Source of the DNA: Pseudomonas sp. MYb185 | GTDB taxonomy: Bacteria; Pseudomonadota; Gammaproteobacteria; Pseudomonadales; Pseudomonadaceae | DNA: 64,000 bases | Assembly: GCF_002979975.1 (NCBI RefSeq) | Contig: NZ_PCQD01000003.1 | Location: 372,001-436,000, forward strand | Direction: 5' to 3' | Part shown: piece after piece, positions 1-64,000 of the stretch | Layout of the letters: each line of letters begins with the position of its first letter | Numbering within the stretch: position 1 is the first letter of the stretch | Notes under the pieces: generated by a model | The model's input: only the letters and a program-made list of their open reading frames with translations | What the model was told of the DNA's origin: nothing | Databases searched by the model: none | Translations under genes and position numbers: made by a program

Positions 1-522
1 GGCGAGCTGCGCCTCCAGGCTGGCGATCTCTTCCGACAGTCGCGACATGTCGAAACGCTGACTCGGTGCCGGTGTGTCCAGTGGATCGGGTTCGGCCGGC
101 CTGGTCGGGACCTTGTCCGGAGCAGGGGCGGTGGTGGTGACGACCTTTTCCGGGGCGCTGGGCTCGGGTGGTGGGGCGGCCTGTTCGACCGGCGCCACCT
201 CATTGATCTCGCTGTCCTGGAAGACGCTCTGCTCGGGCGTGCTGGGCGCGGCCTTGTCATCCAGCGTGCCGCTACCTTGCTGGTTGAATTGCGCCAGATA
301 GTCGGGGTTGTCCGGCTTTTCCTCGGTGGGCTGGCTGGCCAGGGTGATTTCCAGACTCTTGGACAGCTCGCTGGGGCTGGGCAGTTCGAAGGTGATGCCG
401 AGAATGACCAGGGCATGCAGCACGGCCGCCAGAAACAGGGTGAACCCGAGGCGGTCCCTGGGCTCTATGGCCGGTGCGACCGGACGAGCGGGTAATGGCG
501 GCGTCGCTGCTGCTGTATTCAT
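1..522 (-). CDS. tonB3: Energy transducer TonB (TonB3-like), C-terminus cut by the window edge
   Basis: The visible 174 residues are the N-terminal part of a TonB-family protein, which couples the ExbBD proton-motive-force motor in the inner membrane to outer-membrane receptors. A short cytoplasmic tail is followed by one membrane segment at about residues 24-44, with a histidine inside it (AAVLHALVILG) as in TonB. A long Pro/Glu/Ala-rich periplasmic linker follows. The C-terminal receptor-binding domain lies outside the window. The ATG at 522 follows a short gap from gshB, which reads in the same direction. In P. aeruginosa the TonB gene next to gshB and pilG is tonB3, reported to affect twitching motility, so the symbol rests on gene order. 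Confidence 0.85.
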   Translation of the reverse strand, partial: MNTAAATPPLPARPVAPAIEPRDRLGFTLFLAAVLHALVILGITFELPSPSELSKSLEITLASQPTEEKPDNPDYLAQFNQQGSGTLDDKAAPSTPEQSVFQDSEINEVAPVEQAAPPPEPSAPEKVVTTTAPAPDKVPTRPAEPDPLDTPAPSQRFDMSRLSEEIASLEAQLA

Positions 523-578
523 GCTATCCATAGACGAGACAAACTGGCATGCAGTCTGCCCCTGTCCGGAAAAAAAGT

Positions 579-1541
579 CTACGCACTGTGTCGCGCTTTG
601 AGCTGTTGCTCGATGGCATCCATCAATTGCCCCCCGATATCGGTATCGTAGGCGGCATCGATCTCGCGGATGCAGGTCGGGCTGGTCACATTGATCTCCG
701 TCAGGTAGTCGCCGATCACATCCAGGCCGACGAACAGCAGGCCCCGCCGACGCAGTTCGGGACCGACCTCGGCGGCGATCCAGCGGTCGCGTTCGCTCAA
801 TGGCCGGGCTTCGCCACGTCCGCCGGCGGCCAGGTTGCCGCGGGTCTCGCCGGCCTGCGGAATGCGCGCCAGGCAATAAGGTACCGGCTCGCCATCGATC
901 ATCAGGATGCGCTTGTCACCTTCCTTGATGGCAGGCAGGTAGCGCTGGGCCATGATCTGCTGCTGGCCATGTTCGGTCAGCGTCTCGATGATGACACTGA
1001 TGTTCGGATCGTCCTGGCGAACGCGGAAGATCATCGAGCCGCCCATGCCGTCCAGCGGTTTGAGAATCACGTCACTGTGCTGACTGATGAAAGCGCGCAG
1101 AATGTCGGCGCGACGTGAAACCGTGTTCGGTGGGCAGCATTGCGGGAAGCGCGTGGCGAACAGTTTCTCGTTGCAGTCGCGCAGGCTGGCGGGGCGGTTG
1201 ACCACCAGTACGCCGGCACGCTCGGCCGCTTCGAGGATGTGCGTGGCATAGAGGAATTCATTGTCGAACGGCGGATCCTTGCGCATCAGGATCACATCGA
1301 GCTGCTCGAGCGGCTGTTGCTGCTCGGTGCCGAGCCGGTACCAGCATTGCGGGTCGGCGAATACCTCCAGCGGGCGAATGCCGGCCATGGCCTGGCCGTC
1401 CTGCAGGTAGAGGTCCTGGGGTTCCATGTAGTTGAGCTCCCAGCCGCGCTGCTGGGCTGCCAGGAGCATGGCCAGGGAGCTGTCCTTCTTGTAATGGATC
1501 GCGCTGATCGGATCCATGACGATACCAATGCGAATGCTCAT
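579..1541 (-). CDS. gshB: Glutathione synthetase
   Basis: An ATP-grasp ligase that joins gamma-glutamylcysteine and glycine to make glutathione in the cytosol. The 320-residue length is normal. The N-terminal domain begins MSIRIGIVMDPI and includes the family segment HYKKDSSLAML. The ATP-grasp part contains ILKPLDGMGG, the glycine-rich loop GGRGEARPLS, and the metal-binding end LTEINVTSPTC. The gene is divergent from pilG across about 220 bp. The pathway partner gshA is also in this window but 18 kb away, so the two glutathione genes are not in one operon. Confidence 0.97.
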   Translation of the reverse strand: MSIRIGIVMDPISAIHYKKDSSLAMLLAAQQRGWELNYMEPQDLYLQDGQAMAGIRPLEVFADPQCWYRLGTEQQQPLEQLDVILMRKDPPFDNEFLYATHILEAAERAGVLVVNRPASLRDCNEKLFATRFPQCCPPNTVSRRADILRAFISQHSDVILKPLDGMGGSMIFRVRQDDPNISVIIETLTEHGQQQIMAQRYLPAIKEGDKRILMIDGEPVPYCLARIPQAGETRGNLAAGGRGEARPLSERDRWIAAEVGPELRRRGLLFVGLDVIGDYLTEINVTSPTCIREIDAAYDTDIGGQLMDAIEQQLKARHSA

Positions 1542-1762
1542 GGGAATAGGTCACTGTCATGTTTGAGAAGTGCTGGCAGTGTACCCTTTGCCCCGGTAAC
1601 GATGAAAGGATGACCGAAGTCGCAGGATGTCTCAACGCTGAGAAGGCTTTATGGATTGCCTGGGAAATCTATGCTAAAAGTAGCCAGAAATGGAATTGGT
1701 CGGTCTCGGGCAGCGCCTGACCGCCCTGCAACTGACCGCCGTATATAACAAGGGCTGTGTTT

Positions 1763-2179
1763 ATGGAAGAAAATTTCGAGAGCCTGAAGGTCATGGTGAT
1801 TGATGACAGCAAGACCATTCGGCGTACGGCGGAAACGCTGCTGAAAAAGGTCGGATGCAACGTCATCACTGCCGTCGACGGCTTTGATGCCCTGGCCAAG
1901 ATCGCTGACAACCACCCCGATATCATCTTCGTCGACATCATGATGCCGCGCCTCGACGGCTATCAGACCTGCGCCTTGATCAAGAACAACACTGCGTTCC
2001 GCTCCACGCCTGTGATCATGCTGTCCAGCAAGGACGGGCTGTTCGACAAGGCCAAGGGGCGTATCGTCGGTTCCGATCAGTATCTGACCAAGCCATTCAG
2101 CAAGGAAGAGTTGCTGGGCGCTATCCGTGCCCATGTTCCGCAGTCGGAAAAGCACCTGGCCGGATCGATGGAGACCTGA
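1763..2179 (+). CDS. pilG: Twitching-motility response regulator PilG
   Basis: A single-domain CheY-like receiver, first gene of the Pil-Chp chemosensory operon. It is phosphorylated by ChpA and promotes pilus extension and cAMP synthesis. The acidic pocket VMVIDDSKT, phospho-acceptor Asp58 in IIFVDIMMPRLDG, the switch region VIMLSSKDG and the conserved YLTKPFSKEEL are all visible. A GTG at 1757 is in frame, but an AAGGG sits eight bases before the ATG at 1763, and known PilG proteins begin at the equivalent of that ATG. The protein is 138 residues. Confidence 0.97.
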   Translation: MEENFESLKVMVIDDSKTIRRTAETLLKKVGCNVITAVDGFDALAKIADNHPDIIFVDIMMPRLDGYQTCALIKNNTAFRSTPVIMLSSKDGLFDKAKGRIVGSDQYLTKPFSKEELLGAIRAHVPQSEKHLAGSMET

Positions 2180-2216
2180 GGGTCCGCCGGCACAATTTGA
2201 ATATCCAGGGGGAAAA

Positions 2217-2582
2217 ATGGCTCGCATATTAGTAGTGGATGATTCGCCGACCGAGTTGTACAAGCTCAGCGGCATGCTGGAAAAACACGGCTTCGAAGTG
2301 CTCAAGGCGGAAAACGGTGCCGACGGTGTGGCGCTGGCTCGCCAGGAAAAGCCCGATGTCGTGCTGATGGATATCGTCATGCCGGGGCTCAATGGCTTCC
2401 AGGCCACCCGGCAGCTGACCAAGGATCCGGAAACCGTGAGCATCCCGGTCATCATCGTCACCACCAAGGATCAGGAAACCGACAAGGTCTGGGGCAAGCG
2501 CCAGGGCGCGAGGGATTACCTGACCAAGCCGGTCGAGGAAGCCACGCTGATCCAGACCGTGAAGTCAGTGCTCGGCCACTGA
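2217..2582 (+). CDS. pilH: Twitching-motility response regulator PilH
   Basis: Second CheY-like receiver of the operon. In P. aeruginosa it acts as phosphate sink and antagonist of PilG output, favouring pilus retraction. It has DD at residues 8-9, acceptor Asp52 (VVLMDIVMPG), Thr in IIVTTKD and the Lys in YLTKPVEE. The ATG at 2217 has an AGGGGGA ribosome-binding site just upstream and gives 121 residues, the usual PilH length. A longer in-frame start at 2127 would overlap pilG and is not used by homologues. Confidence 0.97.
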   Translation: MARILVVDDSPTELYKLSGMLEKHGFEVLKAENGADGVALARQEKPDVVLMDIVMPGLNGFQATRQLTKDPETVSIPVIIVTTKDQETDKVWGKRQGARDYLTKPVEEATLIQTVKSVLGH

Positions 2583-2627
2583 CCGGCAGCGCCGCGGGCA
2601 GCGGCGCACAATGACAACAGGGACGGC

Positions 2628-3164
2628 ATGTCAGAGACAATACATCCTTTTGACCTTCTCCAGCAGTTGGCGGCGCGTTGTCGCCAGCTGGCCAGCGGCC
2701 TGCCGGCGCAGACCGCCGTGGCCGAGACCTGGAGCGGGGTCGGTTTCAGTCTGGCTGGCCAGACCATGGTGGCAGCCATGGGCGAGGTCAGCGAGATTCT
2801 CCATGAGCCGCGTTATACCGCCCTGCCCAGGGTCAAGTCCTGGGTCAGAGGGGTAGCCAACGTACGTGGCCGGCTTCTGCCGATCATCGATCTGAGCCAC
2901 TTCTTCGGTGCCACGGCCAGCGCGCCGCGCAAGCAGCGCCGGGTGCTGGTGCTCGACCGTGACGATCTGTTCGTCGGTCTGCTGGTCGATGAACTGTTCG
3001 GCATGCAGCATTTTCCAGTAAGCAGCTTTACCACCTCGGTGCCTGCCCTTGCGGAACGATTCGGGCCATTTGTGGTGGGTGCCTATACCGGGGAGCAGAT
3101 ATCACTGATATTCAATTTCCGGGCATTGGCGCGCGACCAGGCGTTCCTTGACGTGGCGATCTGA
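2628..3164 (+). CDS. pilI: CheW-like coupling protein PilI
   Basis: Adapter that links the receptor PilJ to the histidine kinase ChpA. It is a single CheW domain of 178 residues, the same length as I recall for the P. aeruginosa protein. The conserved [19 protein letters not shown] segment of the CheW fold is clear at about residues 69-87. The gene follows pilH by 45 bp and its end precedes pilJ by 85 bp, so it belongs to the same transcription unit. Confidence 0.95.
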
Positions 3165-3249
3165 TCGGCAGGGGCGGCCCGGCACCAGCCCGGTACGCAA
3201 CAACTCAGGACTTCAAGAAGCATGCGGTAGGCCAGGTAGGGGCCAGAAA

Positions 3250-5286
3250 ATGAAAAAGCTTGATACCAACATACTGTCCACTTTGCGCAGCAACCGTACG
3301 ATCAGTGGCCTGTTCGCCGCGCTGATCCTGTCGTTGATCCTGCTGTTCATCAACTTCGTCTATGTGAACGTGCAGAGTTCCTACGATACCGAATACATCG
3401 GCCACTCCGGGGAACTGCGGGTACTGTCCCAGCAGATATCCAAGTCGGCGACCGAAGCGGCCACTGGCACCCGGGAAGCCTTCGGCCTGCTGCTGGAGGC
3501 GCGCAACGACTTCGAGCAGCGCTGGGGCTACCTGACCGATGGGCGCGAGGAAACCGGCCTGCCGCCGACACCGGACACGCTGCAGGAGCCACTGGCACGG
3601 GCCCAGGCCGACTGGGACAAGGTACGTGGCAATGCCGACGCCATTCTCAACAGCCAGAACACGGTACTGTCGCTGCACGAGGTGGCCGCGACCCTGTCCG
3701 ACACCGTACCGCAGCTGCAGATCGAGTACGAGGATGTGGTCGACGTGCTGATCGAGAGCGGCGCGCCGGCCGACCAGGTGTCCATCGCCCAGCGCCAGTC
3801 ACTGCTGGCCGAACGTATCCTGGGTTCGGTGAACCGGGTACTGACCGGTGATGATGATGCAGTATTGGCGGCGGACAGCTTCGGTCGTGATGCCAGCCTG
3901 TTCGGCCGGGTACTGGAAGGCATGCTGCACGGCAACGAGGTGATCGGCGTCAGCCAGGTGACCGACCCCGATGCGGTGGGCCGGCTGCAGGAAATCGCCG
4001 ACCTGTTCGGCTTCGTCGCCGAGTCGGTGGACCAGATCCTGTTGACCTCACCGGAGTTGTACCAGGTGCGTTCGGCGGCAAACAGCATCTTCACCGATTC
4101 GCAGGTGCTGCTGGACAACGTATCGGACCTGTCCGCGGCTTTCGAACAGCGTAGCGACGCGCGCTGGGTCAACACCCTGCTCGGCTATCTGCTGGGTCTC
4201 ATCGCGCTGGCCAGCATTCTGCTGATCGGTGTGCAGATGACCCGTGAAACCCGCCAGCGTCTGGCCGAGACCGCTGCCACCAACGAGCGCAACCAGGCGG
4301 CGATTCTGCGTCTGCTCGATGAGATCGCCGACCTCGCCGATGGTGACCTGACGGCGGAGGCTACGGTAACCGAGGACTTCACCGGGGCCATCGCCGACTC
4401 CATCAACTACTCCATCGACCAACTGCGCGCACTGGTGGAAACCATCAACCATACTGCCCTGCAGGTAGCCGCCGCGGCCCAGGAAACCCAGGGTACGGCC
4501 ATGCACCTGGCCGAAGCCTCCGAGCACCAGGCCCAGGAAATCGCCGGCGCCTCGGCGGCGGTGAACGAGATGGCGGTGTCCATCGACCAGGTATCGGCCA
4601 ACGCCTCCGAGTCCGCCGCGGTAGCGGAGCGCTCGGTAGCCATCGCCAACAAGGGCAACGAGGTGGTGCAGAGCACCATTGCCGGCATGGACGTGATCCG
4701 CGAGCAGATCCAGGACACCTCCAAGCGGATCAAGCGCCTGGGTGAGTCGTCCCAGGAGATTGGTGACATCGTCAGCCTGATCAACGACATCGCCGACCAG
4801 ACCAACATCCTGGCCCTCAACGCGGCGATCCAGGCCTCCATGGCCGGTGACGCCGGCCGGGGCTTCGCGGTGGTAGCCGACGAGGTACAGCGCCTGGCGG
4901 AACGTTCTTCGGCGGCGACCAAGCAGATCGAGGCGCTGGTGAAGACCATTCAGACCGATACCAACGAGGCGGTGATCTCCATGGAGCAGACCACTTCGGA
5001 AGTGGTCACCGGTGCACGTCTGACCCAGGATGCCGGGGTTGCCCTGGAGGAAATCGAGAAGGTATCCACCAGCCTGGCGGCGCTGATCCAGAACATTTCC
5101 AACGCGGCACGGCAACAGGCGTCCTCGGCGGGTCATATCTCCAACACCATGAACGTGATCCAGGAGATCACCTCGCAGACCTCGACGGGTACCTCCACCA
5201 CGGCACGCAGCATTGGTGAGCTGGCCAAGCTGGCCGAGAGCATGCGTCAGTCGGTGGATGGCTTCACCCTGCCAGGGCAGGGCTGA
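3250..5286 (+). CDS. pilJ: Methyl-accepting chemotaxis protein PilJ
   Basis: Receptor of the Pil-Chp pathway. The start ATG at 3250 follows a GGGGCC(A)GAAA stretch and gives 678 residues, close to the 682 of P. aeruginosa. The order is: TM1 at about 17-40, a periplasmic part with two helical PilJ-type sensory modules, TM2 at about 332-352, a HAMP-like linker, then the signalling coiled coil with hairpin tip [20 protein letters not shown]. The Gln-Ala-Ser-Met variant at the tip (others have EAARAG) is typical of PilJ. An in-frame start 102 bp upstream overlaps pilI and is unlikely. Confidence 0.96.
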
Positions 5287-5346
5287 GCGCAGCGCAAGGA
5301 GGCGGCTGGATGGCCGCTCCGATAATGGCACCGCGAGGGTCGCATA

Positions 5347-6225
5347 GTGCAGAGAACGCCACACTGGTCATTGGAGCAGTTGCCAGACATGGACGGACAA
5401 CAATTCCGTCAGTGGCAGGCATTGCTTGAGCAGCGTACCGGCGTCTGCGTCAGCCAGCAGCGCCAGGCTTACCTGCAGACCAGTCTCGGCTCGCGCATGC
5501 GCGAGCTGGGCATTCGTGACTATCAGGCCTATTACGAACATGTGACCCAGGGCATCAGTGGGGCGCTGGAGTGGGCCGCGCTGATCGAGTGGCTGACGGT
5601 ACGCGAGACCAGTTTCATGCGTCACCGTGCCTCCTTCGATTGCGTGGCGCAGTTTCTTCATCAGCGCCTGCCCGGCAGCGCACGACCGCTGCAGTGCTGG
5701 AGTGTCGGCTGTGCCAGTGGCGAGGAGGCCTATTCCCTGGCGATCATCATGGAACAGGCGCTGGCGCAGGTCGGTCAGAGCCGACGTGACTACGGCATCT
5801 GGGCTACCGATATCAGCCAGCGCGCACTGGATCAGGCGCGCCTCGGCCGTTATTGCGCACGCCGCCTGGGCGGGTTGAACGAGGCCGAAGCCGGCCAGTG
5901 GCTGGAACAACTGCAGGATGGACAGTATCAGGTGGCACCGGTGCTGCGTGACCGGGTGTGCTTCACTCGTCTGAACATCCTGGAACTGGCCCAGGCCCCG
6001 ATCCGGGACCTGGATATCATTTTCTGCCAGAACCTGCTCATCTACTTCCGGCGCTGGCGCCGTCGTGACCTGCTCAACCAGTTGGCAATGCGGTTGGCAC
6101 CGGGCGGCATGCTGGTCATCGGACCGGGTGAAATAATGGACTGGAACAATCCCTTGCTTGAGCCGGTAGCCGATGATCGGGTGCAGGCCTACAGGCGTCG
6201 GAGCAGCATGGAATGTCTGGAGTGA
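5347..6225 (+). CDS. pilK: CheR-type methyltransferase PilK
   Basis: S-adenosylmethionine-dependent glutamate methyltransferase expected to methylate PilJ. An N-terminal CheR helical domain (about residues 15-75) is followed by the Rossmann domain with the SAM loop SVGCASGEEAYSLA, the adenine-binding WATDISQRAL and the catalytic-core IIFCQNLLIYF. It is 292 residues from a GTG start; an internal ATG at 5389 is possible. It ends two bases before chpA, so the two are probably translationally coupled. Confidence 0.93.
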   Translation: MQRTPHWSLEQLPDMDGQQFRQWQALLEQRTGVCVSQQRQAYLQTSLGSRMRELGIRDYQAYYEHVTQGISGALEWAALIEWLTVRETSFMRHRASFDCVAQFLHQRLPGSARPLQCWSVGCASGEEAYSLAIIMEQALAQVGQSRRDYGIWATDISQRALDQARLGRYCARRLGGLNEAEAGQWLEQLQDGQYQVAPVLRDRVCFTRLNILELAQAPIRDLDIIFCQNLLIYFRRWRRRDLLNQLAMRLAPGGMLVIGPGEIMDWNNPLLEPVADDRVQAYRRRSSMECLE

Positions 6226-6227
6226 CT

Positions 6228-9200
6228 ATGGGTGATCGGCATGATTATGTCGCCCTCGACTGGGTTAAAGGCGAAATTTCCGAGACGCTGAGCCAAGCGC
6301 GTCAGGCACTGGAAGCCTTTGTCGACAACCCCGGGGATACGACGCGCCTGCGTTTTTGCCTGACCTATATTCATCAGGTCCATGGCACCTTGCAGATGGT
6401 GGAATTCTACGGTGCGGCGTTGCTGGCCGAGGAAATGGAGAAGCTCGCCCAGGCGCTGATGCACGGTAGCTGCAGCCGGGAGTCCGAGGCCCTGGAAGTA
6501 CTGATGCAGGCGATTCTGCAGATGCCGGCCTACCTCGATCGGGTGCAGCGCGGGCGGCGCGATCTGCCGCTGCTGCTCTTGCCGCTGCTGAACGACATGC
6601 GCACGGCGCGGGGCGAAAAGCTGCTGTCGGAGAACGCCCTGTTCAGTCCCGAGCTCAAAGCCGCTCAGGATACCGGTGGCGGCCAGCAGATCGACTTCAC
6701 CAGCGAACAGGCAGTGTTGCAGCTGCGCAAGTTGCGCCAGGCCATGCAGATCGCCCACGCGGCGATCATTCGGGAACAGGATGTGCAGCGCAGCAGCCAG
6801 CAACTGGGGCGGGTATTCGCCCGGCTGGAGCAACTGTTCCAGGGCACCCGCCTTGCCGAGTTGTGGGCTATCTTCGCCGGGGTTGCCGAAGGTCTCGAGC
6901 ACGGCAGTATCGATAACGGGGCTGCCATTCGCCAGTTGCTGCGTCAGGCCGACCGCGAGTTGCGCCAGTTGCTGGACGATCCTGCGGCAATCAGCCAGCG
7001 CGCACCTGCGCCCGAGCTGCTGCGCAACCTGCTGTTCTATGTGGCCAAGAGTGGTGGCAACAGTCCACGCCTCGAAGCGCTGAAACAGCACTACCAGCTG
7101 CATGCCCTGTGGGTCGATGGCGAGCCGCAGGAGCAGCCCAGCGACAGTCGCCTGGTCGGCCCTGACCGCGGCACCATGCAATCGGTGGCACTGGCTTTGA
7201 ACGAGGAGCTGTTGCAGGTCAAGGAGCGCCTCGACCTGTTCGTGCGCAGCAGCGAGCGGCACTCGGATGAGCTCGGCACGCTGTTGCCGAACATGAAGCG
7301 AATTGCCGATACCCTGGCGGTACTCGGCCTGGGCCAGCCGCGACGGGTGCTGCAGGAACAGATCGAGCGGGTCGAGCAACTGGCGTCGGCCTCCACCTCA
7401 CCCACCGATGCCCAGTTGATGGAAATCGCTGGCGGCATGCTGTATGTCGAAGCCAGCATGCACGGCATTTTCGCCATGGAGCGCTCCGCCACCGACGCCA
7501 GTGCGGAGGGCAGCCCGGTCCGTCAGTTGGCCAGTGCCCAGGAGATGCTGCAGGTCCAGCAGCAGGTGGTATTCGAGGCGCGCAATGCCCTGGAGCATAC
7601 GCGCGAAGCGATCAATGCCTTCATTGCCGGGCAATGGGACTACAGCCAGCTGGAACCGGTCGACGAATTGCTCAACAGCGTCCGTGGCGGGCTCGCCATG
7701 TTGCCGCTGCAGCGTGCGGCCGACGCCGTGGCCGCGTGCCGGCTGTACCTGAGCCGGCAACTGATCCGCGAGCGGCGAGTGCCTGACTGGGAAGCGCTGG
7801 ATGCCCTGGCGGATGTGATCACCAGTATCGACTACTACCTTGAGCGGGTCGCCGAGGACAATACCGATCGAGGTGACAGCATTCTCGCGGTAGCCGAGGA
7901 GCGCCTGGCGCTGCTCGGTTATGCCCCGGCCGATCTGGCTGCGGTGCTGGAGGAGGAAGCGGTGGTGGAGACGGCTGCGCCGGCCCCGGCACCGGCGCCA
8001 GTGGTCGACTACGGCAATGATGATGAGATCGATCCCGAACTGCTGGAAATCTTCATCGAGGAAGTCGGTGAGGTCTTGGAAACCCTCGATGAATGTACTC
8101 CCCGCTGGCAGGCCAATCCCGACGACAGCGCGGCGCGCACCGAGGTGCGGCGTGGCTTTCACACCCTCAAGGGTAGCGGTCGCATGGTCAAGGCCGGCGT
8201 GCTGGCCGAGCTGGCCTGGGCGGTGGAGAACATGCTCAACCGCGTGATCGATGGCAATGTGGTGGCAAGCCCGTTGGTGTTTGGTGTGGTCAATGCGGCA
8301 CGCGAACTGATACCGTCGCTGCTGGAGGACTTCGCCGCTGATCGTCAGCAGTCGCTGCCCGAGGTCGAACGCCTGGCCAGCCAGGCTGAGGCTCTATCCC
8401 GTGGTGAACTGCCTGTCGAGCTGGAACTGCAGGAGGAGAGCGTCGCTGTCGATCTGCCGTTCGGGGAGCTGGCGTCGAGCGAGCCGGAGTCAACAGTCGA
8501 TATCGAGGTTACCTCCGAATTGCCGCCGTTGCCGGAACTCGAGGAGCTGCATGCGCCCGAGCCGAGCGAACAGACCGATATCGAGCCGGCGTCGATCGAC
8601 GAGCCGCTGGCCGGCTATCCAGAGCCTGCCGAGGCGCAACCGGAACCCCAGCCAGTGCTGTCGACGCCCACCGAGGCGTCCGCTACCGATAGCGAACTAC
8701 CACAGCCGGTGACGCAAGCGGAGCTGGACCCGCTGCTGCTGAAGATCTTCCGTGCCGAAACCCAGACGCATATCGAGCAGATCAGCGCCTTTATCGACAA
8801 ATGCGCGCAGGGGCTGCCATGCCCGCTGAGCGATGCCCTGCAGCGTGCCTTGCATACGCTCAAGGGCAGTGCCCACATGGCCGGTATCCAACCCATCGCC
8901 AGTCTGGCGACGCCGCTGGAGAAGCTGGCCAAGGACTTCAAGGCCAACCTGATTCCGGCCGACCAGCCCCTGGTCGAACTGCTCGGCGATGCGGTGAGCA
9001 TGCTGCAGGGTTGGCTGGCGCAGGATCAAGCGGATCAGCCGATCAATGGCACCGAGGCCTTCCTGCAGCGGCTCGAAACGATCCACCGCGATGCTCTGGA
9101 GAAGCGCGACAGCAGTCGCTCGCAGCTCGACGGCACCAGCGATACCGATCTGCTGTCGATCTTCCTGACCGAAGGCATAGAACTGCTGCTGGATGCGGCA

Positions 9201-12200
9201 GACGAGCTGGGCCAAGGGCCAGCCAGGCTTGAACATGCCGCTGTGGCCCGCGCGCTGCGTGCGCTGGCGGAGGTGGCGGTGGAGGTCGAGCTGGCACCGA
9301 TCGATGAGCTGTGCCAGGGGCTGGAGGATGTACATGAAGCATTGTTGGGCCAGCGTTTGCCGTTCAGTGAGGAGGTAGCCGCCTGCCTGGTTGACGCACA
9401 CGAGCGGCTGATCGGCATGATGGATCAGGTCGCGGCGCATCAGCATATCCAGCCGGCGACCGCCGAGCTGGAGGCACTGCAAGCCCTGTTTACCCATACC
9501 ATCGACAGCCCTGCGCTTGCCGCTGCGTCGCCGCTCGCAGCCAGCGCTGACAATGACGAGGGCAGATGGCATCCCGGCGATGCGGGTGCCGATACCGAAC
9601 TGGTGGATATCTTCCTCGAGGAAGCCCAGGAAATACTCGATACGTCCGCAGCCAGCCTGCAGCACTGGTTGACCGACACTGCCGATGACGCGCCGCTGCA
9701 CGCGCTGCTGCGCGACCTGCATACCCTCAAGGGCGGCGCACGGATGGCGGAAATCCGCCCGGTGGGCGATCTGGCCCATGAGCTGGAGTTCCTCTATGAG
9801 GGCCTGGCAACGCATCGCTTCCAGATGCTGGAAGGGCTGCCGGAACTACTGCTGGCCTGTCAGGATGGCCTGGCTGAGATGGTCGAGGGCATCATCGCCG
9901 GGCGCTCGATCAGCGATGGCATGGCACTGATCCGCACGATTCGCGACTTCCGCGCCGAGCCGGACCGGCCTCCGCGACTACCCAGCGAGGCTCCCGCCGA
10001 ACCCGTCGTTGCTGCAGCCGTCGAGGCACCTATGCCGCTGGCGACTACCCCGGTATCAGGCATGCTGGGCATGTTCCTCGAAGAGGCCCGAGAACTGCTG
10101 CAGCCCTGCACCGAGCTGCTGACACGCGGTGAGGCTGAGCCGCAGGCGGTGCAGGATCTGTTACACCGCATCCAGACCTTCAAGGGCAGTGCCCGCCTGG
10201 CTGACCAGAATGCTTTGGCCGAACAGGCGCGGCAACTGGAAACCGCGCTGCAACAAACTGCTCCCGACCAGTTCGATAGCTTGAGCGACGCGTTTGCCGA
10301 GTTGCTGGCAGCGCTGGAACAGCTGGCCGTGGGGCACAGCTTTCCGGCCGCGGATTGGGCATTGCCAGCGGCAGTATCGCTGGCGCCGGATGTGGCTGTC
10401 GAAACGCCGGTCGCCGCAGCGCCGGAGCAGACCCTGGCCGAGGTGCGGGCCATCCTGCAGCAGGCAATGGCGGGCGATCAGCCGACGGCCACCGCCAGCA
10501 GTCGCGCCGCGGTGCAGGAAACCATCAAGGTACCGGCCGGTCTGCTCGAGGAACTGGTCAATCTGGCCGGCGAGACGTCGATTTTCCGTGGCCGTATCGA
10601 GCAGCAGGTCAGCGACATCAGCCAGACGCTGACTGATATGGAAAGCACCATCGAGCGGGTGCGTGACCAGCTGCGGCGCCTGGACATGGAAACCCAGGCG
10701 CAGATCCTGTCGCGCCACCAGGAGGAAATCGAACAGGCCTACGAGGATTTCGATCCGCTGGAGATGGACCGTTATTCCCAGTTGCAGCAGCTGTCCCGCT
10801 CGCTGTTCGAGTCGGCCTCGGACATGTTCGATCTCAAGGAGACGCTGGCGACCAAGAGCCGGGATGCGGAAACCCTGCTGTTGCAGCAGGCGCGGGTCAA
10901 TACCGAGCTGCAGGAAGGCCTGATGCGCACGCGCATGGTGCCCTTCGAGCGCCTGCTGCCGCGGTTGCGCCGGGTGGTGCGGCAGGTATCTGCGGAGTTG
11001 GGCAAGCAGGTCACCCTGGCGGTGGGCAATGCTGAAGGGGAAATGGACCGCAGCGTGCTCGAACGCATGATGGGGCCGCTCGAACACATGCTGCGCAACG
11101 CCGTCGACCACGGCATCGAAGTGCCGGCACTGCGTGCCGAGCAGGGCAAGGCCGAGAGCGGCCGCATCAGCCTGGAGCTGCATCGCGAAGGCAGCGAGAT
11201 CGTCATCCGGCTGGCCGATGACGGTCGCGGTGTCGACCTGGATGCGGTGCGTAGCAAGGCTGTTGAACGCGGCCTGATGGATGCCGATGCCCAGTTGACC
11301 GACCAGGAGGTGCTGCAATTCATCCTCGAGGCTGGCTTCAGTACCGCCCAGCGGGTCACGCAGATCTCCGGGCGCGGGGTCGGCATGGACGTGGTCAATG
11401 CCGAGATCAAGCAACTGGGTGGCAGCATGACGCTGTCCACCGAGTCGGGGGCCGGTACCACCTTCATCATTCGCCTGCCATTCACCGTGTCGGTGAACCG
11501 GGCGCTGATGGTGTATTCCGGCGATGACCTGTACGCCATTCCGCTGAATACCATCGAGGGTATCGTGCGGGTCTCGGGATACGAACTGGAGGCCTACTAC
11601 GCGCCGGATGCGCCGCCCTTCGAATATGCCGGCAAGCAGTATGATCTGCGTTACCTCGGCGACCTGCTGGTCACCGGTCAGCAGCCCCGGCTCAGTGGCC
11701 ACAGCCTGCCGCTGCCGGTGATCCTGGTGCGCGGCGCCGAGCACAGTGTCGCGGTGCAGGTCGACTCGCTGGCCGGCTCGCGGGAAATCGTGGTGAAAAG
11801 CCTCGGCAAGCAGTTTGCCGTGGTGCCCGGCATTTCCGGGGCGACCATCCTCGGGGATGGCCGTGTGGTGGTGATTCTGGATCTGCTGGCGGTGATCCGG
11901 GCCCAGCAGGCGCTGCATTCGCAGCAGATGCTGGCTGCCGAGCGAGCCATGGTGCCACAGAGCCGGCGCTCGACCCTGGTGATGGTGGTGGATGACTCTA
12001 TCACCGTGCGCAAGGTCACCAGTCGCCTGCTGGAGCGGCACGGCATGGAGGTGGTCACGGCCAAGGACGGTGTCGAGGCCATCGCCCGGCTGCAGGACCT
12101 GCAGCCGGACATCATGCTGCTGGATATCGAAATGCCGCGCATGGACGGCTTCGAAGTGGCCACCCTGGTGCGCCATGACGACCGGCTGAAGGATCTGCCG

Positions 12201-12341
12201 ATCATCATGATCACCTCGCGTACCGGTGAGAAGCACCGCGAGCGGGCACGCAGTCTCGGAGTCAATGAATACCTGGGCAAACCCTACCAGGAAGCCCAAC
12301 TGCTGGAGTTGATCGGCACGCTGGTCCATCGCCGTGAGTGA
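6228..12341 (+). CDS. chpA: ChpA, hybrid CheA kinase with multiple phosphotransfer modules
   Basis: Central histidine kinase of the Pil-Chp system, 2037 residues from the ATG at 6228 (GGAG upstream; family N-terminus MGDRHDYVAL). Hpt-type modules with an intact histidine are seen at His49, His645, His876 and His1165. Modules at residues 483 (Asn), 1011 (Arg) and 1316 (Gln) lack histidine in the corresponding place. Then follow the dimerisation helices (LVNLAGETSIFRGRIE), the ATPase with N-box MLRNAVDHGIE and GRGVGMDVV, a CheW-like regulatory domain, and a C-terminal receiver with acceptor Asp1966 (MLLDIEMPRMDGF). The P. aeruginosa protein is near 2470 residues with nine proposed phosphorylation sites, so this one is shorter and has fewer competent modules. 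Confidence 0.97.
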   Translation: MGDRHDYVALDWVKGEISETLSQARQALEAFVDNPGDTTRLRFCLTYIHQVHGTLQMVEFYGAALLAEEMEKLAQALMHGSCSRESEALEVLMQAILQMPAYLDRVQRGRRDLPLLLLPLLNDMRTARGEKLLSENALFSPELKAAQDTGGGQQIDFTSEQAVLQLRKLRQAMQIAHAAIIREQDVQRSSQQLGRVFARLEQLFQGTRLAELWAIFAGVAEGLEHGSIDNGAAIRQLLRQADRELRQLLDDPAAISQRAPAPELLRNLLFYVAKSGGNSPRLEALKQHYQLHALWVDGEPQEQPSDSRLVGPDRGTMQSVALALNEELLQVKERLDLFVRSSERHSDELGTLLPNMKRIADTLAVLGLGQPRRVLQEQIERVEQLASASTSPTDAQLMEIAGGMLYVEASMHGIFAMERSATDASAEGSPVRQLASAQEMLQVQQQVVFEARNALEHTREAINAFIAGQWDYSQLEPVDELLNSVRGGLAMLPLQRAADAVAACRLYLSRQLIRERRVPDWEALDALADVITSIDYYLERVAEDNTDRGDSILAVAEERLALLGYAPADLAAVLEEEAVVETAAPAPAPAPVVDYGNDDEIDPELLEIFIEEVGEVLETLDECTPRWQANPDDSAARTEVRRGFHTLKGSGRMVKAGVLAELAWAVENMLNRVIDGNVVASPLVFGVVNAARELIPSLLEDFAADRQQSLPEVERLASQAEALSRGELPVELELQEESVAVDLPFGELASSEPESTVDIEVTSELPPLPELEELHAPEPSEQTDIEPASIDEPLAGYPEPAEAQPEPQPVLSTPTEASATDSELPQPVTQAELDPLLLKIFRAETQTHIEQISAFIDKCAQGLPCPLSDALQRALHTLKGSAHMAGIQPIASLATPLEKLAKDFKANLIPADQPLVELLGDAVSMLQGWLAQDQADQPINGTEAFLQRLETIHRDALEKRDSSRSQLDGTSDTDLLSIFLTEGIELLLDAADELGQGPARLEHAAVARALRALAEVAVEVELAPIDELCQGLEDVHEALLGQRLPFSEEVAACLVDAHERLIGMMDQVAAHQHIQPATAELEALQALFTHTIDSPALAAASPLAASADNDEGRWHPGDAGADTELVDIFLEEAQEILDTSAASLQHWLTDTADDAPLHALLRDLHTLKGGARMAEIRPVGDLAHELEFLYEGLATHRFQMLEGLPELLLACQDGLAEMVEGIIAGRSISDGMALIRTIRDFRAEPDRPPRLPSEAPAEPVVAAAVEAPMPLATTPVSGMLGMFLEEARELLQPCTELLTRGEAEPQAVQDLLHRIQTFKGSARLADQNALAEQARQLETALQQTAPDQFDSLSDAFAELLAALEQLAVGHSFPAADWALPAAVSLAPDVAVETPVAAAPEQTLAEVRAILQQAMAGDQPTATASSRAAVQETIKVPAGLLEELVNLAGETSIFRGRIEQQVSDISQTLTDMESTIERVRDQLRRLDMETQAQILSRHQEEIEQAYEDFDPLEMDRYSQLQQLSRSLFESASDMFDLKETLATKSRDAETLLLQQARVNTELQEGLMRTRMVPFERLLPRLRRVVRQVSAELGKQVTLAVGNAEGEMDRSVLERMMGPLEHMLRNAVDHGIEVPALRAEQGKAESGRISLELHREGSEIVIRLADDGRGVDLDAVRSKAVERGLMDADAQLTDQEVLQFILEAGFSTAQRVTQISGRGVGMDVVNAEIKQLGGSMTLSTESGAGTTFIIRLPFTVSVNRALMVYSGDDLYAIPLNTIEGIVRVSGYELEAYYAPDAPPFEYAGKQYDLRYLGDLLVTGQQPRLSGHSLPLPVILVRGAEHSVAVQVDSLAGSREIVVKSLGKQFAVVPGISGATILGDGRVVVILDLLAVIRAQQALHSQQMLAAERAMVPQSRRSTLVMVVDDSITVRKVTSRLLERHGMEVVTAKDGVEAIARLQDLQPDIMLLDIEMPRMDGFEVATLVRHDDRLKDLPIIMITSRTGEKHRERARSLGVNEYLGKPYQEAQLLELIGTLVHRRE

Positions 12342-13272
12342 CACGCCGGCACCGTCGGTGGCGCTGCTGGTAGCCTGCAGCAATGGGCGCAGCAGCCTGG
12401 CGCAGGTGGTGCAGGGTTTTGGCTACCGGGTGGTATTCGATAGCCCGCCGGCACGCCTGGAGCCGGCACAGCTGGCCGCGGTGATGACCGACCTGTGGTT
12501 GCTGGACATCGCTGAGGAGTCGCCGCTGGTGGACTGGCTGCTCGAGCACAGCCCGGTACCGGTGCTATTTGGCGCCGGTGAAATACCGCCGCCGCAGCAT
12601 GAGGATCATGTACGCTGGCAGCGCCGGTTGTTCGGCAAGCTGTGTGCGCTGCTCGGCGAGCCGGTGGTGTTGCCGAGCCTGCCGTCTACGCCAGTGCAAC
12701 CGCCGCAGACGCGCTGTTGCGTATGGCTGCTCGGTGCCTCGCTGGGTGGACCGGCGGCGGTCAAGCGCTTCCTCGATGCGCTGCCGGCGCAGTTGCCGAT
12801 CGCCTTCGTCTACGCGCAGCATATCGATGCCGGCTTCGAGCAGCAGCTGCCACGCATACTCGGTCGCGAGAACACCTGGCACATCCGCAACTGTGTCGAG
12901 GGCAGCCTGTTGCAGCCTGGCGAGGTGCTGGTGGCGCCGATTGCCCAGACGCTCAGCTTCGGTCCCCAGGGGCAGCTGTGCATGCAGGACCAGGCTTGGC
13001 CGGGGGCTTACCAGCCGGCGATCGAAACCCTGCTGGATGAACTGGCTGCGGCCTTCGCGCCGAGTTGCGGGGCGATCATCTTCAGTGGCATGGGTGAGGA
13101 CGGTGTGGAGGCCTGCGGGCGGATGCGCCGCCAGGGCATGGAGATATGGACCCAGAGCGCCGACAGCGCGGCCTGCGCGACCATGCCGCAGGCGGTGCAG
13201 CGTGCCGGCTACAGCAGTCGTGAAGGGTCACCCGAAGAGCTGGCCATCGCCATGTGCCAATGGCTCGAATAG
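12334..13272 (+). CDS. chpB: ChpB, CheB-type methylesterase
   Basis: Expected to demethylate PilJ, opposing PilK. The 312-residue product has an N-terminal region lacking a typical receiver motif set and a C-terminal CheB esterase domain. The catalytic serine loop is LLGASLGGPAAV, the catalytic His lies in YAQHIDAGFEQQL, and the Asp lies in SGMGEDGVEA. The GTG start overlaps the end of chpA by 8 bp, implying translational coupling. Confidence 0.93.
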   Translation: MSDTPAPSVALLVACSNGRSSLAQVVQGFGYRVVFDSPPARLEPAQLAAVMTDLWLLDIAEESPLVDWLLEHSPVPVLFGAGEIPPPQHEDHVRWQRRLFGKLCALLGEPVVLPSLPSTPVQPPQTRCCVWLLGASLGGPAAVKRFLDALPAQLPIAFVYAQHIDAGFEQQLPRILGRENTWHIRNCVEGSLLQPGEVLVAPIAQTLSFGPQGQLCMQDQAWPGAYQPAIETLLDELAAAFAPSCGAIIFSGMGEDGVEACGRMRRQGMEIWTQSADSAACATMPQAVQRAGYSSREGSPEELAIAMCQWLE

Positions 13273-13297
13273 ACCCTAGATCAAGAGGATTCATGGT

Positions 13298-13765
13298 ATG
13301 TCAGATGCATTGGAAAGCCTCAACGGCCTGATCATTCCCCTGGCCGGGCAGTCGCTGCTGCTGCCCAACGTGGCGGTGGCCGAGTTGGCCGGGTACCGCC
13401 TGAGTCAGGTGGCGAGCGGTGGGCCGGCATGGTTCCTCGGCTGGACCAGCTGGCGCGACCAGAAGGTACCGCTGATCGACCCTGCGGTACTGCTGGGCCA
13501 GCCACCGGCAAGCGAGTCGCAGGCATCGCGCACCCTGGTTCTCAACGCGGTGGGGGCGCGCGAAGGTGTGAGCTTCATAGGCATGCGGATACCGGGTATC
13601 CCACGTTCGAAGAAGGTGCTGCGTGGCGAAATCGAGCCAGCCGGCGCGCCCAGCGAGTTCATCAGCCAGCCGGTGAGGCTGGCCGATGAGGCGGACATTC
13701 TGCTGATTCCCGATCTGGTAGCCATCGAGCAGGTGCTGGAACAGGCCGGTGTATTGCAGGGCTGA
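13298..13765 (+). CDS. chpC: ChpC, CheW-like adapter
   Basis: Second CheW-like protein of the Pil-Chp operon (155 residues), thought to couple further receptors to ChpA. The CheW fold is recognisable from IPLAGQSLLLPNVAVAEL and FLGWTSWRDQKVPLIDP. An AAGAGGA lies nine bases before the ATG. In P. aeruginosa chpD (AraC-type) and chpE (LysE-type) follow; here the operon ends at chpC and the next gene is the convergent amgS. Confidence 0.92.
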   Translation: MSDALESLNGLIIPLAGQSLLLPNVAVAELAGYRLSQVASGGPAWFLGWTSWRDQKVPLIDPAVLLGQPPASESQASRTLVLNAVGAREGVSFIGMRIPGIPRSKKVLRGEIEPAGAPSEFISQPVRLADEADILLIPDLVAIEQVLEQAGVLQG

Positions 13766-13791
13766 ACATTCTCACACCCCGGTTTATGGAA

Positions 13792-13811
13792 GGTCGAGTT
13801 CCATCTCGACC
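13792..13811. terminator. Small perfect hairpin between convergent chpC and amgS
   Basis: GGTCGAG and CTCGACC form a 7-bp perfect stem around a 6-base loop in the 112-bp gap between the two convergent genes. There is no clear T tract on either side, so it is a possible but not a proven transcription terminator. Confidence 0.4.
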
Positions 13812-13877
13812 AGCGCAGTCGACGGACACGCTGCCGGTCGGGATGGCCCCGGCCTTCCACGAGTACCCGGCGGTGTC

Positions 13878-15161
13878 TTAAAGCGTCGGCACCGGAAAGC
13901 GCAGGCGCGCCTCGGTGCCACCGCCACTGCGGTTGAGCAATTGCACGCTGATGCCGTGGCTGTCGGCGATACGCTTGACGATGGCCAGCCCCAGGCCGGT
14001 GCCCTTGGTCGAGCGCGCCCGGTCGCCGCGAATGAAGGGGGTGAACAGGTCTTCTCCTTCACTCTGATCGATGCCCGGGCCACGGTCCAGCACGCTGACC
14101 ACCACGCTGGGCTGGATCGCGCTGCGTTCCAGATGGGTGGAAATTTCCACACCGGTGCCGCCATGGTTCAGCGCGTTCTCGATCAGGTTGGTCAGCAGGC
14201 GCTTGATTGACAGGCGGCGCAGTGCCAGCTCCGGCACCGGTTCCAGGCACAGGCGAACCAGCTGCTCGCCAGCGTTGACCGGTGTCACCACCTCGCGAAT
14301 CAGTTCATTCAGGTCGCAGGACTCACATGGCTCGGCGCTACCGTCACGGATATAGGCCATGAACTGGTCGAGAATGGCATCCATGTCCTCGATATCGCGG
14401 ATCATGCCCTCGGTCAGCTCCGGCTCGGCGTTGGACATCAGTTCGGTGGACAGGCGCATGCGCGTCAGCGGTGTGCGCAGGTCATGGGAGACCCCAGCCA
14501 GCAGCAGGGCGCGATCGCTGCTGGCCTGCTCGACATCCTGCGCCATCTGGTTGAAGGCGCGGTAGACCTCGGCGATCTCGGTCGGGCCGCTGGTATCCAG
14601 CAGGCGCACGCTGTGACCCTGGCCGATGCGCTGGGCGGCCTGTTCCAGGGTTTTCAGCGGATAGTTGAGCTGGCGCACGAAGATCCAGGCGGCGGCGGTG
14701 GACAGCATGACGATCAGCGTCAGCCAACTGACCACCAGCCAGACCCGCTGGCCACGCAGCGGGTGGGCATACAAGGGTACCTTGAGCCATTGCTCGCCAT
14801 AGCTGGGCTGATGCACCCAGATCGCCGGCTGCTCCTGGGTCTGCACGCGGATCTGGGTCCGGTCGCCCAGTTCGTCGCGCAGCTGATTGGTGAACACCCC
14901 GGAATAGGGCCAGTGAATTTCCCCGGTCGGCACCTGGCTCTGGTGTACCAGTTCCAGACCGGTGATGTTCTCCAGGTCAGCCCGCGCCTCGGGGCCGCTG
15001 GCCCAGTAGGCATGCACCAGCATGGCGGTACCGTGGCTGTACTGGCGGTCGACCAGCAGGTCCTCGTTGCTCACCAGGTACACCAGGGTGAGGATCTTGG
15101 AGAACATCAGGGTCAGCAGGACCAGCAGCAGGGTGCGGGCGAAGAAGCTGCGCGGCAGCAT
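13878..15161 (-). CDS. amgS: Sensor histidine kinase AmgS (EnvZ-like)
   Basis: Inner-membrane sensor of the AmgRS envelope-stress system, involved in aminoglycoside tolerance in P. aeruginosa. The ATG at 15161 gives 427 residues beginning MLPRSFFARTLLL. TM1 (about 10-30) and TM2 (about 160-180) enclose a periplasmic sensor. HAMP, then a DHp helix with His226 in SHDLRTPLTRM, and an ATPase domain (NLIENALNHGG, DRGPGID, GTGLGLAIVKRI) follow. Longer in-frame starts run back into amgR. A strong AAAGGAGG is 16 bases upstream, longer than ideal. The symbol rests on the amgR-tex-gshA neighbourhood. Confidence 0.92.
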   Translation of the reverse strand: MLPRSFFARTLLLVLLTLMFSKILTLVYLVSNEDLLVDRQYSHGTAMLVHAYWASGPEARADLENITGLELVHQSQVPTGEIHWPYSGVFTNQLRDELGDRTQIRVQTQEQPAIWVHQPSYGEQWLKVPLYAHPLRGQRVWLVVSWLTLIVMLSTAAAWIFVRQLNYPLKTLEQAAQRIGQGHSVRLLDTSGPTEIAEVYRAFNQMAQDVEQASSDRALLLAGVSHDLRTPLTRMRLSTELMSNAEPELTEGMIRDIEDMDAILDQFMAYIRDGSAEPCESCDLNELIREVVTPVNAGEQLVRLCLEPVPELALRRLSIKRLLTNLIENALNHGGTGVEISTHLERSAIQPSVVVSVLDRGPGIDQSEGEDLFTPFIRGDRARSTKGTGLGLAIVKRIADSHGISVQLLNRSGGGTEARLRFPVPTL

Positions 15162-15184
15162 GGGATGCCAGCCGGGGCCTCCTT

Positions 15185-15910
15185 TCACTGCTGCTGGCCA
15201 TCCGGTACGAACACATAACCTACGCCCCACACGGTCTGGATGTAGCGGGGCTTGGAGGGATCGGGCTCGAGCAGCCGCCGCAGCCGGGAGATCTGCACGT
15301 CGATGGAGCGCTCCAGCGCATCCCACTCGCGGCCTCGGGCCAGTTGCATGAGCTTGTCCCGGGTCAGCGGTACCCGTGGATGGTGCACCAGCGCCTTGAG
15401 CACGGAGAACTCACCCGAGGTCAGCATGTGTACTTCCTCGCCACGGCGCAGTTCGCGGGTGGACAGGCTGAGCACGAAATCGCCGAAGGTGACCTCGTTG
15501 TCCTCGGTGGTGGGTGCGCCGGGAATCTGCGGCGCCTGGCGGCGCAGTACAGCCTTGATGCGGGCGACCAGTTCACGCGGGTTGAACGGCTTGGGCAGAT
15601 AGTCGTCGGCACCCAGCTCCAGGCCCTGGATGCGGCTGGTTTCATCACCCTTGGCGGTAAGCATGATGATCGGCGTGGTGGTGCCACGTTCGCGCAGCCG
15701 CTCGCAGGCCTTGAGGCCATCTTCGCCGGGCAGCATCAGGTCCAGCACGATCAGCGAATACAATTCGCGATCCAGCAGGCGGTCCATCTGCACGGTGTCC
15801 TCCACAGTGCGGACACGGTACCCCTGCTCGCTGAGAAAACGTTCCAGCAGGCGACGCAGCCGGGCGTCGTCGTCCACGATCAGAATCTTTTCGCCTTCAG
15901 TATTGGTCAT
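15185..15910 (-). CDS. amgR: Response regulator AmgR (OmpR-like)
   Basis: DNA-binding partner of AmgS. The receiver domain has the acidic pair in ILIVDDDARL, acceptor Asp57 (LIVLDLMLPGEDG), and Lys in DYLPKPFNPREL. A winged-helix OmpR output domain follows, including RSIDVQISRLRRLLE and YIQTVWGVGYVF. It is 241 residues from the ATG at 15910 (MTNTEGEKIL); an upstream in-frame start at 15976 is not supported by the family. It lies 23 bp before amgS in the same operon and is divergent from tex. Confidence 0.94.
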   Translation of the reverse strand: MTNTEGEKILIVDDDARLRRLLERFLSEQGYRVRTVEDTVQMDRLLDRELYSLIVLDLMLPGEDGLKACERLRERGTTTPIIMLTAKGDETSRIQGLELGADDYLPKPFNPRELVARIKAVLRRQAPQIPGAPTTEDNEVTFGDFVLSLSTRELRRGEEVHMLTSGEFSVLKALVHHPRVPLTRDKLMQLARGREWDALERSIDVQISRLRRLLEPDPSKPRYIQTVWGVGYVFVPDGQQQ

Positions 15911-16213
15911 TCGCAGCACCGTCTTTATCGAAGGATGTAATTGTCGCTGATGCCAGTGGTACAGGGAGTCGGCCATTGTTACAAGAGGTTTCGCGGCGGC
16001 CAGGTGACACCTCTACGCTAGCGGTTCGGGATCGCAATTCCCTCAATTGGCTATTTACACCATCACCCGTTTGGCAGATGTTCGTTGCCGCTGCCGCCAG
16101 CGCTAAAGGGAGTGAGCCAGAGCGCCAACAGGTTTTGCCGGGTGAGATCTGCAATCCATCACGGCGACTCGGTTATACTGCCGCGCTTGAGATAACTGAT
16201 GTGGATACAGACC
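15911..16213. promoter_or_regulatory. Divergent amgR/tex intergenic region
   Basis: About 300 bp without a gene. On the + strand a TATACT box at 16174-16179, some 35 bases before the tex ATG, is a plausible -10 element, but no good -35 was found. No obvious AmgR operator could be defined by eye, and no small gene or hairpin with a T tract was seen. Confidence 0.35.
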
Positions 16214-18541
16214 ATGGACAGTATTGCCTCGCGTATTGCCACCGAACTGGCGGTGCGCCCCGAACAGGTTGTCGCCACCGTCGCCCTGCTCGACGAGGGC
16301 GCCAGCGTGCCCTTCATCTCCCGCTACCGCAAGGAAGTGACCGGCAGTCTGGATGATACGCAGCTGCGCCACCTGGAAGAACGCCTGCGCTACCTGCGTG
16401 AGCTCGAGGATCGCCGCAAGAGCATTCTGGCGAGTATCGACGAGCAGGGCAAACTGACCCCCGAGCTGGAGCGCGATATTCGCCAGGCCGAGACCAAGAC
16501 CGTGCTGGAAGACCTGTATCTGCCCTACAAGCCCAAGCGCCGCACCAAGGGCCAGATCGCCCTGGAAGCCGGCCTTGGGCCGCTGGCCGAGCAGCTGTAT
16601 GCCGATCCGGCACTGGACCCTGAACAGTTGGCGAGCGGTTTCATCGATGCGGACAAGGGCGTGGCCGACGTCAAGGCGGCGCTGGACGGTGCCAAGTACA
16701 TTCTCATGGAGCGTTTCAGCGAGGATGCCCGGTTGCTCGAACGCCTGCGCCAGACGCTGCGCCAGGATGGCCGGGTGGTCTCGCGGCTGGTCGCCGGCAA
16801 GGAGCAGGAGGGCGCCAAGTTCCGCGACTACTTCGAATACGACGAGCCGCTGCGCAACGTACCGTCGCATCGCGCGCTGGCGATCCTGCGCGGACGTAAC
16901 GAGGGCGTGCTGAGCATTGCCCTGGAACTGGCCGAGCCGGACGCACCGGCCACCGCCACCCACCCCTGCGAGGGGCTGATCGCCGAGACCGTCGGCATCA
17001 GCAACCAGGGCCGCGCGGCGGACAAGTGGCTGGGCGAGGTGGTGCGCTGGACCTGGCGCGTCAAGCTGCTCGGGTACATGGAAACCGAACTGCTCGGTGA
17101 ACTGCGCGAAGCGGCGGAAGATGAAGCCATTCGCGTGTTCGCCAGCAACCTCAAGGACCTGCTGCTGGCGGCACCCGCCGGACCGCGGGTGACCCTGGCC
17201 ATGGACCCCGGCCTGCGCACCGGGGTCAAGCTGGCGGTGATCGATGCCACCGGCAAGCTGGTGGACACCGCGACCATCTTTCCGCATGCGCCGCGCAACC
17301 AGTGGGATCAGTCGCTGGCGGTGCTGGCGGCCCTGTGCAAGAAGCATCAGGTCAACCTGATCGCCATCGGCAACGGCACCGCCTCGCGGGAGAGCGACAA
17401 GCTGGCGGGCGATCTGCTCAAGCTCTGCCCGGAACTGAAGATGCAGAAGATCACCGTCTCCGAAGCCGGCGCCTCGGTGTACTCCGCTTCCGAGCTGGCA
17501 GCCCGGGAATTCCCCGATCTGGATGTAACCTACCGCGGCGCGGTATCCATCGGCCGCCGGCTGCAGGACCCGCTGGCCGAACTGGTGAAGATCGAGCCCA
17601 AGGCCATCGGCGTTGGCCAGTACCAGCATGATGTATCCCAGGTGAAGCTGGCACGCAGCCTGGATGCGGTGGTCGAGGACTGCGTGAACGCCGTGGGGGT
17701 GGATCTGAATACCGCCTCGGCGGCGCTGCTGACCCGGGTCTCCGGCTTGAACCCGAGCATCGCCCAGAACATCGTCGACTACCGCGACCAGCATGGTGCC
17801 TTCGGCAGCCGCCGCGAACTGCTCAAGGTCAGCCGGTTGGGCGAGAAGACCTTCGAACAGGCGGCGGGTTTTCTGCGGGTGATGAACGGCAGCAATCCGC
17901 TGGACGCCTCGGCGGTGCACCCCGAAGCCTACCCGCTGGTCAACCGCATCGCCGAGCAGACCGGACGCGATATCCGCAGCCTGATCGGTGACTCGGCGTT
18001 CCTGCGCAAGCTCGACCCGGCCCGCTATACCGACGAGCATTTCGGTATCCCGACCATCACCGACATCCTCAGCGAGCTGGACAAGCCCGGCCGTGACCCG
18101 CGCCCGGAATTCAAGGCCGCGGCCTTCCAGGAGGGAGTGGAGAAGATCAGCGACCTGGAGCCGGGCATGATTCTCGAGGGCGTGGTCAGCAACGTCGCCA
18201 ACTTCGGTGCCTTCGTCGATATCGGTGTGCATCAGGACGGGCTGGTGCATATCTCCATGCTCGCCGACAGCTTCGTCAAGGACCCGCGCGACGTGGTCAA
18301 GGCCGGCGATATCGTCAAGGTCAAGGTGCTCGAGGTGGACATTCCGCGCCAGCGCATCAGCCTGACCATGCGCATGGGCGACCAGCCTGGCGCTGCCAGT
18401 GGAGCGCGCTCCGGGGCACCGGCCAACGAGCGCAATCGACCGCGCCAGCCGCGTGCGGAGAAAAACCAGGCTGGCTCCGGGGCGCAGCCTGGTGGTACGT
18501 TTGCCAACCTGTTCGCCAACGCCAAGAATCTCAGGAAGTGA
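16214..18541 (+). CDS. tex: Transcription accessory protein Tex
   Basis: Cytosolic nucleic-acid-binding protein of 775 residues. Order: N-terminal helical Tex domain with [15 protein letters not shown], a YqgF/RuvC-like domain around [15 protein letters not shown], a helix-hairpin-helix region ([16 protein letters not shown]), and a C-terminal S1 RNA-binding domain ([19 protein letters not shown]). A Gly/Ala/Arg-rich tail ends the protein. The ATG at 16214 matches the conserved MDSI start; a GTG 15 bp upstream is also in frame. tex next to amgR is conserved in pseudomonads. Confidence 0.96.
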
Positions 18542-18547
18542 CGCACC

Positions 18548-18949
18548 ATGAGTGAACACCCGAAACTGCAGGACATCAAGGACAGTCGCATGAGCGCCTT
18601 CACCCAACTGCTGGGGCTGGAGTTGGTGAGCCTGGACCGGGAAGGCTGCTGCATGCGCCTGGAGATCGACCCATCGCATTTCAACGCCGGCGGACGGGTG
18701 CATGGTGGCGTGACCTTCTCGCTGCTGGATTCGACCATGGGCGCGGCGGTCTATGCCCTGCTGGACGCGCATGAATCAACCGCTACCATTGAGTGCAAGA
18801 TCAACTACACGCTGGCGATCACCGGCGGGGTACTGGAGTGCCGGGCCAAGGTGGTGCATGCCGGCACGCGGACCATGGTGGTCGATGGCGAGGTGTGGCA
18901 GGACGGCGCGCTGGCGGCCAAGTGCCTCGGTACTTTCGCCCGTATTTGA
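18548..18949 (+). CDS. PaaI/YbgC-like hotdog thioesterase
   Basis: A 133-residue hotdog-fold protein, probably hydrolysing an acyl- or aryl-CoA thioester. The PaaI-type motif GGRVHGGVTFSLLDS carries the His-Gly-Gly loop and the acidic residue at the start of the long helix. It starts 7 bp after tex. In P. aeruginosa a similar small thioesterase gene also lies between tex and gshA. The substrate cannot be told from sequence. Confidence 0.85.
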   Translation: MSEHPKLQDIKDSRMSAFTQLLGLELVSLDREGCCMRLEIDPSHFNAGGRVHGGVTFSLLDSTMGAAVYALLDAHESTATIECKINYTLAITGGVLECRAKVVHAGTRTMVVDGEVWQDGALAAKCLGTFARI

Positions 18950-18998
18950 ACCGGCGCTTGCCGGGCTGATCGTTTTCATTGTCTGAGGAGTGACGCGC

Positions 18999-20570
18999 TT
19001 GTCACCACTGTTGAAGCAACGCCTCGACCTGCTGGCGCAACCGTCACTGCGTGACGGCCTGCGTGACTGCATGCACGGTATCGAGAAGGAAAGCCTGCGT
19101 ATCGACGCGCGTGGCGCCCTGTCACAGCAACCGCATCCACTGGCCTGGGGATCGGCGCTGACCCACCCGACCATCACTACCGACTATTCCGAGGCGCTGG
19201 TCGAGCTGATCACCCCGGTGAGCCGCGACATTGGCGACCTGTTCGGTCAGCTGGACGATATTCACCGCTTCGCCTATGGCCAGCTGGGTGATGAGCTGCT
19301 GTGGACCGAGTCCATGCCCTGCCTGCTGCCGGCCCGCGACGAGGATATCCCCATCGCCTGGTACGGCAGCTCCAACGTCGGCATGCTCAAGCATGTATAC
19401 CGGCGTGGTCTGGCGGTGCGCTATGGCAAGCCCATGCAGTGCATTGCCGGCATTCACTACAACTTCTCCCTGGCTCCGGCGCTGTGGCAGGCGTTGCAGC
19501 AGCAGGATGGCGATGCGCGTAACGCCCAGGACTACCAGTCCGAGCGCTATGTGGCGCTGATCCGCAATTTCCGCCGCTATGCCTGGCTGCTGATGTACCT
19601 GTTCGGCGCCTCGCCGGCGCTGTGTGCCAGCTTCCTGCAGGGGCGCGACCACCAGCTCGAGCCGCTGGGCGACAAGAGCCTGTATCTGCCGTACGCCACC
19701 AGCCTGCGGATGAGCGATCTGGGCTACAACAACGATGCCCAGGCCGGTCTCAACGTCTGCTACAACAGCCTGGAAAGCTACATCTCCAGCATGCAGAAAG
19801 CCATCAGCCTGCCGTACCCACCCTATGCCGCCATCGGCACCCATGATGCCGACGGCCAGTGGCAGCAGCTCAATACCAACCTGCTGCAGATCGAAAACGA
19901 GTTCTACAGCTCGATCCGGCCCAAGCGGGTGACCCGCAGCGGGGAGAAGCCGGTGCATGCGCTGGCGGCCCGTGGTGTGGAGTATGTCGAGGTGCGCTGC
20001 CTGGATATCGATCCCTTCGCGCCGATGGGTATCGAGCCGAGCACCGCATACTTCCTCGACAGCTTCCTGCTGTTCTGCGCGCTGGCCGACAGTCCGGCGA
20101 TGTCCGAGGCGGAATGCCAGCTGAGTGACGAGAACTTTGCCTTGACGGTCAAGCGTGGCCGCGAGCCGGGCCTGCAACTGAATCGCAAGGGGCAGGTGTG
20201 CACCCTGACCGAGTGGGGCGAGCACCTGCTGGACAATATCACCGCCTGCGCCAGCCTGCTGGACAGCGCGCAGCAGACCAGCGCCTACAGCGACAGCCTG
20301 CAACTGCAGCGCGCCAAACTGCAGGACCCGGCATTGACGCCCTCGGCGCGGGTGCTGGCGGCGATCGGCGAACGGGGCGAGAGCTTCTTCCGCTTCGCCC
20401 TGGCGCAGTCCGAGAGGCATCGCGAGCACTTCCTGTCGCGGCCCCTGGACGAACCGCAGCAGCAGGCGTTCGCTGCGGTCGCCCGCCAGTCACTGGCCGA
20501 TCAGGCGGCGCTGGAGGAGTCCGACAGTATCGACTTCGATACCTACGTGGCGCGCTACCTGAGTCAGTGA
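18999..20570 (+). CDS. gshA: Glutamate-cysteine ligase
   Basis: Makes gamma-glutamylcysteine, the first and rate-limiting step of glutathione synthesis. Motifs of the proteobacterial class I enzyme include GIEKESLRID, the conserved TDYSEALVELITP, MQCIAGIHYNFS and YVEVRCLDIDPF. A GTG at 18990 gives the longest frame, but GAGGAG at 18985-18990 is spaced eight bases from an in-frame TTG at 18999, and that start matches the short N-terminus of homologues (523 residues). A rare TTG start would help keep expression low; that is inference. Confidence 0.95.
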   Translation: MSPLLKQRLDLLAQPSLRDGLRDCMHGIEKESLRIDARGALSQQPHPLAWGSALTHPTITTDYSEALVELITPVSRDIGDLFGQLDDIHRFAYGQLGDELLWTESMPCLLPARDEDIPIAWYGSSNVGMLKHVYRRGLAVRYGKPMQCIAGIHYNFSLAPALWQALQQQDGDARNAQDYQSERYVALIRNFRRYAWLLMYLFGASPALCASFLQGRDHQLEPLGDKSLYLPYATSLRMSDLGYNNDAQAGLNVCYNSLESYISSMQKAISLPYPPYAAIGTHDADGQWQQLNTNLLQIENEFYSSIRPKRVTRSGEKPVHALAARGVEYVEVRCLDIDPFAPMGIEPSTAYFLDSFLLFCALADSPAMSEAECQLSDENFALTVKRGREPGLQLNRKGQVCTLTEWGEHLLDNITACASLLDSAQQTSAYSDSLQLQRAKLQDPALTPSARVLAAIGERGESFFRFALAQSERHREHFLSRPLDEPQQQAFAAVARQSLADQAALEESDSIDFDTYVARYLSQ

Positions 20571-20625
20571 CGGCGACCGGCGAGGCTTCTCTGGCGCCGG
20601 CAGCTACTTGTCTTATGCAGGCCGA

Positions 20626-20648
20626 TCAATCACCGGTATGGTGATTGA
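20626..20648. promoter_or_regulatory. Perfect 9-bp inverted repeat upstream of quinone oxidoreductase gene
   Basis: TCAATCACC and GGTGATTGA flank five bases, 54 bp before the oxidoreductase ATG and 56 bp after gshA. It could be an operator for the downstream gene or part of a gshA terminator; no T tract follows, which favours an operator. Confidence 0.4.
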
Positions 20649-20701
20649 CCCGGCTGCGGTGGGCGCAGCTAGACTGTGGAAAATCCAATCGAGGAGCCAT
20701 C

Positions 20702-21679
20702 ATGAAAGCCGTACTGTGCAAAGCCTACGGTCCCGCCAGCAGCCTGTCGCTGGAAGACACCACCGATCCGGTGGCCAAGGACAACGAAGTGGTCATCGAC
20801 GTGCATGCCGCCGGGGTCAACTTTCCCGATACGCTGATCATCGAAGGCAAGTATCAGGTCAAGCCGGCGTTCCCCTTCTCGCCGGGTGGCGAAGCGGCGG
20901 GTGTGGTCGCCAGCGTCGGCGCCAAGGTCAAGCATCTCAAGCCGGGCGATCGGGTCATGGGCCTGACCGGCTATGGCAGTTTCGCCGAGAAAGTGGCGAC
21001 CGATGCCGGCCGCGTGCTGCCGATGCCCACCGATATGGACTATGTGACCGCCGCTGGCTTCAGTATGACCTACGGCACCTCCATGCATGCGCTGGTCCAG
21101 CGTGGCAACCTGCAGCCGGGCGAAACCCTGCTGGTACTCGGCGCCTCCGGTGGTGTCGGCCTGGCCGCCGTGGAAATCGGCAAGGCCATGGGCGCCCGGG
21201 TGATCGCCGCCGCCTCCACTGACGAGAAGCTGGAAGTTGCGCGCCAGGCCGGCGCCGACGAGCTGGTCAACTACAGCGAGGGTGACTTCAAGGAAAAGAT
21301 CAAGGCACTGACCGGTGGCCAGGGTGCCGACGTGATCTACGATCCGGTCGGTGGCGACCTGTTCGACCAGTGCATGCGCTGCATCAACTGGAAGGGCCGT
21401 CTGCTGGTGGTCGGCTTCGCCAGTGGCCGCATTCCCGAGCTGCCGGTCAACCTGGCGCTGCTCAAGGGCGCTGCGGTGGTCGGTGTGTTCTGGGGTGCCT
21501 TCGCCACCCGCGAGCCGCAGGCCAACCTCGACAACTTCCGCCAGCTGTTCAGCTGGTTCAGTGAAGGCAAGCTCAAGCCGCTGGTCTCCCAGACCTTCGA
21601 GCTGGATCAGTACGAAACGGCGTTGACCGCACTGTCTACCCGGCAGGCGGTGGGCAAGGTGGTGATCAAGACCCGTTGA
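20702..21679 (+). CDS. NADPH:quinone oxidoreductase family protein (zinc-free MDR)
   Basis: A 325-residue medium-chain dehydrogenase/reductase. The GroES-like N-terminal half contains AAGVNFPDTLIIEGKYQ and PGGEAAGVV. The Rossmann half has the nucleotide loop GASGGVGLAAVE. Catalytic-zinc cysteines are absent, as in quinone oxidoreductase/acyl-CoA-type MDRs. The ATG at 20702 follows a GAGGAG ribosome-binding site; an ATG at 20645 lies upstream in frame but inside the promoter region. The substrate is unknown. Confidence 0.88.
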   Translation: MKAVLCKAYGPASSLSLEDTTDPVAKDNEVVIDVHAAGVNFPDTLIIEGKYQVKPAFPFSPGGEAAGVVASVGAKVKHLKPGDRVMGLTGYGSFAEKVATDAGRVLPMPTDMDYVTAAGFSMTYGTSMHALVQRGNLQPGETLLVLGASGGVGLAAVEIGKAMGARVIAAASTDEKLEVARQAGADELVNYSEGDFKEKIKALTGGQGADVIYDPVGGDLFDQCMRCINWKGRLLVVGFASGRIPELPVNLALLKGAAVVGVFWGAFATREPQANLDNFRQLFSWFSEGKLKPLVSQTFELDQYETALTALSTRQAVGKVVIKTR

Positions 21680-21690
21680 TCCCTCGCCAT

Positions 21691-21800
21691 CCCGTCATTG
21701 CGAGCCCGTAGGGCGTGGCAATCCATGAGCTCGGAGTGGCTGATGGGCGCTGGATTGCCCCGTCGGCGGATGGCCGCCCCTGCTCCTCGCAATGACGGGG
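21691..21800. repeat. 110-bp nested palindromic element (REP/MITE-like)
   Basis: The outer arms CCCGTCATTGCGAG (21691-21704) and CTCGCAATGACGGG (21786-21799) are a perfect 14-bp inverted repeat. Inside, GGCAATCCA (21717-21725) and TGGATTGCC (21751-21759) form a second perfect 9-bp repeat. The element fills the gap between two convergent genes. Repeats with a CGTCATTGCGAG terminus and a GGCAATCC core are dispersed in many proteobacterial genomes, so this is probably one copy of a small non-coding repeat family. No flanking target duplication could be made out. Confidence 0.75.
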
Positions 21801-21801
21801 T

Positions 21802-22266
21802 TCAACCCTCACCGGCAAACCCCTGCTGGCGCCACGCCTCATAGACCAGCACCGCCGCGCTGTTGGACAGGTTCAGGCTGCGATTGCCCGGATGCATGGG
21901 AATGCGCAGCACCTGTTCGGCGGGCAACCCCTCGCGCACCTCTGCCGGCAGGCCGCGGCTCTCCGGGCCGAACAGGAACAGATCTCCCGGCTGGTAGTGC
22001 ACCTCGCTGTAGCATTGCCGACCCTTGGTGCTGAGCGCGAACACCCGGTTCGGGCGCACGCTGGCCAGGCAACTGGCCAGATCGGCATGGGTCTGCACCG
22101 GCGCGTACTCATGGTAATCCAGCCCGGCGCGACGCAGTCGCTTGTCGTCCAGCTCGAACCCCAACGGTTCGATCAGATGCAACTGGCAACCGGTATTGGC
22201 ACACAGGCGAATGATATTGCCGGTATTGGGTGGGATCTCGGGCTCGAGCAGAGCGATATGAAACAT
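21802..22266 (-). CDS. trmL: tRNA (cytidine/uridine-2'-O-)-methyltransferase TrmL
   Basis: SPOUT-class methylase that modifies the wobble base 34 of two leucine tRNAs. The 154 residues have [19 protein letters not shown] at the N-terminus and the knot motifs [10 protein letters not shown] and [13 protein letters not shown] near the C-terminus. It follows the ntrBC operon in the same direction but is separated by a terminator. Its 3' end abuts the palindromic repeat. Confidence 0.95.
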
Positions 22267-22343
22267 GACGGGCTATCCGCAGGCAGGAAAACCCGGGGAG
22301 TGTAACCGGGAGGGCCGCATGAAAATAGTCGGGAAAGGGCTAT

Positions 22344-22396
22344 AAAAAAAGGCGACTCCAGCCTGCCTGAACCGAAGTCACCCCAAATACACCCAC
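22344..22396 (-). ncRNA. nrsZ: Probable NrsZ-type nitrogen-regulated small RNA
   Basis: On the minus strand, in the gap between ntrC and trmL, a sigma-54-type promoter (22406-22421) is followed by about 50 bases ending in a 7-bp stem (GGTGACT with AGTCGCC, one G-T pair) and seven T residues. This has the shape of a short transcript with an intrinsic terminator. In P. aeruginosa the NtrC/sigma-54-dependent RNA NrsZ is encoded immediately downstream of ntrC. The boundaries and name are inferred from position and promoter type, not from an alignment. The stem-loop could alternatively serve only as the ntrC terminator. Confidence 0.6.
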
Positions 22397-22405
22397 TACA
22401 GACTA

Positions 22406-22421
22406 AGCAGTAACCATGCCA
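22406..22421 (-). promoter_or_regulatory. Sigma-54 promoter downstream of ntrC
   Basis: Read on the minus strand the sequence is TGGCATGGTTACTGCT. GG and GC are separated by exactly ten bases, as sigma-54 holoenzyme requires, and most flanking consensus positions match. It overlaps a TGCCAT/ATGGCA inverted repeat (22416-22431). The predicted start is near 22395, just before the NrsZ-like stem-loop. Confidence 0.65.
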
Positions 22422-22441
22422 TTTTTATGGCAACGGCATGA

Positions 22442-23871
<1,430 letters not shown>

Positions 23872-23875
<4 letters not shown>

Positions 23876-24963
23876 TCTTCCTCCCCGGAGGTGGTTGGCA
23901 GCGGCAGAAACAAGGTGAAGGTGGTGCAGCCCGGCACGCTCTCACACTCGATCAGGCCATGGTGCCGGGTAATGATGTTCTGGGTGATCGACAGGCCGAG
24001 CCCGGTGCCATCGGCACGCCCGCTGACCATCGGATAGAAGATGCTGTCGACGATCCCCGGGGCGATCCCGGGGCCGTTGTCGATGATCTCCAGGCGGCAG
24101 ACCAGGCGGTGGCGGCGGGCGCCGATGGTGAACTGGCGCAGCGTGCGGGTGCGCAGGGTGATCGAGCCATCGCTGGCGTTGCGCTCGGAAAGGATCGCCT
24201 GCATCGCATTGCGCATGATATTGAGTAGCGCCTGGATCAGCTGTTCGCGATCCCCCATCAGATCCGGAATGCTGGGGTCGTAGTCGCGCTGGATCTGCAA
24301 CTGGCCGTGGGCCTCGGCCTGCACCAGGCTGCAGACGTGCTCGGTGATTTCATGGATGTTGATACGCGACAGTGTGGGCGGCTGATAGGGGCCGAGCATG
24401 CGGTCGACCAGATTGCTCAGGCGGTCGACCTCCTGGATGATCACGTCGGTATAGTCGTGCAGCGCCGCTTCGGGTAGCTCGCGTGCCAGCAACTGCGCCG
24501 CCCCGCGAATCCCCCCCAGTGGGTTCTTGATCTCATGGGCCAGCCCGCGTACCAGGACCCGGGTGACTTCCTGCTTGGATAGCTGCGCCTCCTCCTTGGT
24601 GATGCGCAGCAGGCGGTCGCGGGGCAGGATTTCCAGCAGTATCCAGTTGCGCTCCAGGGCGTTGACCGGGGTGACCGAATAATCCGCCATCAGGCACTGG
24701 CCGTTGCCCAGTTGCAACTGCGCTTCGCGCTTGGTGAAGGGGTGGCCGGTGCTGACGGTATTGCGCAGCGATTGCAACGACCCCACCGAATCACTGAACA
24801 GACTGGTGACATGCTGACCATTGACCCGTTGGCCGCTGACTTCCAGCAGCATCTCGGCTGCCGGGTTCATGTAGTTGACCCGCAGTGCGCTGTCCAGCAA
24901 CAGCACCGCGGTGGTCAGGTTGTCCAATATCTGGCGCAGGAATTGCTCAGGCAGCATAGGCAT
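23872..24963 (-). CDS. ntrB: Nitrogen regulation sensor kinase/phosphatase NtrB (NR-II)
   Basis: Cytosolic kinase that phosphorylates NtrC when nitrogen is limiting and dephosphorylates it when PII signals sufficiency. It has a PAS domain (LLLDSALRVNYMNPAAEML), an H-box with the phospho-histidine in GLAHEIKNPLGG, an N-box IMRNAMQAI, and G-boxes DNGPGIAPG and GTGLGLSI. No membrane segment is seen. It is 363 residues from the ATG at 24963; an ATG two codons later is an alternative. Confidence 0.97.
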
Positions 24964-25002
24964 TTATCCACGGCATGGAAGCGACGGTGATAACGGAGCA
25001 GT

Positions 25003-25018
25003 TGCAAGAAGCGCACCA
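25003..25018 (-). promoter_or_regulatory. Possible sigma-54 promoter for ntrBC
   Basis: Minus-strand TGGTGCGCTTCTTGCA has GG and GC ten bases apart and a consensus TTGCA -12 element, with a weaker -24 element (TGGTGC rather than TGGCAC). The predicted start is about 30 bases before the ntrB ATG. A near-perfect NtrC site lies about 185 bp upstream of that start. Confidence 0.45.
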
Positions 25019-25168
25019 GATCGCTACAGATTGCCAGACGGGTTGGTGCAACCATGGCATTGGCACTGCTCAGCCAGCAGCGGCGGTGGTCCCGCACGGT
25101 GCTGTTTGGTCCAATCGTCAGCGGAGCGGATCGATATGCAAAATACTATGGCACGAAAAGAGTGCATG

Positions 25169-25185
25169 TGCACCAAAATGGTGCG
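25169..25185. promoter_or_regulatory. Near-consensus NtrC-binding site upstream of ntrB
   Basis: TGCACCAAAATGGTGCG differs at only two positions from the enteric NtrC consensus TGCACTAAAATGGTGCA and keeps the GCAC-N7-GTGC dyad. It lies just after the stop of the DUF4124 gene, in the leader of ntrBC, and points to autoregulation of the operon by NtrC. Confidence 0.75.
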
Positions 25186-25200
25186 CATGCCATGCTGCAG

Positions 25201-25830
25201 TCAGTTACCCGTGCCCGCTCCCGGGCGCGGAACATTCGGCGCGCGCGGCGCGGCGGGGGCCTTGGGTGCTTGATTGGCGCCACCGCGGCCTGGCTGGTTG
25301 AGGGAGGTGCGTTGCAGGTGCACGGTGATCGGCGCGCTGCGTTGCAGTTCCTCGCCCCGTGCATTGACCACCACTACCGCAATCTCATGGCTGCCGCGGT
25401 CGATGTTGTGCACGGTCAGCTGCTGGGTGGCTGCGCCATTGCCGGGCACGCCGGTCGGGTTCAGTGCGCCGTCGATGGCCACTTTCAACAGATGGCTGCC
25501 GCTGAGCGGCGGGTCGGTGGCGATGGTCAGGGTCAGGTCGCCCTCGTTGCTGCGGATGGCGCTGTCATGTGCCGGGCTGGTGATGCTCAACTGGCGATAG
25601 AAGTTTTCACGTACCTGTGCATCATTGCCGCGACTGCTGCTGGCCGGGGCAGAGGCGGGTGGCGGCGCCACCACATTGGTCGGTCCCAGTTCTATGGTGC
25701 TGGCGCCTTCCCTGGGTTGATCGGAGTAGACGCGGTTGCCTTGCGCGTCGGTCCAGGAATAGATCTGCGCCCCAGCGGGGCTGGCCAGCAACAGCAACGC
25801 GCACAGCGCGGGCAGTGGTAACCGGAACAT
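25201..25830 (-). CDS. Secreted DUF4124-domain protein
   Basis: A 209-residue exported protein of unknown function. The signal peptide (FRLPLPALCALLLLASPAGA, cut near residue 20) is followed by the DUF4124 motif QIYSWTDAQGNRVYSDQP and an Ig-like middle part. A Pro/Gly/Ala-rich tail ends the protein. The ATG at 25830 has GAAGGAG eight bases upstream; a GTG at 25839 is also in frame but overlaps that site. A DUF4124 gene lies between glnA and ntrB in other pseudomonads as well. A cell-envelope role is possible. Confidence 0.8.
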   Translation of the reverse strand: MFRLPLPALCALLLLASPAGAQIYSWTDAQGNRVYSDQPREGASTIELGPTNVVAPPPASAPASSSRGNDAQVRENFYRQLSITSPAHDSAIRSNEGDLTLTIATDPPLSGSHLLKVAIDGALNPTGVPGNGAATQQLTVHNIDRGSHEIAVVVVNARGEELQRSAPITVHLQRTSLNQPGRGGANQAPKAPAAPRAPNVPRPGAGTGN

Positions 25831-25931
25831 GATATTCACTCCTTCGAAGATTGCCTAAGCGTTGCACTCAATCGCTGTTGTGGCAAGTGACAGGGAGTGC
25901 AGAGTGCGACAGGGTTCGCTTGGCTAGGCCG

Positions 25932-25966
25932 CAGAAAAGACAAAGGCGCCCCTGGGGGCGCCTTTG
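25932..25966 (-). terminator. Intrinsic terminator of glnA
   Basis: An AAAGGCGCC/GGCGCCTTT stem (25942-25965) with extra G-C pairs lies just past the glnA stop. Read on the minus strand it is followed by TGTCTTTTC, a T-rich tail. Confidence 0.85.
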
Positions 25967-25984
25967 CTCATACCGCAGCCAGGA

Positions 25985-27388
25985 TCAGACGCTGTAGTAC
26001 AGGTCGTATTCCAGCGGGTGGACGAAGGTACGTACCTTGATCTCCTCGGCAGCTTTCAGCTCGATGAAGGCATCGATGAAGGTGTCGGTAAACACGCCGC
26101 CCTTGGTCAGGAAGGAGCGGTCAGCATCCAGTGATTCCAGCGCTTCTTTCAGGCTACCGCACACCTGTGGGATTTCCTTGGCCTCTTCCGGCGGCAGGTC
26201 ATACAGGTTCTTGTCAGCAGCATCGCCAGGGTGGATCTTGTTCTGGATACCGTCCAGGCCGGCCATCAGCAGGGCGGCAAAGGCCAGGTAGGGGTTGGCA
26301 GCCGGGTCCGGGAAGCGCGCCTCGATGCGGCGGGCTTTCGGGCTGTTGACGTAGGGGATGCGGATCGAGGCGGAGCGGTTGCGGGCCGAGTAGGCCAGCA
26401 TCACCGGTGCTTCAAAACCGGGTACCAGACGCTTGTAGGAGTTGGTCGACGGGTTGGTAAAGGCATTCAGCGCCTTGCCGTGCTTGATGATGCCGCCGAT
26501 GAAATACAGGGCGGTATCGGACAGGCCGGCATAGCCTTCACCGGAGAAGGTGTTCTTGCCATCCTTGCTGATCGACATGTGCACGTGCATGCCGGAGCCA
26601 TTGTCGCCGTACAGCGGCTTGGGCATGAAGGTAGCGGTCTTGCCGTAGGCATCGGCAACGTTGTGCACGACGTACTTCAGGTTCTGCACCTCGTCAGCCT
26701 TGGCTACCAGGGTGTTGAACTGCACGCCGATCTCGTTCTGGCCAGCGGTAGCCACTTCGTGGTGGTGGACTTCCACGACCTGACCCATCTCCTCCAGTGC
26801 GTTACACATGGCGGTACGGATTTCGTGGTCGTGGTCGACCGGCGGCACCGGGAAGTAACCACCCTTGACACCCGGACGGTGACCCTTGTTACCGGTCTCG
26901 AAGGACGAGTCGGTGTTCCACGAGGCCTGCTCGGAATAGATCTTGAACATCGAGCCGGAGATGTCGGACTTGAACTTCACTTCGTCAAACACGAAGAACT
27001 CCGGCTCCGGGCCGAAGAACGCGGTGTCGCCGATGCCGGTGGATTTCAGGTACTCCTCGGCCAGCCGGGCGATGCTGCGCGGGTCGCGCTCGTAGCGCTG
27101 CATGGTGGAAGGCTCGATGATGTCGCAGACCAGGATCAGGGTCGGCTCTTCGGTGAAGGGGTCGAGCACGGCGGTGTTGTCATCAGGCATGAGAATCATG
27201 TCGGAAGCTTCAATGCCCTTCCAGCCGGCGATGGAGGAGCCATCGAACATCTTGCCTTCTTCGAAGAAGTCCTCGTTGACATCGCGGGCGGGCATGGTCA
27301 CATGCTGCTGCTTGCCCTTGGTGTCGGTGAAGCGCAGGTCAACCCACTTCACGTCAAATTCATTGATCAGTTGAATCGCTTTCGACAT
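25985..27388 (-). CDS. glnA: Glutamine synthetase, type I
   Basis: ATP-dependent amidation of glutamate; dodecameric cytosolic enzyme. The 467 residues show the beta-Grasp N-terminus, [18 protein letters not shown], the metal/ATP-binding core ([15 protein letters not shown]), [10 protein letters not shown], and the adenylylation site Tyr in [10 protein letters not shown]. The class is the GS-I-beta type regulated by GlnE. A TGGAGAA ribosome-binding site precedes the ATG. Transcription is predicted from a sigma-54/NtrC promoter upstream. Confidence 0.99.
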
Positions 27389-27494
27389 GCTGTTCTCCAG
27401 AAGAAATCATGGTCCAGGTGATGGCCTGGCGCTATCTACTATGTTCATGCGGAGCTCGATACGTTCCGCCGGTTCATTCGTCCGAACAATAACG

Positions 27495-27510
27495 AGCAAA
27501 AGGTGTGCCA
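27495..27510 (-). promoter_or_regulatory. Sigma-54 promoter of glnA
   Basis: Minus-strand TGGCACACCTTTTGCT matches the sigma-54 consensus (TGGCAC-N5-TTGC) at every conserved position. The predicted transcription start is near 27484, giving a leader of about 96 bases before the glnA ATG. Confidence 0.88.
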
Positions 27511-27584
27511 TTATCGCCAAGCCGCTGAAACCCCTTGTTGCACCGAAGTCGAGCGACCACCGTAGGGAATGGCGCCCATTATCG

Positions 27585-27601
27585 CGCACTTAATGGGTGC
27601 G
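27585..27601. promoter_or_regulatory. NtrC-binding site 1 upstream of glnA
   Basis: CGCACTTAATGGGTGCG contains the GCAC-N7-GTGC dyad and is centred about 109 bp upstream of the predicted glnA start. That matches the position of one of the two strong NtrC sites at the enteric glnAp2 promoter. Confidence 0.75.
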
Positions 27602-27615
27602 TGGAACAGCTGTTG

Positions 27616-27632
27616 TGCACCATATTGAAGCG
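27616..27632. promoter_or_regulatory. NtrC-binding site 2 upstream of glnA
   Basis: TGCACCATATTGAAGCG has one perfect half-site and a degenerate second half (AAGC instead of GTGC). It is centred about 140 bp upstream of the predicted start, three helical turns from the first site, which suits cooperative binding. Confidence 0.6.
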
Positions 27633-27669
27633 CTTGTCGGTAATCCGGGCAGTTGCCGGCCAGCGCAGG

Positions 27670-27675
27670 TATAAT
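27670..27675 (+). promoter_or_regulatory. Putative -10 element for thiI
   Basis: A perfect TATAAT lies 38 bases before the thiI ATG. No convincing -35 hexamer is at the right distance, so promoter strength is uncertain. Confidence 0.5.
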
Positions 27676-27712
27676 GCGCCGCTTTCGCCCCGCCGACCGC
27701 TGAATTGTTCCT

Positions 27713-29167
27713 ATGAAACTGATTATCAAGTTCTTCGCCGAGATCACCATCAAATCGCCGCAGGTGCGCAAGCGCTTTGTCAGCCAGCTACGCAAGAATC
27801 TCAAGGTGCTGCTGAAGCCGATTGATCCGGAGCTGCGCATCAACGGCAACTGGGACAGCCTCGAAGTGGTCACTGGAGATGATCCGGCGCTGCAGGCGAG
27901 GGTCATCGAGCGGCTTTGCAACACACCCGGCATCAATCACATCCACGAGGTGCGCGAGTATCCCCTGGGCAGCCTGGATGAACTGGCCGAGCTGTGCCTC
28001 GAGCGCTTTGCCGAGCAACTGCGCGGCCGCACCTTTGCCGTGCGTTGCAAGCGGATAGGCAAACACCCGTTTTCCTCTACCGACGTGAATCGCCAGATCG
28101 GCTCCCGCCTGATGGAGCAGACCGGTGCCGCCGGGGTATCACTGACGGACCCGGAAGTACAGGTGCAACTGGAGATCCGCCAGCAGCGCGTATTCCTGAT
28201 CCAGGCCCGGCATGAGGGGCTCGGTGGCTTCCCGTTAGGGACCATGGAGCCGGTACTGAGCCTGATGTCCGGCGGTTTCGACTCTACCGTCGCCAGCTAC
28301 CAGATGCTGCAGCGCGGTATCCTGCCGCACTTCGTGTTCTTCAACCTCGGTGGGCGTGCCCATGAGCTGGGTGTGCGCCAGGTCGCGCACTATTTGTGGG
28401 AGCGTTATGCGGCCAGTCACCGTCTGCGGTTCATCAGTGTTCCATTTGAGGGCGTGGTTGCGGAGATCCTGCAGAACGTCGACAACAGCCAGATGGGCGT
28501 GGTGCTCAAGCGCATGATGCTGCGTGCCGCCAACCGTATCGCCGCGCGTCGCGGGTTCCAGGCACTGGTCACCGGCGAGGCCATCGCCCAGGTTTCCAGC
28601 CAGACGCTGCCGAACCTGGCGGCCATCGACCAGGTCAGCGACATGCTGGTGCTGCGCCCGCTGATCACCACCAGCAAGACCGAGATCATCCGCACCGCCC
28701 GGCGCATCGGCACCGAGGCCTTCTCCAGCAGCATGCCGGAGTACTGCGGGGTGATTTCGGTGAGTCCGGACATCCACACCAACGCCCGGAAGGTCGCCGC
28801 CGCCGAGGCCGGCTTCGATTTCAGCGTACTGGACGAGGCCATCGAGCAGGCCACCTCCACCGATTGCTGCGATCTGGAGCTGGACATGGAAGGCTCGCAA
28901 GTCGAGACGGTAGAGCAGGCGCTGGCCGGCCAGGTGGTGCTGGATATCCGCCATCCGGATGAAGAGGAAGCCAACCCGCTGGTGCTGGAGGGGATAGAAG
29001 TACTCAAGGTGCCCTTCTACCAGTTGAACAGTCGCTTCGCCGAGCTGGATGACGCTCGTGCCTATCTTCTTTACTGCGAAAAGGGTGTAATGAGCCAGTT
29101 GCATGCCCAGTATCTGCTGGATCGCGGGCATGACAATGTCAGGGTTTTGCGACTGCCCAGAAGCTGA
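27713..29167 (+). CDS. thiI: tRNA 4-thiouridine synthetase ThiI
   Basis: Transfers sulfur to U8 of tRNA and, in enterobacteria, to the thiazole precursor of thiamine. It is 484 residues. N-terminal ferredoxin-like and THUMP domains are followed by the PP-loop ATP pyrophosphatase motif [17 protein letters not shown]-terminal rhodanese domain has the active-site Cys in [10 protein letters not shown], so this is the long, rhodanese-fused form. It is divergent from glnA and 120 bp before typA. Confidence 0.96.
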
Positions 29168-29225
29168 ATCAGTCGGCGGTCGCGCCATTTCGTACAAAAA
29201 ACATACACTGTCATCTCAGTGTCTG

Positions 29226-29263
29226 TATAATGCCTGCCTCTTTTTTAGACAGGTACGCCTGTC
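29226..29263 (+). promoter_or_regulatory. typA promoter and leader with inverted repeat
   Basis: A perfect TATAAT at 29226-29231 is followed in the leader by six T residues and a 6-bp perfect inverted repeat, GACAGG-tacg-CCTGTC (29248-29263), ending about 24 bases before the chosen typA start. The hairpin would lie in the 5' untranslated region; its role is unknown. The -35 region is weak. Confidence 0.5.
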
Positions 29264-29287
29264 GCTGCGCAATCCAGGATGCCCCCC

Positions 29288-31099
29288 GTGATCGAGAATC
29301 TCCGTAATATCGCCATCATTGCCCACGTTGACCACGGCAAGACCACGCTGGTCGACAAGCTGCTGCGTCTGTCCGGTACATTGGATCGCAAGGAGCTCGA
29401 GAACGAGCGGGTCATGGACAGCAACGACCAGGAAAAGGAACGTGGTATCACCATCCTGGCGAAGAACACCGCGCTGAAGTGGAAGGACTACGACATCAAT
29501 ATCGTCGACACCCCCGGTCACGCCGACTTCGGCGGTGAAGTCGAGCGCGTCATGAGCATGGTCGACTGCGTACTGCTGGTAGTCGACTCCATCGACGGCC
29601 CCATGCCGCAGACCCGCTTCGTGACCCAGAAGGCGTTCCAGGCCGGCCTCAACCCGATCGTGGTGGTCAACAAGATCGACCGCCCCGGCGCACGCCCTGA
29701 CTGGGTGGTGGACCAGATCTTCGACCTGTTCGACAACCTTGGTGCCACCGAGGAGCAGCTGGACTTCCCGATCGTCTACGCCAGCGCCCTGAATGGTCTG
29801 TCCGGTCTGGACCACGAAAACCTGGAAGACAACATGGATGCGCTGTTCCAGGCCATCGTCGACCACGTGCCGGCGCCCAACGTCGATCTGGACGGCCCGT
29901 TCCAGATGCAGATTTCCCAGCTGGACTACAACAGCTTCCTGGGTGTGATCGGTGTCGGCCGCATCGCCCGGGGCAAGGTCAAGACCAATACCCCGGTGAT
30001 CGCCATCGGCGCCGATGGCAAGAAGCGCCAGGGCCGTGTTCTCAAGATCATGGGCCACTCCGGCCTGCAGCGTGTCGAAGTCGCCGAGGCCCAGGCCGGT
30101 GATATCGTCTGCGTCAGCGGCATGGACGAGCTGTACATCTCCGATACCCTGTGCGACATGAACAACGTCGAGGCGCTGCCGCCGCTGACCGTCGACGAGC
30201 CCACCGTGTCCATGACCTTCCAGGTCAACGACTCGCCGTTCGCCGGCAAGGAAGGCAAGTTCGTCACCAGCCGCAACATCAAGGAACGTCTGGAGAAGGA
30301 ACTGCTGCACAACGTCGCCCTGCGTGTCGAAGAAGGCGACTCGGCGGACAAGTTCAAGGTCTCCGGTCGTGGTGAGCTGCACCTGTCGGTACTGATCGAA
30401 ACCATGCGCCGCGAAGGCTTCGAGCTGGCCGTGGGCCGCCCGGAAGTGGTGATCAGGGAAGTCGATGGCGAGAAGCAGGAGCCCTACGAGAACGTCATCA
30501 TCGACATCGAAGAGCAGCACCAGGGTGCGCTGATGGAACAGATGGGCCTGCGCAAGGGCGATCTGACCAACATGGCGCCGGACGGCAAGGGCCGCATCCG
30601 CCTGGAATACACCATTCCGGCGCGTGGCCTGATCGGCTTCCGCAACAACTTCCTGACCATGACCTCGGGTACCGGTATCCTGACCTCGACCTTCAGTCAC
30701 TACGGACCGATCAAAGGCGGTGACGTAGGCCACCGTCAGAACGGTGTACTGGTGTCCATGGCCACCGGCAAGGCGCTGACCTACTCGCTGGAAACCCTGC
30801 AGAGCCGCGGCAAGCTGTTCCTCGAGCCTGGTCAGGAGATCTACGAAGGTCAGCTGGCCGGCATCCACAGCCGCGACAACGACCTGGTGATCAACCCCAC
30901 CAAGGGCAAGAAGCTCGACAACATGCGTGCCTCTGGCAAGGATGAAGTCATCGCCCTGGTACCGCCGATCAAGTTCACCCTGGAGCAGGCGCTGGAATTC
31001 ATCGACGATGATGAGCTGGTTGAAGTGACGCCCAAGTCGATCCGTCTGCGCAAGAAGATTCTCGACGAGAACCAGCGCAAGCGGGCATCCAAGGGCTGA
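29288..31099 (+). CDS. typA: Translational GTPase TypA/BipA
   Basis: Ribosome-associated GTPase needed under stress and low temperature. The 603 residues begin [20 protein letters not shown], with the P-loop GHVD-type sequence, switch [13 protein letters not shown] and [12 protein letters not shown]. Domains II, III and V and the BipA-specific C-terminus ([18 protein letters not shown]) follow. The GTG at 29288 is preferred over the ATG at 29279 because AGGA lies eight bases before it and homologues begin at MIENLRN. Confidence 0.97.
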
Positions 31100-31122
31100 T
31101 CGAGTCCACCGCAGCAGTGTTG

Positions 31123-31160
31123 AAAAAGCCCCCGATGGTTAGCGCCTCGGGGGCTTTTGA
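31123..31160 (+). terminator. Intrinsic terminator of typA
   Basis: AAAAGCCCCCGA (31124-31135) pairs perfectly with TCGGGGGCTTTT (31147-31158). The T-ending right arm serves the + strand and the A-starting left arm makes it potentially bidirectional. Confidence 0.9.
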
Positions 31161-31213
31161 TTTCCGGTAGTTCCCATGCCAGCGTTATATGGATGCTCGA
31201 GAAGAGTACGGGG

Positions 31214-32179
31214 TCAATGACCTGGCTGAATGAACTGGCGCGCCTTTCTCAAGCGTTCGAGCAATTGTGAGCGCTCGAACATCAGCACCAATACCAGCGA
31301 TATGGCAAACGGGATCAACAGGTAAAGAAACCGGAATACCAACAGGGCTGCCAGTAGGTCTGCCGGCTCCATGTTCGGCAGTGCCAGGAAAAACAGCACT
31401 TCCAGCACGCCGAGACCACCCGGTGCATGGGACAGCATGGCTGCGGAAAAAGAGGCTACAAAAATGCCCAGCACGATCAGGTAGCCGGGGTTGCTTTCGG
31501 CGGGTAGTGCAAAATAGATGATTCCGGCGGCCGCCAGCACTTCCAGCGGGCCAATCACCAACTGGGCCAGCACGATCGAGGGTCGTGGATACTCAACCTT
31601 GAAACGGCGGATGTGCAGCGGTTTCAGTTGGCGCAGGCTGCCAAACACATACAGCGTGATGATCGCCAGCAAGCAGGCTCCCAGCGTATATCCGCCCCAG
31701 ATCGGGAAATCGGATATGAAATAACTCGGTAGCTGGGGATTCAGCATCAGGGAGATACCGCCCAAAAAGATGCAGGCCAGCGCAAAGGTGATGGAGCATA
31801 AGGCGATCAGTACTCCTACCTCGATACCCTCCAGCCCTTTGGAGGTATAGGCGCGATAACGAATGATGGCGCCGGACAGCACGGACGCGCCAACATTGTG
31901 CGCCACCGAATAGGTTGTGAAGGAACAGGCGAAAACGAAAGGGAAAGGCAGGCGCTTATGGAGATGACGTAGTGCCAACGAATCGTAGCCAGTCAACGCA
32001 GTGAAGGCCAGCACCGTACAGAAAAACGCCAGAATCCAATGCGATACCGTAATGGCATGCAGGCTGAACAGTACATCGTCCATGGAGATATCACGGAGTT
32101 GGTGATACAGCAGCCAGATTGAGAAAATGACAGCTATCAGACCAACCAGCGGCCAAAGATGATCTTTGGTTAAGCGCAT
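31214..32179 (-). CDS. UPF0104/YbhN-type integral membrane protein
   Basis: A 321-residue polytopic inner-membrane protein with about eight hydrophobic segments, of the lysylphosphatidylglycerol synthase transmembrane family (YbhN/AglD2-like). The segments TTYSVAHNVGASVLSGAIIRYR and SHAPGGLGVLEVLFFL (shown only in part of the family as the flippase core) are recognisable; no catalytic aminoacyl-transferase domain is attached. Members are thought to move or anchor lipids. AAGGAA lies seven bases before the ATG at 32179. Hand-counted lines give about 53% GC, lower than the flanking genes, which hints at separate ancestry. Confidence 0.8.
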   Translation of the reverse strand: MRLTKDHLWPLVGLIAVIFSIWLLYHQLRDISMDDVLFSLHAITVSHWILAFFCTVLAFTALTGYDSLALRHLHKRLPFPFVFACSFTTYSVAHNVGASVLSGAIIRYRAYTSKGLEGIEVGVLIALCSITFALACIFLGGISLMLNPQLPSYFISDFPIWGGYTLGACLLAIITLYVFGSLRQLKPLHIRRFKVEYPRPSIVLAQLVIGPLEVLAAAGIIYFALPAESNPGYLIVLGIFVASFSAAMLSHAPGGLGVLEVLFFLALPNMEPADLLAALLVFRFLYLLIPFAISLVLVLMFERSQLLERLRKARQFIQPGH

Positions 32180-32421
32180 TCTGGTTTCCTTTGGGGAAGC
32201 GACAGTCTCCATCGGGCTGAGGCAACACAATAATATCGAGGTATATGAGCCGGGTATTGATCGAGCGCGATCATTGTACCGCTTCGAAGTCCTCTGAGTC
32301 CTACTGACCCTTGTAACCGACTTTTACGCTGATAATGGAGCAGCATCCCGGGACTGCCGCCTGGCACCGGTGCTGCTTCCGTAGGGGGCGCTCCGCAGGA
32401 CAGGGTCCAGCCCCGTGGCCC
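32180..32421. other. Gap between chemoreceptor and UPF0104 genes
   Basis: No gene is seen. It contains the UPF0104 promoter region (AT-rich at 32220-32280) and, near 32338-32383, AGCAGCA pairing with TGCTGCT around the palindrome GCACCGGTGC. These could form a weak terminator for the chemoreceptor gene. Confidence 0.3.
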
Positions 32422-34353
32422 TTATACGCGGAACTGCTGCACCAGTGAGCGCAGCTGTTCGGCCAGTTGCGCCAGCGATTCGCTGGCCTGGGTCGATTGC
32501 CCCACGCTGCGGCTGGTCTGCTCCGCCACATCATTGATACCGTGGATGTTCTGGTTGATCTCGCGGGCGGTGGCGCTCTGCTCTTCGGCGGCGCTGGCGA
32601 TCTGCTGCATCATCTCGTCGATCAGCAGTACGCCGTGGGCGATGCGCTCCAGCGACTCGCCGGTCTCGCCGATACGCTCCACGGTATTCTGTGCATTTTC
32701 GCGACTGCCATGCATGACCTTCTCGGCGCGCACCGCACCACTCTGCAATTTCTCGATGGTCGCCTGAATCTCGGTGGTCGAATCCTTGGTGCGGCTGGCC
32801 AGGGAGCGCACCTCGTCCGCCACTACGGCAAAGCCCCGGCCGCTTTCGCCGGCCCGCGCCGCCTCGATGGCCGCATTCAGGGCCAGCAGGTTGGTCTGCT
32901 CGGCGATGTTCTCGATCACCTGCAATACCGAGCCGATCCGGTCACTGTCACCCTTGAGCTCGCTGACCACGCCGACGGCATTGTCGATATCATTGGCCAG
33001 ATGGTTGATCGCACCCACCGTGTCTGCCACCACGCTGCGCCCCTGATTGGCATCATTGGTCGCCTGGCGAGCGCTGTCGGCGGCGCGCAAGGTATTGCGC
33101 GCCACTTCCTCGACGGTAGCGGTCATCTCGTTCATCGCCGCCGCCGCGCTGGTGATCTGGGTAGTCTGGTGCTGCATGCCGGCTTCGGTCCCTTCATTGA
33201 CCTGAGCCAGCTCGGTGGCGGCTGCCGCCACCTGTTCGGAGTACTGGCTGACCTCGCCGAGCATGGTCCGCAGGCTGTCCTGCATGGTATGGATGGAAGC
33301 CAGCAGACTGGTGCTGTCGCCCGCCTTCAATTGGATATGCGCGGTCAGATCACCCTGGGCGACCTGATGCACGATAGTTGCCGCATATTCCGGGTCACCG
33401 CCCAGCGTACGTACCACCGAGCGCACCAGTAGCAGGCAGGCGAACACCGCGATGACGATTATCACTAGGGTCACCAGCACCAGGGTCCAGAAGATCGAAT
33501 CGATTTCGGCCAGGGCCACGGCCCGCTGGGTCTCCAGCACCAGCCCCCAGCCCAGCAGCGGAATGAAGCTGTAGCTGCCGACCACCTTGACCCCGGCGGC
33601 ATTGTCATACAATCCCACACCGCTACGCCCGGAGGCGATCGCGCGCCCGGCCTCGCTGTTGACCGGATGCTCCATGCTGCGCAGGGATGCCGCCGGGGTG
33701 ACCGGCGCACCGGTACCATCCAGCAGAAAGATCTCCGACCCGTCGGCACGGGCCAGTTCGCTGACCCGGTCGAGAATGGTGTCTACCCTCACTGCCCCGC
33801 GTATCACGCCGACGACCTGCTGGCCGCGTCGTACCGGGATGGCCACGGTGCTGACGCGGTTGCCGGTGGCCCGGGAGATGACCGGCTGGGAAAAACTGTC
33901 GTTACCGTTGATCGCCTCGCGGAACCAGTCGCGGTCAGCCACATCGAAGGCCTCGGCCTCTTCGGCGCTCAGGACCTGTGCACGTCCGTCATAGCTCACC
34001 CCGACCACGCCCCGGCCATTGGGAGCGACGAAAAAGATCGTATCGTAGTGGCCCTGGGCACTGGCGATGCGTTCGAGCAGATGTTCCAGTTGCCGCTCAT
34101 CGAGATCGCGGGCCGCATCCAGGCTGGCCAGGTAGCGCATCTCATCCTGTCGCGCCAGCGCCCAATCGACGAAGGAGGCGGCGTTCAGCTCACTGGTCGC
34201 CTGCAATTCATCCAGCGTGGCGCGGGTAAAGGACTCACGGTAGGAAACGAATACCAGGCTGGTCACTGTCAGCACCGCAGCCAGCACCAGACCGACGATC
34301 ATCAGCGTCAGCCGGACACCGAATCCCAGAGAGGCAGAGCGGGTGGAGGACAT
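32422..34353 (-). CDS. Methyl-accepting chemotaxis protein with dCache sensor
   Basis: A 643-residue chemoreceptor. TM1 is at about 12-35 and a periplasmic dCache-type sensor spans about 40-280 ([14 protein letters not shown] and [16 protein letters not shown] are typical). TM2 is at about 288-312, followed by HAMP and the signalling domain with tip [20 protein letters not shown]. The Arg-Trp-Phe cluster resembles amino-acid-binding dCache domains, but the full motif is not evident, so the ligand is unknown. AAGGA precedes the ATG at 34353. No C-terminal CheR-tethering pentapeptide is present (ends LVQQFRV). Confidence 0.9.
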
Positions 34354-34594
34354 ATTCGGTTCCTTGACAGTTATCGGGATCACATCAGGGTATCGGCAGA
34401 AAACAGCTGGGCTTTACTGATATCGACAGCTGGCATTGCCGGACACCAGCTTGGCTGGTAGCCGGGGATTGACAGCGCGCAGGCCAGCCTGCAACGTACC
34501 GCGGGGTGTTGATCCATTGAGCTGTCGAGGCCGTGTGCGACATGGGGGAGCGGCATGTGACTCCATGGCGCGGCCTGACGCGGGGGAGGGGGCT

Positions 34595-35086
34595 ATGAAC
34601 AAGATCAAGCGCACGCGTGACAGCATGCACGGGTTGGCCGATTCGTTGGGCAACCTGCTGATGGAGGCCTTTCATTACCTGGCGCTGTTCGCCATCGGGG
34701 TGGTGACGGCCTGGGGCGGGGTGATGGCCTTTGTCGGCATGCTCGAGAAGGGGCAGATCACGGTCGATGACATTCTGCTGCTGTTCATCTATCTGGAACT
34801 GGCGGCGATGGTCGGTATCTATTTCAAGACCAACCATATGCCGATCCGCTTCATGATCTATGTAGCGATCACGGCACTGACCCGGCTGCTGATTTCCGAT
34901 ATCTCGCATAACCATCAGCCGGGGTGGGGCGTGGTCATGGTGTCGGGGGCGATACTGTTGCTGGCACTGGCAATCCTGGTGGTGCGCTATGCCTCGGCGC
35001 GCTTCCCGGCGGTCAGCGCCGGCCCCCGACAGCGGGCCCGGAACCGCGAGGATGCCAGCGCCGAACGCGACGACCTGGAGGACTGA
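34595..35086 (+). CDS. psiE: PsiE-family membrane protein
   Basis: A 163-residue inner-membrane protein with four hydrophobic segments, matching the phosphate-starvation-inducible PsiE family (EAFHYLALFAIGVV, FIYLELAAMVGIYF, MPIRFMIYVAITALTR). The function is unknown in all species. The ATG at 34595 has GGGGGAGGGGG just upstream; longer in-frame starts run into the chemoreceptor promoter. It is divergent from the chemoreceptor and convergent with azlD. No obvious Pho box was spotted. Confidence 0.8.
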   Translation: MNKIKRTRDSMHGLADSLGNLLMEAFHYLALFAIGVVTAWGGVMAFVGMLEKGQITVDDILLLFIYLELAAMVGIYFKTNHMPIRFMIYVAITALTRLLISDISHNHQPGWGVVMVSGAILLLALAILVVRYASARFPAVSAGPRQRARNREDASAERDDLED

Positions 35087-35100
35087 CCCCGCTGCGCCGC

Positions 35101-35448
35101 TCAGGCGGCGATAGTGGCCAGCAGCTTCACCGCACCGTACATCGCCACGCCGGCGAACACTGGCCAGCCCAGCGACCGGGTCCGGTACCAGACCAGCAGG
35201 GTCAGCAGTACACCGCAGGCGGTAGCCAGCCAGGAAGACAGCGTGAGACTGGTCGGTACCAGCGATACGCCGAACATGGCGGCGATCATCGCAGGGCCGA
35301 GCACGCTGAGCCAGCCGGGCATGGCCTCGACAGCACTGTCCTCGCGCTGGCGGGCCAGGTGGCGTTGCATCCACAGTAGTGGCAGCAGACGCATGAGCAG
35401 CGTACCCAGTGCCGCCGCCAGCATGGCGATCCACAGTGCGCTACCCAT
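35101..35448 (-). CDS. azlD: AzlD-family small subunit of branched-chain amino-acid exporter
   Basis: A 115-residue protein with four membrane segments, the small partner of AzlC-type permeases (BrnE/YgaH in other species), which together export branched-chain amino acids or methionine. The conserved TLLMRLLPLLWM segment is at the N-terminus. Its ATG overlaps the azlC stop by 8 bp, typical of this pair. Confidence 0.85.
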   Translation of the reverse strand: MGSALWIAMLAAALGTLLMRLLPLLWMQRHLARQREDSAVEAMPGWLSVLGPAMIAAMFGVSLVPTSLTLSSWLATACGVLLTLLVWYRTRSLGWPVFAGVAMYGAVKLLATIAA

Positions 35449-36169
35449 GTCGCTTGCCTCCTGCCCGGGTGCTGCTCAGGGCCTGGAACAGCAATGCACC
35501 ACTGGCCGCCGCCAGCGGGATCGCCGCGTTCGGCCAGCCATTGAGGGTCAGCAACAGCGCGATGACGCTGGTGCTGCCGAGGGCAATGGCCCAGGGCCGC
35601 GAGTTGAAGCGCGGTGCCAGCAGCACCAGGAACAGCGCCGGCAGGGCGAAGGGCATGACCTCCCCGAGCAGTGGCCAGCGCTGGGTCAGTTCCCGACCGG
35701 CCACGGCCCCCAGTGCGGTACCGCCGATCCAGCTGAACCAGGCCAGCAGCGCTGCGCCGGTGTACCAGCCCAGGCGCTCGCTCGGTGCCAGCTGCGGCAG
35801 GCGGCTATGGGCCAGGGCGAAGATCTGGTCGGTCAGGCCATGCATCAACCATGGCCACCCGCGGCTGGCGGGCAGCCACTGAGCCAGGTTCGGTCCATAG
35901 ACCATATGCCGGGCATTGATCAGCAGTGTCATCAGTACCACCAGCCACAACGGTGCTCCAGATGCCACCATGGCAACGAACAGGAACTGCGAGGCGCCGG
36001 CATAGATCAGCACCGAGATGAGGATGGCTTCCCAGACGCTGAAGCTGGCCTGCACCGCGATCAGCCCGAAGGAAATGGCCACCGGGATATAGCCTCCCAG
36101 CAGCGGAATGGCCTCGCGCATGCCCGCCAGCCATGGGCTGGCGCCGGAAAGGGTAACCCTGGAATTCAT
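35441..36169 (-). CDS. azlC: AzlC-family permease, large subunit of branched-chain amino-acid exporter
   Basis: A 242-residue membrane protein with the family motifs GYIPVAISFGLIA, YAGASQFLFVAMV and LLINARHMVYGPNL. It works with AzlD to export branched-chain or related amino acids. It overlaps the end of the upstream regulator gene by 4 bp (ATGA), so regulator, permease and small subunit form one tightly coupled operon. Confidence 0.92.
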   Translation of the reverse strand: MNSRVTLSGASPWLAGMREAIPLLGGYIPVAISFGLIAVQASFSVWEAILISVLIYAGASQFLFVAMVASGAPLWLVVLMTLLINARHMVYGPNLAQWLPASRGWPWLMHGLTDQIFALAHSRLPQLAPSERLGWYTGAALLAWFSWIGGTALGAVAGRELTQRWPLLGEVMPFALPALFLVLLAPRFNSRPWAIALGSTSVIALLLTLNGWPNAAIPLAAASGALLFQALSSTRAGGKRHG

Positions 36170-36696
36170 GCGGTTTCCCCTTCCCTGGCATAGATGACGA
36201 CGACCAGCAGCGTGGCACCGGCCTCGCCTGTCCGGTACTGGTGTGGCTGGTCGGCGGCGAAGCTGTGGCTCTGTCCCGCCGACAACGGTCTGCTGCCGTC
36301 GTGCGTGCCGATTTCCAGTTGCCCGCTGAGCACGGTGATCGACTCGCAGGTACCGGCGGAGTGGGGCTCAGCCTTGCGCAGCGTATTCGGCGCGCAGCTC
36401 ATCCAGTAGGCATCGACCCGTGGATCGCCGTCGCCCTGGTCGATCAACCGCACCTGGACGCCACCGTCTTCAACGGCCACGTTCAAGGGCGCTATCAGGT
36501 CACCGAAAGGGACCTGCAAACGCGCGGCCAGGCGCCAGATGGTATCCAGTGTGGGATTACCATTGCCCTGTTCCAGGCGTGACAGGTTGGACTTGGCGAT
36601 GCCGGCGTCGGCGGCGAGTTGGGACAGCGACAGGCCGCAGCGCTGGCGCAGGCGCTGGAGGTGATGGCCGAGGGCATCGAGACTGGGTTTATCCAT
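36166..36696 (-). CDS. XRE-family regulator with cupin sensor domain
   Basis: A 176-residue transcription factor. A Cro/C1 helix-turn-helix lies at about residues 10-64 (GLSLSQLAADAGIAKSNLSR and LARLQVPFGDL) and a C-terminal cupin barrel (VLSGQLEIGTHDGS, AGQSHSFAADQPHQYR) probably senses a small molecule. It is the first gene of the azlCD operon and likely regulates export of the cognate amino acid. A multi-part inverted repeat just upstream is the probable operator. Confidence 0.88.
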   Translation of the reverse strand: MDKPSLDALGHHLQRLRQRCGLSLSQLAADAGIAKSNLSRLEQGNGNPTLDTIWRLAARLQVPFGDLIAPLNVAVEDGGVQVRLIDQGDGDPRVDAYWMSCAPNTLRKAEPHSAGTCESITVLSGQLEIGTHDGSRPLSAGQSHSFAADQPHQYRTGEAGATLLVVVIYAREGETA

Positions 36697-36706
36697 GGCG
36701 GGCTCG

Positions 36707-36748
36707 CAATCGTTCTATTTATCGAACGTTCTATAGAAGGAACGATTG
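36707..36748. promoter_or_regulatory. Putative operator of the XRE-cupin/azlCD operon
   Basis: CAATCGTTC (36707-36715) and GAACGATTG (36740-36748) form a perfect 9-bp inverted repeat. The interval holds the palindromes GAACGTTC (36724-36731) and TTCTATAGAA (36729-36738). The region begins 11 bp upstream of the regulator's ATG, in an AT-rich stretch that must contain the promoter, so autorepression is likely. Confidence 0.6.
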
Positions 36749-36820
36749 TTTGTCAATCCGGCGCTGGGTGTGGCTCTCAGACATCCAGGCTGGCTCAGCC
36801 GATCCTTCCGGGCGGGCCGC

Positions 36821-38230
36821 TCAGAACGAGCGCAGCATAAGCCCCAGCAGTTCCATCGCCTGTTCACTGTCAGCGCCCCAGGCATGCCCATGATTCAGTC
36901 GGGCGCAGTGGCGAAAGCCCTGGCTGGCCGAGAAGATCGGGCCGGGGGCCAGGCTGATACCCTGGGCCAGCGCCAGGCGGAACAGCTGCAGCGAGTCGAC
37001 CTGCTCGGGAAACTCGAACCACAGGAAATAGCCGCCGTTGGGGCGGGTGACCCGGGTACCTTTCGGGAAGTGCCGGGCCGCTGAGGCGAGCATGGCATCC
37101 TGCTGGCGTTCCAGGGCGTGGCGTAGCTTGCGCAGGTGGCGGTCGTAGCCACCGTGCTGCAGATAATCGGCGATGGCCACCTGTGCCGGTACCGAGGGAG
37201 AAATGGTGGTCATCAGCTTGAGCCGGGCGATGCGCTCGGTAAAACGCCCGCCGGCGACCCAGCCGACGCGATAGCCCGGCGCCAGGGTCTTGGAGAAGGA
37301 GCCACAGTGCATGACCAGGCCATCGGTATCCAGGCCCTTGATCGGCGTGGGTGGGCGTTCGCCGTAGTACAGGTCGGCATAGACGTCATCTTCGATCAGC
37401 GGTACCTGGTGCTGGCGCAGCAGGTTGTAGAGCTCCTGTTTGCGACTGTCATCCAGGCTGGCGCCGAGCGGATTCTGGAAGCTGCTCATGAACCAGCAGG
37501 CCTTGATCGGCAGGCTGCCCAGGCGCTCGCGCAGTACCCCCAGGTCGACCCCGTCACGCGGATGCACCGGGATCTCCACCGCCTTGAGCTGCAAGCGTTC
37601 GAGTACCTGCAGGCAGGCATAGAAGGCGGGTGACTCGATGGCCACCAGGTCGCCGGCCTGGGTCACGCTCTGCAGTGCCAGGTTGAGTGCCTCCAGCGCG
37701 CCATTGGTGATGACCAGTTCTTCCATTGGCAACATCACCCCACTGACCATGTAGCGCAGGGCGATCTGGCGCATCAGGTCGGGGTTGCCGGAGGTCATGT
37801 CGGCGATGATGTCGTGCGGTGACAGGTTGCGCAGGCTGTGCGCCATGGAGCGGGCCAGCCGGGCCAGGGGAAACAGGTCGGGGCTGGGAAAGGCCGAACC
37901 GAAGGGCACGGTGTGCGGATCCTTCAGCGAACCCAGCACCGAGAACACCAGTTCACTGACATCCACATCGGTCGCCTGGTGTGGGGCCAGGCTGGGCTGC
38001 GGCTCTGGCAACGGCAGCGCGGCCAGGCTGCGGACAAAGTAGCCGGAGCGTGCCCTGGCCTGGATCAGGCCGCGGTCTTCGAGCAGGTAATAGGCCTGGA
38101 ACACGGTGGACGGGCTGACCCCGTAGCTCTGGCTGGCCTGGCGTACCGAGGGGATCTTTTCCCCCGGTGCCAGGATGCCATTGCGGATCAGATCGGCGAT
38201 ATTGTCGGCCAGGCGTTCATAGCGTTTCAT
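36821..38230 (-). CDS. MocR-type regulator (GntR DNA-binding domain fused to aminotransferase-like domain)
   Basis: A 469-residue PLP-dependent transcription factor. The N-terminal winged helix (GEKIPSVRQASQSYGVSPST) is followed by a fold-type-I aminotransferase domain with the PLP lysine in HCGSFSKTLAPGYRVGW. The ATG at 38230 gives the standard MKRYERLADNIADLIRNG start. MocR proteins often control PLP, GABA, taurine or transport genes; the target here is not evident, and the flanking genes are azlCD and ccoG, both in the same direction. Confidence 0.9.
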   Translation of the reverse strand: MKRYERLADNIADLIRNGILAPGEKIPSVRQASQSYGVSPSTVFQAYYLLEDRGLIQARARSGYFVRSLAALPLPEPQPSLAPHQATDVDVSELVFSVLGSLKDPHTVPFGSAFPSPDLFPLARLARSMAHSLRNLSPHDIIADMTSGNPDLMRQIALRYMVSGVMLPMEELVITNGALEALNLALQSVTQAGDLVAIESPAFYACLQVLERLQLKAVEIPVHPRDGVDLGVLRERLGSLPIKACWFMSSFQNPLGASLDDSRKQELYNLLRQHQVPLIEDDVYADLYYGERPPTPIKGLDTDGLVMHCGSFSKTLAPGYRVGWVAGGRFTERIARLKLMTTISPSVPAQVAIADYLQHGGYDRHLRKLRHALERQQDAMLASAARHFPKGTRVTRPNGGYFLWFEFPEQVDSLQLFRLALAQGISLAPGPIFSASQGFRHCARLNHGHAWGADSEQAMELLGLMLRSF

Positions 38231-38252
38231 CGGTATTTCCGCGGTGGATGAG

Positions 38253-39656
38253 TCAGCGCCTGACCGGGGCCAGGAAGGTTGATTCGGCCACAACCGGGAC
38301 GCTGTTGTCATCCATTGCCGTAAGGACGAAGCGGATCCGCTGACGCGCGGCCGGCAGCTGTTCCCCGGTCCAGATGACGCGCAGCGGAATATCACGGATA
38401 TCTTCCGCATCCAGCTGCAGGGTGACCGGTGCTGACAATTGCAGATCGGCCGGAGCGTCCAGCCGCAACTGGTAGTGACCGGGCTGCTGGCGCTTGTTGA
38501 TCACCTTGAGACTGTAGCTATTCTCCAGCTGGCCGGCGTTGTTCTCGCGGAACATGGTGCGATCCCGGGTCACGTCCAGCGACATCAGCGGGCGCTCCAT
38601 CAGCGCCACCACGAACAGGCCTATCATCAGTGCCAGCACGCTGCCATAGCCGAGCAGCCGTGGACGCAGCCACCGGGTCTGGCCGCCGTGCTGGGCGCGT
38701 TCAGAGGTATAGCTGATCAGGCCGCGTGCGTAACCCATCCGGTCCATGATGCTGTCACAGGCATCGATGCAGGCGGCGCAGGCGATGCATTCGTACTGCA
38801 GGCCGTCACGGATATCGATGCCGGTCGGGCAGACCTGGACGCACAGGGTGCAATCGATGCAATCGCCCAAACCAAGGGCGGCAGGCTCGCTGTCCTTGCG
38901 CCGTGGCCCGCGTTGTTCGCCCCGTTCGGCGTCATAGGCGATGACCAGCGTATCACGGTCGAACATCGCGCTCTGAAAGCGTCCATAGGGACACATGTCG
39001 CGGCAGACCTTCTCGCGCAGCCAGCCGGCGTTGATATAGGTGGCGGCGGTGAAGAAGAACAGCCAGAACGCCGCCTGGCCACCCAGATTGAAGGTCAGCA
39101 GATCGCTGCTCAGCTCGCGGATCGGCGCGAAATAACCGATGAAGGTCAGCGCCGTGATCAGGCTCACGGCCAGCCAGATGGCGTGCTTGGCACCGCGTCG
39201 CAGCAGTTTGTCGAGCGACCAGGGTGCGGCATCCAGGCGGATACGCTGGTGGCGATCACCTTCGGTGACCTTTTCCGCCCACATGAAGATCCAGGTCCAG
39301 ACGCTTTGCGGGCAGGTGTAGCCGCACCAGATACGCCCGGCGACCACGGTGATGAAGAACAGGCCGAAGGCGGCGATGATCAGGATCGCCGACAGCAGGA
39401 TCAGGTCCTGCGGCCAGAAGGTGGCACCGAAGATATGGAACTTGCGGCTGACCAGATCCCAGAGCACCGCCTGGCGTTGATCCCAGTTCAGCCAGGCGGT
39501 GCCGAAGAACAGCAGGAACAGCAGGCCGGTACCGAGCAGGCGAAACCGTCGGTAGCGTCCCTTGAAGCCGCGTGTATGAATCGGGCCGCCGGCGCTTGCA
39601 GGCGTATTGCGTGCAATGGCGGCATCGATGATCTTGGTGGGAATTCGCTCACCCAT
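38253..39656 (-). CDS. ccoG: Cytochrome c oxidase accessory protein CcoG (RdxA/FixG)
   Basis: Membrane-bound iron-sulfur protein that reduces copper during assembly of cbb3-type oxidase. The 467 residues contain several membrane helices, the motif GRIWCGYTCPQSVW, two ferredoxin-type clusters (CIDCTLCVQVCPTGID and CIACAACIDACD) and a C-terminal Ig-like domain. It is normally next to ccoNOQP; those genes are not in this window. No Anr/FNR dyad was found upstream. Confidence 0.95.
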   Translation of the reverse strand: MGERIPTKIIDAAIARNTPASAGGPIHTRGFKGRYRRFRLLGTGLLFLLFFGTAWLNWDQRQAVLWDLVSRKFHIFGATFWPQDLILLSAILIIAAFGLFFITVVAGRIWCGYTCPQSVWTWIFMWAEKVTEGDRHQRIRLDAAPWSLDKLLRRGAKHAIWLAVSLITALTFIGYFAPIRELSSDLLTFNLGGQAAFWLFFFTAATYINAGWLREKVCRDMCPYGRFQSAMFDRDTLVIAYDAERGEQRGPRRKDSEPAALGLGDCIDCTLCVQVCPTGIDIRDGLQYECIACAACIDACDSIMDRMGYARGLISYTSERAQHGGQTRWLRPRLLGYGSVLALMIGLFVVALMERPLMSLDVTRDRTMFRENNAGQLENSYSLKVINKRQQPGHYQLRLDAPADLQLSAPVTLQLDAEDIRDIPLRVIWTGEQLPAARQRIRFVLTAMDDNSVPVVAESTFLAPVRR

Positions 39657-40013
39657 GGTCTACCCCATCAGTGGTTAATCAGGCTGATGGGGATGATCGC
39701 CAGTAGCGCTGCCATGTAACAGGCTCAGGTTTTCAATAAAAAACCATATCAGGCGCAAAGGCGCGTCTTTTGGGGGCGACGCATTGTCGCAGACTGGGCT
39801 GGTACGGCGGTATGGTGTTTTCTACCGGGGCGAGGGGCCTGGCATGACTGCTGATATGGTTTTTATGGCTGCATCTGATCCTGTTCATTTCCTGACTGAT
39901 ATTGCATAGTGCGCGGTCGGATCAATTTTGCCTTGAGGCTGACGGTACATGTATTACCAGCAAGATGAGTGCGAACGAAGCGGGCGACACGGCGCGCATG
40001 AACGGAGGCGGGC
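39657..40013. other. 357-bp divergent intergenic region between ccoG and the CidA-like gene
   Basis: No convincing gene is seen. The stretch 39730-39765 is AT-rich and may hold the ccoG promoter. A 15-codon minus-strand reading frame (39668-39715) lacks a ribosome-binding site. No TTGAT-N4-ATCAA site was found. Confidence 0.4.
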
Positions 40014-40364
40014 ATGAATCTGGGAGCCTTGTTGTGGTTGATGGCGCTGCAGGTAGTGGGTGCCGTGATCAGTCATTTCCTGGTGCCGGCGCTGCCGGGA
40101 CCGATCATCGGCATGGTGTTGCTGGTGCTCGGCCTGATCGTGCTGGGTGAGGTACCTGAATCGCTGCAGCGTACCGCGTCGGCGCTACTGGGCTATCTGC
40201 CGCTGCTGCTGGTGGTACCCGCCTCGGGCATCATGCTCAGTCATGACCGGCTGCTCGCGGATTGGCTGCCAATCACGCTGGCGCTGGTCGGCTCGCTGCT
40301 GGTGGCCATCCCCTTCTGTGGCTGGTTGCTGCAATGGTTGATACGCCGTCAGGAGGGTCGCTGA
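40014..40364 (+). CDS. CidA/LrgA-family holin-like membrane protein
   Basis: A 116-residue protein with four predicted membrane segments and the family motif LPGPIIGMVLLVLGLIVLGE. CidA/LrgA proteins affect murein hydrolase activity and, in some species, pyruvate uptake under overflow conditions. GGAGG precedes the ATG. It overlaps the next gene by one base (TGATG), forming the usual two-gene unit. Confidence 0.9.
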   Translation: MNLGALLWLMALQVVGAVISHFLVPALPGPIIGMVLLVLGLIVLGEVPESLQRTASALLGYLPLLLVVPASGIMLSHDRLLADWLPITLALVGSLLVAIPFCGWLLQWLIRRQEGR

Positions 40365-41050
40365 TGCTCGCTCTGCTGATAACCATTCCGGTATTCGCGC
40401 CGATGTTGACGGTGGCCGCCTATCAGGCTTCGCTGTGGGTGCAGCGGCGTACCGGCTCGCTGTTGCTGCAGCCGGTGATAGTGACGCTGGCCCTGGTGAT
40501 TGCCATGCTCTGGTTGCTGGACATGGACTATGTCATCTACCGTGAGGCCGCGGAGCCGATCGCGCTGCTGCTGGGGCCGGCCACGGTGGCGCTGGCGGTA
40601 CCCCTGTATCAGCAGCGCCAGCGGATCCGCCTGCTGTTGTGGCCGATTCTGATCACCCTGCTGGTCGGTGGTGTGCTGATCGTCGCCCTGACCCTGTTGC
40701 TTGGCTGGCTGCTGGGCGCCCCCTTCGTGACGCTGATGTCGCTGGCGCCCAAGTCGGTGACCATGCCGATCGCCATGCTGCTTTCCGAACAGGCCGGTGG
40801 TGACGCGGCGATGACCGCCGCACTGGTGATGCTGACCGGGGTGATAGGTACGGTGATGGCGCCGCCGCTGTTGCGGATGGCGCGAGTCGATTCGCCCGCG
40901 GCCCGGGGCCTGACCCTGGGCATGAATGCCCATGCCATAGGCACCGCCCACGCGCTGCGCGAGGGTGGGGAATGTGCCGCCTTCGCTGCGTTGGGCATGA
41001 GCCTGCTGGGGTTGGCGACCGCGCTGCTGCTGCCCTGGTTCATAGGCTGA
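40364..41050 (+). CDS. CidB/LrgB-family membrane protein
   Basis: A 228-residue partner of the CidA-like protein with many hydrophobic helices and the family segments LAPKSVTMPIAMLLSEQAGG and GLTLGMNAHAIGTAHAL. AGGAGG lies just before the ATG at 40364; a longer frame opens at 40262 inside the previous gene but is not supported. Confidence 0.9.
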   Translation: MLALLITIPVFAPMLTVAAYQASLWVQRRTGSLLLQPVIVTLALVIAMLWLLDMDYVIYREAAEPIALLLGPATVALAVPLYQQRQRIRLLLWPILITLLVGGVLIVALTLLLGWLLGAPFVTLMSLAPKSVTMPIAMLLSEQAGGDAAMTAALVMLTGVIGTVMAPPLLRMARVDSPAARGLTLGMNAHAIGTAHALREGGECAAFAALGMSLLGLATALLLPWFIG

Positions 41051-41055
41051 GTACT

Positions 41056-41083
41056 GCGGAGCCTGCACCAGTGCAGGCTCCGC
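41056..41083. terminator. Bidirectional hairpin between lrgB-like gene and catalase
   Basis: GCGGAGCCTGCAC and GTGCAGGCTCCGC form a perfect 13-bp stem separated by only two bases, in the 63-bp gap between convergent genes. There is no T tract, but the stability and position suggest a two-way terminator. Confidence 0.7.
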
Positions 41084-41113
41084 CGCTTCCGACCTGATCA
41101 GTCGTGGCTGGGG

Positions 41114-42613
41114 TCAGGCCTCACCCATGCCCTCGGCTGGTTCAGGCGCGCTGCCGCTGCGTACCTTCTCCTCGATACGCCGCCCGACCTCGGGGTCGAT
41201 ACTCTTCCAGTAGTCCAGGGCCCGCTCCAGTACCGGGCTGCGCACCCCGCCGAGCAGACTGCCAGCAACCTGCTCGACCAGTCTGTCGCGCTGCCCGTCA
41301 TCGAACACCTCGCGCACCATGGTGCCCGGCTGGCCGAAGTCGTCATCCTCCGGGTGCAGGGTATAGGCGCTGCGCACCATGGCGCCGTCCGCCTCCCAGC
41401 CATCCTCCATCTTGCCGGTATTGTCGGCCCAACTGCGATCGCCGCTGTTGGGTACATACACCGGGGCATTACCGCTGTGCTCGTAGGTCATCTGACCATC
41501 GAACATATAGGTGTTGACCGGTACCTTGGGTCGGTTCACCGGCAACTGATGGAAGTTGGTGCCGATACGGTTGCGCTGGGCGTCGTTATAGGCGAAGGCG
41601 CGACCCAGCAGCATCTTGTCCGGAGACAGGCCGATGCCGGGAACCGTGTTGCCGGGAGAGAAGGCCGCCTGCTCGATCTGGGCGAAGAAGTTCTCCGGAT
41701 TGCGGTTCAGCGTCATCTTGCCCACCTTGATCAGCGGGTAATCCTTGTGCGACCAGATCTTGGTCAGATCGAAGGGATTGAAGCGGTAGTTGGCCGCCTC
41801 GGCGTAGGGCATCACCTGCACTGACAGCGTCCAGCTCGGGTGCTCACCGCGCTGGATGGCCTCGAACAGGTCACGGCGATGGTAGTCCGCATCCTTGCCG
41901 GCCATATCGGCCGCCTCGGCATTGGTGAAAAACTCCATGCCCTGGTCGGTATGGAAGTGGTATTTCACCCAGAAGCGTTCGCCGGCGGCATTGACCCACA
42001 TATAGGTATGCGAGCCATAGCCGTTCATGTGCCGCCAGGTACGCGGCAGGCCCCGATCCCCCATCAGATAGGTGACCTGGTGCGCCGACTCGGGGTTGTT
42101 GGTCCAGAAGTCCCATTGCATGTGGTTGTCGCGCAGGCCTGAGTCGGGCAGGCGTTTCTGGCTGCGGATGAAGTGTGGAAACTTCATCGGGTCACGTACG
42201 AAGAAGATCGGCGTGTTGTTGCCCACCAGATCGTAGTTGCCTTCGCTGGTATAGAACTTCAGCGAAAAGCCACGCACGTCGCGCCAGGTATCCGGGCTGC
42301 CCATCTCGCCGGCGACGGTGGAGAAGCGGGCCAGCATTTCAGTCTGGCTGCCCTGTTGGAACAGCGCGGCCTTGGTGTAGGCCGAGACATTCTCGGTGGT
42401 TTCGAATACACCGAAGGCACCCGCGCCCTTGGCATGCGGCTGGCGCTCAGGGACTTTTTCCCGGTTGAAGTGCGCCATCTGCTCGAGAAAGTGCACATCA
42501 TGCAGCATGATCGGACCATCGGCACCGATGGTAAGCGAGTTGCGATCGCTGGGTGCCGGCGCGCCGGCACCGGTGGTCGAGCCGGTGGGCGGCTTTCTAT
42601 TTGAATCACTCAT
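41114..42613 (-). CDS. katA: Monofunctional heme catalase, small-subunit clade
   Basis: Decomposes hydrogen peroxide; 499 residues. The catalytic His lies in [13 protein letters not shown] (most relatives have a hydrophobic pair such as VV or VP before the His; here it is Gln-Pro). The catalytic Asn is in [15 protein letters not shown] and the heme-ligand Tyr is in [15 protein letters not shown]. No signal peptide is visible, so it is probably cytosolic. An AGGAGGA-type site precedes the ATG. No OxyR site was identified by eye. The symbol is by family only. Confidence 0.93.
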
Positions 42614-42716
42614 GGGGAACGTCCTCCTGTTCAGGCATCGGAAGCCCTGACTGTCACGGCTTCATTCAACACTGTAGACCATGGGGGCGGTCAGGGAGGC
42701 CGTAGGGACGGTTGAT

Positions 42717-42875
42717 TCAGAACCGCCGGGAGTCCGGCGGCAGTTGTGGCTCTTCCAGCAGTGCCAGCGATGCTGCCTGCTCCAGATCGGTATCGTTGTA
42801 GCGGTTCAGGGTTTTGCTGACGGCGATATAGAAACCGATCAGGAACAGGATCATCATCAGGAGTTCAGCTGGCAT
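42717..42875 (-). CDS. Very small single-helix membrane protein (52 residues), possibly CcoQ-like
   Basis: Starts MPAELLMMILFLIGFYIAV, a single hydrophobic helix, then a charged tail with DLEQAASLALLEEP. Helix plus tail with A-A-x-L-x-L-x-E resembles the CcoQ/FixQ subunit of cbb3 oxidase, but only loosely. Its ATG overlaps the end of the preceding 64-residue gene by 11 bp. AGGTAGCA upstream gives a modest ribosome-binding site. Not firmly recognised; it could be a new small membrane protein. Confidence 0.5.
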   Translation of the reverse strand: MPAELLMMILFLIGFYIAVSKTLNRYNDTDLEQAASLALLEEPQLPPDSRRF

Positions 42876-43059
42876 GTTGTGCTACCTCGGCAGACGGATG
42901 GAACTGACGCAGCGTACGCCAGCTGTGGACCAGCATCAACAGCCTGCCGACCAGGAAGAGCAGGCCACTGACCCAGCGCAGGACGAAGCCCGGATGGCTG
43001 CCCTGCAGGTATGGCCTGGTGTCATCACCCTGTTCAGTTCTTCCAACGTCCCGGCTCAT
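42865..43059 (-). CDS. Small membrane protein (64 residues) resembling the last helix of CcoN
   Basis: A hydrophilic N-terminus is followed by one helix in RWVSGLLFLVGRLLMLVHSW and a short tail. The pattern around the helix (R-G/S-LLFL-G-LLM-W-T) recalls the C-terminal helix of cbb3 oxidase subunit CcoN. The gene starts 26 bp inside the end of the TRIC gene and has no good ribosome-binding site of its own, so it would depend on translational coupling. Alternatives: an undescribed small protein, or remnant of a lost oxidase gene. Confidence 0.45.
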   Translation of the reverse strand: MSRDVGRTEQGDDTRPYLQGSHPGFVLRWVSGLLFLVGRLLMLVHSWRTLRQFHPSAEVAQHAS

Positions 43060-43654
43060 AGGAAAATACCGGCAGTGACCAGGACCAGCGAATGGCCGCC
43101 AGGCGTACTGCCAGGCCGAAACTGAAGGAAGCCAGCAGATTGACGTCCTCATTGATGCCCCATTGGCGCAGACTCAGATAGAGAATCGCCACCACCAGGG
43201 ATACGCTGGCATACAACTCCTTGCGCAATACCATGGGGGTGCGGTTGCACAGCAGGTCGCGCAGGATACCGCCGAAGATACCGGTGGTCATGCCGGCCAT
43301 GATCACCACGGTGGGACTGTAGTCCAGCTGCAGGGCGACGTTGCAGCCGATCACGGTGAAGGCGATCAGCCCCATGGCATCGAGCACCAGGAATATCGAG
43401 TGCAGGCGGTGCATGTAGCGCGCCACCAGCATGGTCAGCAGGCCGGCGGAGATGGTCAGGTGGATGTACATGGGATGCTGGGTCCAGGTGACCGGGTAGT
43501 TACCCAGCAGCATGTCGCGCACCGTACCACCGCCCAGGGCGGTGATGAAGGCGATGAAGGCGACCCCGAACATATCCATGTTGCGCCTGCCGGCGGCAAG
43601 CGCGCCGGACATGGCTTCAGCGGTGATGGCTATCAGATAGACGTAAAGAAGCAC
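43034..43654 (-). CDS. TRIC-family (UPF0126) membrane channel protein under a glycine riboswitch
   Basis: A 206-residue inner-membrane protein with two repeats of three helices, each containing the Gly-rich motif (GGGTVRDMLLG and GGILRDLLC) of trimeric intracellular cation channel relatives. The long frame begins at 43783, but that part is the riboswitch; the probable start is the GTG at 43654, seven bases after AGAGGA. The riboswitch in the leader suggests a role in glycine (or similar amino-acid) movement or in the ion balance that accompanies it. Confidence 0.88.
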   Translation of the reverse strand: MLLYVYLIAITAEAMSGALAAGRRNMDMFGVAFIAFITALGGGTVRDMLLGNYPVTWTQHPMYIHLTISAGLLTMLVARYMHRLHSIFLVLDAMGLIAFTVIGCNVALQLDYSPTVVIMAGMTTGIFGGILRDLLCNRTPMVLRKELYASVSLVVAILYLSLRQWGINEDVNLLASFSFGLAVRLAAIRWSWSLPVFSYEPGRWKN

Positions 43655-43677
43655 ACAGGTTTCCTCTGAACTGTGTC

Positions 43678-43893
43678 GCCTCTCCCCCTGTCCTTTTACC
43701 TGAGAGTTTACGCAGTCACAGACTGCTTGCCCCTTCGGTGGGTTGCTCGGGCAACCTCTCTCCAGCTGGCGGTACGGTCGCATGGAAAGCGCCTCGGCGG
43801 CGCCTGTCAGGCTTCCTGATATGGTTCGCAGTAACTGTGCCTGAGCGATTATGGGAGTTTGCGCCTTCGGCGGGGGTGGTTGCCCCTCTCTCC
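43678..43893 (-). ncRNA. Tandem glycine riboswitch
   Basis: On the minus strand two similar aptamers follow each other. The first starts at 43893 with GGAGAGAGGGGC and contains CGCCGAAGGCGCAA and GCTCAGGCACAG. The second starts at 43763 with GGAGAGAGGTTGC and contains CACCGAAGGGGCAAGC and CTCTCAGGTAAAAGGACAG, the hallmark glycine-aptamer core. A short linker with the hairpin GCGCCGCCGAGGCGC joins them. The second aptamer ends about 24 bases before the TRIC start codon, so control of translation initiation is likely. Confidence 0.95.
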
Positions 43894-43905
43894 TGCGAGC
43901 CGGCG

Positions 43906-43911
43906 ATTATA
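43906..43911 (-). promoter_or_regulatory. -10 element of the riboswitch transcript
   Basis: Minus-strand TATAAT, about 13 bases before the first riboswitch aptamer. The -35 region (ATGGCG) is poor. Spacing to the aptamer places the transcript start almost at its first base. Confidence 0.65.
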
Positions 43912-44037
43912 CAGTAAGCGCGCGCTAGCGCCATGCCGGGTCAGATAAAGCCGATCGATCGACCGATGCCGGAGTTTTACGGGCGGTGGTGCCGCGGATT
44001 GATTACACTGGGGCCGAGCAACCCAGTGGAGAGGCCA

Positions 44038-44574
44038 ATGCATCAGCAGATACTCGATTTCTGGTTCGCGCAGCTCGAACCAGCGATGTGGTGGACCAAG
44101 GATGAGCAATTGGACCGGTTGATCGAGCAACGCTTCGGCATGCTGCACCGGCAGGCGACTGGCGCCGAATTGTGGCGCTGGCGTGCGACACCGCAGGGGC
44201 GGCTGGCCGAGATCATCCTGCTCGACCAGTTCTCGCGAAATATCCACCGCGGCCGACCTGAATCCTTCGCCTATGACGGCATGGCGCTGGTCCTGGCGCA
44301 AGAAGCCATCACCGCCGGTGCCGACCTGGCCCTGCCGGTAGTACAGCGCAGCTTCATGTACATGCCATTCATGCACAGCGAGTCGCTGCCGGTCCACGAG
44401 CGGGCAGTGGAGCTGTTCAGTACCCCCGGCATGGAAAGCAGCCTGGATTTCGAGGTGCAGCACCGGGACATCCTGCGGCGCTTCGGCCGCTACCCGCACC
44501 GTAATCAGATTCTGGGGCGAACCTCCACCGACGAGGAGCTGGTATTCCTGTCCCAGCCGGGTTCGTCATTCTGA
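44038..44574 (+). CDS. DUF924-family protein
   Basis: A 178-residue cytosolic helical protein of the DUF924 family (TPR-like fold, function unknown). Typical segments are ILDFWFAQLEPAMWW, GRLAEIILLDQFSRNIHRG, SFMYMPFMHSE and GRYPHRNQILGR. The ATG at 44038 has GGAGAGG upstream; a start at 43933 would run through the riboswitch promoter. It is divergent from the riboswitch operon and 41 bp before a lipoprotein gene. Confidence 0.9.
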   Translation: MHQQILDFWFAQLEPAMWWTKDEQLDRLIEQRFGMLHRQATGAELWRWRATPQGRLAEIILLDQFSRNIHRGRPESFAYDGMALVLAQEAITAGADLALPVVQRSFMYMPFMHSESLPVHERAVELFSTPGMESSLDFEVQHRDILRRFGRYPHRNQILGRTSTDEELVFLSQPGSSF

Positions 44575-44615
44575 ACGGCACCAACTCTACCGACCTATTT
44601 GATGAGGACATGACT

Positions 44616-45569
44616 ATGTACCCCAAGACCTTGACGCTGGCGCTGGCCGCCACCCTGACCACCCTGGCTGGTTGTGGCACCAAGGCGGTTGACCAACCAG
44701 CGCAGGACGTCATTGGCGAGATCGCATTCTCTACCGAGCTGCACTGTGGCCGCCTGCCGGTCACCGCCGAGGGCCAGGGTGAACACCTGCAGATGCGAGT
44801 CAATGGTGAGCAGCTCGAGCTGCGCCGCGCGATCAGCGCCTCCGGTGCGCGCTATGTCGCCGAGACTGACGAGGAAACCAGCCTGTGGTTCAAGGGCGAG
44901 CAGGCCTGGCTGGTGTTGCAGGGTACCGAGTATCCGTTGTGCGCCCCTGTCGGCGCGATCATCGAGCCCTACCGCGCCTCCGGCAATGAGCCGTTCTGGT
45001 CGGTGACGCTGGAGCACGGCATGCTGAGCCTGAACCGGCTGAACGAAGGCGAGCTGCCGGCCCAGCCCTATGTCGTCGGTGATACCCGCGGCCAGATCAG
45101 CACCCAGGAACACCCGGTCAGCCTTCAGGTAACCGACCAGCTGTGCCACGACAGCATGAGCGGCATGCCCTATCCGCAGCAGGTCAGTGTGCAGGTGGAT
45201 GGTGCCACGCTGCAGGGGTGCGGTGGTGAGCCGGCGCGCCTGCTGCAAGGGGGCGAATGGGTGGTCGAGGATATCAATGGTGGCGGCATCATCGACCGGT
45301 CGCGGGTGACACTGAATTTCTGGACCGATGGCCGGGTAAGCGGACGTGCCTCCTGCAACAGCTACATGGGACAATACCAACTGACCGGGGAGGGCCTGAG
45401 CATCGGCCAGACGGCCACCACCAGAATGGCCTGCGCACCCTCTCTGATGGAGCAGGAGCAGCGGGTGCTGCGTAACCTGGAGAACCTGCAGGGCTTTGAT
45501 TTCGATGAGACCGGTGCACTGCTGTTGCGGTCTGCCGACGGATCATTCAAGGCCCGCCTGGAAAACTGA
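44616..45569 (+). CDS. META-domain lipoprotein with COG3650-like region
   Basis: A 317-residue predicted lipoprotein. The signal peptide ends in the lipobox LAGC, so the mature N-terminal Cys is lipidated. The middle part has ASGNEPFWSVTLE and LCHDSMSGMPYP, typical of COG3650 proteins. The C-terminal part is a META (HslJ-type) domain with GGEWVVEDI, GRVSGRASCNSYMGQY and TTRMACAPSLMEQE. META proteins such as HslJ are linked to heat and novobiocin resistance. Start choice: ATG 44616, seven bases after GAGGA. Confidence 0.85.
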   Translation: MYPKTLTLALAATLTTLAGCGTKAVDQPAQDVIGEIAFSTELHCGRLPVTAEGQGEHLQMRVNGEQLELRRAISASGARYVAETDEETSLWFKGEQAWLVLQGTEYPLCAPVGAIIEPYRASGNEPFWSVTLEHGMLSLNRLNEGELPAQPYVVGDTRGQISTQEHPVSLQVTDQLCHDSMSGMPYPQQVSVQVDGATLQGCGGEPARLLQGGEWVVEDINGGGIIDRSRVTLNFWTDGRVSGRASCNSYMGQYQLTGEGLSIGQTATTRMACAPSLMEQEQRVLRNLENLQGFDFDETGALLLRSADGSFKARLEN

Positions 45570-45589
45570 TAATAATCAAGGAGATAAAC

Positions 45590-46171
45590 GTGATAGCACT
45601 GGTACTGGGGTTACTGATCTTTCTCGGCGTGCATTCCACGCGCCTGTTTGCCGCCGATTGGCGTACCACCCAGGTCGAGCGCCGCGGACTGGGGGCCTGG
45701 AAGGGCCTGTATTCGGTGGTGGCGGTGGTTGGCCTGCTGTTGATCATCTGGGGATATGGGCAGGCGCGGCTGGCACCCACCTGGCTGTGGGTATCGCCGG
45801 TCTGGACCCGCCATCTGGCGGCGCTGCTGACGATCCCCGCCTTTATCCTGCTGGCGGCGACGTATGTGCCGGGCACGCATATCAAGGCCCGGGTCGGCCA
45901 TCCGATGCTGCTGGGGGTCAAGTTCTGGGCCCTGGCGCACTTGATCGCCAACGGCACCTTGGCCGACCTGTTGCTGTTCGGCGGCTTTCTGGCCTGGGCT
46001 GTGGCCCTGTATGTGGTGCTGCGCCGCCGTGACCGGCTGGCTGGCGTACGCTACCCGGCTGCCGGCGTCAGCCGGGATGGCATCGCCGTTGTCGTCGGTC
46101 TGCTGGCCTGGGTGATATTCGCCCTGTGGTTGCATGGGCCGTTGATCGGTGTCCGGCCCTTCGGCGGCTGA
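45590..46171 (+). CDS. NnrU-family membrane protein
   Basis: A 193-residue integral membrane protein with five or six helices. It matches the NnrU family (named from a gene needed for nitrite/NO reduction in Rhodobacter; related to isoprenoid-modifying methyltransferase-like proteins) by FLGVHSTRLFAADWRT and HPMLLGVKFWALAHLIANG. The GTG start follows AAGGAGA. No denitrification genes are nearby, so the role here is open. Confidence 0.88.
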   Translation: MIALVLGLLIFLGVHSTRLFAADWRTTQVERRGLGAWKGLYSVVAVVGLLLIIWGYGQARLAPTWLWVSPVWTRHLAALLTIPAFILLAATYVPGTHIKARVGHPMLLGVKFWALAHLIANGTLADLLLFGGFLAWAVALYVVLRRRDRLAGVRYPAAGVSRDGIAVVVGLLAWVIFALWLHGPLIGVRPFGG

Positions 46172-46231
46172 CTGGCGTGCCTTGTCTCATCACCGCGGCA
46201 GCCGTGAGGCTGCCCACCCGGGAGTATGATC

Positions 46232-47203
46232 ATGCAATTGCTGTATCCGGAGATAAAACCTTTCGCCCGTCATGATCTGGCGGTCGAGGCGCCCCATGTG
46301 CTGTACGTCGATGAAAGCGGGCAGGAAAACGGCCTGCCGGTGGTCTTCATCCATGGAGGACCGGGCGGTGGCTGCGACAACCTGAGCCGACGCTTCTTCG
46401 ACCCGTCGATCTACCGCATCATCACCTTCGACCAACGCGGCGCAGGACGTTCCACGCCCCATGCCAGCCTGGAGAACAACACCACCGCCGCGCTGATCGA
46501 GGATCTTGAAGCGCTGCGCGAACATCTGCATATCGACAAGTGGGTACTGTTCGGCGGCTCCTGGGGCTCGACCCTGGCGCTGGCCTATGCCCAGGCCCAC
46601 CCCGAGCGGGTCATGGGCATGATCCTACGCGGCATCTTCCTGTGCCGTGACCAGGATATCCACTGGTTCTACCAGGAGGGCGCCAGCCGCATCTTCCCCG
46701 ACTACTGGGAAGACTACCAGTCGCTGATTCCCGAAGCGGAGCGCGGCGACATGGTCGCCGCCTATTACCGGCGATTGACCGGCGATGACGAAATCTGCCA
46801 GATGCATGCCGCCAGGGCCTGGTCCTGCTGGGAGGGGCGCTGTGCCACGCTACGGCCCAGCCCCCAGGTGGTGGATCGTTTCACCGATGCCCGGCGGGCC
46901 CTGGCCATGGCTCGCATCGAGTGCCACTACTTCATCAACCAGGCGTTTCTGCAGCCGGATCAACTGTTGCGCGAGATGCCCAGGATCGAACATATTCCCG
47001 GCGTCATCGTGCATGGGCGCTACGACATGATCTGCCCGCTGGATAATGCCCATGCCCTGCATCAGGTCTGGCCGGCCAGTGAGCTGCAGATCATCCGGGA
47101 CGCGGGGCATTCAGCCTCGGAGGCAGGTATTGCCGACGCCCTGGTGCGCGCTACCCAGAGCATGGCGGAGCGCCTGCTCAAGCTCAAGCCGGAGGCGGAA
47201 TAG
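46232..47203 (+). CDS. pip: Prolyl aminopeptidase (proline iminopeptidase)
   Basis: Alpha/beta-hydrolase of peptidase family S33, removing N-terminal proline from peptides. It has the oxyanion-hole loop HGGPGGGCD, the nucleophile Ser in FGGSWGSTLAL, the Asp in HGRYDMICP and the His in DAGHSASE. It is 323 residues from the ATG at 46232, which has GGGAG at suitable spacing; an ATG two codons upstream is less well placed. It is followed by dtd with a one-base gap. Confidence 0.95.
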   Translation: MQLLYPEIKPFARHDLAVEAPHVLYVDESGQENGLPVVFIHGGPGGGCDNLSRRFFDPSIYRIITFDQRGAGRSTPHASLENNTTAALIEDLEALREHLHIDKWVLFGGSWGSTLALAYAQAHPERVMGMILRGIFLCRDQDIHWFYQEGASRIFPDYWEDYQSLIPEAERGDMVAAYYRRLTGDDEICQMHAARAWSCWEGRCATLRPSPQVVDRFTDARRALAMARIECHYFINQAFLQPDQLLREMPRIEHIPGVIVHGRYDMICPLDNAHALHQVWPASELQIIRDAGHSASEAGIADALVRATQSMAERLLKLKPEAE

Positions 47204-47204
47204 G

Positions 47205-47642
47205 GTGAAGGGGTTGTTGCAACGGGTCAGCCAGGCCCGCGTGGAAGTGGACGGCGAGATTGTCGGAGCGATCGACCAGGGGCTGCTGGTGCTGGTCGGC
47301 ATCGAGCCGCGGGATGACCGGGCCAGTGCCGACCGGCTGCTGCACAAACTGCTCAACTACCGGGTATTCGCCGATGCCGAAGGGCGCATGAACTGCTCGG
47401 TGCAGGATATCCAGGGTGGGCTGCTGCTGGTCTCGCAGTTCACCCTGGCTGCCGACACCCGCAAGGGCCTGCGCCCTGGGTTCTCCACCGCCGCCCCGCC
47501 CCAGCAGGCCACCGAGCTGTTCGATTACCTGCTGACGCAGGCTCGCCAGAGCTGGTCGCAGGTCGCCACCGGACGCTTCGGTGCGGACATGCAGGTGCAC
47601 CTGGTCAATGACGGGCCGGTGACCATCCTGCTGGAAACCTGA
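47205..47642 (+). CDS. dtd: D-aminoacyl-tRNA deacylase
   Basis: Hydrolyses D-amino acids wrongly attached to tRNA. The 145 residues are exactly the bacterial length, with the two active-site motifs LVSQFTLAAD and VNDGPVTILLE. The GTG start lies one base after the pip stop, the same pairing as in pseudomonads, and depends on coupling or on the GGAGG inside pip. Longer frames extend into pip and are not used. Confidence 0.96.
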   Translation: MKGLLQRVSQARVEVDGEIVGAIDQGLLVLVGIEPRDDRASADRLLHKLLNYRVFADAEGRMNCSVQDIQGGLLLVSQFTLAADTRKGLRPGFSTAAPPQQATELFDYLLTQARQSWSQVATGRFGADMQVHLVNDGPVTILLET

Positions 47643-47725
47643 GCGCACCTGCGCTACGCCGGCGGCTCTGGAGCCCTGCAGGAGCCTGCGTCGAGCAGGC
47701 GCTCGATACGCCCGGGCGGTGTCTT

Positions 47726-48319
47726 TTATCTGGCTTCGGCCAACACCTGTTCGACAAAATCCAGCCGGTCCTGCCCGAAGAACATCTCCTCGCCGACGAA
47801 CAGCGTTGGTGCACCGAACACGCCGCGCTCGATGGCCCGTTCGGTGATCTGCCGCAGCCGGTCCTTGACCGCCGGGTCGTTGATCTTCTGCAGCAGCTCG
47901 GTCACATCGAAGCCGGCACCGCCCAGTACCTCGGCGATTACCTCCGGGCTGCCCATGTCCTTGCCATCCACCCACATGGCCTGGAATACCGCCTCGACAT
48001 AGGGCAAGAAGCGGTCGGTGCCGAGGTAGGCGGCGGCGCCGCGCATCAGCTGCATGGTATTGATCGGAAAGAACGGGTTGTGCTGGAACGGCACGCCGTA
48101 GCGCCGCGCAAAGCGCTGGAAGTCCACCCGGGTATAGCGGCCTTTGGCCGGGATGGTGGCCGGCGAGGCATTGCCGGTGGCCTTGAATACCCCGCCCAGC
48201 AACATCGGCTGGTACACCACCTCGGCGCCGTGGCGCTCAGCCAGGGCGCCGATCTGTGTCCAGGCCAGGTAACTGGCCGGGCTGCCCACATCAAAGAAGA
48301 ACTCTACCTGCTTGCTCAT
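47726..48319 (-). CDS. 2-hydroxychromene-2-carboxylate isomerase family (DsbA-like) protein
   Basis: A 197-residue thioredoxin-fold protein of the GST-kappa/HCCA isomerase group. The catalytic-type serine is in FFFDVGSPASYLAW; HNPFFPINTMQLMRGA and GVFGAPTLFVGEEMFFGQDRL are family motifs. HCCA isomerases use glutathione in naphthalene breakdown, but many homologues sit outside such pathways. It follows the SDR gene by 24 bp in the same direction and is probably co-regulated by HxlR. Confidence 0.88.
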   Translation of the reverse strand: MSKQVEFFFDVGSPASYLAWTQIGALAERHGAEVVYQPMLLGGVFKATGNASPATIPAKGRYTRVDFQRFARRYGVPFQHNPFFPINTMQLMRGAAAYLGTDRFLPYVEAVFQAMWVDGKDMGSPEVIAEVLGGAGFDVTELLQKINDPAVKDRLRQITERAIERGVFGAPTLFVGEEMFFGQDRLDFVEQVLAEAR

Positions 48320-48343
48320 GCTTGTTGCTCCAGTGTTGAAGGG

Positions 48344-49072
48344 TCAGAAGGTTTCCATCCACGGCCGCAGATCCAGCTCGTGGGTCCAGCTGTCACGGGG
48401 CTGGCAATGCAACTGCCAGTACTGCTCGGCGATATGCTCCGGATTGAGAATGCCACCCTCATCCTTCAGTGCGTAGCGTTCGGGGAAGTTATCGCGGATG
48501 AAGGCGGTGTCGATGGCGCCGTCGATGATCGGGTGCGCGACATGGATACCCTGTGGGCCCAGCTCGCGGGCCATGCTCTGGGCCAATGCACGCAGGGCGA
48601 ACTTGGCGCCAGCGAAGGCGCTGAAGCCCTTGCCGCCGCGCAGCGAGGCGGTGGCGCCGGTGAAAATGATGGTGCCGCGCCCACGGGGCAGCATCACCTT
48701 GGCGGCTTCGCGGCCGGTGAGAAAACCCGCCAGGGCGGCCATCTCCCAGACCTTGCGGTACACCCGCTCGGTGGTCTCGGTGATGCTGAAGTGCACATTG
48801 GCGCCGATATTGAAGATCACCACTTCAATCGGCCCGATATCCCGTTCGATGTCACTGAACAGCTGGACCATCTGCTCTTCGCTGCGGGCATCACAGCCGA
48901 AGGCGTGCGCCGTGCCGCCGGCCTGCTCGATATTCTCGACCAGTGGTGCCAGTTTGTCGGCCTGGCGACGGGTAATGCACAGTGCGAAGCCCTCGCGGGC
49001 GAAACGTCGGGCAATGGCGCCGCCGGTGGCATCGCCGGCACCGATGACGACAGCAACAGGGGATCTGGACAT
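48344..49072 (-). CDS. Short-chain dehydrogenase/reductase-like protein lacking the catalytic tyrosine
   Basis: A 242-residue Rossmann-fold SDR. The nucleotide loop is atypical (VIGAGDATGGAIARRF instead of TGxxxGIG), and the N-A-x-G-like segment reads NIGANV. At the active site the usual Tyr-x-x-x-Lys is Phe-Ala-Gly-Ala-Lys (SAFAGAKFALRAL), so the proton donor is missing. It may be a non-catalytic or divergent SDR. It starts about 110 bp from the divergent hxlR-type gene and precedes the isomerase gene. Confidence 0.85.
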   Translation of the reverse strand: MSRSPVAVVIGAGDATGGAIARRFAREGFALCITRRQADKLAPLVENIEQAGGTAHAFGCDARSEEQMVQLFSDIERDIGPIEVVIFNIGANVHFSITETTERVYRKVWEMAALAGFLTGREAAKVMLPRGRGTIIFTGATASLRGGKGFSAFAGAKFALRALAQSMARELGPQGIHVAHPIIDGAIDTAFIRDNFPERYALKDEGGILNPEHIAEQYWQLHCQPRDSWTHELDLRPWMETF

Positions 49073-49103
49073 GGTAGGCTCCTGGTTGTTGGTTCTTTTT
49101 TAG

Positions 49104-49124
49104 AACTGATAAATATAGTCAGTT
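49104..49124. promoter_or_regulatory. Probable HxlR operator
   Basis: AACTGA and TCAGTT form a 6-bp inverted repeat around nine AT-rich bases, centred between the divergent SDR and HxlR genes. Imperfect direct copies of TTCTTTTTxxGAACT overlap each side (about 49092-49107 and 49123-49137), so more than one dimer may bind. Confidence 0.55.
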
Positions 49125-49180
49125 TCTTTTTGGAACTTGTCAAGCTATCCTGTGGCTGTTTGTTGATTGGAGGATGACCT

Positions 49181-49675
49181 ATGCGCTGGGAGGAGCTGGA
49201 CCAACAGCCCTGTTCCCTGTCCCGTACGCTGGCCGTGGTCGGCGACCGCTGGACATTGCTGGTGCTGCGCGACTGCTTTCTCGGAGTGCGGCGTTTCGAT
49301 GAGTTCGAGAAGCGCCTCGGCGTGACCCGCCACGTACTGGCCGATCGCCTGAAGAAGCTGGTTGAATACGGCGTGCTGGCCAAGGTGCCCTATCAGCAGC
49401 GGCCGCTGCGCGAAGAATACCGGCTGACCGAGCGCGGCCTGGAGCTGCACCCGGCGATCATGGCGCTGGTCAGTTGGGGTGACCGGCACATGGCCGATGA
49501 GCGCGGCGCGCCGATTCGTCATGTGCACAGGGGCTGCGGCCAGCCGATGCGCCCGGTGACGGTCTGCTCGGAATGCGGCGAGCCTGTCGGCGCGCGGGAT
49601 ATCAGGGTGGAGGTAGGGCCGGGTTGGCTGGATCTGGCGGAGGATATATTGCTGGATAAGGCCGGGCAGCAGTAG
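49181..49675 (+). CDS. HxlR-family transcriptional regulator with Cys-rich C-terminus
   Basis: A 164-residue winged-helix regulator. The HxlR N-terminus carries the conserved redox-type Cys (QPCSLSRTLAVVGDRW), followed by the helix-turn-helix (FDEFEKRLGVTRHVLADRL) and the wing RPLREEYRLTERG. An added tail of about 55 residues holds three cysteines (RGCGQ, VCSECG) that could bind zinc or respond to electrophiles. GGAGG precedes the ATG. It is divergent from the SDR/isomerase pair, its probable targets. Confidence 0.92.
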   Translation: MRWEELDQQPCSLSRTLAVVGDRWTLLVLRDCFLGVRRFDEFEKRLGVTRHVLADRLKKLVEYGVLAKVPYQQRPLREEYRLTERGLELHPAIMALVSWGDRHMADERGAPIRHVHRGCGQPMRPVTVCSECGEPVGARDIRVEVGPGWLDLAEDILLDKAGQQ

Positions 49676-49708
49676 CTGCCCGGCGTTTATCTTCAATCAA
49701 ACTATCTC

Positions 49709-52018
49709 TTAGAAACTGACGCTGGTGCTCAGCAGATAGGAGCGTGGCGCGCCGAGGGCGACCCGGGTACCGGGCCAGTTGGCCGAGGTCGCATAGAGCT
49801 CATCGGTAATGTTGTCGATATTCAGCCGCACCTGGATGTTCGGGTTGACCTCATAGGCGACCATCGCGTTGTACACGGTGTAGTCCGGCAGCTTACCGAA
49901 CTGGCCATTGGGGATGATGCGGTCGGCATCATCCGGACGACCCAGCCAGGATTCGCTCACATAGCGCGCGCCGGCACCCAGGGTCAGACCGATTGGCAAC
50001 CGGTAGGTGGTCCACAGGTTGGCGCTGGTATCCGGGGTGAAGGCCAGTTCATCGCCACGGGTGGAGGTGAAGCTGCCGTAGTCGCCCGGGTTGGCTTCGC
50101 GCCGCGCGGCATCCAGATAGGCGCTGTGCTTGCGCTCGCTGTCGAGGAACACCACGCCACCGAACACATCCCACTGCGGGGTGATCTTGCCCGCCAGACC
50201 CAACTCCAGGCCCTGGATTATCTGCTTGCCGTAGCCCTTCAATTCCGTCGGGCTGTCCGGGTCGCCAGGGGTCTTGCCACTGATCGCGACATTGCGGCGT
50301 TCACTGTGGAACAGCGCCGCAGTGGCGGACAGGCGCTGGTCGAACAGCTCCCATTTGGTGCCGATCTCATAGTTGACCGCCTTCTGGGTCTTGGCCTTGT
50401 CATTGTTCTGACCGACCAGGCCAGGGAAGGCATTGTCACCGGTACGGGAAATATCCGGGTTGGACAGGAACGAACCCGGCGGCAGGGTGGACAGGCCGAC
50501 CGAAGCGTAGATAGAGCCGTTAGCCGCCGGCTTGAACACCAGGCCGAGCTTGCCGCCGAGGGTGGTGTCGGAAGCCTTGTAGCCGTCTGCCGGGCCCTGT
50601 GGCGTGCCGTCGGCATTGGTGCTGTCGATCTTCGCCTTGTAGTGCTCGGCGCGCAGGCCGCCGGTGACTTGCCAACGCTCGTTCAGCTTGATGGTGTCGT
50701 AGGCGTATACCGCGGCGGTGTCGATCTTCACTTCGTTGCCTTGGTCCGCCTGGGGGTTCCAGGAGCCGGAGCGTGAAGGGTCGGGATTGAACAGGTCGGT
50801 ACTGCCTGCATCGTTGGTCCCGTAGCGATCAGCCTCCGAGGTTTCCCTGCTCAGTTCCAGTCCGGTGGACAGGGTATGCTCCAGGCCGCCGGTCTGGAAG
50901 CGAGTAACCAGGCTGCTCAGGTTGGACAGGGTGACGTTGGTGCGGTCATAGCGTTGGGTCTGGGTGGCGACCTCCTGGCTTGCCGGGTCGTAGCCAAAGG
51001 GAACGGTGAAGCGTGAATCGCGCTTGTTCTGCGACCAGCGCAACTGGTTGCTGAAGGTGGTGTTTTCGGAGAAGTCGTGTTCGATACGACCCATCAGCGC
51101 GTAGGACTCGGCGTCGTCATAATCGGACTTCAGGCCATAGAAATTGTCACGATCGCTTTTGCTGGTGGCCGAATCGTAGTTGTTCATGCCCTTGATGAAC
51201 GCGGCGGGTACGCCCCAGTCAGGCACATCCTCGTGCTTCACATACTGGTACGCCAGGGTAAAGCGGGTCGGCGTATTCAGACCGAAGGAGATCGATGGGG
51301 CGATGCCGAAGCTGGTCTGCTCGGCGCGATCACGCCCGGGCATGCCACTGTCCATGGATAACAGGTTGACACGTACGGCCACGTCATCGGCAATCACATG
51401 GTTGCTGTCGAGTGTGGCACGCAGGCGGTTGTCGGACTCGTAGCTGTCGAAGCCGAAGCCGATGGTGGCCTGGTTGAAGTTCTGCAACTGGGGCGTCTTG
51501 GTGACCTGGTTGATATAGCCGCCGGGACCGCCGCGGCCGTTGTCCGCCGCTGGGCCTTTGATCACTTCCACCTGTTCGACGTTGAATATGTCCCGGTTCT
51601 GGCTGCCCGAGTCGCGTACACCATCGACGAAGATGCTGCCGCTGGTATCGAAGCCGCGCAGCTGGAAATTGTTGGAGCTGGTGGAAAAACCATTCTCGCC
51701 GGCGTTGAAGCTGATGCCGGGGGTGTTGCCGAGCACATCAGTGAGGCTCTGCGCGCCTTGCTGGATGAAGACTTCCCGCGGGATCACCTGCACGGTTTGC
51801 GGGGTATCGAGCAAGGGCGCGGTGAATTTGGGCGAGGATGCCACGCCGGCGGGCGGTGTCTGGCTACCGGTTACCGATGCTGCTTCCAGTTGCAGCACGT
51901 CATTACTGCTCTGTTGGGCATGGGCCGGCAGGACTGTCAGGGCTCCTGTGGCACAGATGATGGCGGTGGCAAGCGGATGAACGCGCAAGGCCCTGGCGCT
52001 TTTGATGTGTCTGGTCAT
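49709..52018 (-). CDS. piuA: TonB-dependent siderophore receptor (PiuA/Fiu type)
   Basis: Outer-membrane catecholate-type iron-siderophore receptor, 769 residues. The signal peptide ends near AHA-QQ (residue 35). The plug domain contains DTPQTVQVIPREV, NNFQLRGFDTSGSIFVDG and VEVIKGPAADNGRGGPGG. The 22-strand barrel ends with the aromatic YLLSTSVSF. The divergent partner is piuC, as Fiu/PiuA receptors are usually beside YbiX/PiuC. A Fur-like site sits in the shared promoter. PiuA relatives also admit siderophore-linked beta-lactams. Confidence 0.9.
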   Translation of the reverse strand: MTRHIKSARALRVHPLATAIICATGALTVLPAHAQQSSNDVLQLEAASVTGSQTPPAGVASSPKFTAPLLDTPQTVQVIPREVFIQQGAQSLTDVLGNTPGISFNAGENGFSTSSNNFQLRGFDTSGSIFVDGVRDSGSQNRDIFNVEQVEVIKGPAADNGRGGPGGYINQVTKTPQLQNFNQATIGFGFDSYESDNRLRATLDSNHVIADDVAVRVNLLSMDSGMPGRDRAEQTSFGIAPSISFGLNTPTRFTLAYQYVKHEDVPDWGVPAAFIKGMNNYDSATSKSDRDNFYGLKSDYDDAESYALMGRIEHDFSENTTFSNQLRWSQNKRDSRFTVPFGYDPASQEVATQTQRYDRTNVTLSNLSSLVTRFQTGGLEHTLSTGLELSRETSEADRYGTNDAGSTDLFNPDPSRSGSWNPQADQGNEVKIDTAAVYAYDTIKLNERWQVTGGLRAEHYKAKIDSTNADGTPQGPADGYKASDTTLGGKLGLVFKPAANGSIYASVGLSTLPPGSFLSNPDISRTGDNAFPGLVGQNNDKAKTQKAVNYEIGTKWELFDQRLSATAALFHSERRNVAISGKTPGDPDSPTELKGYGKQIIQGLELGLAGKITPQWDVFGGVVFLDSERKHSAYLDAARREANPGDYGSFTSTRGDELAFTPDTSANLWTTYRLPIGLTLGAGARYVSESWLGRPDDADRIIPNGQFGKLPDYTVYNAMVAYEVNPNIQVRLNIDNITDELYATSANWPGTRVALGAPRSYLLSTSVSF

Positions 52019-52085
52019 TGGCTCTTTCCTGAAAGGATTTGTGTTGTTATGTGCAGATTGAATGCATTGCTAATCTACATCGAAG

Positions 52086-52100
52086 TGATAATAATTAACA
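52086..52100. promoter_or_regulatory. Fur box between piuA and piuC
   Basis: TGATAATAATTAACA matches the 15-base Fur core TGATAATNATTATCA at all but one of the defined positions. It lies 68 bp upstream of the piuA ATG and about 140 bp before piuC, so iron can repress both directions. Confidence 0.75.
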
Positions 52101-52239
52101 TTGATTGTTGTCGCAAACGGAACGAAGTGTTCCTTGATTCAAGGCCTTGACCAAGGCTGCGCTGACGAACTTCGCTACAATGACCGCCAAGGCGGTTCGA
52201 GGTGACCACTATGGCCGGATGGCAGGGAGATACTCAGAC

Positions 52240-52920
52240 GTGATGCACATCATTCCCAATCTGCTGAGCAAGGAGCAGGTGTGCCAGGTGCGCCAGGCTC
52301 TGGAGCAGGCGGACTGGACCGATGGCCGGGTCAGCGCCGGGCATCAGGCATTGAAGGCCAAGCACAACCTGCAACTGGACCAGGACCATCCGGTCAGCCG
52401 GCAGATTGGCGATTTCATCCTCGAACGCCTGGGCGGCAACCCGCGTTTCATGGCCACGGCGCTGCCGCTCAAGGTGTTCCCGCCGCGTTTCAACCGCTAT
52501 CAGGGCGGCGGCCATTACGGCAACCATATCGACAGCGCGGTGCTCAGCGTGCCGGGCACGCCGCACCGGGTCAGGGGGGATATTTCCGCGACCCTGTTTC
52601 TCTGCGACCCGGACCAATACGATGGCGGTGAACTGATCATCGAGGACACCTACGGCAGCCACAGCGTCAAGCTGCCGGCCGGTGATATGGTGCTCTATCC
52701 GGGCACCAGCCTGCACCGGGTCACGCCGGTTACCCGTGGCGCGCGCCTGGCATCGTTCTTCTGGGTGCAGAGCCTGGTCAGGGAGGATAGCCAGCGCGGT
52801 ATCCTGCTGAATCTGGATGACGCCATACAGAACCTGACGCTCAAGTTGCCGGACGATCCGGCGCTGGCGCAATTGACCGGCGTCTATCACAACCTGCTGC
52901 GCCAATGGTCCAACACCTGA
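52240..52920 (+). CDS. piuC: PKHD-type Fe(II)/2-oxoglutarate hydroxylase PiuC
   Basis: Non-heme iron dioxygenase of the YbiX/PiuC family, about 226 residues. Iron ligands are visible in YGNHIDSAV (His and Asp) and SLHRVTPV (His); the 2-oxoglutarate-binding Arg is in [10 protein letters not shown]. The long frame starts at 52147, but an AGGGAG precedes a GTG-ATG pair at 52240/52243 and homologues begin MMHIIP-like there. The gene is iron-regulated with piuA and is thought to act on the siderophore. The alpha-hydroxy-acid oxidase follows after 13 bp. Confidence 0.92.
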
Positions 52921-52933
52921 ACGGGAGCCGGAG

Positions 52934-54046
52934 ATGACCGATGGATTGCCGCCGCTGCAACGGATACCCGCCGATGTGGTGGCGCTGGACGATTATGCCG
53001 AGCTGTCCCGGCAGCACATGAGCGCGGCCGCCTGGAGCTGGCTGAACGGCGGTGCAGCGGATGAAACCACGCTGCGTGACAACCGCGCCGCCTATGCGCG
53101 GATCAGGCTCGGCAACCGTATATTGCGGGATATGCGCGGCGGCAGTACCGAACTGAGCCTGTTCGGTCAGCATTTTGCCTATCCGATCATGCTGGCGCCG
53201 GTGGCCCATCAGCGCCTGGTGCATGCCGATGGCGAACTGGCCACGCTGCTCGGCGCCTCGGCGATGGGCGCCGGCATGCTGATCAGCACCCAGGCCAGCG
53301 TGGCGTTGGAGGAGATCGCCAGGGCCGCCCATGCGCCGCTGTGGTTCCAGTTGTATATCCAGCCGGACCGCGAGTTCACCGCGGCGCTGGTACGGCGTGC
53401 GGAGGCGGCGGGCTACCAGGCTCTGGTGCTGACCGTGGATGCGCCGGTCAGTGGTGTGCGCAACCGTGAACAGCGCAGCGGCTTCGCCCTGCCGGCGCAT
53501 ATCGAGACGGTCAATCTGGCGGGCATGGCCGGCTTGCCGCCGCACACGGCGCAGGCGGGCACTAGCCCGCTGTTCGGCAGCCCATTGCTGGCCGCGGCGC
53601 CCACTTGGCAGGACCTCGACTGGCTGCGTGGGTTGACCCGGTTGCCGATCCTGCTCAAGGGCGTGCTCAATCCGGACGACGCGCGCCAGGCGCTGGCCCA
53701 TGGCGCGGATGGCATCATCGTTTCCAACCATGGTGGGCGTGTGCTGGATGGCGTACCGGCGAGCATCGATGCCTTGCCCGCTGTGGTGCGGGCGGTCGAT
53801 GGCGCGGTGCCGGTGCTGGTCGATGGCGGCATACGCCGGGGCACGGACATCCTCAAGGCCCTGGCCCTGGGGGCCCAGGCGGTGCTGGTCGGCCGTCCCT
53901 ATATGCAGGCGCTGGCGGTCGGCGGGCCGTCAGGCGTCGCCCATGTGCTGCACATTCTGCGTACCGAGCTGGAAATGGCGATGGTCCTCACCGGCTGCCG
54001 CACGCTGGCGGATATCGATGAGCGGGTGCTCTGGGGCGCCAGCTAG
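52934..54046 (+). CDS. FMN-dependent alpha-hydroxy-acid oxidase (lactate oxidase-like)
   Basis: A 370-residue TIM-barrel flavoenzyme that oxidises 2-hydroxy acids such as lactate or glycolate. The catalytic His is in VSNHGGRVLDG. FMN-binding segments include IMLAPVAHQRLVHADGE, STQAS, VDAPVSGVRNREQR and VDGGIRRGTDILKALALGA. No membrane insert like that of LldD is obvious, suggesting a soluble oxidase. It is probably co-transcribed with piuC and overlaps the end of the convergent rsmE by 4 bp. Confidence 0.9.
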   Translation: MTDGLPPLQRIPADVVALDDYAELSRQHMSAAAWSWLNGGAADETTLRDNRAAYARIRLGNRILRDMRGGSTELSLFGQHFAYPIMLAPVAHQRLVHADGELATLLGASAMGAGMLISTQASVALEEIARAAHAPLWFQLYIQPDREFTAALVRRAEAAGYQALVLTVDAPVSGVRNREQRSGFALPAHIETVNLAGMAGLPPHTAQAGTSPLFGSPLLAAAPTWQDLDWLRGLTRLPILLKGVLNPDDARQALAHGADGIIVSNHGGRVLDGVPASIDALPAVVRAVDGAVPVLVDGGIRRGTDILKALALGAQAVLVGRPYMQALAVGGPSGVAHVLHILRTELEMAMVLTGCRTLADIDERVLWGAS

Positions 54047-54750
54047 AACAATCGGGCCAGCAGCGCGGTCACGGCGGTTTCCACCCGCAGGATGCGCTCG
54101 CCCATCTGCACCGGCTGCAATCCAGCACGGGCCAGCATGTCCACCTCATAGGGAATCCAGCCGCCTTCCGGACCGATGGCCAGGGTGATCGGGCCGCTGT
54201 GCTGGCGCGGGCAGGGCGGATGGTCGCCGGGGTGGGCGACCAGCCCCAGGCTGTCGCCGATCAGGCCGGGCAGGTGGTCTTCGACGAAGGGTTTGAAACG
54301 CTTCTCGATCCGCACGGTGGGCAGTACGGTATCGCGGGCCTGTTCGAGGCCCAGCAGCAGGTTGTCGCGGATTTGCTGCGGCTGCAGAAAGGGCGTCTGC
54401 CAGAAGCTCTTTTCCACCCGGTAACTGTTCAGCAGGATGATCTCGCCCACACCGAGGGTGGCGCAGTGCTGCAGGATGCGGCGGAACATCTTCGGCCTGG
54501 GCATGGCCAGCAGCAGGGTCAGCGGCAGCTTGACGGGCGGTGGTTGGGTCAGCCTGAGTTGCAGTTCAGCGTGGCGGTCATCCAGCGACAGTACCTGGCC
54601 TTCACCCATCAGGCCATCGATCAGGCCGACCCGCAGGCTGTCACCCACTGCCAGCTGCTGAATCTCCAGCATATGCTGCAGGCGCCGGCCACTGAGCCGA
54701 GCCCGCTGCGGCGCGATGAAGTCTTGCTCTTCGAGCAGCAGCAGGTTCAT
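54043..54750 (-). CDS. rsmE: 16S rRNA (uracil-1498-N3)-methyltransferase RsmE
   Basis: SPOUT-class rRNA methylase, 235 residues. An N-terminal PUA-like domain is followed by the knot with LAIGPEGGW and GERILRVETA. The ATG at 54750 overlaps the tatC stop (ATGA), so it is read from the tat operon, as in P. aeruginosa. A start 90 bp upstream lies inside tatC and is unlikely. Confidence 0.95.
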   Translation of the reverse strand: MNLLLLEEQDFIAPQRARLSGRRLQHMLEIQQLAVGDSLRVGLIDGLMGEGQVLSLDDRHAELQLRLTQPPPVKLPLTLLLAMPRPKMFRRILQHCATLGVGEIILLNSYRVEKSFWQTPFLQPQQIRDNLLLGLEQARDTVLPTVRIEKRFKPFVEDHLPGLIGDSLGLVAHPGDHPPCPRQHSGPITLAIGPEGGWIPYEVDMLARAGLQPVQMGERILRVETAVTALLARLF

Positions 54751-55526
54751 GCGCCGGGGCTGTCGTCCTGGCTTTCGGCTTCCCGGTTCACTGGCTTGAG
54801 CAGCCCGCTGGCCAGAATGCCGACCTCGTACAGCAACCACATGGGGACGGCCAGCATGGTCTGGGAGATCACGTCGGGCGGGGTCAACAGCATGCCGATG
54901 ACGAAGCAGCCGATGATCACGTAAGGGCGAATCTGCTTGAGCTTGGCCACATCCACCACCCCGGCAAGTACCAGCAGTACCGTGGCGACCGGGATTTCGA
55001 AGGCCAGGCCGAAGGCCAGGAACAGCGTCATCACGAAGTCGAGGTAGTTGTTGATGTCGGTCATCACCGTCACCCCCTCGGGGGCGACGCTGGTGAAGAA
55101 GCCGAAGACCAGCGGGAACACCGCGTAATAGGCGAACGCCATGCCGGCATAGAACAGGATGATGCTCGAGGCCAGCAGTGGCAGGGCGATGCGCTTCTCA
55201 TGCTTGTACAGCCCCGGCGCGATAAAGCCCCAGATCTGATGCAGGACAAAGGGCATGGCCAGGAACAGCGCGCTGATCAGCGCCAGCTTGAATGGCGTGA
55301 GAAACGGTGAGGCCACATCCGTGGCGATCATGCTCGTGCCTTCGGGCAGGTACACTCGCAGCGGCTCGGAGATGAAGGTGTAGAGGTCGTTGGCGAAATA
55401 GAACAACCCGGCGAAAATCAGCAGCCAGATCACTATGATGCGCAGCAACCGTGAGCGCAGCTCGGTCAGGTGGGCGATCAGCGGCATGTCGCCGCCGGGA
55501 CCCTGCTCAGGTAGTTTGTCGCTCAT
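54747..55526 (-). CDS. tatC: Sec-independent translocase subunit TatC
   Basis: Inner-membrane receptor for twin-arginine signal peptides, 259 residues with six helices. Diagnostic segments are the N-terminal [11 protein letters not shown], the LLSxxxF-type [19 protein letters not shown] and the conserved [14 protein letters not shown] with its Glu. The start overlaps tatB by 4 bp. It has a charged C-terminal tail. Confidence 0.98.
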
Positions 55527-55936
55527 TTCGGTGCGGCCGGATTATCGTCATGGGATGAAGGGGCAGGACTGGTGGCAATTGCATCCGGCGCTGCCGGCGG
55601 CGCATCGGCGTTCTGTGCTGCAGGCTCCGGCACAGACGCCGCGGCCTGCTCCGCACCCTCGGCCTGGCTGGCGCGCTTGACATGGGAGGCGCCCGGCTTG
55701 GAAGCGTCCGGTTTCTTCGCCAGATCAGCCATGATCTTCTCGTTGTGCAGCGCCTGACGGATTTCGTCGGCGCCCATCTCCCGTTCTACCTGGCTGCGCA
55801 CATCCGCCAGGCTGCGCTTGATGCGGCCCAGGTACAGACCGGCCATGCGCACTGCGCCAGGCAGCCGTTCGGGGCCCAGCACCAGCAGGGCGACGATCGC
55901 GATCACCACCATTTCCAGAAAACCGATATCAAACAT
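55523..55936 (-). CDS. tatB: Sec-independent translocase subunit TatB
   Basis: A 137-residue single-helix protein that passes substrates from TatC to TatA. It has the N-terminal [26 protein letters not shown] with Glu8 and the Pro hinge, an amphipathic helix, and a Pro/Ala-rich disordered tail. It lies six bases downstream of tatA. Confidence 0.97.
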
Positions 55937-55942
55937 GGACGA

Positions 55943-56173
55943 TCAGTCCTTATGCTGAGTGGATTCCGTTTTCTGCTCGGGTTTGACGTCCAGGGTTTCG
56001 CCCTTGTGTTCTTCCACCGACGGCTTGTCATCTTCGTGCATCGACTTGCGGAAGCCCTTGATCGCCTCGCCCACGTCGGCACCGATGCCCTTGAGCCGCT
56101 TGGTGCCGAATAACAAGATCACGATCAGCAGGATGATCGCCAGTTGCCAGATACTGATTCCACCTAAACCCAT
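55943..56173 (-). CDS. tatA: Sec-independent translocase subunit TatA
   Basis: Pore-forming subunit, 76 residues: a short N-terminal helix ([21 protein letters not shown]) with the Phe-Gly hinge, an amphipathic helix ([15 protein letters not shown]) and an acidic/Lys-rich tail. It is preceded by hisE with a 21-bp gap, the hisIE-tatABC arrangement known in pseudomonads. Confidence 0.98.
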
Positions 56174-56194
56174 CTCAACCTCCAGGGCAAAGCC

Positions 56195-56527
56195 CTACTT
56201 ATGTGCTCGCGCTGCTTTCTCGGCCAGGCCGGACAAGTCGAAACGCCGTTCCAGTTCTTTCAATACATCATCCGGGCCGAGGTCCAGGTGACTGAGCATG
56301 ACCAGTGTATGAAACCACAGATCGGCGGTTTCATAAATCAGCTCGCTCTTGTCACCGCCCTGCTGGCAATCCTTGGCAGCCAGCAGGGTCTCGGTGCATT
56401 CCTCACCGACCTTTTCCAGGATCTTGTTCAGGCCCTTGGCATGCAGGCTGGCGACATAGGAACTGTCGGCCGCTGCCTGCTTGCGCTGCTCCAGCACCTC
56501 GGCCAGGCGCCTGAGCGTGTCATTCAT
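56195..56527 (-). CDS. hisE: Phosphoribosyl-ATP pyrophosphatase
   Basis: Second step of histidine biosynthesis. The 110-residue all-helical enzyme shows the MazG-like metal-binding pattern [16 protein letters not shown] and YETADLWFH. The ATG at 56527 overlaps the hisI stop by 8 bp; an in-frame ATG at 56539 is an alternative, whereas a longer frame extends into hisI. Confidence 0.95.
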
Positions 56528-56933
56528 GCTTGTGCTCATAGATATGTTCCGGGTCTTTGATGACAGGATCACTGTCCTGCCAGTGACCATCCTTGAAAAC
56601 TTTGTAGAAACAACTTTCCCGCCCGGTGTGGCAGGCAATGCCACCGCGCTGCTCGACCTGCATGATGATCACGTCGTTATCGCAGTCCAGCCGCAGCTCG
56701 TGCAGCACCTGGATATGCCCGGACTCCTCGCCCTTGCGCCACAGTTTGCCGCGTGAGCGCGACCAGTACACGGCGCGCTGTTCCTGGGCGGTCAACTGCA
56801 GCGCCTCGCGGTTCATCCAGGCGACCATCAGCACGCGGCCGCTGGCGGCATCCTGGGCGATGGCGGGTATCAGGCCGTCGGCATCCCACTTGATGCAGTC
56901 CAGCCAGTCGGTATCGGTATGCGTATCGGTCAT
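56520..56933 (-). CDS. hisI: Phosphoribosyl-AMP cyclohydrolase
   Basis: Third step of histidine biosynthesis, a Zn/Mg enzyme of 137 residues. Visible motifs are [30 protein letters not shown], the Asp triad in RLDCDNDVI and the Cys-containing HTGRESCFY. In this organism HisI and HisE are separate proteins, as in other pseudomonads, not a fused HisIE. Confidence 0.97.
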
Positions 56934-56967
56934 GTCGTCGTTGTGCCAGGCGTGGGTATGGATATCG

Positions 56968-58557
56968 CTAGCGCCGCAGCACCAGCCAGCCGCCGGCTGC
57001 CAGCAGCAGCCAGTACAGTGGCGGGGTCTGGGTCCACAGGTTCATGTCGGTACCCAGGCCATTGGCGCCGACCGCCACCAGTACGGCGCCGATCAGGCGC
57101 AGGGCGAGGGCATCGGCGCGGCGTGCAGGGGCATGGTGATCCCGTCGGGCGATGTTGTCCAGCGCCCGATGCGTGGTTTCCAGCAGCGGCGGTATCCGCT
57201 CCAGGTGCTGACGCAGGTTCTGCAACTGATGACGCGGGCCGGCGCGTTCGCGCATCCAGCGTTCTAGGTAGGGTTTGCCGGTGCGCCACAGATCCAGTTC
57301 GGGATACAGCTGGCGGCCCAGACCCTCGATATTGAGCAGGGTCTTCTGCAGCAGTACCAGTTGTGGCTGCACTTCCATATTGAAGCGCCGGGCGGTCTGG
57401 AACAGGCGCAGCAGCAACTGACCGAAGGAGATGTCTTTCAGCGGGCGTTCGAAGATCGGCTCGCACACGCTGCGGATGGCCGCTTCGAATTCATTGACCC
57501 GGGTTTCCGGCGGTACCCAGCCGGAATCGATGTGCAGCTGCGCCACCCTGCGGTAATCGCGCTTGAAGAAGGCCATCAGGTTGCGCGCCAGATAGGTCTG
57601 GTCTTCCGGGGTCAGGCTGCCGACGATGCCGAAGTCGATGGCGATGTATTGCGGCTCCTGGGGATGGCGGTGCGATACGAAGATGTTGCCCGGGTGCATG
57701 TCGGCATGGAAGAAGCTGTCGCGGAACACCTGGGCAAAGAAGATTTCCACCCCGCGCTCGGCAAGCTTCTTCATGTCCGTGCCCTGGGCCTTCAGCGCCT
57801 CCAGGTCGGTTACCGCAATGCCATTGATGCGTTCCATGACCAGTACCTTGTGGCGGCACCAGTCCCAGTAGATCTTCGGTACATAGAGCACCGGCGAGTC
57901 GAGGAAGTTGCGCCGCAGCAAGGAAGCGTTGGCCGCCTCGCGGTACAGGTCCAGCTCATCGAAGATGGTCTGTTCGTAATCGCGCACCACTTCCACCGGC
58001 CGCAGTCGGCGGCCCTCGCGGGACACACGCTCCAGGCTGCGGGCGGCCAGATACAGCCACTGGATATCCTGGTGAATGACATCTTCGATGCCGGGGCGTA
58101 CCACCTTGACCACGACATCGCTGCCATCATGCAGCAACGCGGCATGCACCTGGGCTACCGATGCGGAGGCCAGCGGCGTGTCGGAAAATTCGGCGAACAC
58201 CGCCTCGATCGGCAGCCCCAGCTGTTCCTCGATGCGTTGTCGGGCTTGCGCGGGAGGGAACGGCGGTACCTTGTCCTGCAGGAACGCCAGTTCGATGGCG
58301 ATATCATCGGGCAGCAGGTCGCGGCGGGTAGAGAGGATCTGGCCGAATTTGATGAACACCGGGCCCAGGCTTTCCAGCGCCAGCCGCAGACGCGCGCCGC
58401 GGGTCAGGTCGCGCGGTGCCGGATACAGCTTCCAGGGGCCGAGCAGCAGCAGACGACCATACCAGGGCAGCGGTAACGGCTGGATCAACTGGTCCAGACG
58501 GTAGCGGGTGAATACCAGCAGGATGCGAAACAGGCGCAGAAAGGCGGTCAGGTTCAT
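56968..58557 (-). CDS. ubiB: Ubiquinone biosynthesis ATPase/kinase-like protein UbiB
   Basis: Atypical ADCK-family kinase-like ATPase of 529 residues needed for ubiquinone synthesis. The signature KxGQ motif is in [16 protein letters not shown], the Ala-rich loop replacing the P-loop is in [13 protein letters not shown], and the catalytic and metal residues are in [12 protein letters not shown] and [11 protein letters not shown]. Two C-terminal membrane helices ([11 protein letters not shown] and [13 protein letters not shown]) anchor it to the inner membrane. Its start overlaps ubiJ by 4 bp. Confidence 0.97.
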
Positions 58558-59177
58558 GCGTCGTCGGGTCCGGTATCAGGCTGCATGAGGCGCTGCACAC
58601 GGGCATCGAGCCGGTCCAGCAACAGGCGCAGTTCGTGAATCTGGGCCGCAGCGGCATCGGCTTCGGCGCGTCCCACCAATTGGCGACCCTCTTCGGTGAG
58701 GTAGTCGGCGACGCTCTGTTGCAGGCTGTGGCGGGCGCCGCCGAGCCAATCGCGTCCACCGCGGGCAAGTTCGCCGACGGCATGGGCCGCGACCGGCCCC
58801 AGCCAGCGTGCCAGGGCGGCCTCGCCGTCGATCTGCAGGTCGGCAAAGATATTTTGCAGCTCCACCAGCACCTGGGTGTCGCCGCTGAGTTCCAGTTCCG
58901 GCGACAACAGCAACTGCTGGCGGTTGCTACTCAGTGCCAGGCGGGTCAGCAAGCTGGCCGGTGCGCTGAGCGTGCAATCGACGTTGCCCTCATGGTGCTG
59001 CACCAGCTCGATGCCGCCCTGGCCCGGTAGCAGGTAGATCAAGGCCTCCGGCTGGCGGGTGCGGAGCAGGATGACGCGGCCTTGCAGTGCGGCCAGCCGC
59101 TGGGCGGTCAACGGGTCCTGATGGATGGCCAGCGCCAGGCTGCGCTCGACCCCGGCCAGCAGAAGGCGGCTCGACAT
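58554..59177 (-). CDS. ubiJ: Ubiquinone biosynthesis accessory factor UbiJ
   Basis: A 207-residue protein with an N-terminal SCP2 lipid-binding domain ([31 protein letters not shown]) and a C-terminal coiled coil. It scaffolds the aerobic Ubi complex together with UbiK. It lies between ubiE and ubiB in the standard proteobacterial order and overlaps ubiE by one base. Confidence 0.93.
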
Positions 59178-59938
59178 CAGGGCTTGATACCCCGGTGCAG
59201 GGCGACGATGCCGCCGGTCATGTTGTGGTAGGTGACCCGGGCAAAGCCGACCTCTTCCATCATGCCCTTGAGGGTTTCCTGATCCGGATGCATACGGATG
59301 GACTCGGCCAGATAACGGTAGCTCTCGGCATCGCCGGTGATCAGCCGGCCCATCAGCGGCAGCATGGTGAAGGAATACTGGTCGTAGGCCTTGGACAGCA
59401 GCTCGTTGCCCGGCTTGGAGAACTCCAGTACCAGCAGCCGCCCGCCGGGCTTGAGCACCCGCAGCATCGAGGCGATGGCCTGTTCCTTGTGCGTGACGTT
59501 GCGCAGGCCGAAGGCGATGGTGATGCAGTCGAAATGGTTGTCCGGGAACGGCAGCTTTTCCGCATCGGCCTGTACGAAGCGCACATTGCCGGCTACACCC
59601 TTGTCCAGCAGGCGATCACGGCCGACCTTGAGCATGGAGGCGTTGATATCCGCCAGTACCACCTCACCGGTCGGCCCGACCAGACTGGAGAACTTGCGCG
59701 TCAGGTCACCGGTGCCGCCGGCGATGTCCAGCACCCGGTTGCCCGGGCGCACGCCCGACAGCTCGATGGTGAAGCGCTTCCAGATGCGGTGGATGCCGCC
59801 GGACATGAGGTCGTTCATCAGGTCATACTTGGCCGCCACCGAATGGAAGACCTCGGCCACCTTGCCGGCCTTTTCCGATTCGGAAACGGTCTGGAAGCCG
59901 AAGTGGGTAGTGCGGTCTGAACTGGATTTGTCTGTCAT
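59177..59938 (-). CDS. ubiE: Ubiquinone/menaquinone C-methyltransferase UbiE
   Basis: SAM-dependent C-methylation step of ubiquinone synthesis, 253 residues. It has the signature [16 protein letters not shown], the SAM loop [26 protein letters not shown] and the C-terminal [13 protein letters not shown]. The ATG at 59938 (MTDKSSS) is chosen because homologues start at about this place; in-frame ATGs at 59971 and 59980 cannot be excluded. Confidence 0.97.
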
Positions 59939-60076
59939 GGAAGCATCTGCCTTGGCAAATTGAGCCGTCATTCTACCCATATTTGCCGACCCCGAGGGAC
60001 CTTTAAGCAGGACAGCCTGTCGCATGCCGGCTCAGTATCCGGCATGCTATGCGTTTTTTCAGCGGAAGGGATAGAG

Positions 60077-60352
60077 ATGGCAACTGTAGAGATCACCCGT
60101 GAGCACTCCCTGGGCAAGGACGCGGCGAAGGAGCGTGCCCAGCAGATGGCAGATAAACTGGCGTCCAAGCTGGACGCCCAGTGCAGTTGGCAGGATGACG
60201 AGCTGACCTTCAAGCGCAGCGGTGTGGACGGCAGCATCCTGGTCGGCGAGGACAGCGTACGGGTTGCGGTCAAGCTGGGCATGATGCTCACGCCGATGGC
60301 CGGCATGGTCAAGGGCGAAATCGAGAAGGCGCTGAACCGATACCTGGCTTGA
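60077..60352 (+). CDS. PHA-system family (PHA_gran_rgn) small protein
   Basis: A 91-residue protein of the polyhydroxyalkanoic-acid-system family (MATVEITREHSLGKDAAKE, VRVAVKLGMMLTPMAGMVKG). Relatives sit near PHA granule genes, though the biochemical role is unknown. The ATG at 60077 follows GGAAGGGA. It is divergent from ubiE and 77 bp before the PhaF-like gene, where other pseudomonads have phaI. Confidence 0.85.
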   Translation: MATVEITREHSLGKDAAKERAQQMADKLASKLDAQCSWQDDELTFKRSGVDGSILVGEDSVRVAVKLGMMLTPMAGMVKGEIEKALNRYLA

Positions 60353-60429
60353 TCTGTCGCAATAGCGCGGTCAACGAACTCTGCTAAGCTGGAGCTTCTC
60401 ATCTACAGCGGGTCATCGAGGAGTTGCTC

Positions 60430-61125
60430 ATGGCGGACAAGAAGAAACGGGACGAGAAGGACAACTGGATTGACGGGCTGGAAGGCTATTCCCGGCAGAT
60501 CTGGCTGGCCGGCCTCGGCGCCTATACCCGGGTTGGCAAGGAAGGCGGCAAGTTGTTCGAGGCGCTGATTCGCGACGGCGAAGAGGCTGAGAAGGCGGCC
60601 AGGACGGATGCTGGTCGAAAGGGTACTCGTGGCAAGAAGGACTCTCTGGAAGCGGCGCGGGCCAAGGTGGACAAGGCCCGCAGCAAGATGAGCGACAAGC
60701 TCGGTGGGCTGGAGGAGATGTTCGACAAGCGCATGGCCAGCACCGTCGAGCGGCTGGGGTTGGCCCGTCAGGCCGAGCTGCAGGCGCTGGCAGCGCGGGT
60801 TGATGAGCTGACCAAGGCACTGGAGCAGTTGTCTGCTGCGCCTGCCGCTGCGGCCAAGCCGGCGCGCGCGGCCCGGACATCGACGGCGAGCAAGCCCGCC
60901 GCCAAGTCTGCCCCTGCTGCTGCCAAACCTGCTGCCAGCAAAGCCACCAAACCGGCTGCCAAGCCGAAAGCCGGTGGTGCCGCGGCCCAGGCCAAGAGCG
61001 CAGCGACGCCTGCGGTCAAGACCACTGCCCGGCGCCGCAGCACTGCACCCAAGGCCGCGACCCGCGGCCAGTCGGCGCCAGCGCCGGCAACCCAGGCCAC
61101 GCCCGGGACCCCGCCGGAGCTGTAA
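60430..61125 (+). CDS. phaF: PhaF-like phasin with AAKP-type DNA-binding tail
   Basis: A 231-residue protein. The N-terminal phasin domain (WIDGLEGYSRQIWLAGLGAY) is followed by a coiled coil (VERLGLARQAELQALAARV, about residues 110-135). A C-terminal histone-H1-like tail of Ala/Lys/Pro repeats follows. PhaF normally coats PHA granules and ties them to the nucleoid. The ATG at 60430 follows GAGGAG; an in-frame TTG precedes it. No PHA synthase, depolymerase or PhaI gene is beside it, so it may act only as a nucleoid- or regulation-related protein here. Confidence 0.9.
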   Translation: MADKKKRDEKDNWIDGLEGYSRQIWLAGLGAYTRVGKEGGKLFEALIRDGEEAEKAARTDAGRKGTRGKKDSLEAARAKVDKARSKMSDKLGGLEEMFDKRMASTVERLGLARQAELQALAARVDELTKALEQLSAAPAAAAKPARAARTSTASKPAAKSAPAAAKPAASKATKPAAKPKAGGAAAQAKSAATPAVKTTARRRSTAPKAATRGQSAPAPATQATPGTPPEL

Positions 61126-61130
61126 GCGAC

Positions 61131-61160
61131 AACGCCCGCCGGATCGCTCCGGCGGGCGTT
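61131..61160. terminator. Hairpin between convergent phaF and DUF971 genes
   Basis: AACGCCCGCCGGA and TCCGGCGGGCGTT form a perfect 13-bp stem with a 4-base loop, five bases after the phaF stop. There is no T tract, but its strength and position suggest a bidirectional terminator. Confidence 0.75.
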
Positions 61161-61182
61161 GCAAGTCTGCTGATGATTGCGC

Positions 61183-61563
61183 TTAGAGCATGATCCGTAC
61201 CACCGACTCATCCGGATCGCGGCTGGCCCCGGCGGCGCGCAACTGCTCCAGGTACTCCTGCCACAGTGGCTCCTGGTGCTCGCCCAACTGGTATAGATAA
61301 TCCCAACTGAACAGGCCGCTGTCGTGGCCATCATCGAATATCAGCTTGAGCGCATAGTTGCCGGCCGGCTCGACACCGACCAGCGCCACATTCTGCTTGC
61401 CGGTCTGCCGCACCGGCCGGCCATGACCCTGGACCTCCGCCGAAGGGGAGTGCACGCGCAGGAACTCTGCCGGCAGGCTGAAGCGGCGGCCATCGGCATA
61501 CTGCAGCTCCAGCATGCGGGAGGCCTTGTGCAGCTTGATCTTGCTCGGTACTGGACTGGTCAT
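61183..61563 (-). CDS. DUF971-domain protein (GBBH-like N-terminal domain)
   Basis: A 126-residue protein consisting of the domain found at the N-terminus of gamma-butyrobetaine hydroxylase, with RMLELQYADGRRFSLPAEFLR, NYALKLIFDDGHDSGLFSW and YLYQLGE. Stand-alone versions are linked with iron-sulfur or FAD-binding proteins, but the function is unproven. It follows hslU, as in P. aeruginosa. Confidence 0.9.
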   Translation of the reverse strand: MTSPVPSKIKLHKASRMLELQYADGRRFSLPAEFLRVHSPSAEVQGHGRPVRQTGKQNVALVGVEPAGNYALKLIFDDGHDSGLFSWDYLYQLGEHQEPLWQEYLEQLRAAGASRDPDESVVRIML

Positions 61564-61584
61564 GGCGGGCCTATGGGTTGTCGT

Positions 61585-62925
61585 TTACAGAATATAGCGT
61601 GACAGGTCTTCGTTGACCGCCAGCTCGCCCAGATGCTGGTCCACGTAGGCGGCATCGATCACCAGCGTCTCGCCGTTCTGCTTGGATGCCAGATCCGCAG
61701 CGCTGAACGACACTTCCTCCAGCAGACGTTCGAGCACGGTATGCAGGCGACGGGCACCGATGTTCTCGGTCTTCTCGTTGACCTGCCAGGCGATCTCGGC
61801 CAGGCGGACGATGGCGTCATCGGCGAACTCCAGCTCCAGGCCCTCGGTCTGCAGCAAGGCCCGGTACTGCTCGGTGAGCGAGGCATCCGGTTCGGTCAGG
61901 ATGCGCTTGAAGTCCTCCGGCGACAACGACTGGAGCTCGACGCGAATCGGCAGGCGGCCCTGCAGTTCCGGAATCAGGTCCGACGGCTTGGTCAGGTGGA
62001 AGGCGCCCGAGGCGATGAACAGGATATGATCGGTGCGTACCATGCCGAACTTGGTATTCACCGTGCAGCCTTCGATCAGCGGCAGCAGATCACGCTGCAC
62101 ACCCTCTCGGGAGACATCGGCACCGCTGCCGCTGTTGGCGCGCTTGCTGACCTTGTCGATCTCGTCGAGGAACACGATACCGTTCTGCTCCACCGCTTCG
62201 ATGGCACGGCCTTTCAGGTCTTCCTCATTGACCAGGCGTGCCGCCTCCTCGTCGCGAATCAGCTTGAAGGCTTCGCTGACCTTGAGCTTGCGGGTCTTGC
62301 GCTTGTTCTTGCCGAAGCTGGAGAACATGTTCTGCAACTGGCTGGTCATCTCTTCCATGCCGGGCGGCGCCATGATTTCCACGCCCGTTGGCGTGTCGGC
62401 CACTTCGATGTCGATTTCCTTGTCATCCAGTTGGCCTTCGCGCAGGCGCTTGCGGAACAGCTGGCGAGTGCTGTTGTCCTCGCGTGCCGGCTGATCGCTG
62501 GTGCCCTGGCGTGGTGGCGGCAGCAGGGCGTCGAGGATGCGCTCTTCGGCGGCATCCTCGGCACGGTGCCCCATCTTGGCGATCTCCTGTTGTCGGAGCA
62601 TCTTCAATGCCGCATCGACCAGGTCGCGGATGATGGACTCGACATCGCGGCCGACATAGCCCACCTCGGTAAACTTGGTGGCTTCGACCTTGATGAAGGG
62701 TGCCTGCGCCAGGCGTGCCAGGCGGCGGGCGATTTCGGTCTTGCCGACGCCGGTAGGACCGATCATCAGGATATTCTTCGGCGTCACCTCATGGCGCAGC
62801 GCCTCGGGCAGCTGCTGGCGCCGCCAGCGGTTGCGCAGGGCGATGGCCACGGCGCGCTTGGCATCCTGCTGGCCAATGATGTGACGGTCCAGTTCATGGA
62901 CGATTTCGCGGGGTGTCATGGACAT
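61585..62925 (-). CDS. hslU: HslU (ClpY), ATPase subunit of the HslUV protease
   Basis: AAA+ unfoldase of 446 residues. It shows the Walker A loop [16 protein letters not shown], the substrate-gripping pore loop GYVGRDVES, Walker [12 protein letters not shown], sensor 2 [10 protein letters not shown] and the C-terminal tail EDLSRYIL that inserts into HslV. The ATG at 62925 (MSMTPREIV) has GGAAG upstream; a second ATG six bases later is equally possible. It lies 20 bp after hslV. Confidence 0.98.
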
Positions 62926-62945
62926 GTGGTTTGCTTCCGGACGCT

Positions 62946-63476
62946 TCAGGTATTGGCGTCCAGCTCCTCGATGGTCTGATTCTGGTTGGTGTAGATGCAG
63001 ATCTCGCCGGCGATGCCGAGGCTGGATTCGACGATCTCGCGGGCTGACAGGTCGGTATGCCGCAACAGGGCGCGGGCGGCCGACTGGGCGTAGGGGCCGC
63101 CGGAGCCGATGGCGATCAGGCCCTCTTCGGGCTCGAGTACATCGCCGTTGCCGGTGATGATCAGCGAGGCCTCCTTGTTGGCTACTGCCAGTAGTGCTTC
63201 GAGGCGACGCAGGGTGCGGTCGGTGCGCCATTCCTTAGCCATCTCCACGGCGGCGCGGACCAGATGTCCCTGGTGCTTTTCCAGCTGGGCTTCGAAATGT
63301 TCGAACAGGGTGAAGGCATCGGCGGTGCCGCCGGCGAACCCGGCAATCACCTGGTCATGGTACAGGCGGCGGACCTTGCGGGCATTGCCTTTCATGACGG
63401 TGTTGCCCAGCGAGACCTGGCCATCACCACCGATTACTACTTTGCCGTGGCGGCGTACTGAAACGATTGTAGTCAC
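62946..63476 (-). CDS. hslV: HslV (ClpQ), proteolytic subunit
   Basis: Proteasome-like threonine protease of 176 residues. After Met removal the catalytic Thr is exposed (MTTIVSVRR). It contains the core segments [22 protein letters not shown] (quoted partly as the GDGQ loop), [13 protein letters not shown] and [16 protein letters not shown]. It is first in the hslVU-DUF971 transcription unit; no sigma-32 promoter was clearly seen upstream. Confidence 0.98.
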
Positions 63477-63630
63477 GCGCAGCTCCTGTTGGCTGTTCTG
63501 ATAGCGGGCAGCACGGCGTGCGCGCTGTCGTTGCTGTTATCTGGGGATGGGGGAGGGGAAATTCAAGATGCCGGCGCGGAGCCGGGCGCGTGCACCGACG
63601 GCTGGCTGCCGTCAGTGCGTATGGTTGCCG

Positions 63631-64000
63631 TCAGGGAGTGCTGCGCTGTTGCCGGAGCAGGTTGTTGAAACCGTTGCCAGCCAGGGTCTGCTCGGCCTGG
63701 GTCAGCTTGGCCTGGTCGGCAAAGGGGCCAACCTGGACTCGATGCCAGACTTCACCGTTGGCCAGTTTGGCATCTTCCAGGCGGGCATCCAGCCCCATCA
63801 GCAGGATCTGCGCCCGTACCCGGTCCGCTTCGCTGCGCTGGCGGAACGAGCCGGCCTGCAGATAGTAGCGGGTGGTTGGCTCGGCCTTGGCGGTGGTCGT
63901 CGGTGGCTTGGCCGCCGGCGGTGGCGGTGGTGGCGGTTCCGGGCGGGATCTGGGCGTTACCACTTCCGACTCGGGCAGCAGGGTGTAGAAGTCATAGCTG
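63631..64000 (-). CDS. SPOR-domain cell-division protein (FtsN-like), N-terminus outside the window
   Basis: The visible 123 residues are the C-terminal part. They begin with SYDFYTLLPESEVV, the segment typical of FtsN-like proteins, followed by a Pro-rich linker and a SPOR domain (YYLQAGSFRQRSEADRVRAQ, VGPFADQAKLTQAEQ) that binds denuded septal peptidoglycan. In P. aeruginosa an FtsN-like gene lies just before hslV. The membrane anchor must lie beyond position 64000. Confidence 0.88.
   Translation of the reverse strand, partial: SYDFYTLLPESEVVTPRSRPEPPPPPPPAAKPPTTTAKAEPTTRYYLQAGSFRQRSEADRVRAQILLMGLDARLEDAKLANGEVWHRVQVGPFADQAKLTQAEQTLAGNGFNNLLRQQRSTP

Follow-up and report, generated by a model that had tools for sequence, protein, structure and literature searches.

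A predicted single-hairpin small RNA gene related to NrsZ behind ntrC in Pseudomonas sp. MYb185 and its genus

NrsZ is a nitrogen-stress small RNA known from Pseudomonas, about 226 nt long with several stem-loops, which is processed and which activates rhlA and swarming. According to two reviews (PMC8395346, PMC9308961) it is encoded between ntrC and PA5126 and is induced by NtrB/C with RpoN and then processed, and in P. aeruginosa its first 60 nt, which include stem-loop I, are functional by themselves; ACAGGCAG is given there as the conserved NrsZ motif that acts on rhlA. Another RNA pertinent to the comparison, NfiR of P. stutzeri A1501, is according to PMC6606865 NtrC-dependent, 54 nt long and endowed with a functional stem-loop. 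We consider here the region behind ntrC in Pseudomonas sp. MYb185 and its relatives, which in all likelihood holds a conserved NrsZ-related small RNA gene whose function we infer.

The window, as the whole stretch of 64,000 nt analysed is called below, carries on its minus strand a gene for a nitrogen response regulator and sigma-54 activator (22442-23875) that we take to be ntrC, judging by the protein itself and by its neighbours ntrB and glnA. The downstream neighbour of the predicted RNA (21802-22266, minus) is presumably a trmL-like tRNA methyltransferase gene, the name that the initial annotation also uses. Read along the minus strand, the ntrC stop is followed by 20 nt, the sigma-54 -24/-12 element TGGCATGGTTACTGC (22421-22407), an 11-nt spacer and UGGGUGUAUUUGGGGUGACUUCGGUUCAGGCAGGCUGGAGUCGCCUUUUUUU (22395-22344); the last is the predicted small RNA of 52 nt, running from a +1 near 22395 through the last U of the tract and delimited by a conserved block and by the covariance model R1, both discussed below. 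From the predicted start an 11-nt leader, in which GGGUGUA (22388-22394, minus) lies outside the hairpin, leads into a hairpin followed by seven U (together 22384-22344, minus): the stem-loop (22384-22349), with the loop (UU)CAGGCAGG, is also the terminator hairpin, and the U tract (22350-22344) completes the intrinsic terminator. The 52 nt at 22396-22345 fold with -20.6 kcal/mol (z = -3.75), a stability reached by none of 200 shuffles. The initial annotation had proposed such a unit, with an exact GG-N10-GC on the minus strand right after the ntrC stop, a stem-loop and seven Ts behind it, and a transcript of 50 to 60 nt with one stem-loop; element, hairpin and seven Ts are where it had put them, and the predicted length of about 52 nt, with one module, agrees with it at the level of sequence.

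Taken singly, these signals are not significant. Matches to a one-mismatch sigma-54 pattern, which had been fitted to the TGGCATGGTTACTGC site itself, number 13 in the window with 10.7 expected; a stricter consensus with two mismatches allowed gives 16 against 16.1 expected; and the terminator match is the single one in 21700-23000, for which 0.7 would be expected. The promoter and terminator matches alone are at chance level, so that the evidence of the initial annotation was suggestive only. What lifts the unit above chance is its conservation in the genus, its covariation and its match to NrsZ.

Conservation was followed in a sample of 37 genomes of the genus, which yielded 35 readable ntrC loci, the window's own included; of the other two genomes, G004 carries an incomplete ntrC where a contig ends, and G015 yielded no ntrC ortholog. 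Element, variable spacer, leader, hairpin and U tract follow one another in the same order in 28 of the 35 loci, with the element before the hairpin and its GG and GC invariant in all 28; the selection of rows demanded the GG-N10-GC form, yet no hairpin-bearing locus failed that form. The window's version, TGGCATGGTTACTGC, is weaker than the element of most relatives, many of which have TGGCACGCTTGATGC. A near-invariant block, 51-53 nt long, begins at the predicted +1, which in 23 loci follows the GC by 12 nt and in the other five by 13. In the spacer (first 10 nt after the GC) the mean is 0.91 bits with one of ten columns invariant, and over the 20 nt that follow the U tract it is 0.29 bits with none of the 20 invariant, so the conserved stretch is bounded by the predicted +1 and the last U of the tract, the pattern that a transcript would leave. 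Within the block the seven columns of GGGUGUA are identical in the 28 loci, the loop is CAGGCAGG in 27 of them (L005 is without the first C), and the U tract has 7 to 9 U in 27 and six in one. Among the 20 distinct sequences 99.6% of the 260 stem cells are paired, with both-sided changes in six of the 13 pairs; the covariation score of 0.43 is matched by none of 500 shuffles, which ignore the relatedness of the sequences, and slid controls gave 0.13 or less.

Some features that might have been given a meaning fared less well in the same 28 loci. The TGCCAT/ATGGCA dyad, offered by the initial annotation as a possible regulatory site, is present in the window and is probably incidental, because the window's own locus is the only one of the 28 to have it. 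AAYAAYAA is the Crc/Hfq motif and CANGGAYG that of RsmA; neither occurs in any of the 28 transcripts, and the reading as a sponge for Crc/Hfq or RsmA was dropped.

R1 was built from the 20 distinct sequences of the genus's 28 RNA loci. It has a single match in the window's genome (82 bits, E 2.4e-15) and finds 28 of the 37 genus genomes, with one match each (E <= 0.01) at 66 to 84 bits. Since it was trained on these 28 their recovery is expected; more telling is that none of them gave a second match and that the remaining nine genomes gave no match at all, seven of them with ntrC intact and two, G004 and G015, in which a complete ntrC ortholog was not found. Among 145 genomes drawn evenly from the order, and under stricter filters, R1 matched the window's own genome only.

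How close is this RNA to NrsZ? A covariance-model search for NrsZ, which the initial annotation had put forward as a check, was run with RF02695 and matched the first stem-loop only (22382-22351, model positions 13-46), with 17.8 bits, E 0.0064 for 201 bases and no non-standard pair marked; the Rfam gathering score is 76.9 bits, and a gathering-level search of the whole window for NrsZ reports none. The loop motif is UCAGGCAG in the window versus ACAGGCAG in NrsZ, one letter changed. Of the proposed NrsZ-type reading, then, homology to stem-loop I, loop motif and sigma-54 element hold up, and a full NrsZ does not, at 17.8 versus 76.9 bits and with one module. Like NrsZ of P. aeruginosa, the predicted RNA lies behind ntrC on the same strand, has a sigma-54-type promoter and has the stem-loop I hairpin with an AGGCAG loop. 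Unlike NrsZ, with its several modules and about 226 nt, it has one module and about 52 nt, the hairpin is in this genus fused to a terminator of 6-9 U, and the leader GGGUGUA is its own. The name of an NrsZ-related, single-module, terminator-fused variant therefore fits it better than that of a full NrsZ. A terminator-fused single-hairpin NrsZ is not described in the available parts of PMC8395346, PMC9308961, PMC6321483, PMC7291925 and PMC6606865, all from the open-licence PMC literature.

NfiR is alike in being an NtrC-dependent RNA of similar size with a functional stem-loop (NtrC dependence being only predicted here), and differs in its locus, which PMC6606865 places at PST2408-PST2409, beside a putative nitrite reductase gene, and in the 11-nt pairing sequence quoted by that paper; on these two grounds we set aside its identity with the RNA of the window. 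Other Rfam matches (AniS, BTnc201, BTnc049, HBV_epsilon) had E of 1 or more and were dismissed as chance.

Other genera of the family carry Pseudomonas-type NrsZ. In a family-wide draw of 198 genomes, at least 33 of them from the window's genus, the Rfam NrsZ model had matches (E <= 0.01) in 131, with 60 over the cut-off. Five matches fell in the window's genus, at 20 to 21.5 bits and each at the R1 place; in a whole-genome search of the window's own genome NrsZ does not reach the E 0.01 threshold. Since no genome of the genus is over the Rfam cut-off in this draw, the RNA is likely to be unannotated there. Of 274 genomes drawn evenly from the class, a single one had an Rfam NrsZ match, and it belongs to the same family. 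R1, in a family draw of the same type, matched 47 of 198 genomes, 26 of the window's genus and 21 of other genera, the latter at 28 to 33 bits though the model was built from its own genus only. The four of these 21 that were read (L155-L158) all proved to be NrsZ modules preceded by a sigma-54 element; eight of the 21 places, including two of the four read, coincide with Rfam NrsZ matches, and two in genus g254 that do not coincide with any may be chance.

The NrsZ loci compared from other genera number 37 and are not a random set (two named, L111, four R1 matches and the 30 best Rfam matches). Behind the promoter they have one CAGGCAGG module in 5 loci, two in 3, three in 12, four in 14 and five in 3, counts that hinge on the counting pattern, a different pattern having given somewhat other numbers; each module is followed by a run of 2 to 6 U. 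The single-module relatives among them (L155-L157, L111 and L032) are like the window's RNA in having one module, in promoter spacing and in loop core, and differ in having only 4-5 U after the module. By eye, L155-L157 and L111 have a separate hairpin behind the module, followed in L155-L157 by a U run, and the arrangement of these last three could be intermediate.

The consensus of the NtrC site is TGCACC-N5-GGTGCA. Within one mismatch of it the 64 kb window has two sites, 22691-22707 and 25169-25185, a number not significant alone (0.5 expected; at least two also turned up in 10 of 100 shuffles). The first is a candidate NtrC palindrome, AGCACCAGCCTGGTGCA (minus), which lies within ntrC itself, in coding sequence, some 300 nt upstream of the predicted start. 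A palindrome occupies the same codon position in 27 of the 28 loci with the RNA and in none of the seven without it, presence being 9 or more of 12 letters, a threshold set after seeing the data (Fisher p 1.2e-6, kinship ignored). On a tree of ntrC (receiver and central domains, linker left out, outgroup including P. putida and P. entomophila) the distribution of the RNA needs three changes, at least two of them forced by well supported branches, so that two or three losses are implied. In two independent pairs on such branches the site follows the RNA in 1.6 on average and opposes it in 0, and with two to three independent contrasts the tree offers too few for significance of the association. 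The palindrome may be kept by coding constraint alone. Partial palindromes (8 to 10 of 12) lie upstream of NrsZ promoters in many loci of other genera, the chance level for 8/12 palindromes being about 1.2 per sequence in window-like sequence.

Other elements of the window are worth recording. The second NtrC-like palindrome, TGCACCAAAATGGTGCG (25169-25185), lies about 200 nt upstream of ntrB, a position that suggests ntrBC autoregulation; a sigma-54-like element, TGGCACACCTTTTGCT (27495-27510, minus), lies about 100 nt upstream of glnA; and at 43678-43905 (minus) there is a tandem pair of glycine riboswitch aptamers, each above the Rfam gathering score.

Could the hairpin be a mere terminator of the ntrBC mRNA, with a promoter-like element there by coincidence? 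Hairpin and U tract do lie directly 3' of ntrC, and chance sigma-54-like matches are common in the window, but a mere terminator needs no invariant loop, no GGGUGUA leader and no GG-N10-GC in 28 of 28 loci, and the loop found matches the NrsZ motif. A simple terminator would have only stem pairing and U tract conserved; the alignment of the 28 loci has in addition a near-invariant loop and an invariant leader, and so conservation goes beyond a simple ntrC terminator, one of the points on which the initial annotation had staked its proposal. We consider this explanation improbable. There is likewise only a small chance that the RNA is cut from the 3' end of the ntrC mRNA and has no promoter of its own. 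The unit begins less than 50 nt from the ntrC stop, so read-through ntrBC transcripts would contain the RNA; against an origin by processing stand the conservation of the promoter element beside a variable spacer and the position of the NrsZ promoter in other genera, 71 to 400 nt behind ntrC in the 16 measurable loci.

That the element instead serves trmL, as a leader element or attenuator, is very improbable. It would draw on CCTGCCTG in the window's trmL leader, complementary to the loop, and on CTGCCTG between ntrC and trmL in three loci (L001, L002, L007), but these three are all that have the complement among the 27 loci that were read as far as trmL, and the trmL leader is thereby out as a cis target of the loop. 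Linkage to trmL is moreover loose, the RNA being kept in five of 28 loci with no same-strand trmL found nearby (no trmL match in the fetched stretch in four, opposite strand in one). A conserved small protein gene is hardly credible at all: an 18-codon frame of the window does begin with a GTG, one base ahead of the predicted +1, but the stem pairs covary, and we rejected the reading on the lack of ATG in any of the 28 transcripts and on one-base leader indels that shift the frame.

Repeats are a further feature of the ntrC-trmL gaps. L028 has arrays of 7-nt direct repeats behind the RNA terminator (3029-3129, 4220-4263), for instance AGCTGGA x14, and by eye 7-nt repeat arrays are also present in the gaps of L014, L017, L018, L020, L022 and L025.

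Pattern searches for the complements of loop and leader, in ten and seven genomes of the genus respectively, turned up no conserved target that convinces. The loop complement GCCTGCCTGAAC (ten genomes) occurs at 30 places, nine of which are the RNA itself, and the reversed-pattern control at none, an excess that cannot be told apart from codon usage. The one setting in which it recurs is the coding sequence of ilvE, in five of the ten genomes, the window's not among them (L192, L196, L198, L199 and L209, near 1500 in each; the name ilvE comes from NCBIfam and from L199 alone); a 12-nt perfect complement of the loop there lies in a conserved coding frame and is possibly codon conservation only. 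The leader complement AAATACACCC (seven genomes) occurs at 54 places, six being the RNA itself, with 15 for the reversed control. Thirty of the 54, including two that are the RNA itself, were examined as loci, and 21 of these 30 are read as the codons AAA-TAC-ACC of an open frame at least 80 codons long; coding frames probably explain the excess. In three of the seven genomes AAATACACCC is found at a gene end, 63-66 nt before the next gene start (L220, L225 and L235, near 1500).

With the anatomy, conservation, covariation and stem-loop I homology read directly from the sequences, we think it quite probable that the unit encodes a small regulatory RNA, some 52 nt long, that shares ancestry with stem-loop I of NrsZ and is controlled by NtrC and sigma-54. 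The steps that we infer, from transcription and NtrC/sigma-54 control to base pairing, Hfq and targets, would be these. On nitrogen limitation phosphorylated NtrC, probably bound to the palindrome within its own gene, would turn on sigma-54 polymerase at the element (22421-22407). Transcription would run from near 22395 to the hairpin and U tract (22344), giving an RNA with GGGUGUA as an invariant, single-stranded leader and a lone hairpin behind it. That one hairpin would do both jobs, ending transcription and presenting in its loop the CAGGCAG by which the RNA would base-pair with CUGCCUG-like sequences of target mRNAs; the leader perhaps pairs with mRNAs too, and Hfq would probably sit on the U tail. 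A more venturesome account of its origin is tentative, and we would give it slightly less than an even chance: the genus would have reduced a multi-module NrsZ to a 52-nt RNA whose terminator is the regulatory hairpin, gained a second seed in GGGUGUA and an enhancer inside the coding sequence of the activator, and lost RNA, promoter and enhancer together two or three times.

The genus appears to carry a natural version of the functional truncation of NrsZ to its first 60 nt. As such it would be a compact test case for the working parts of NrsZ, for a hairpin that is both terminator and regulator, and for evolution by module number.
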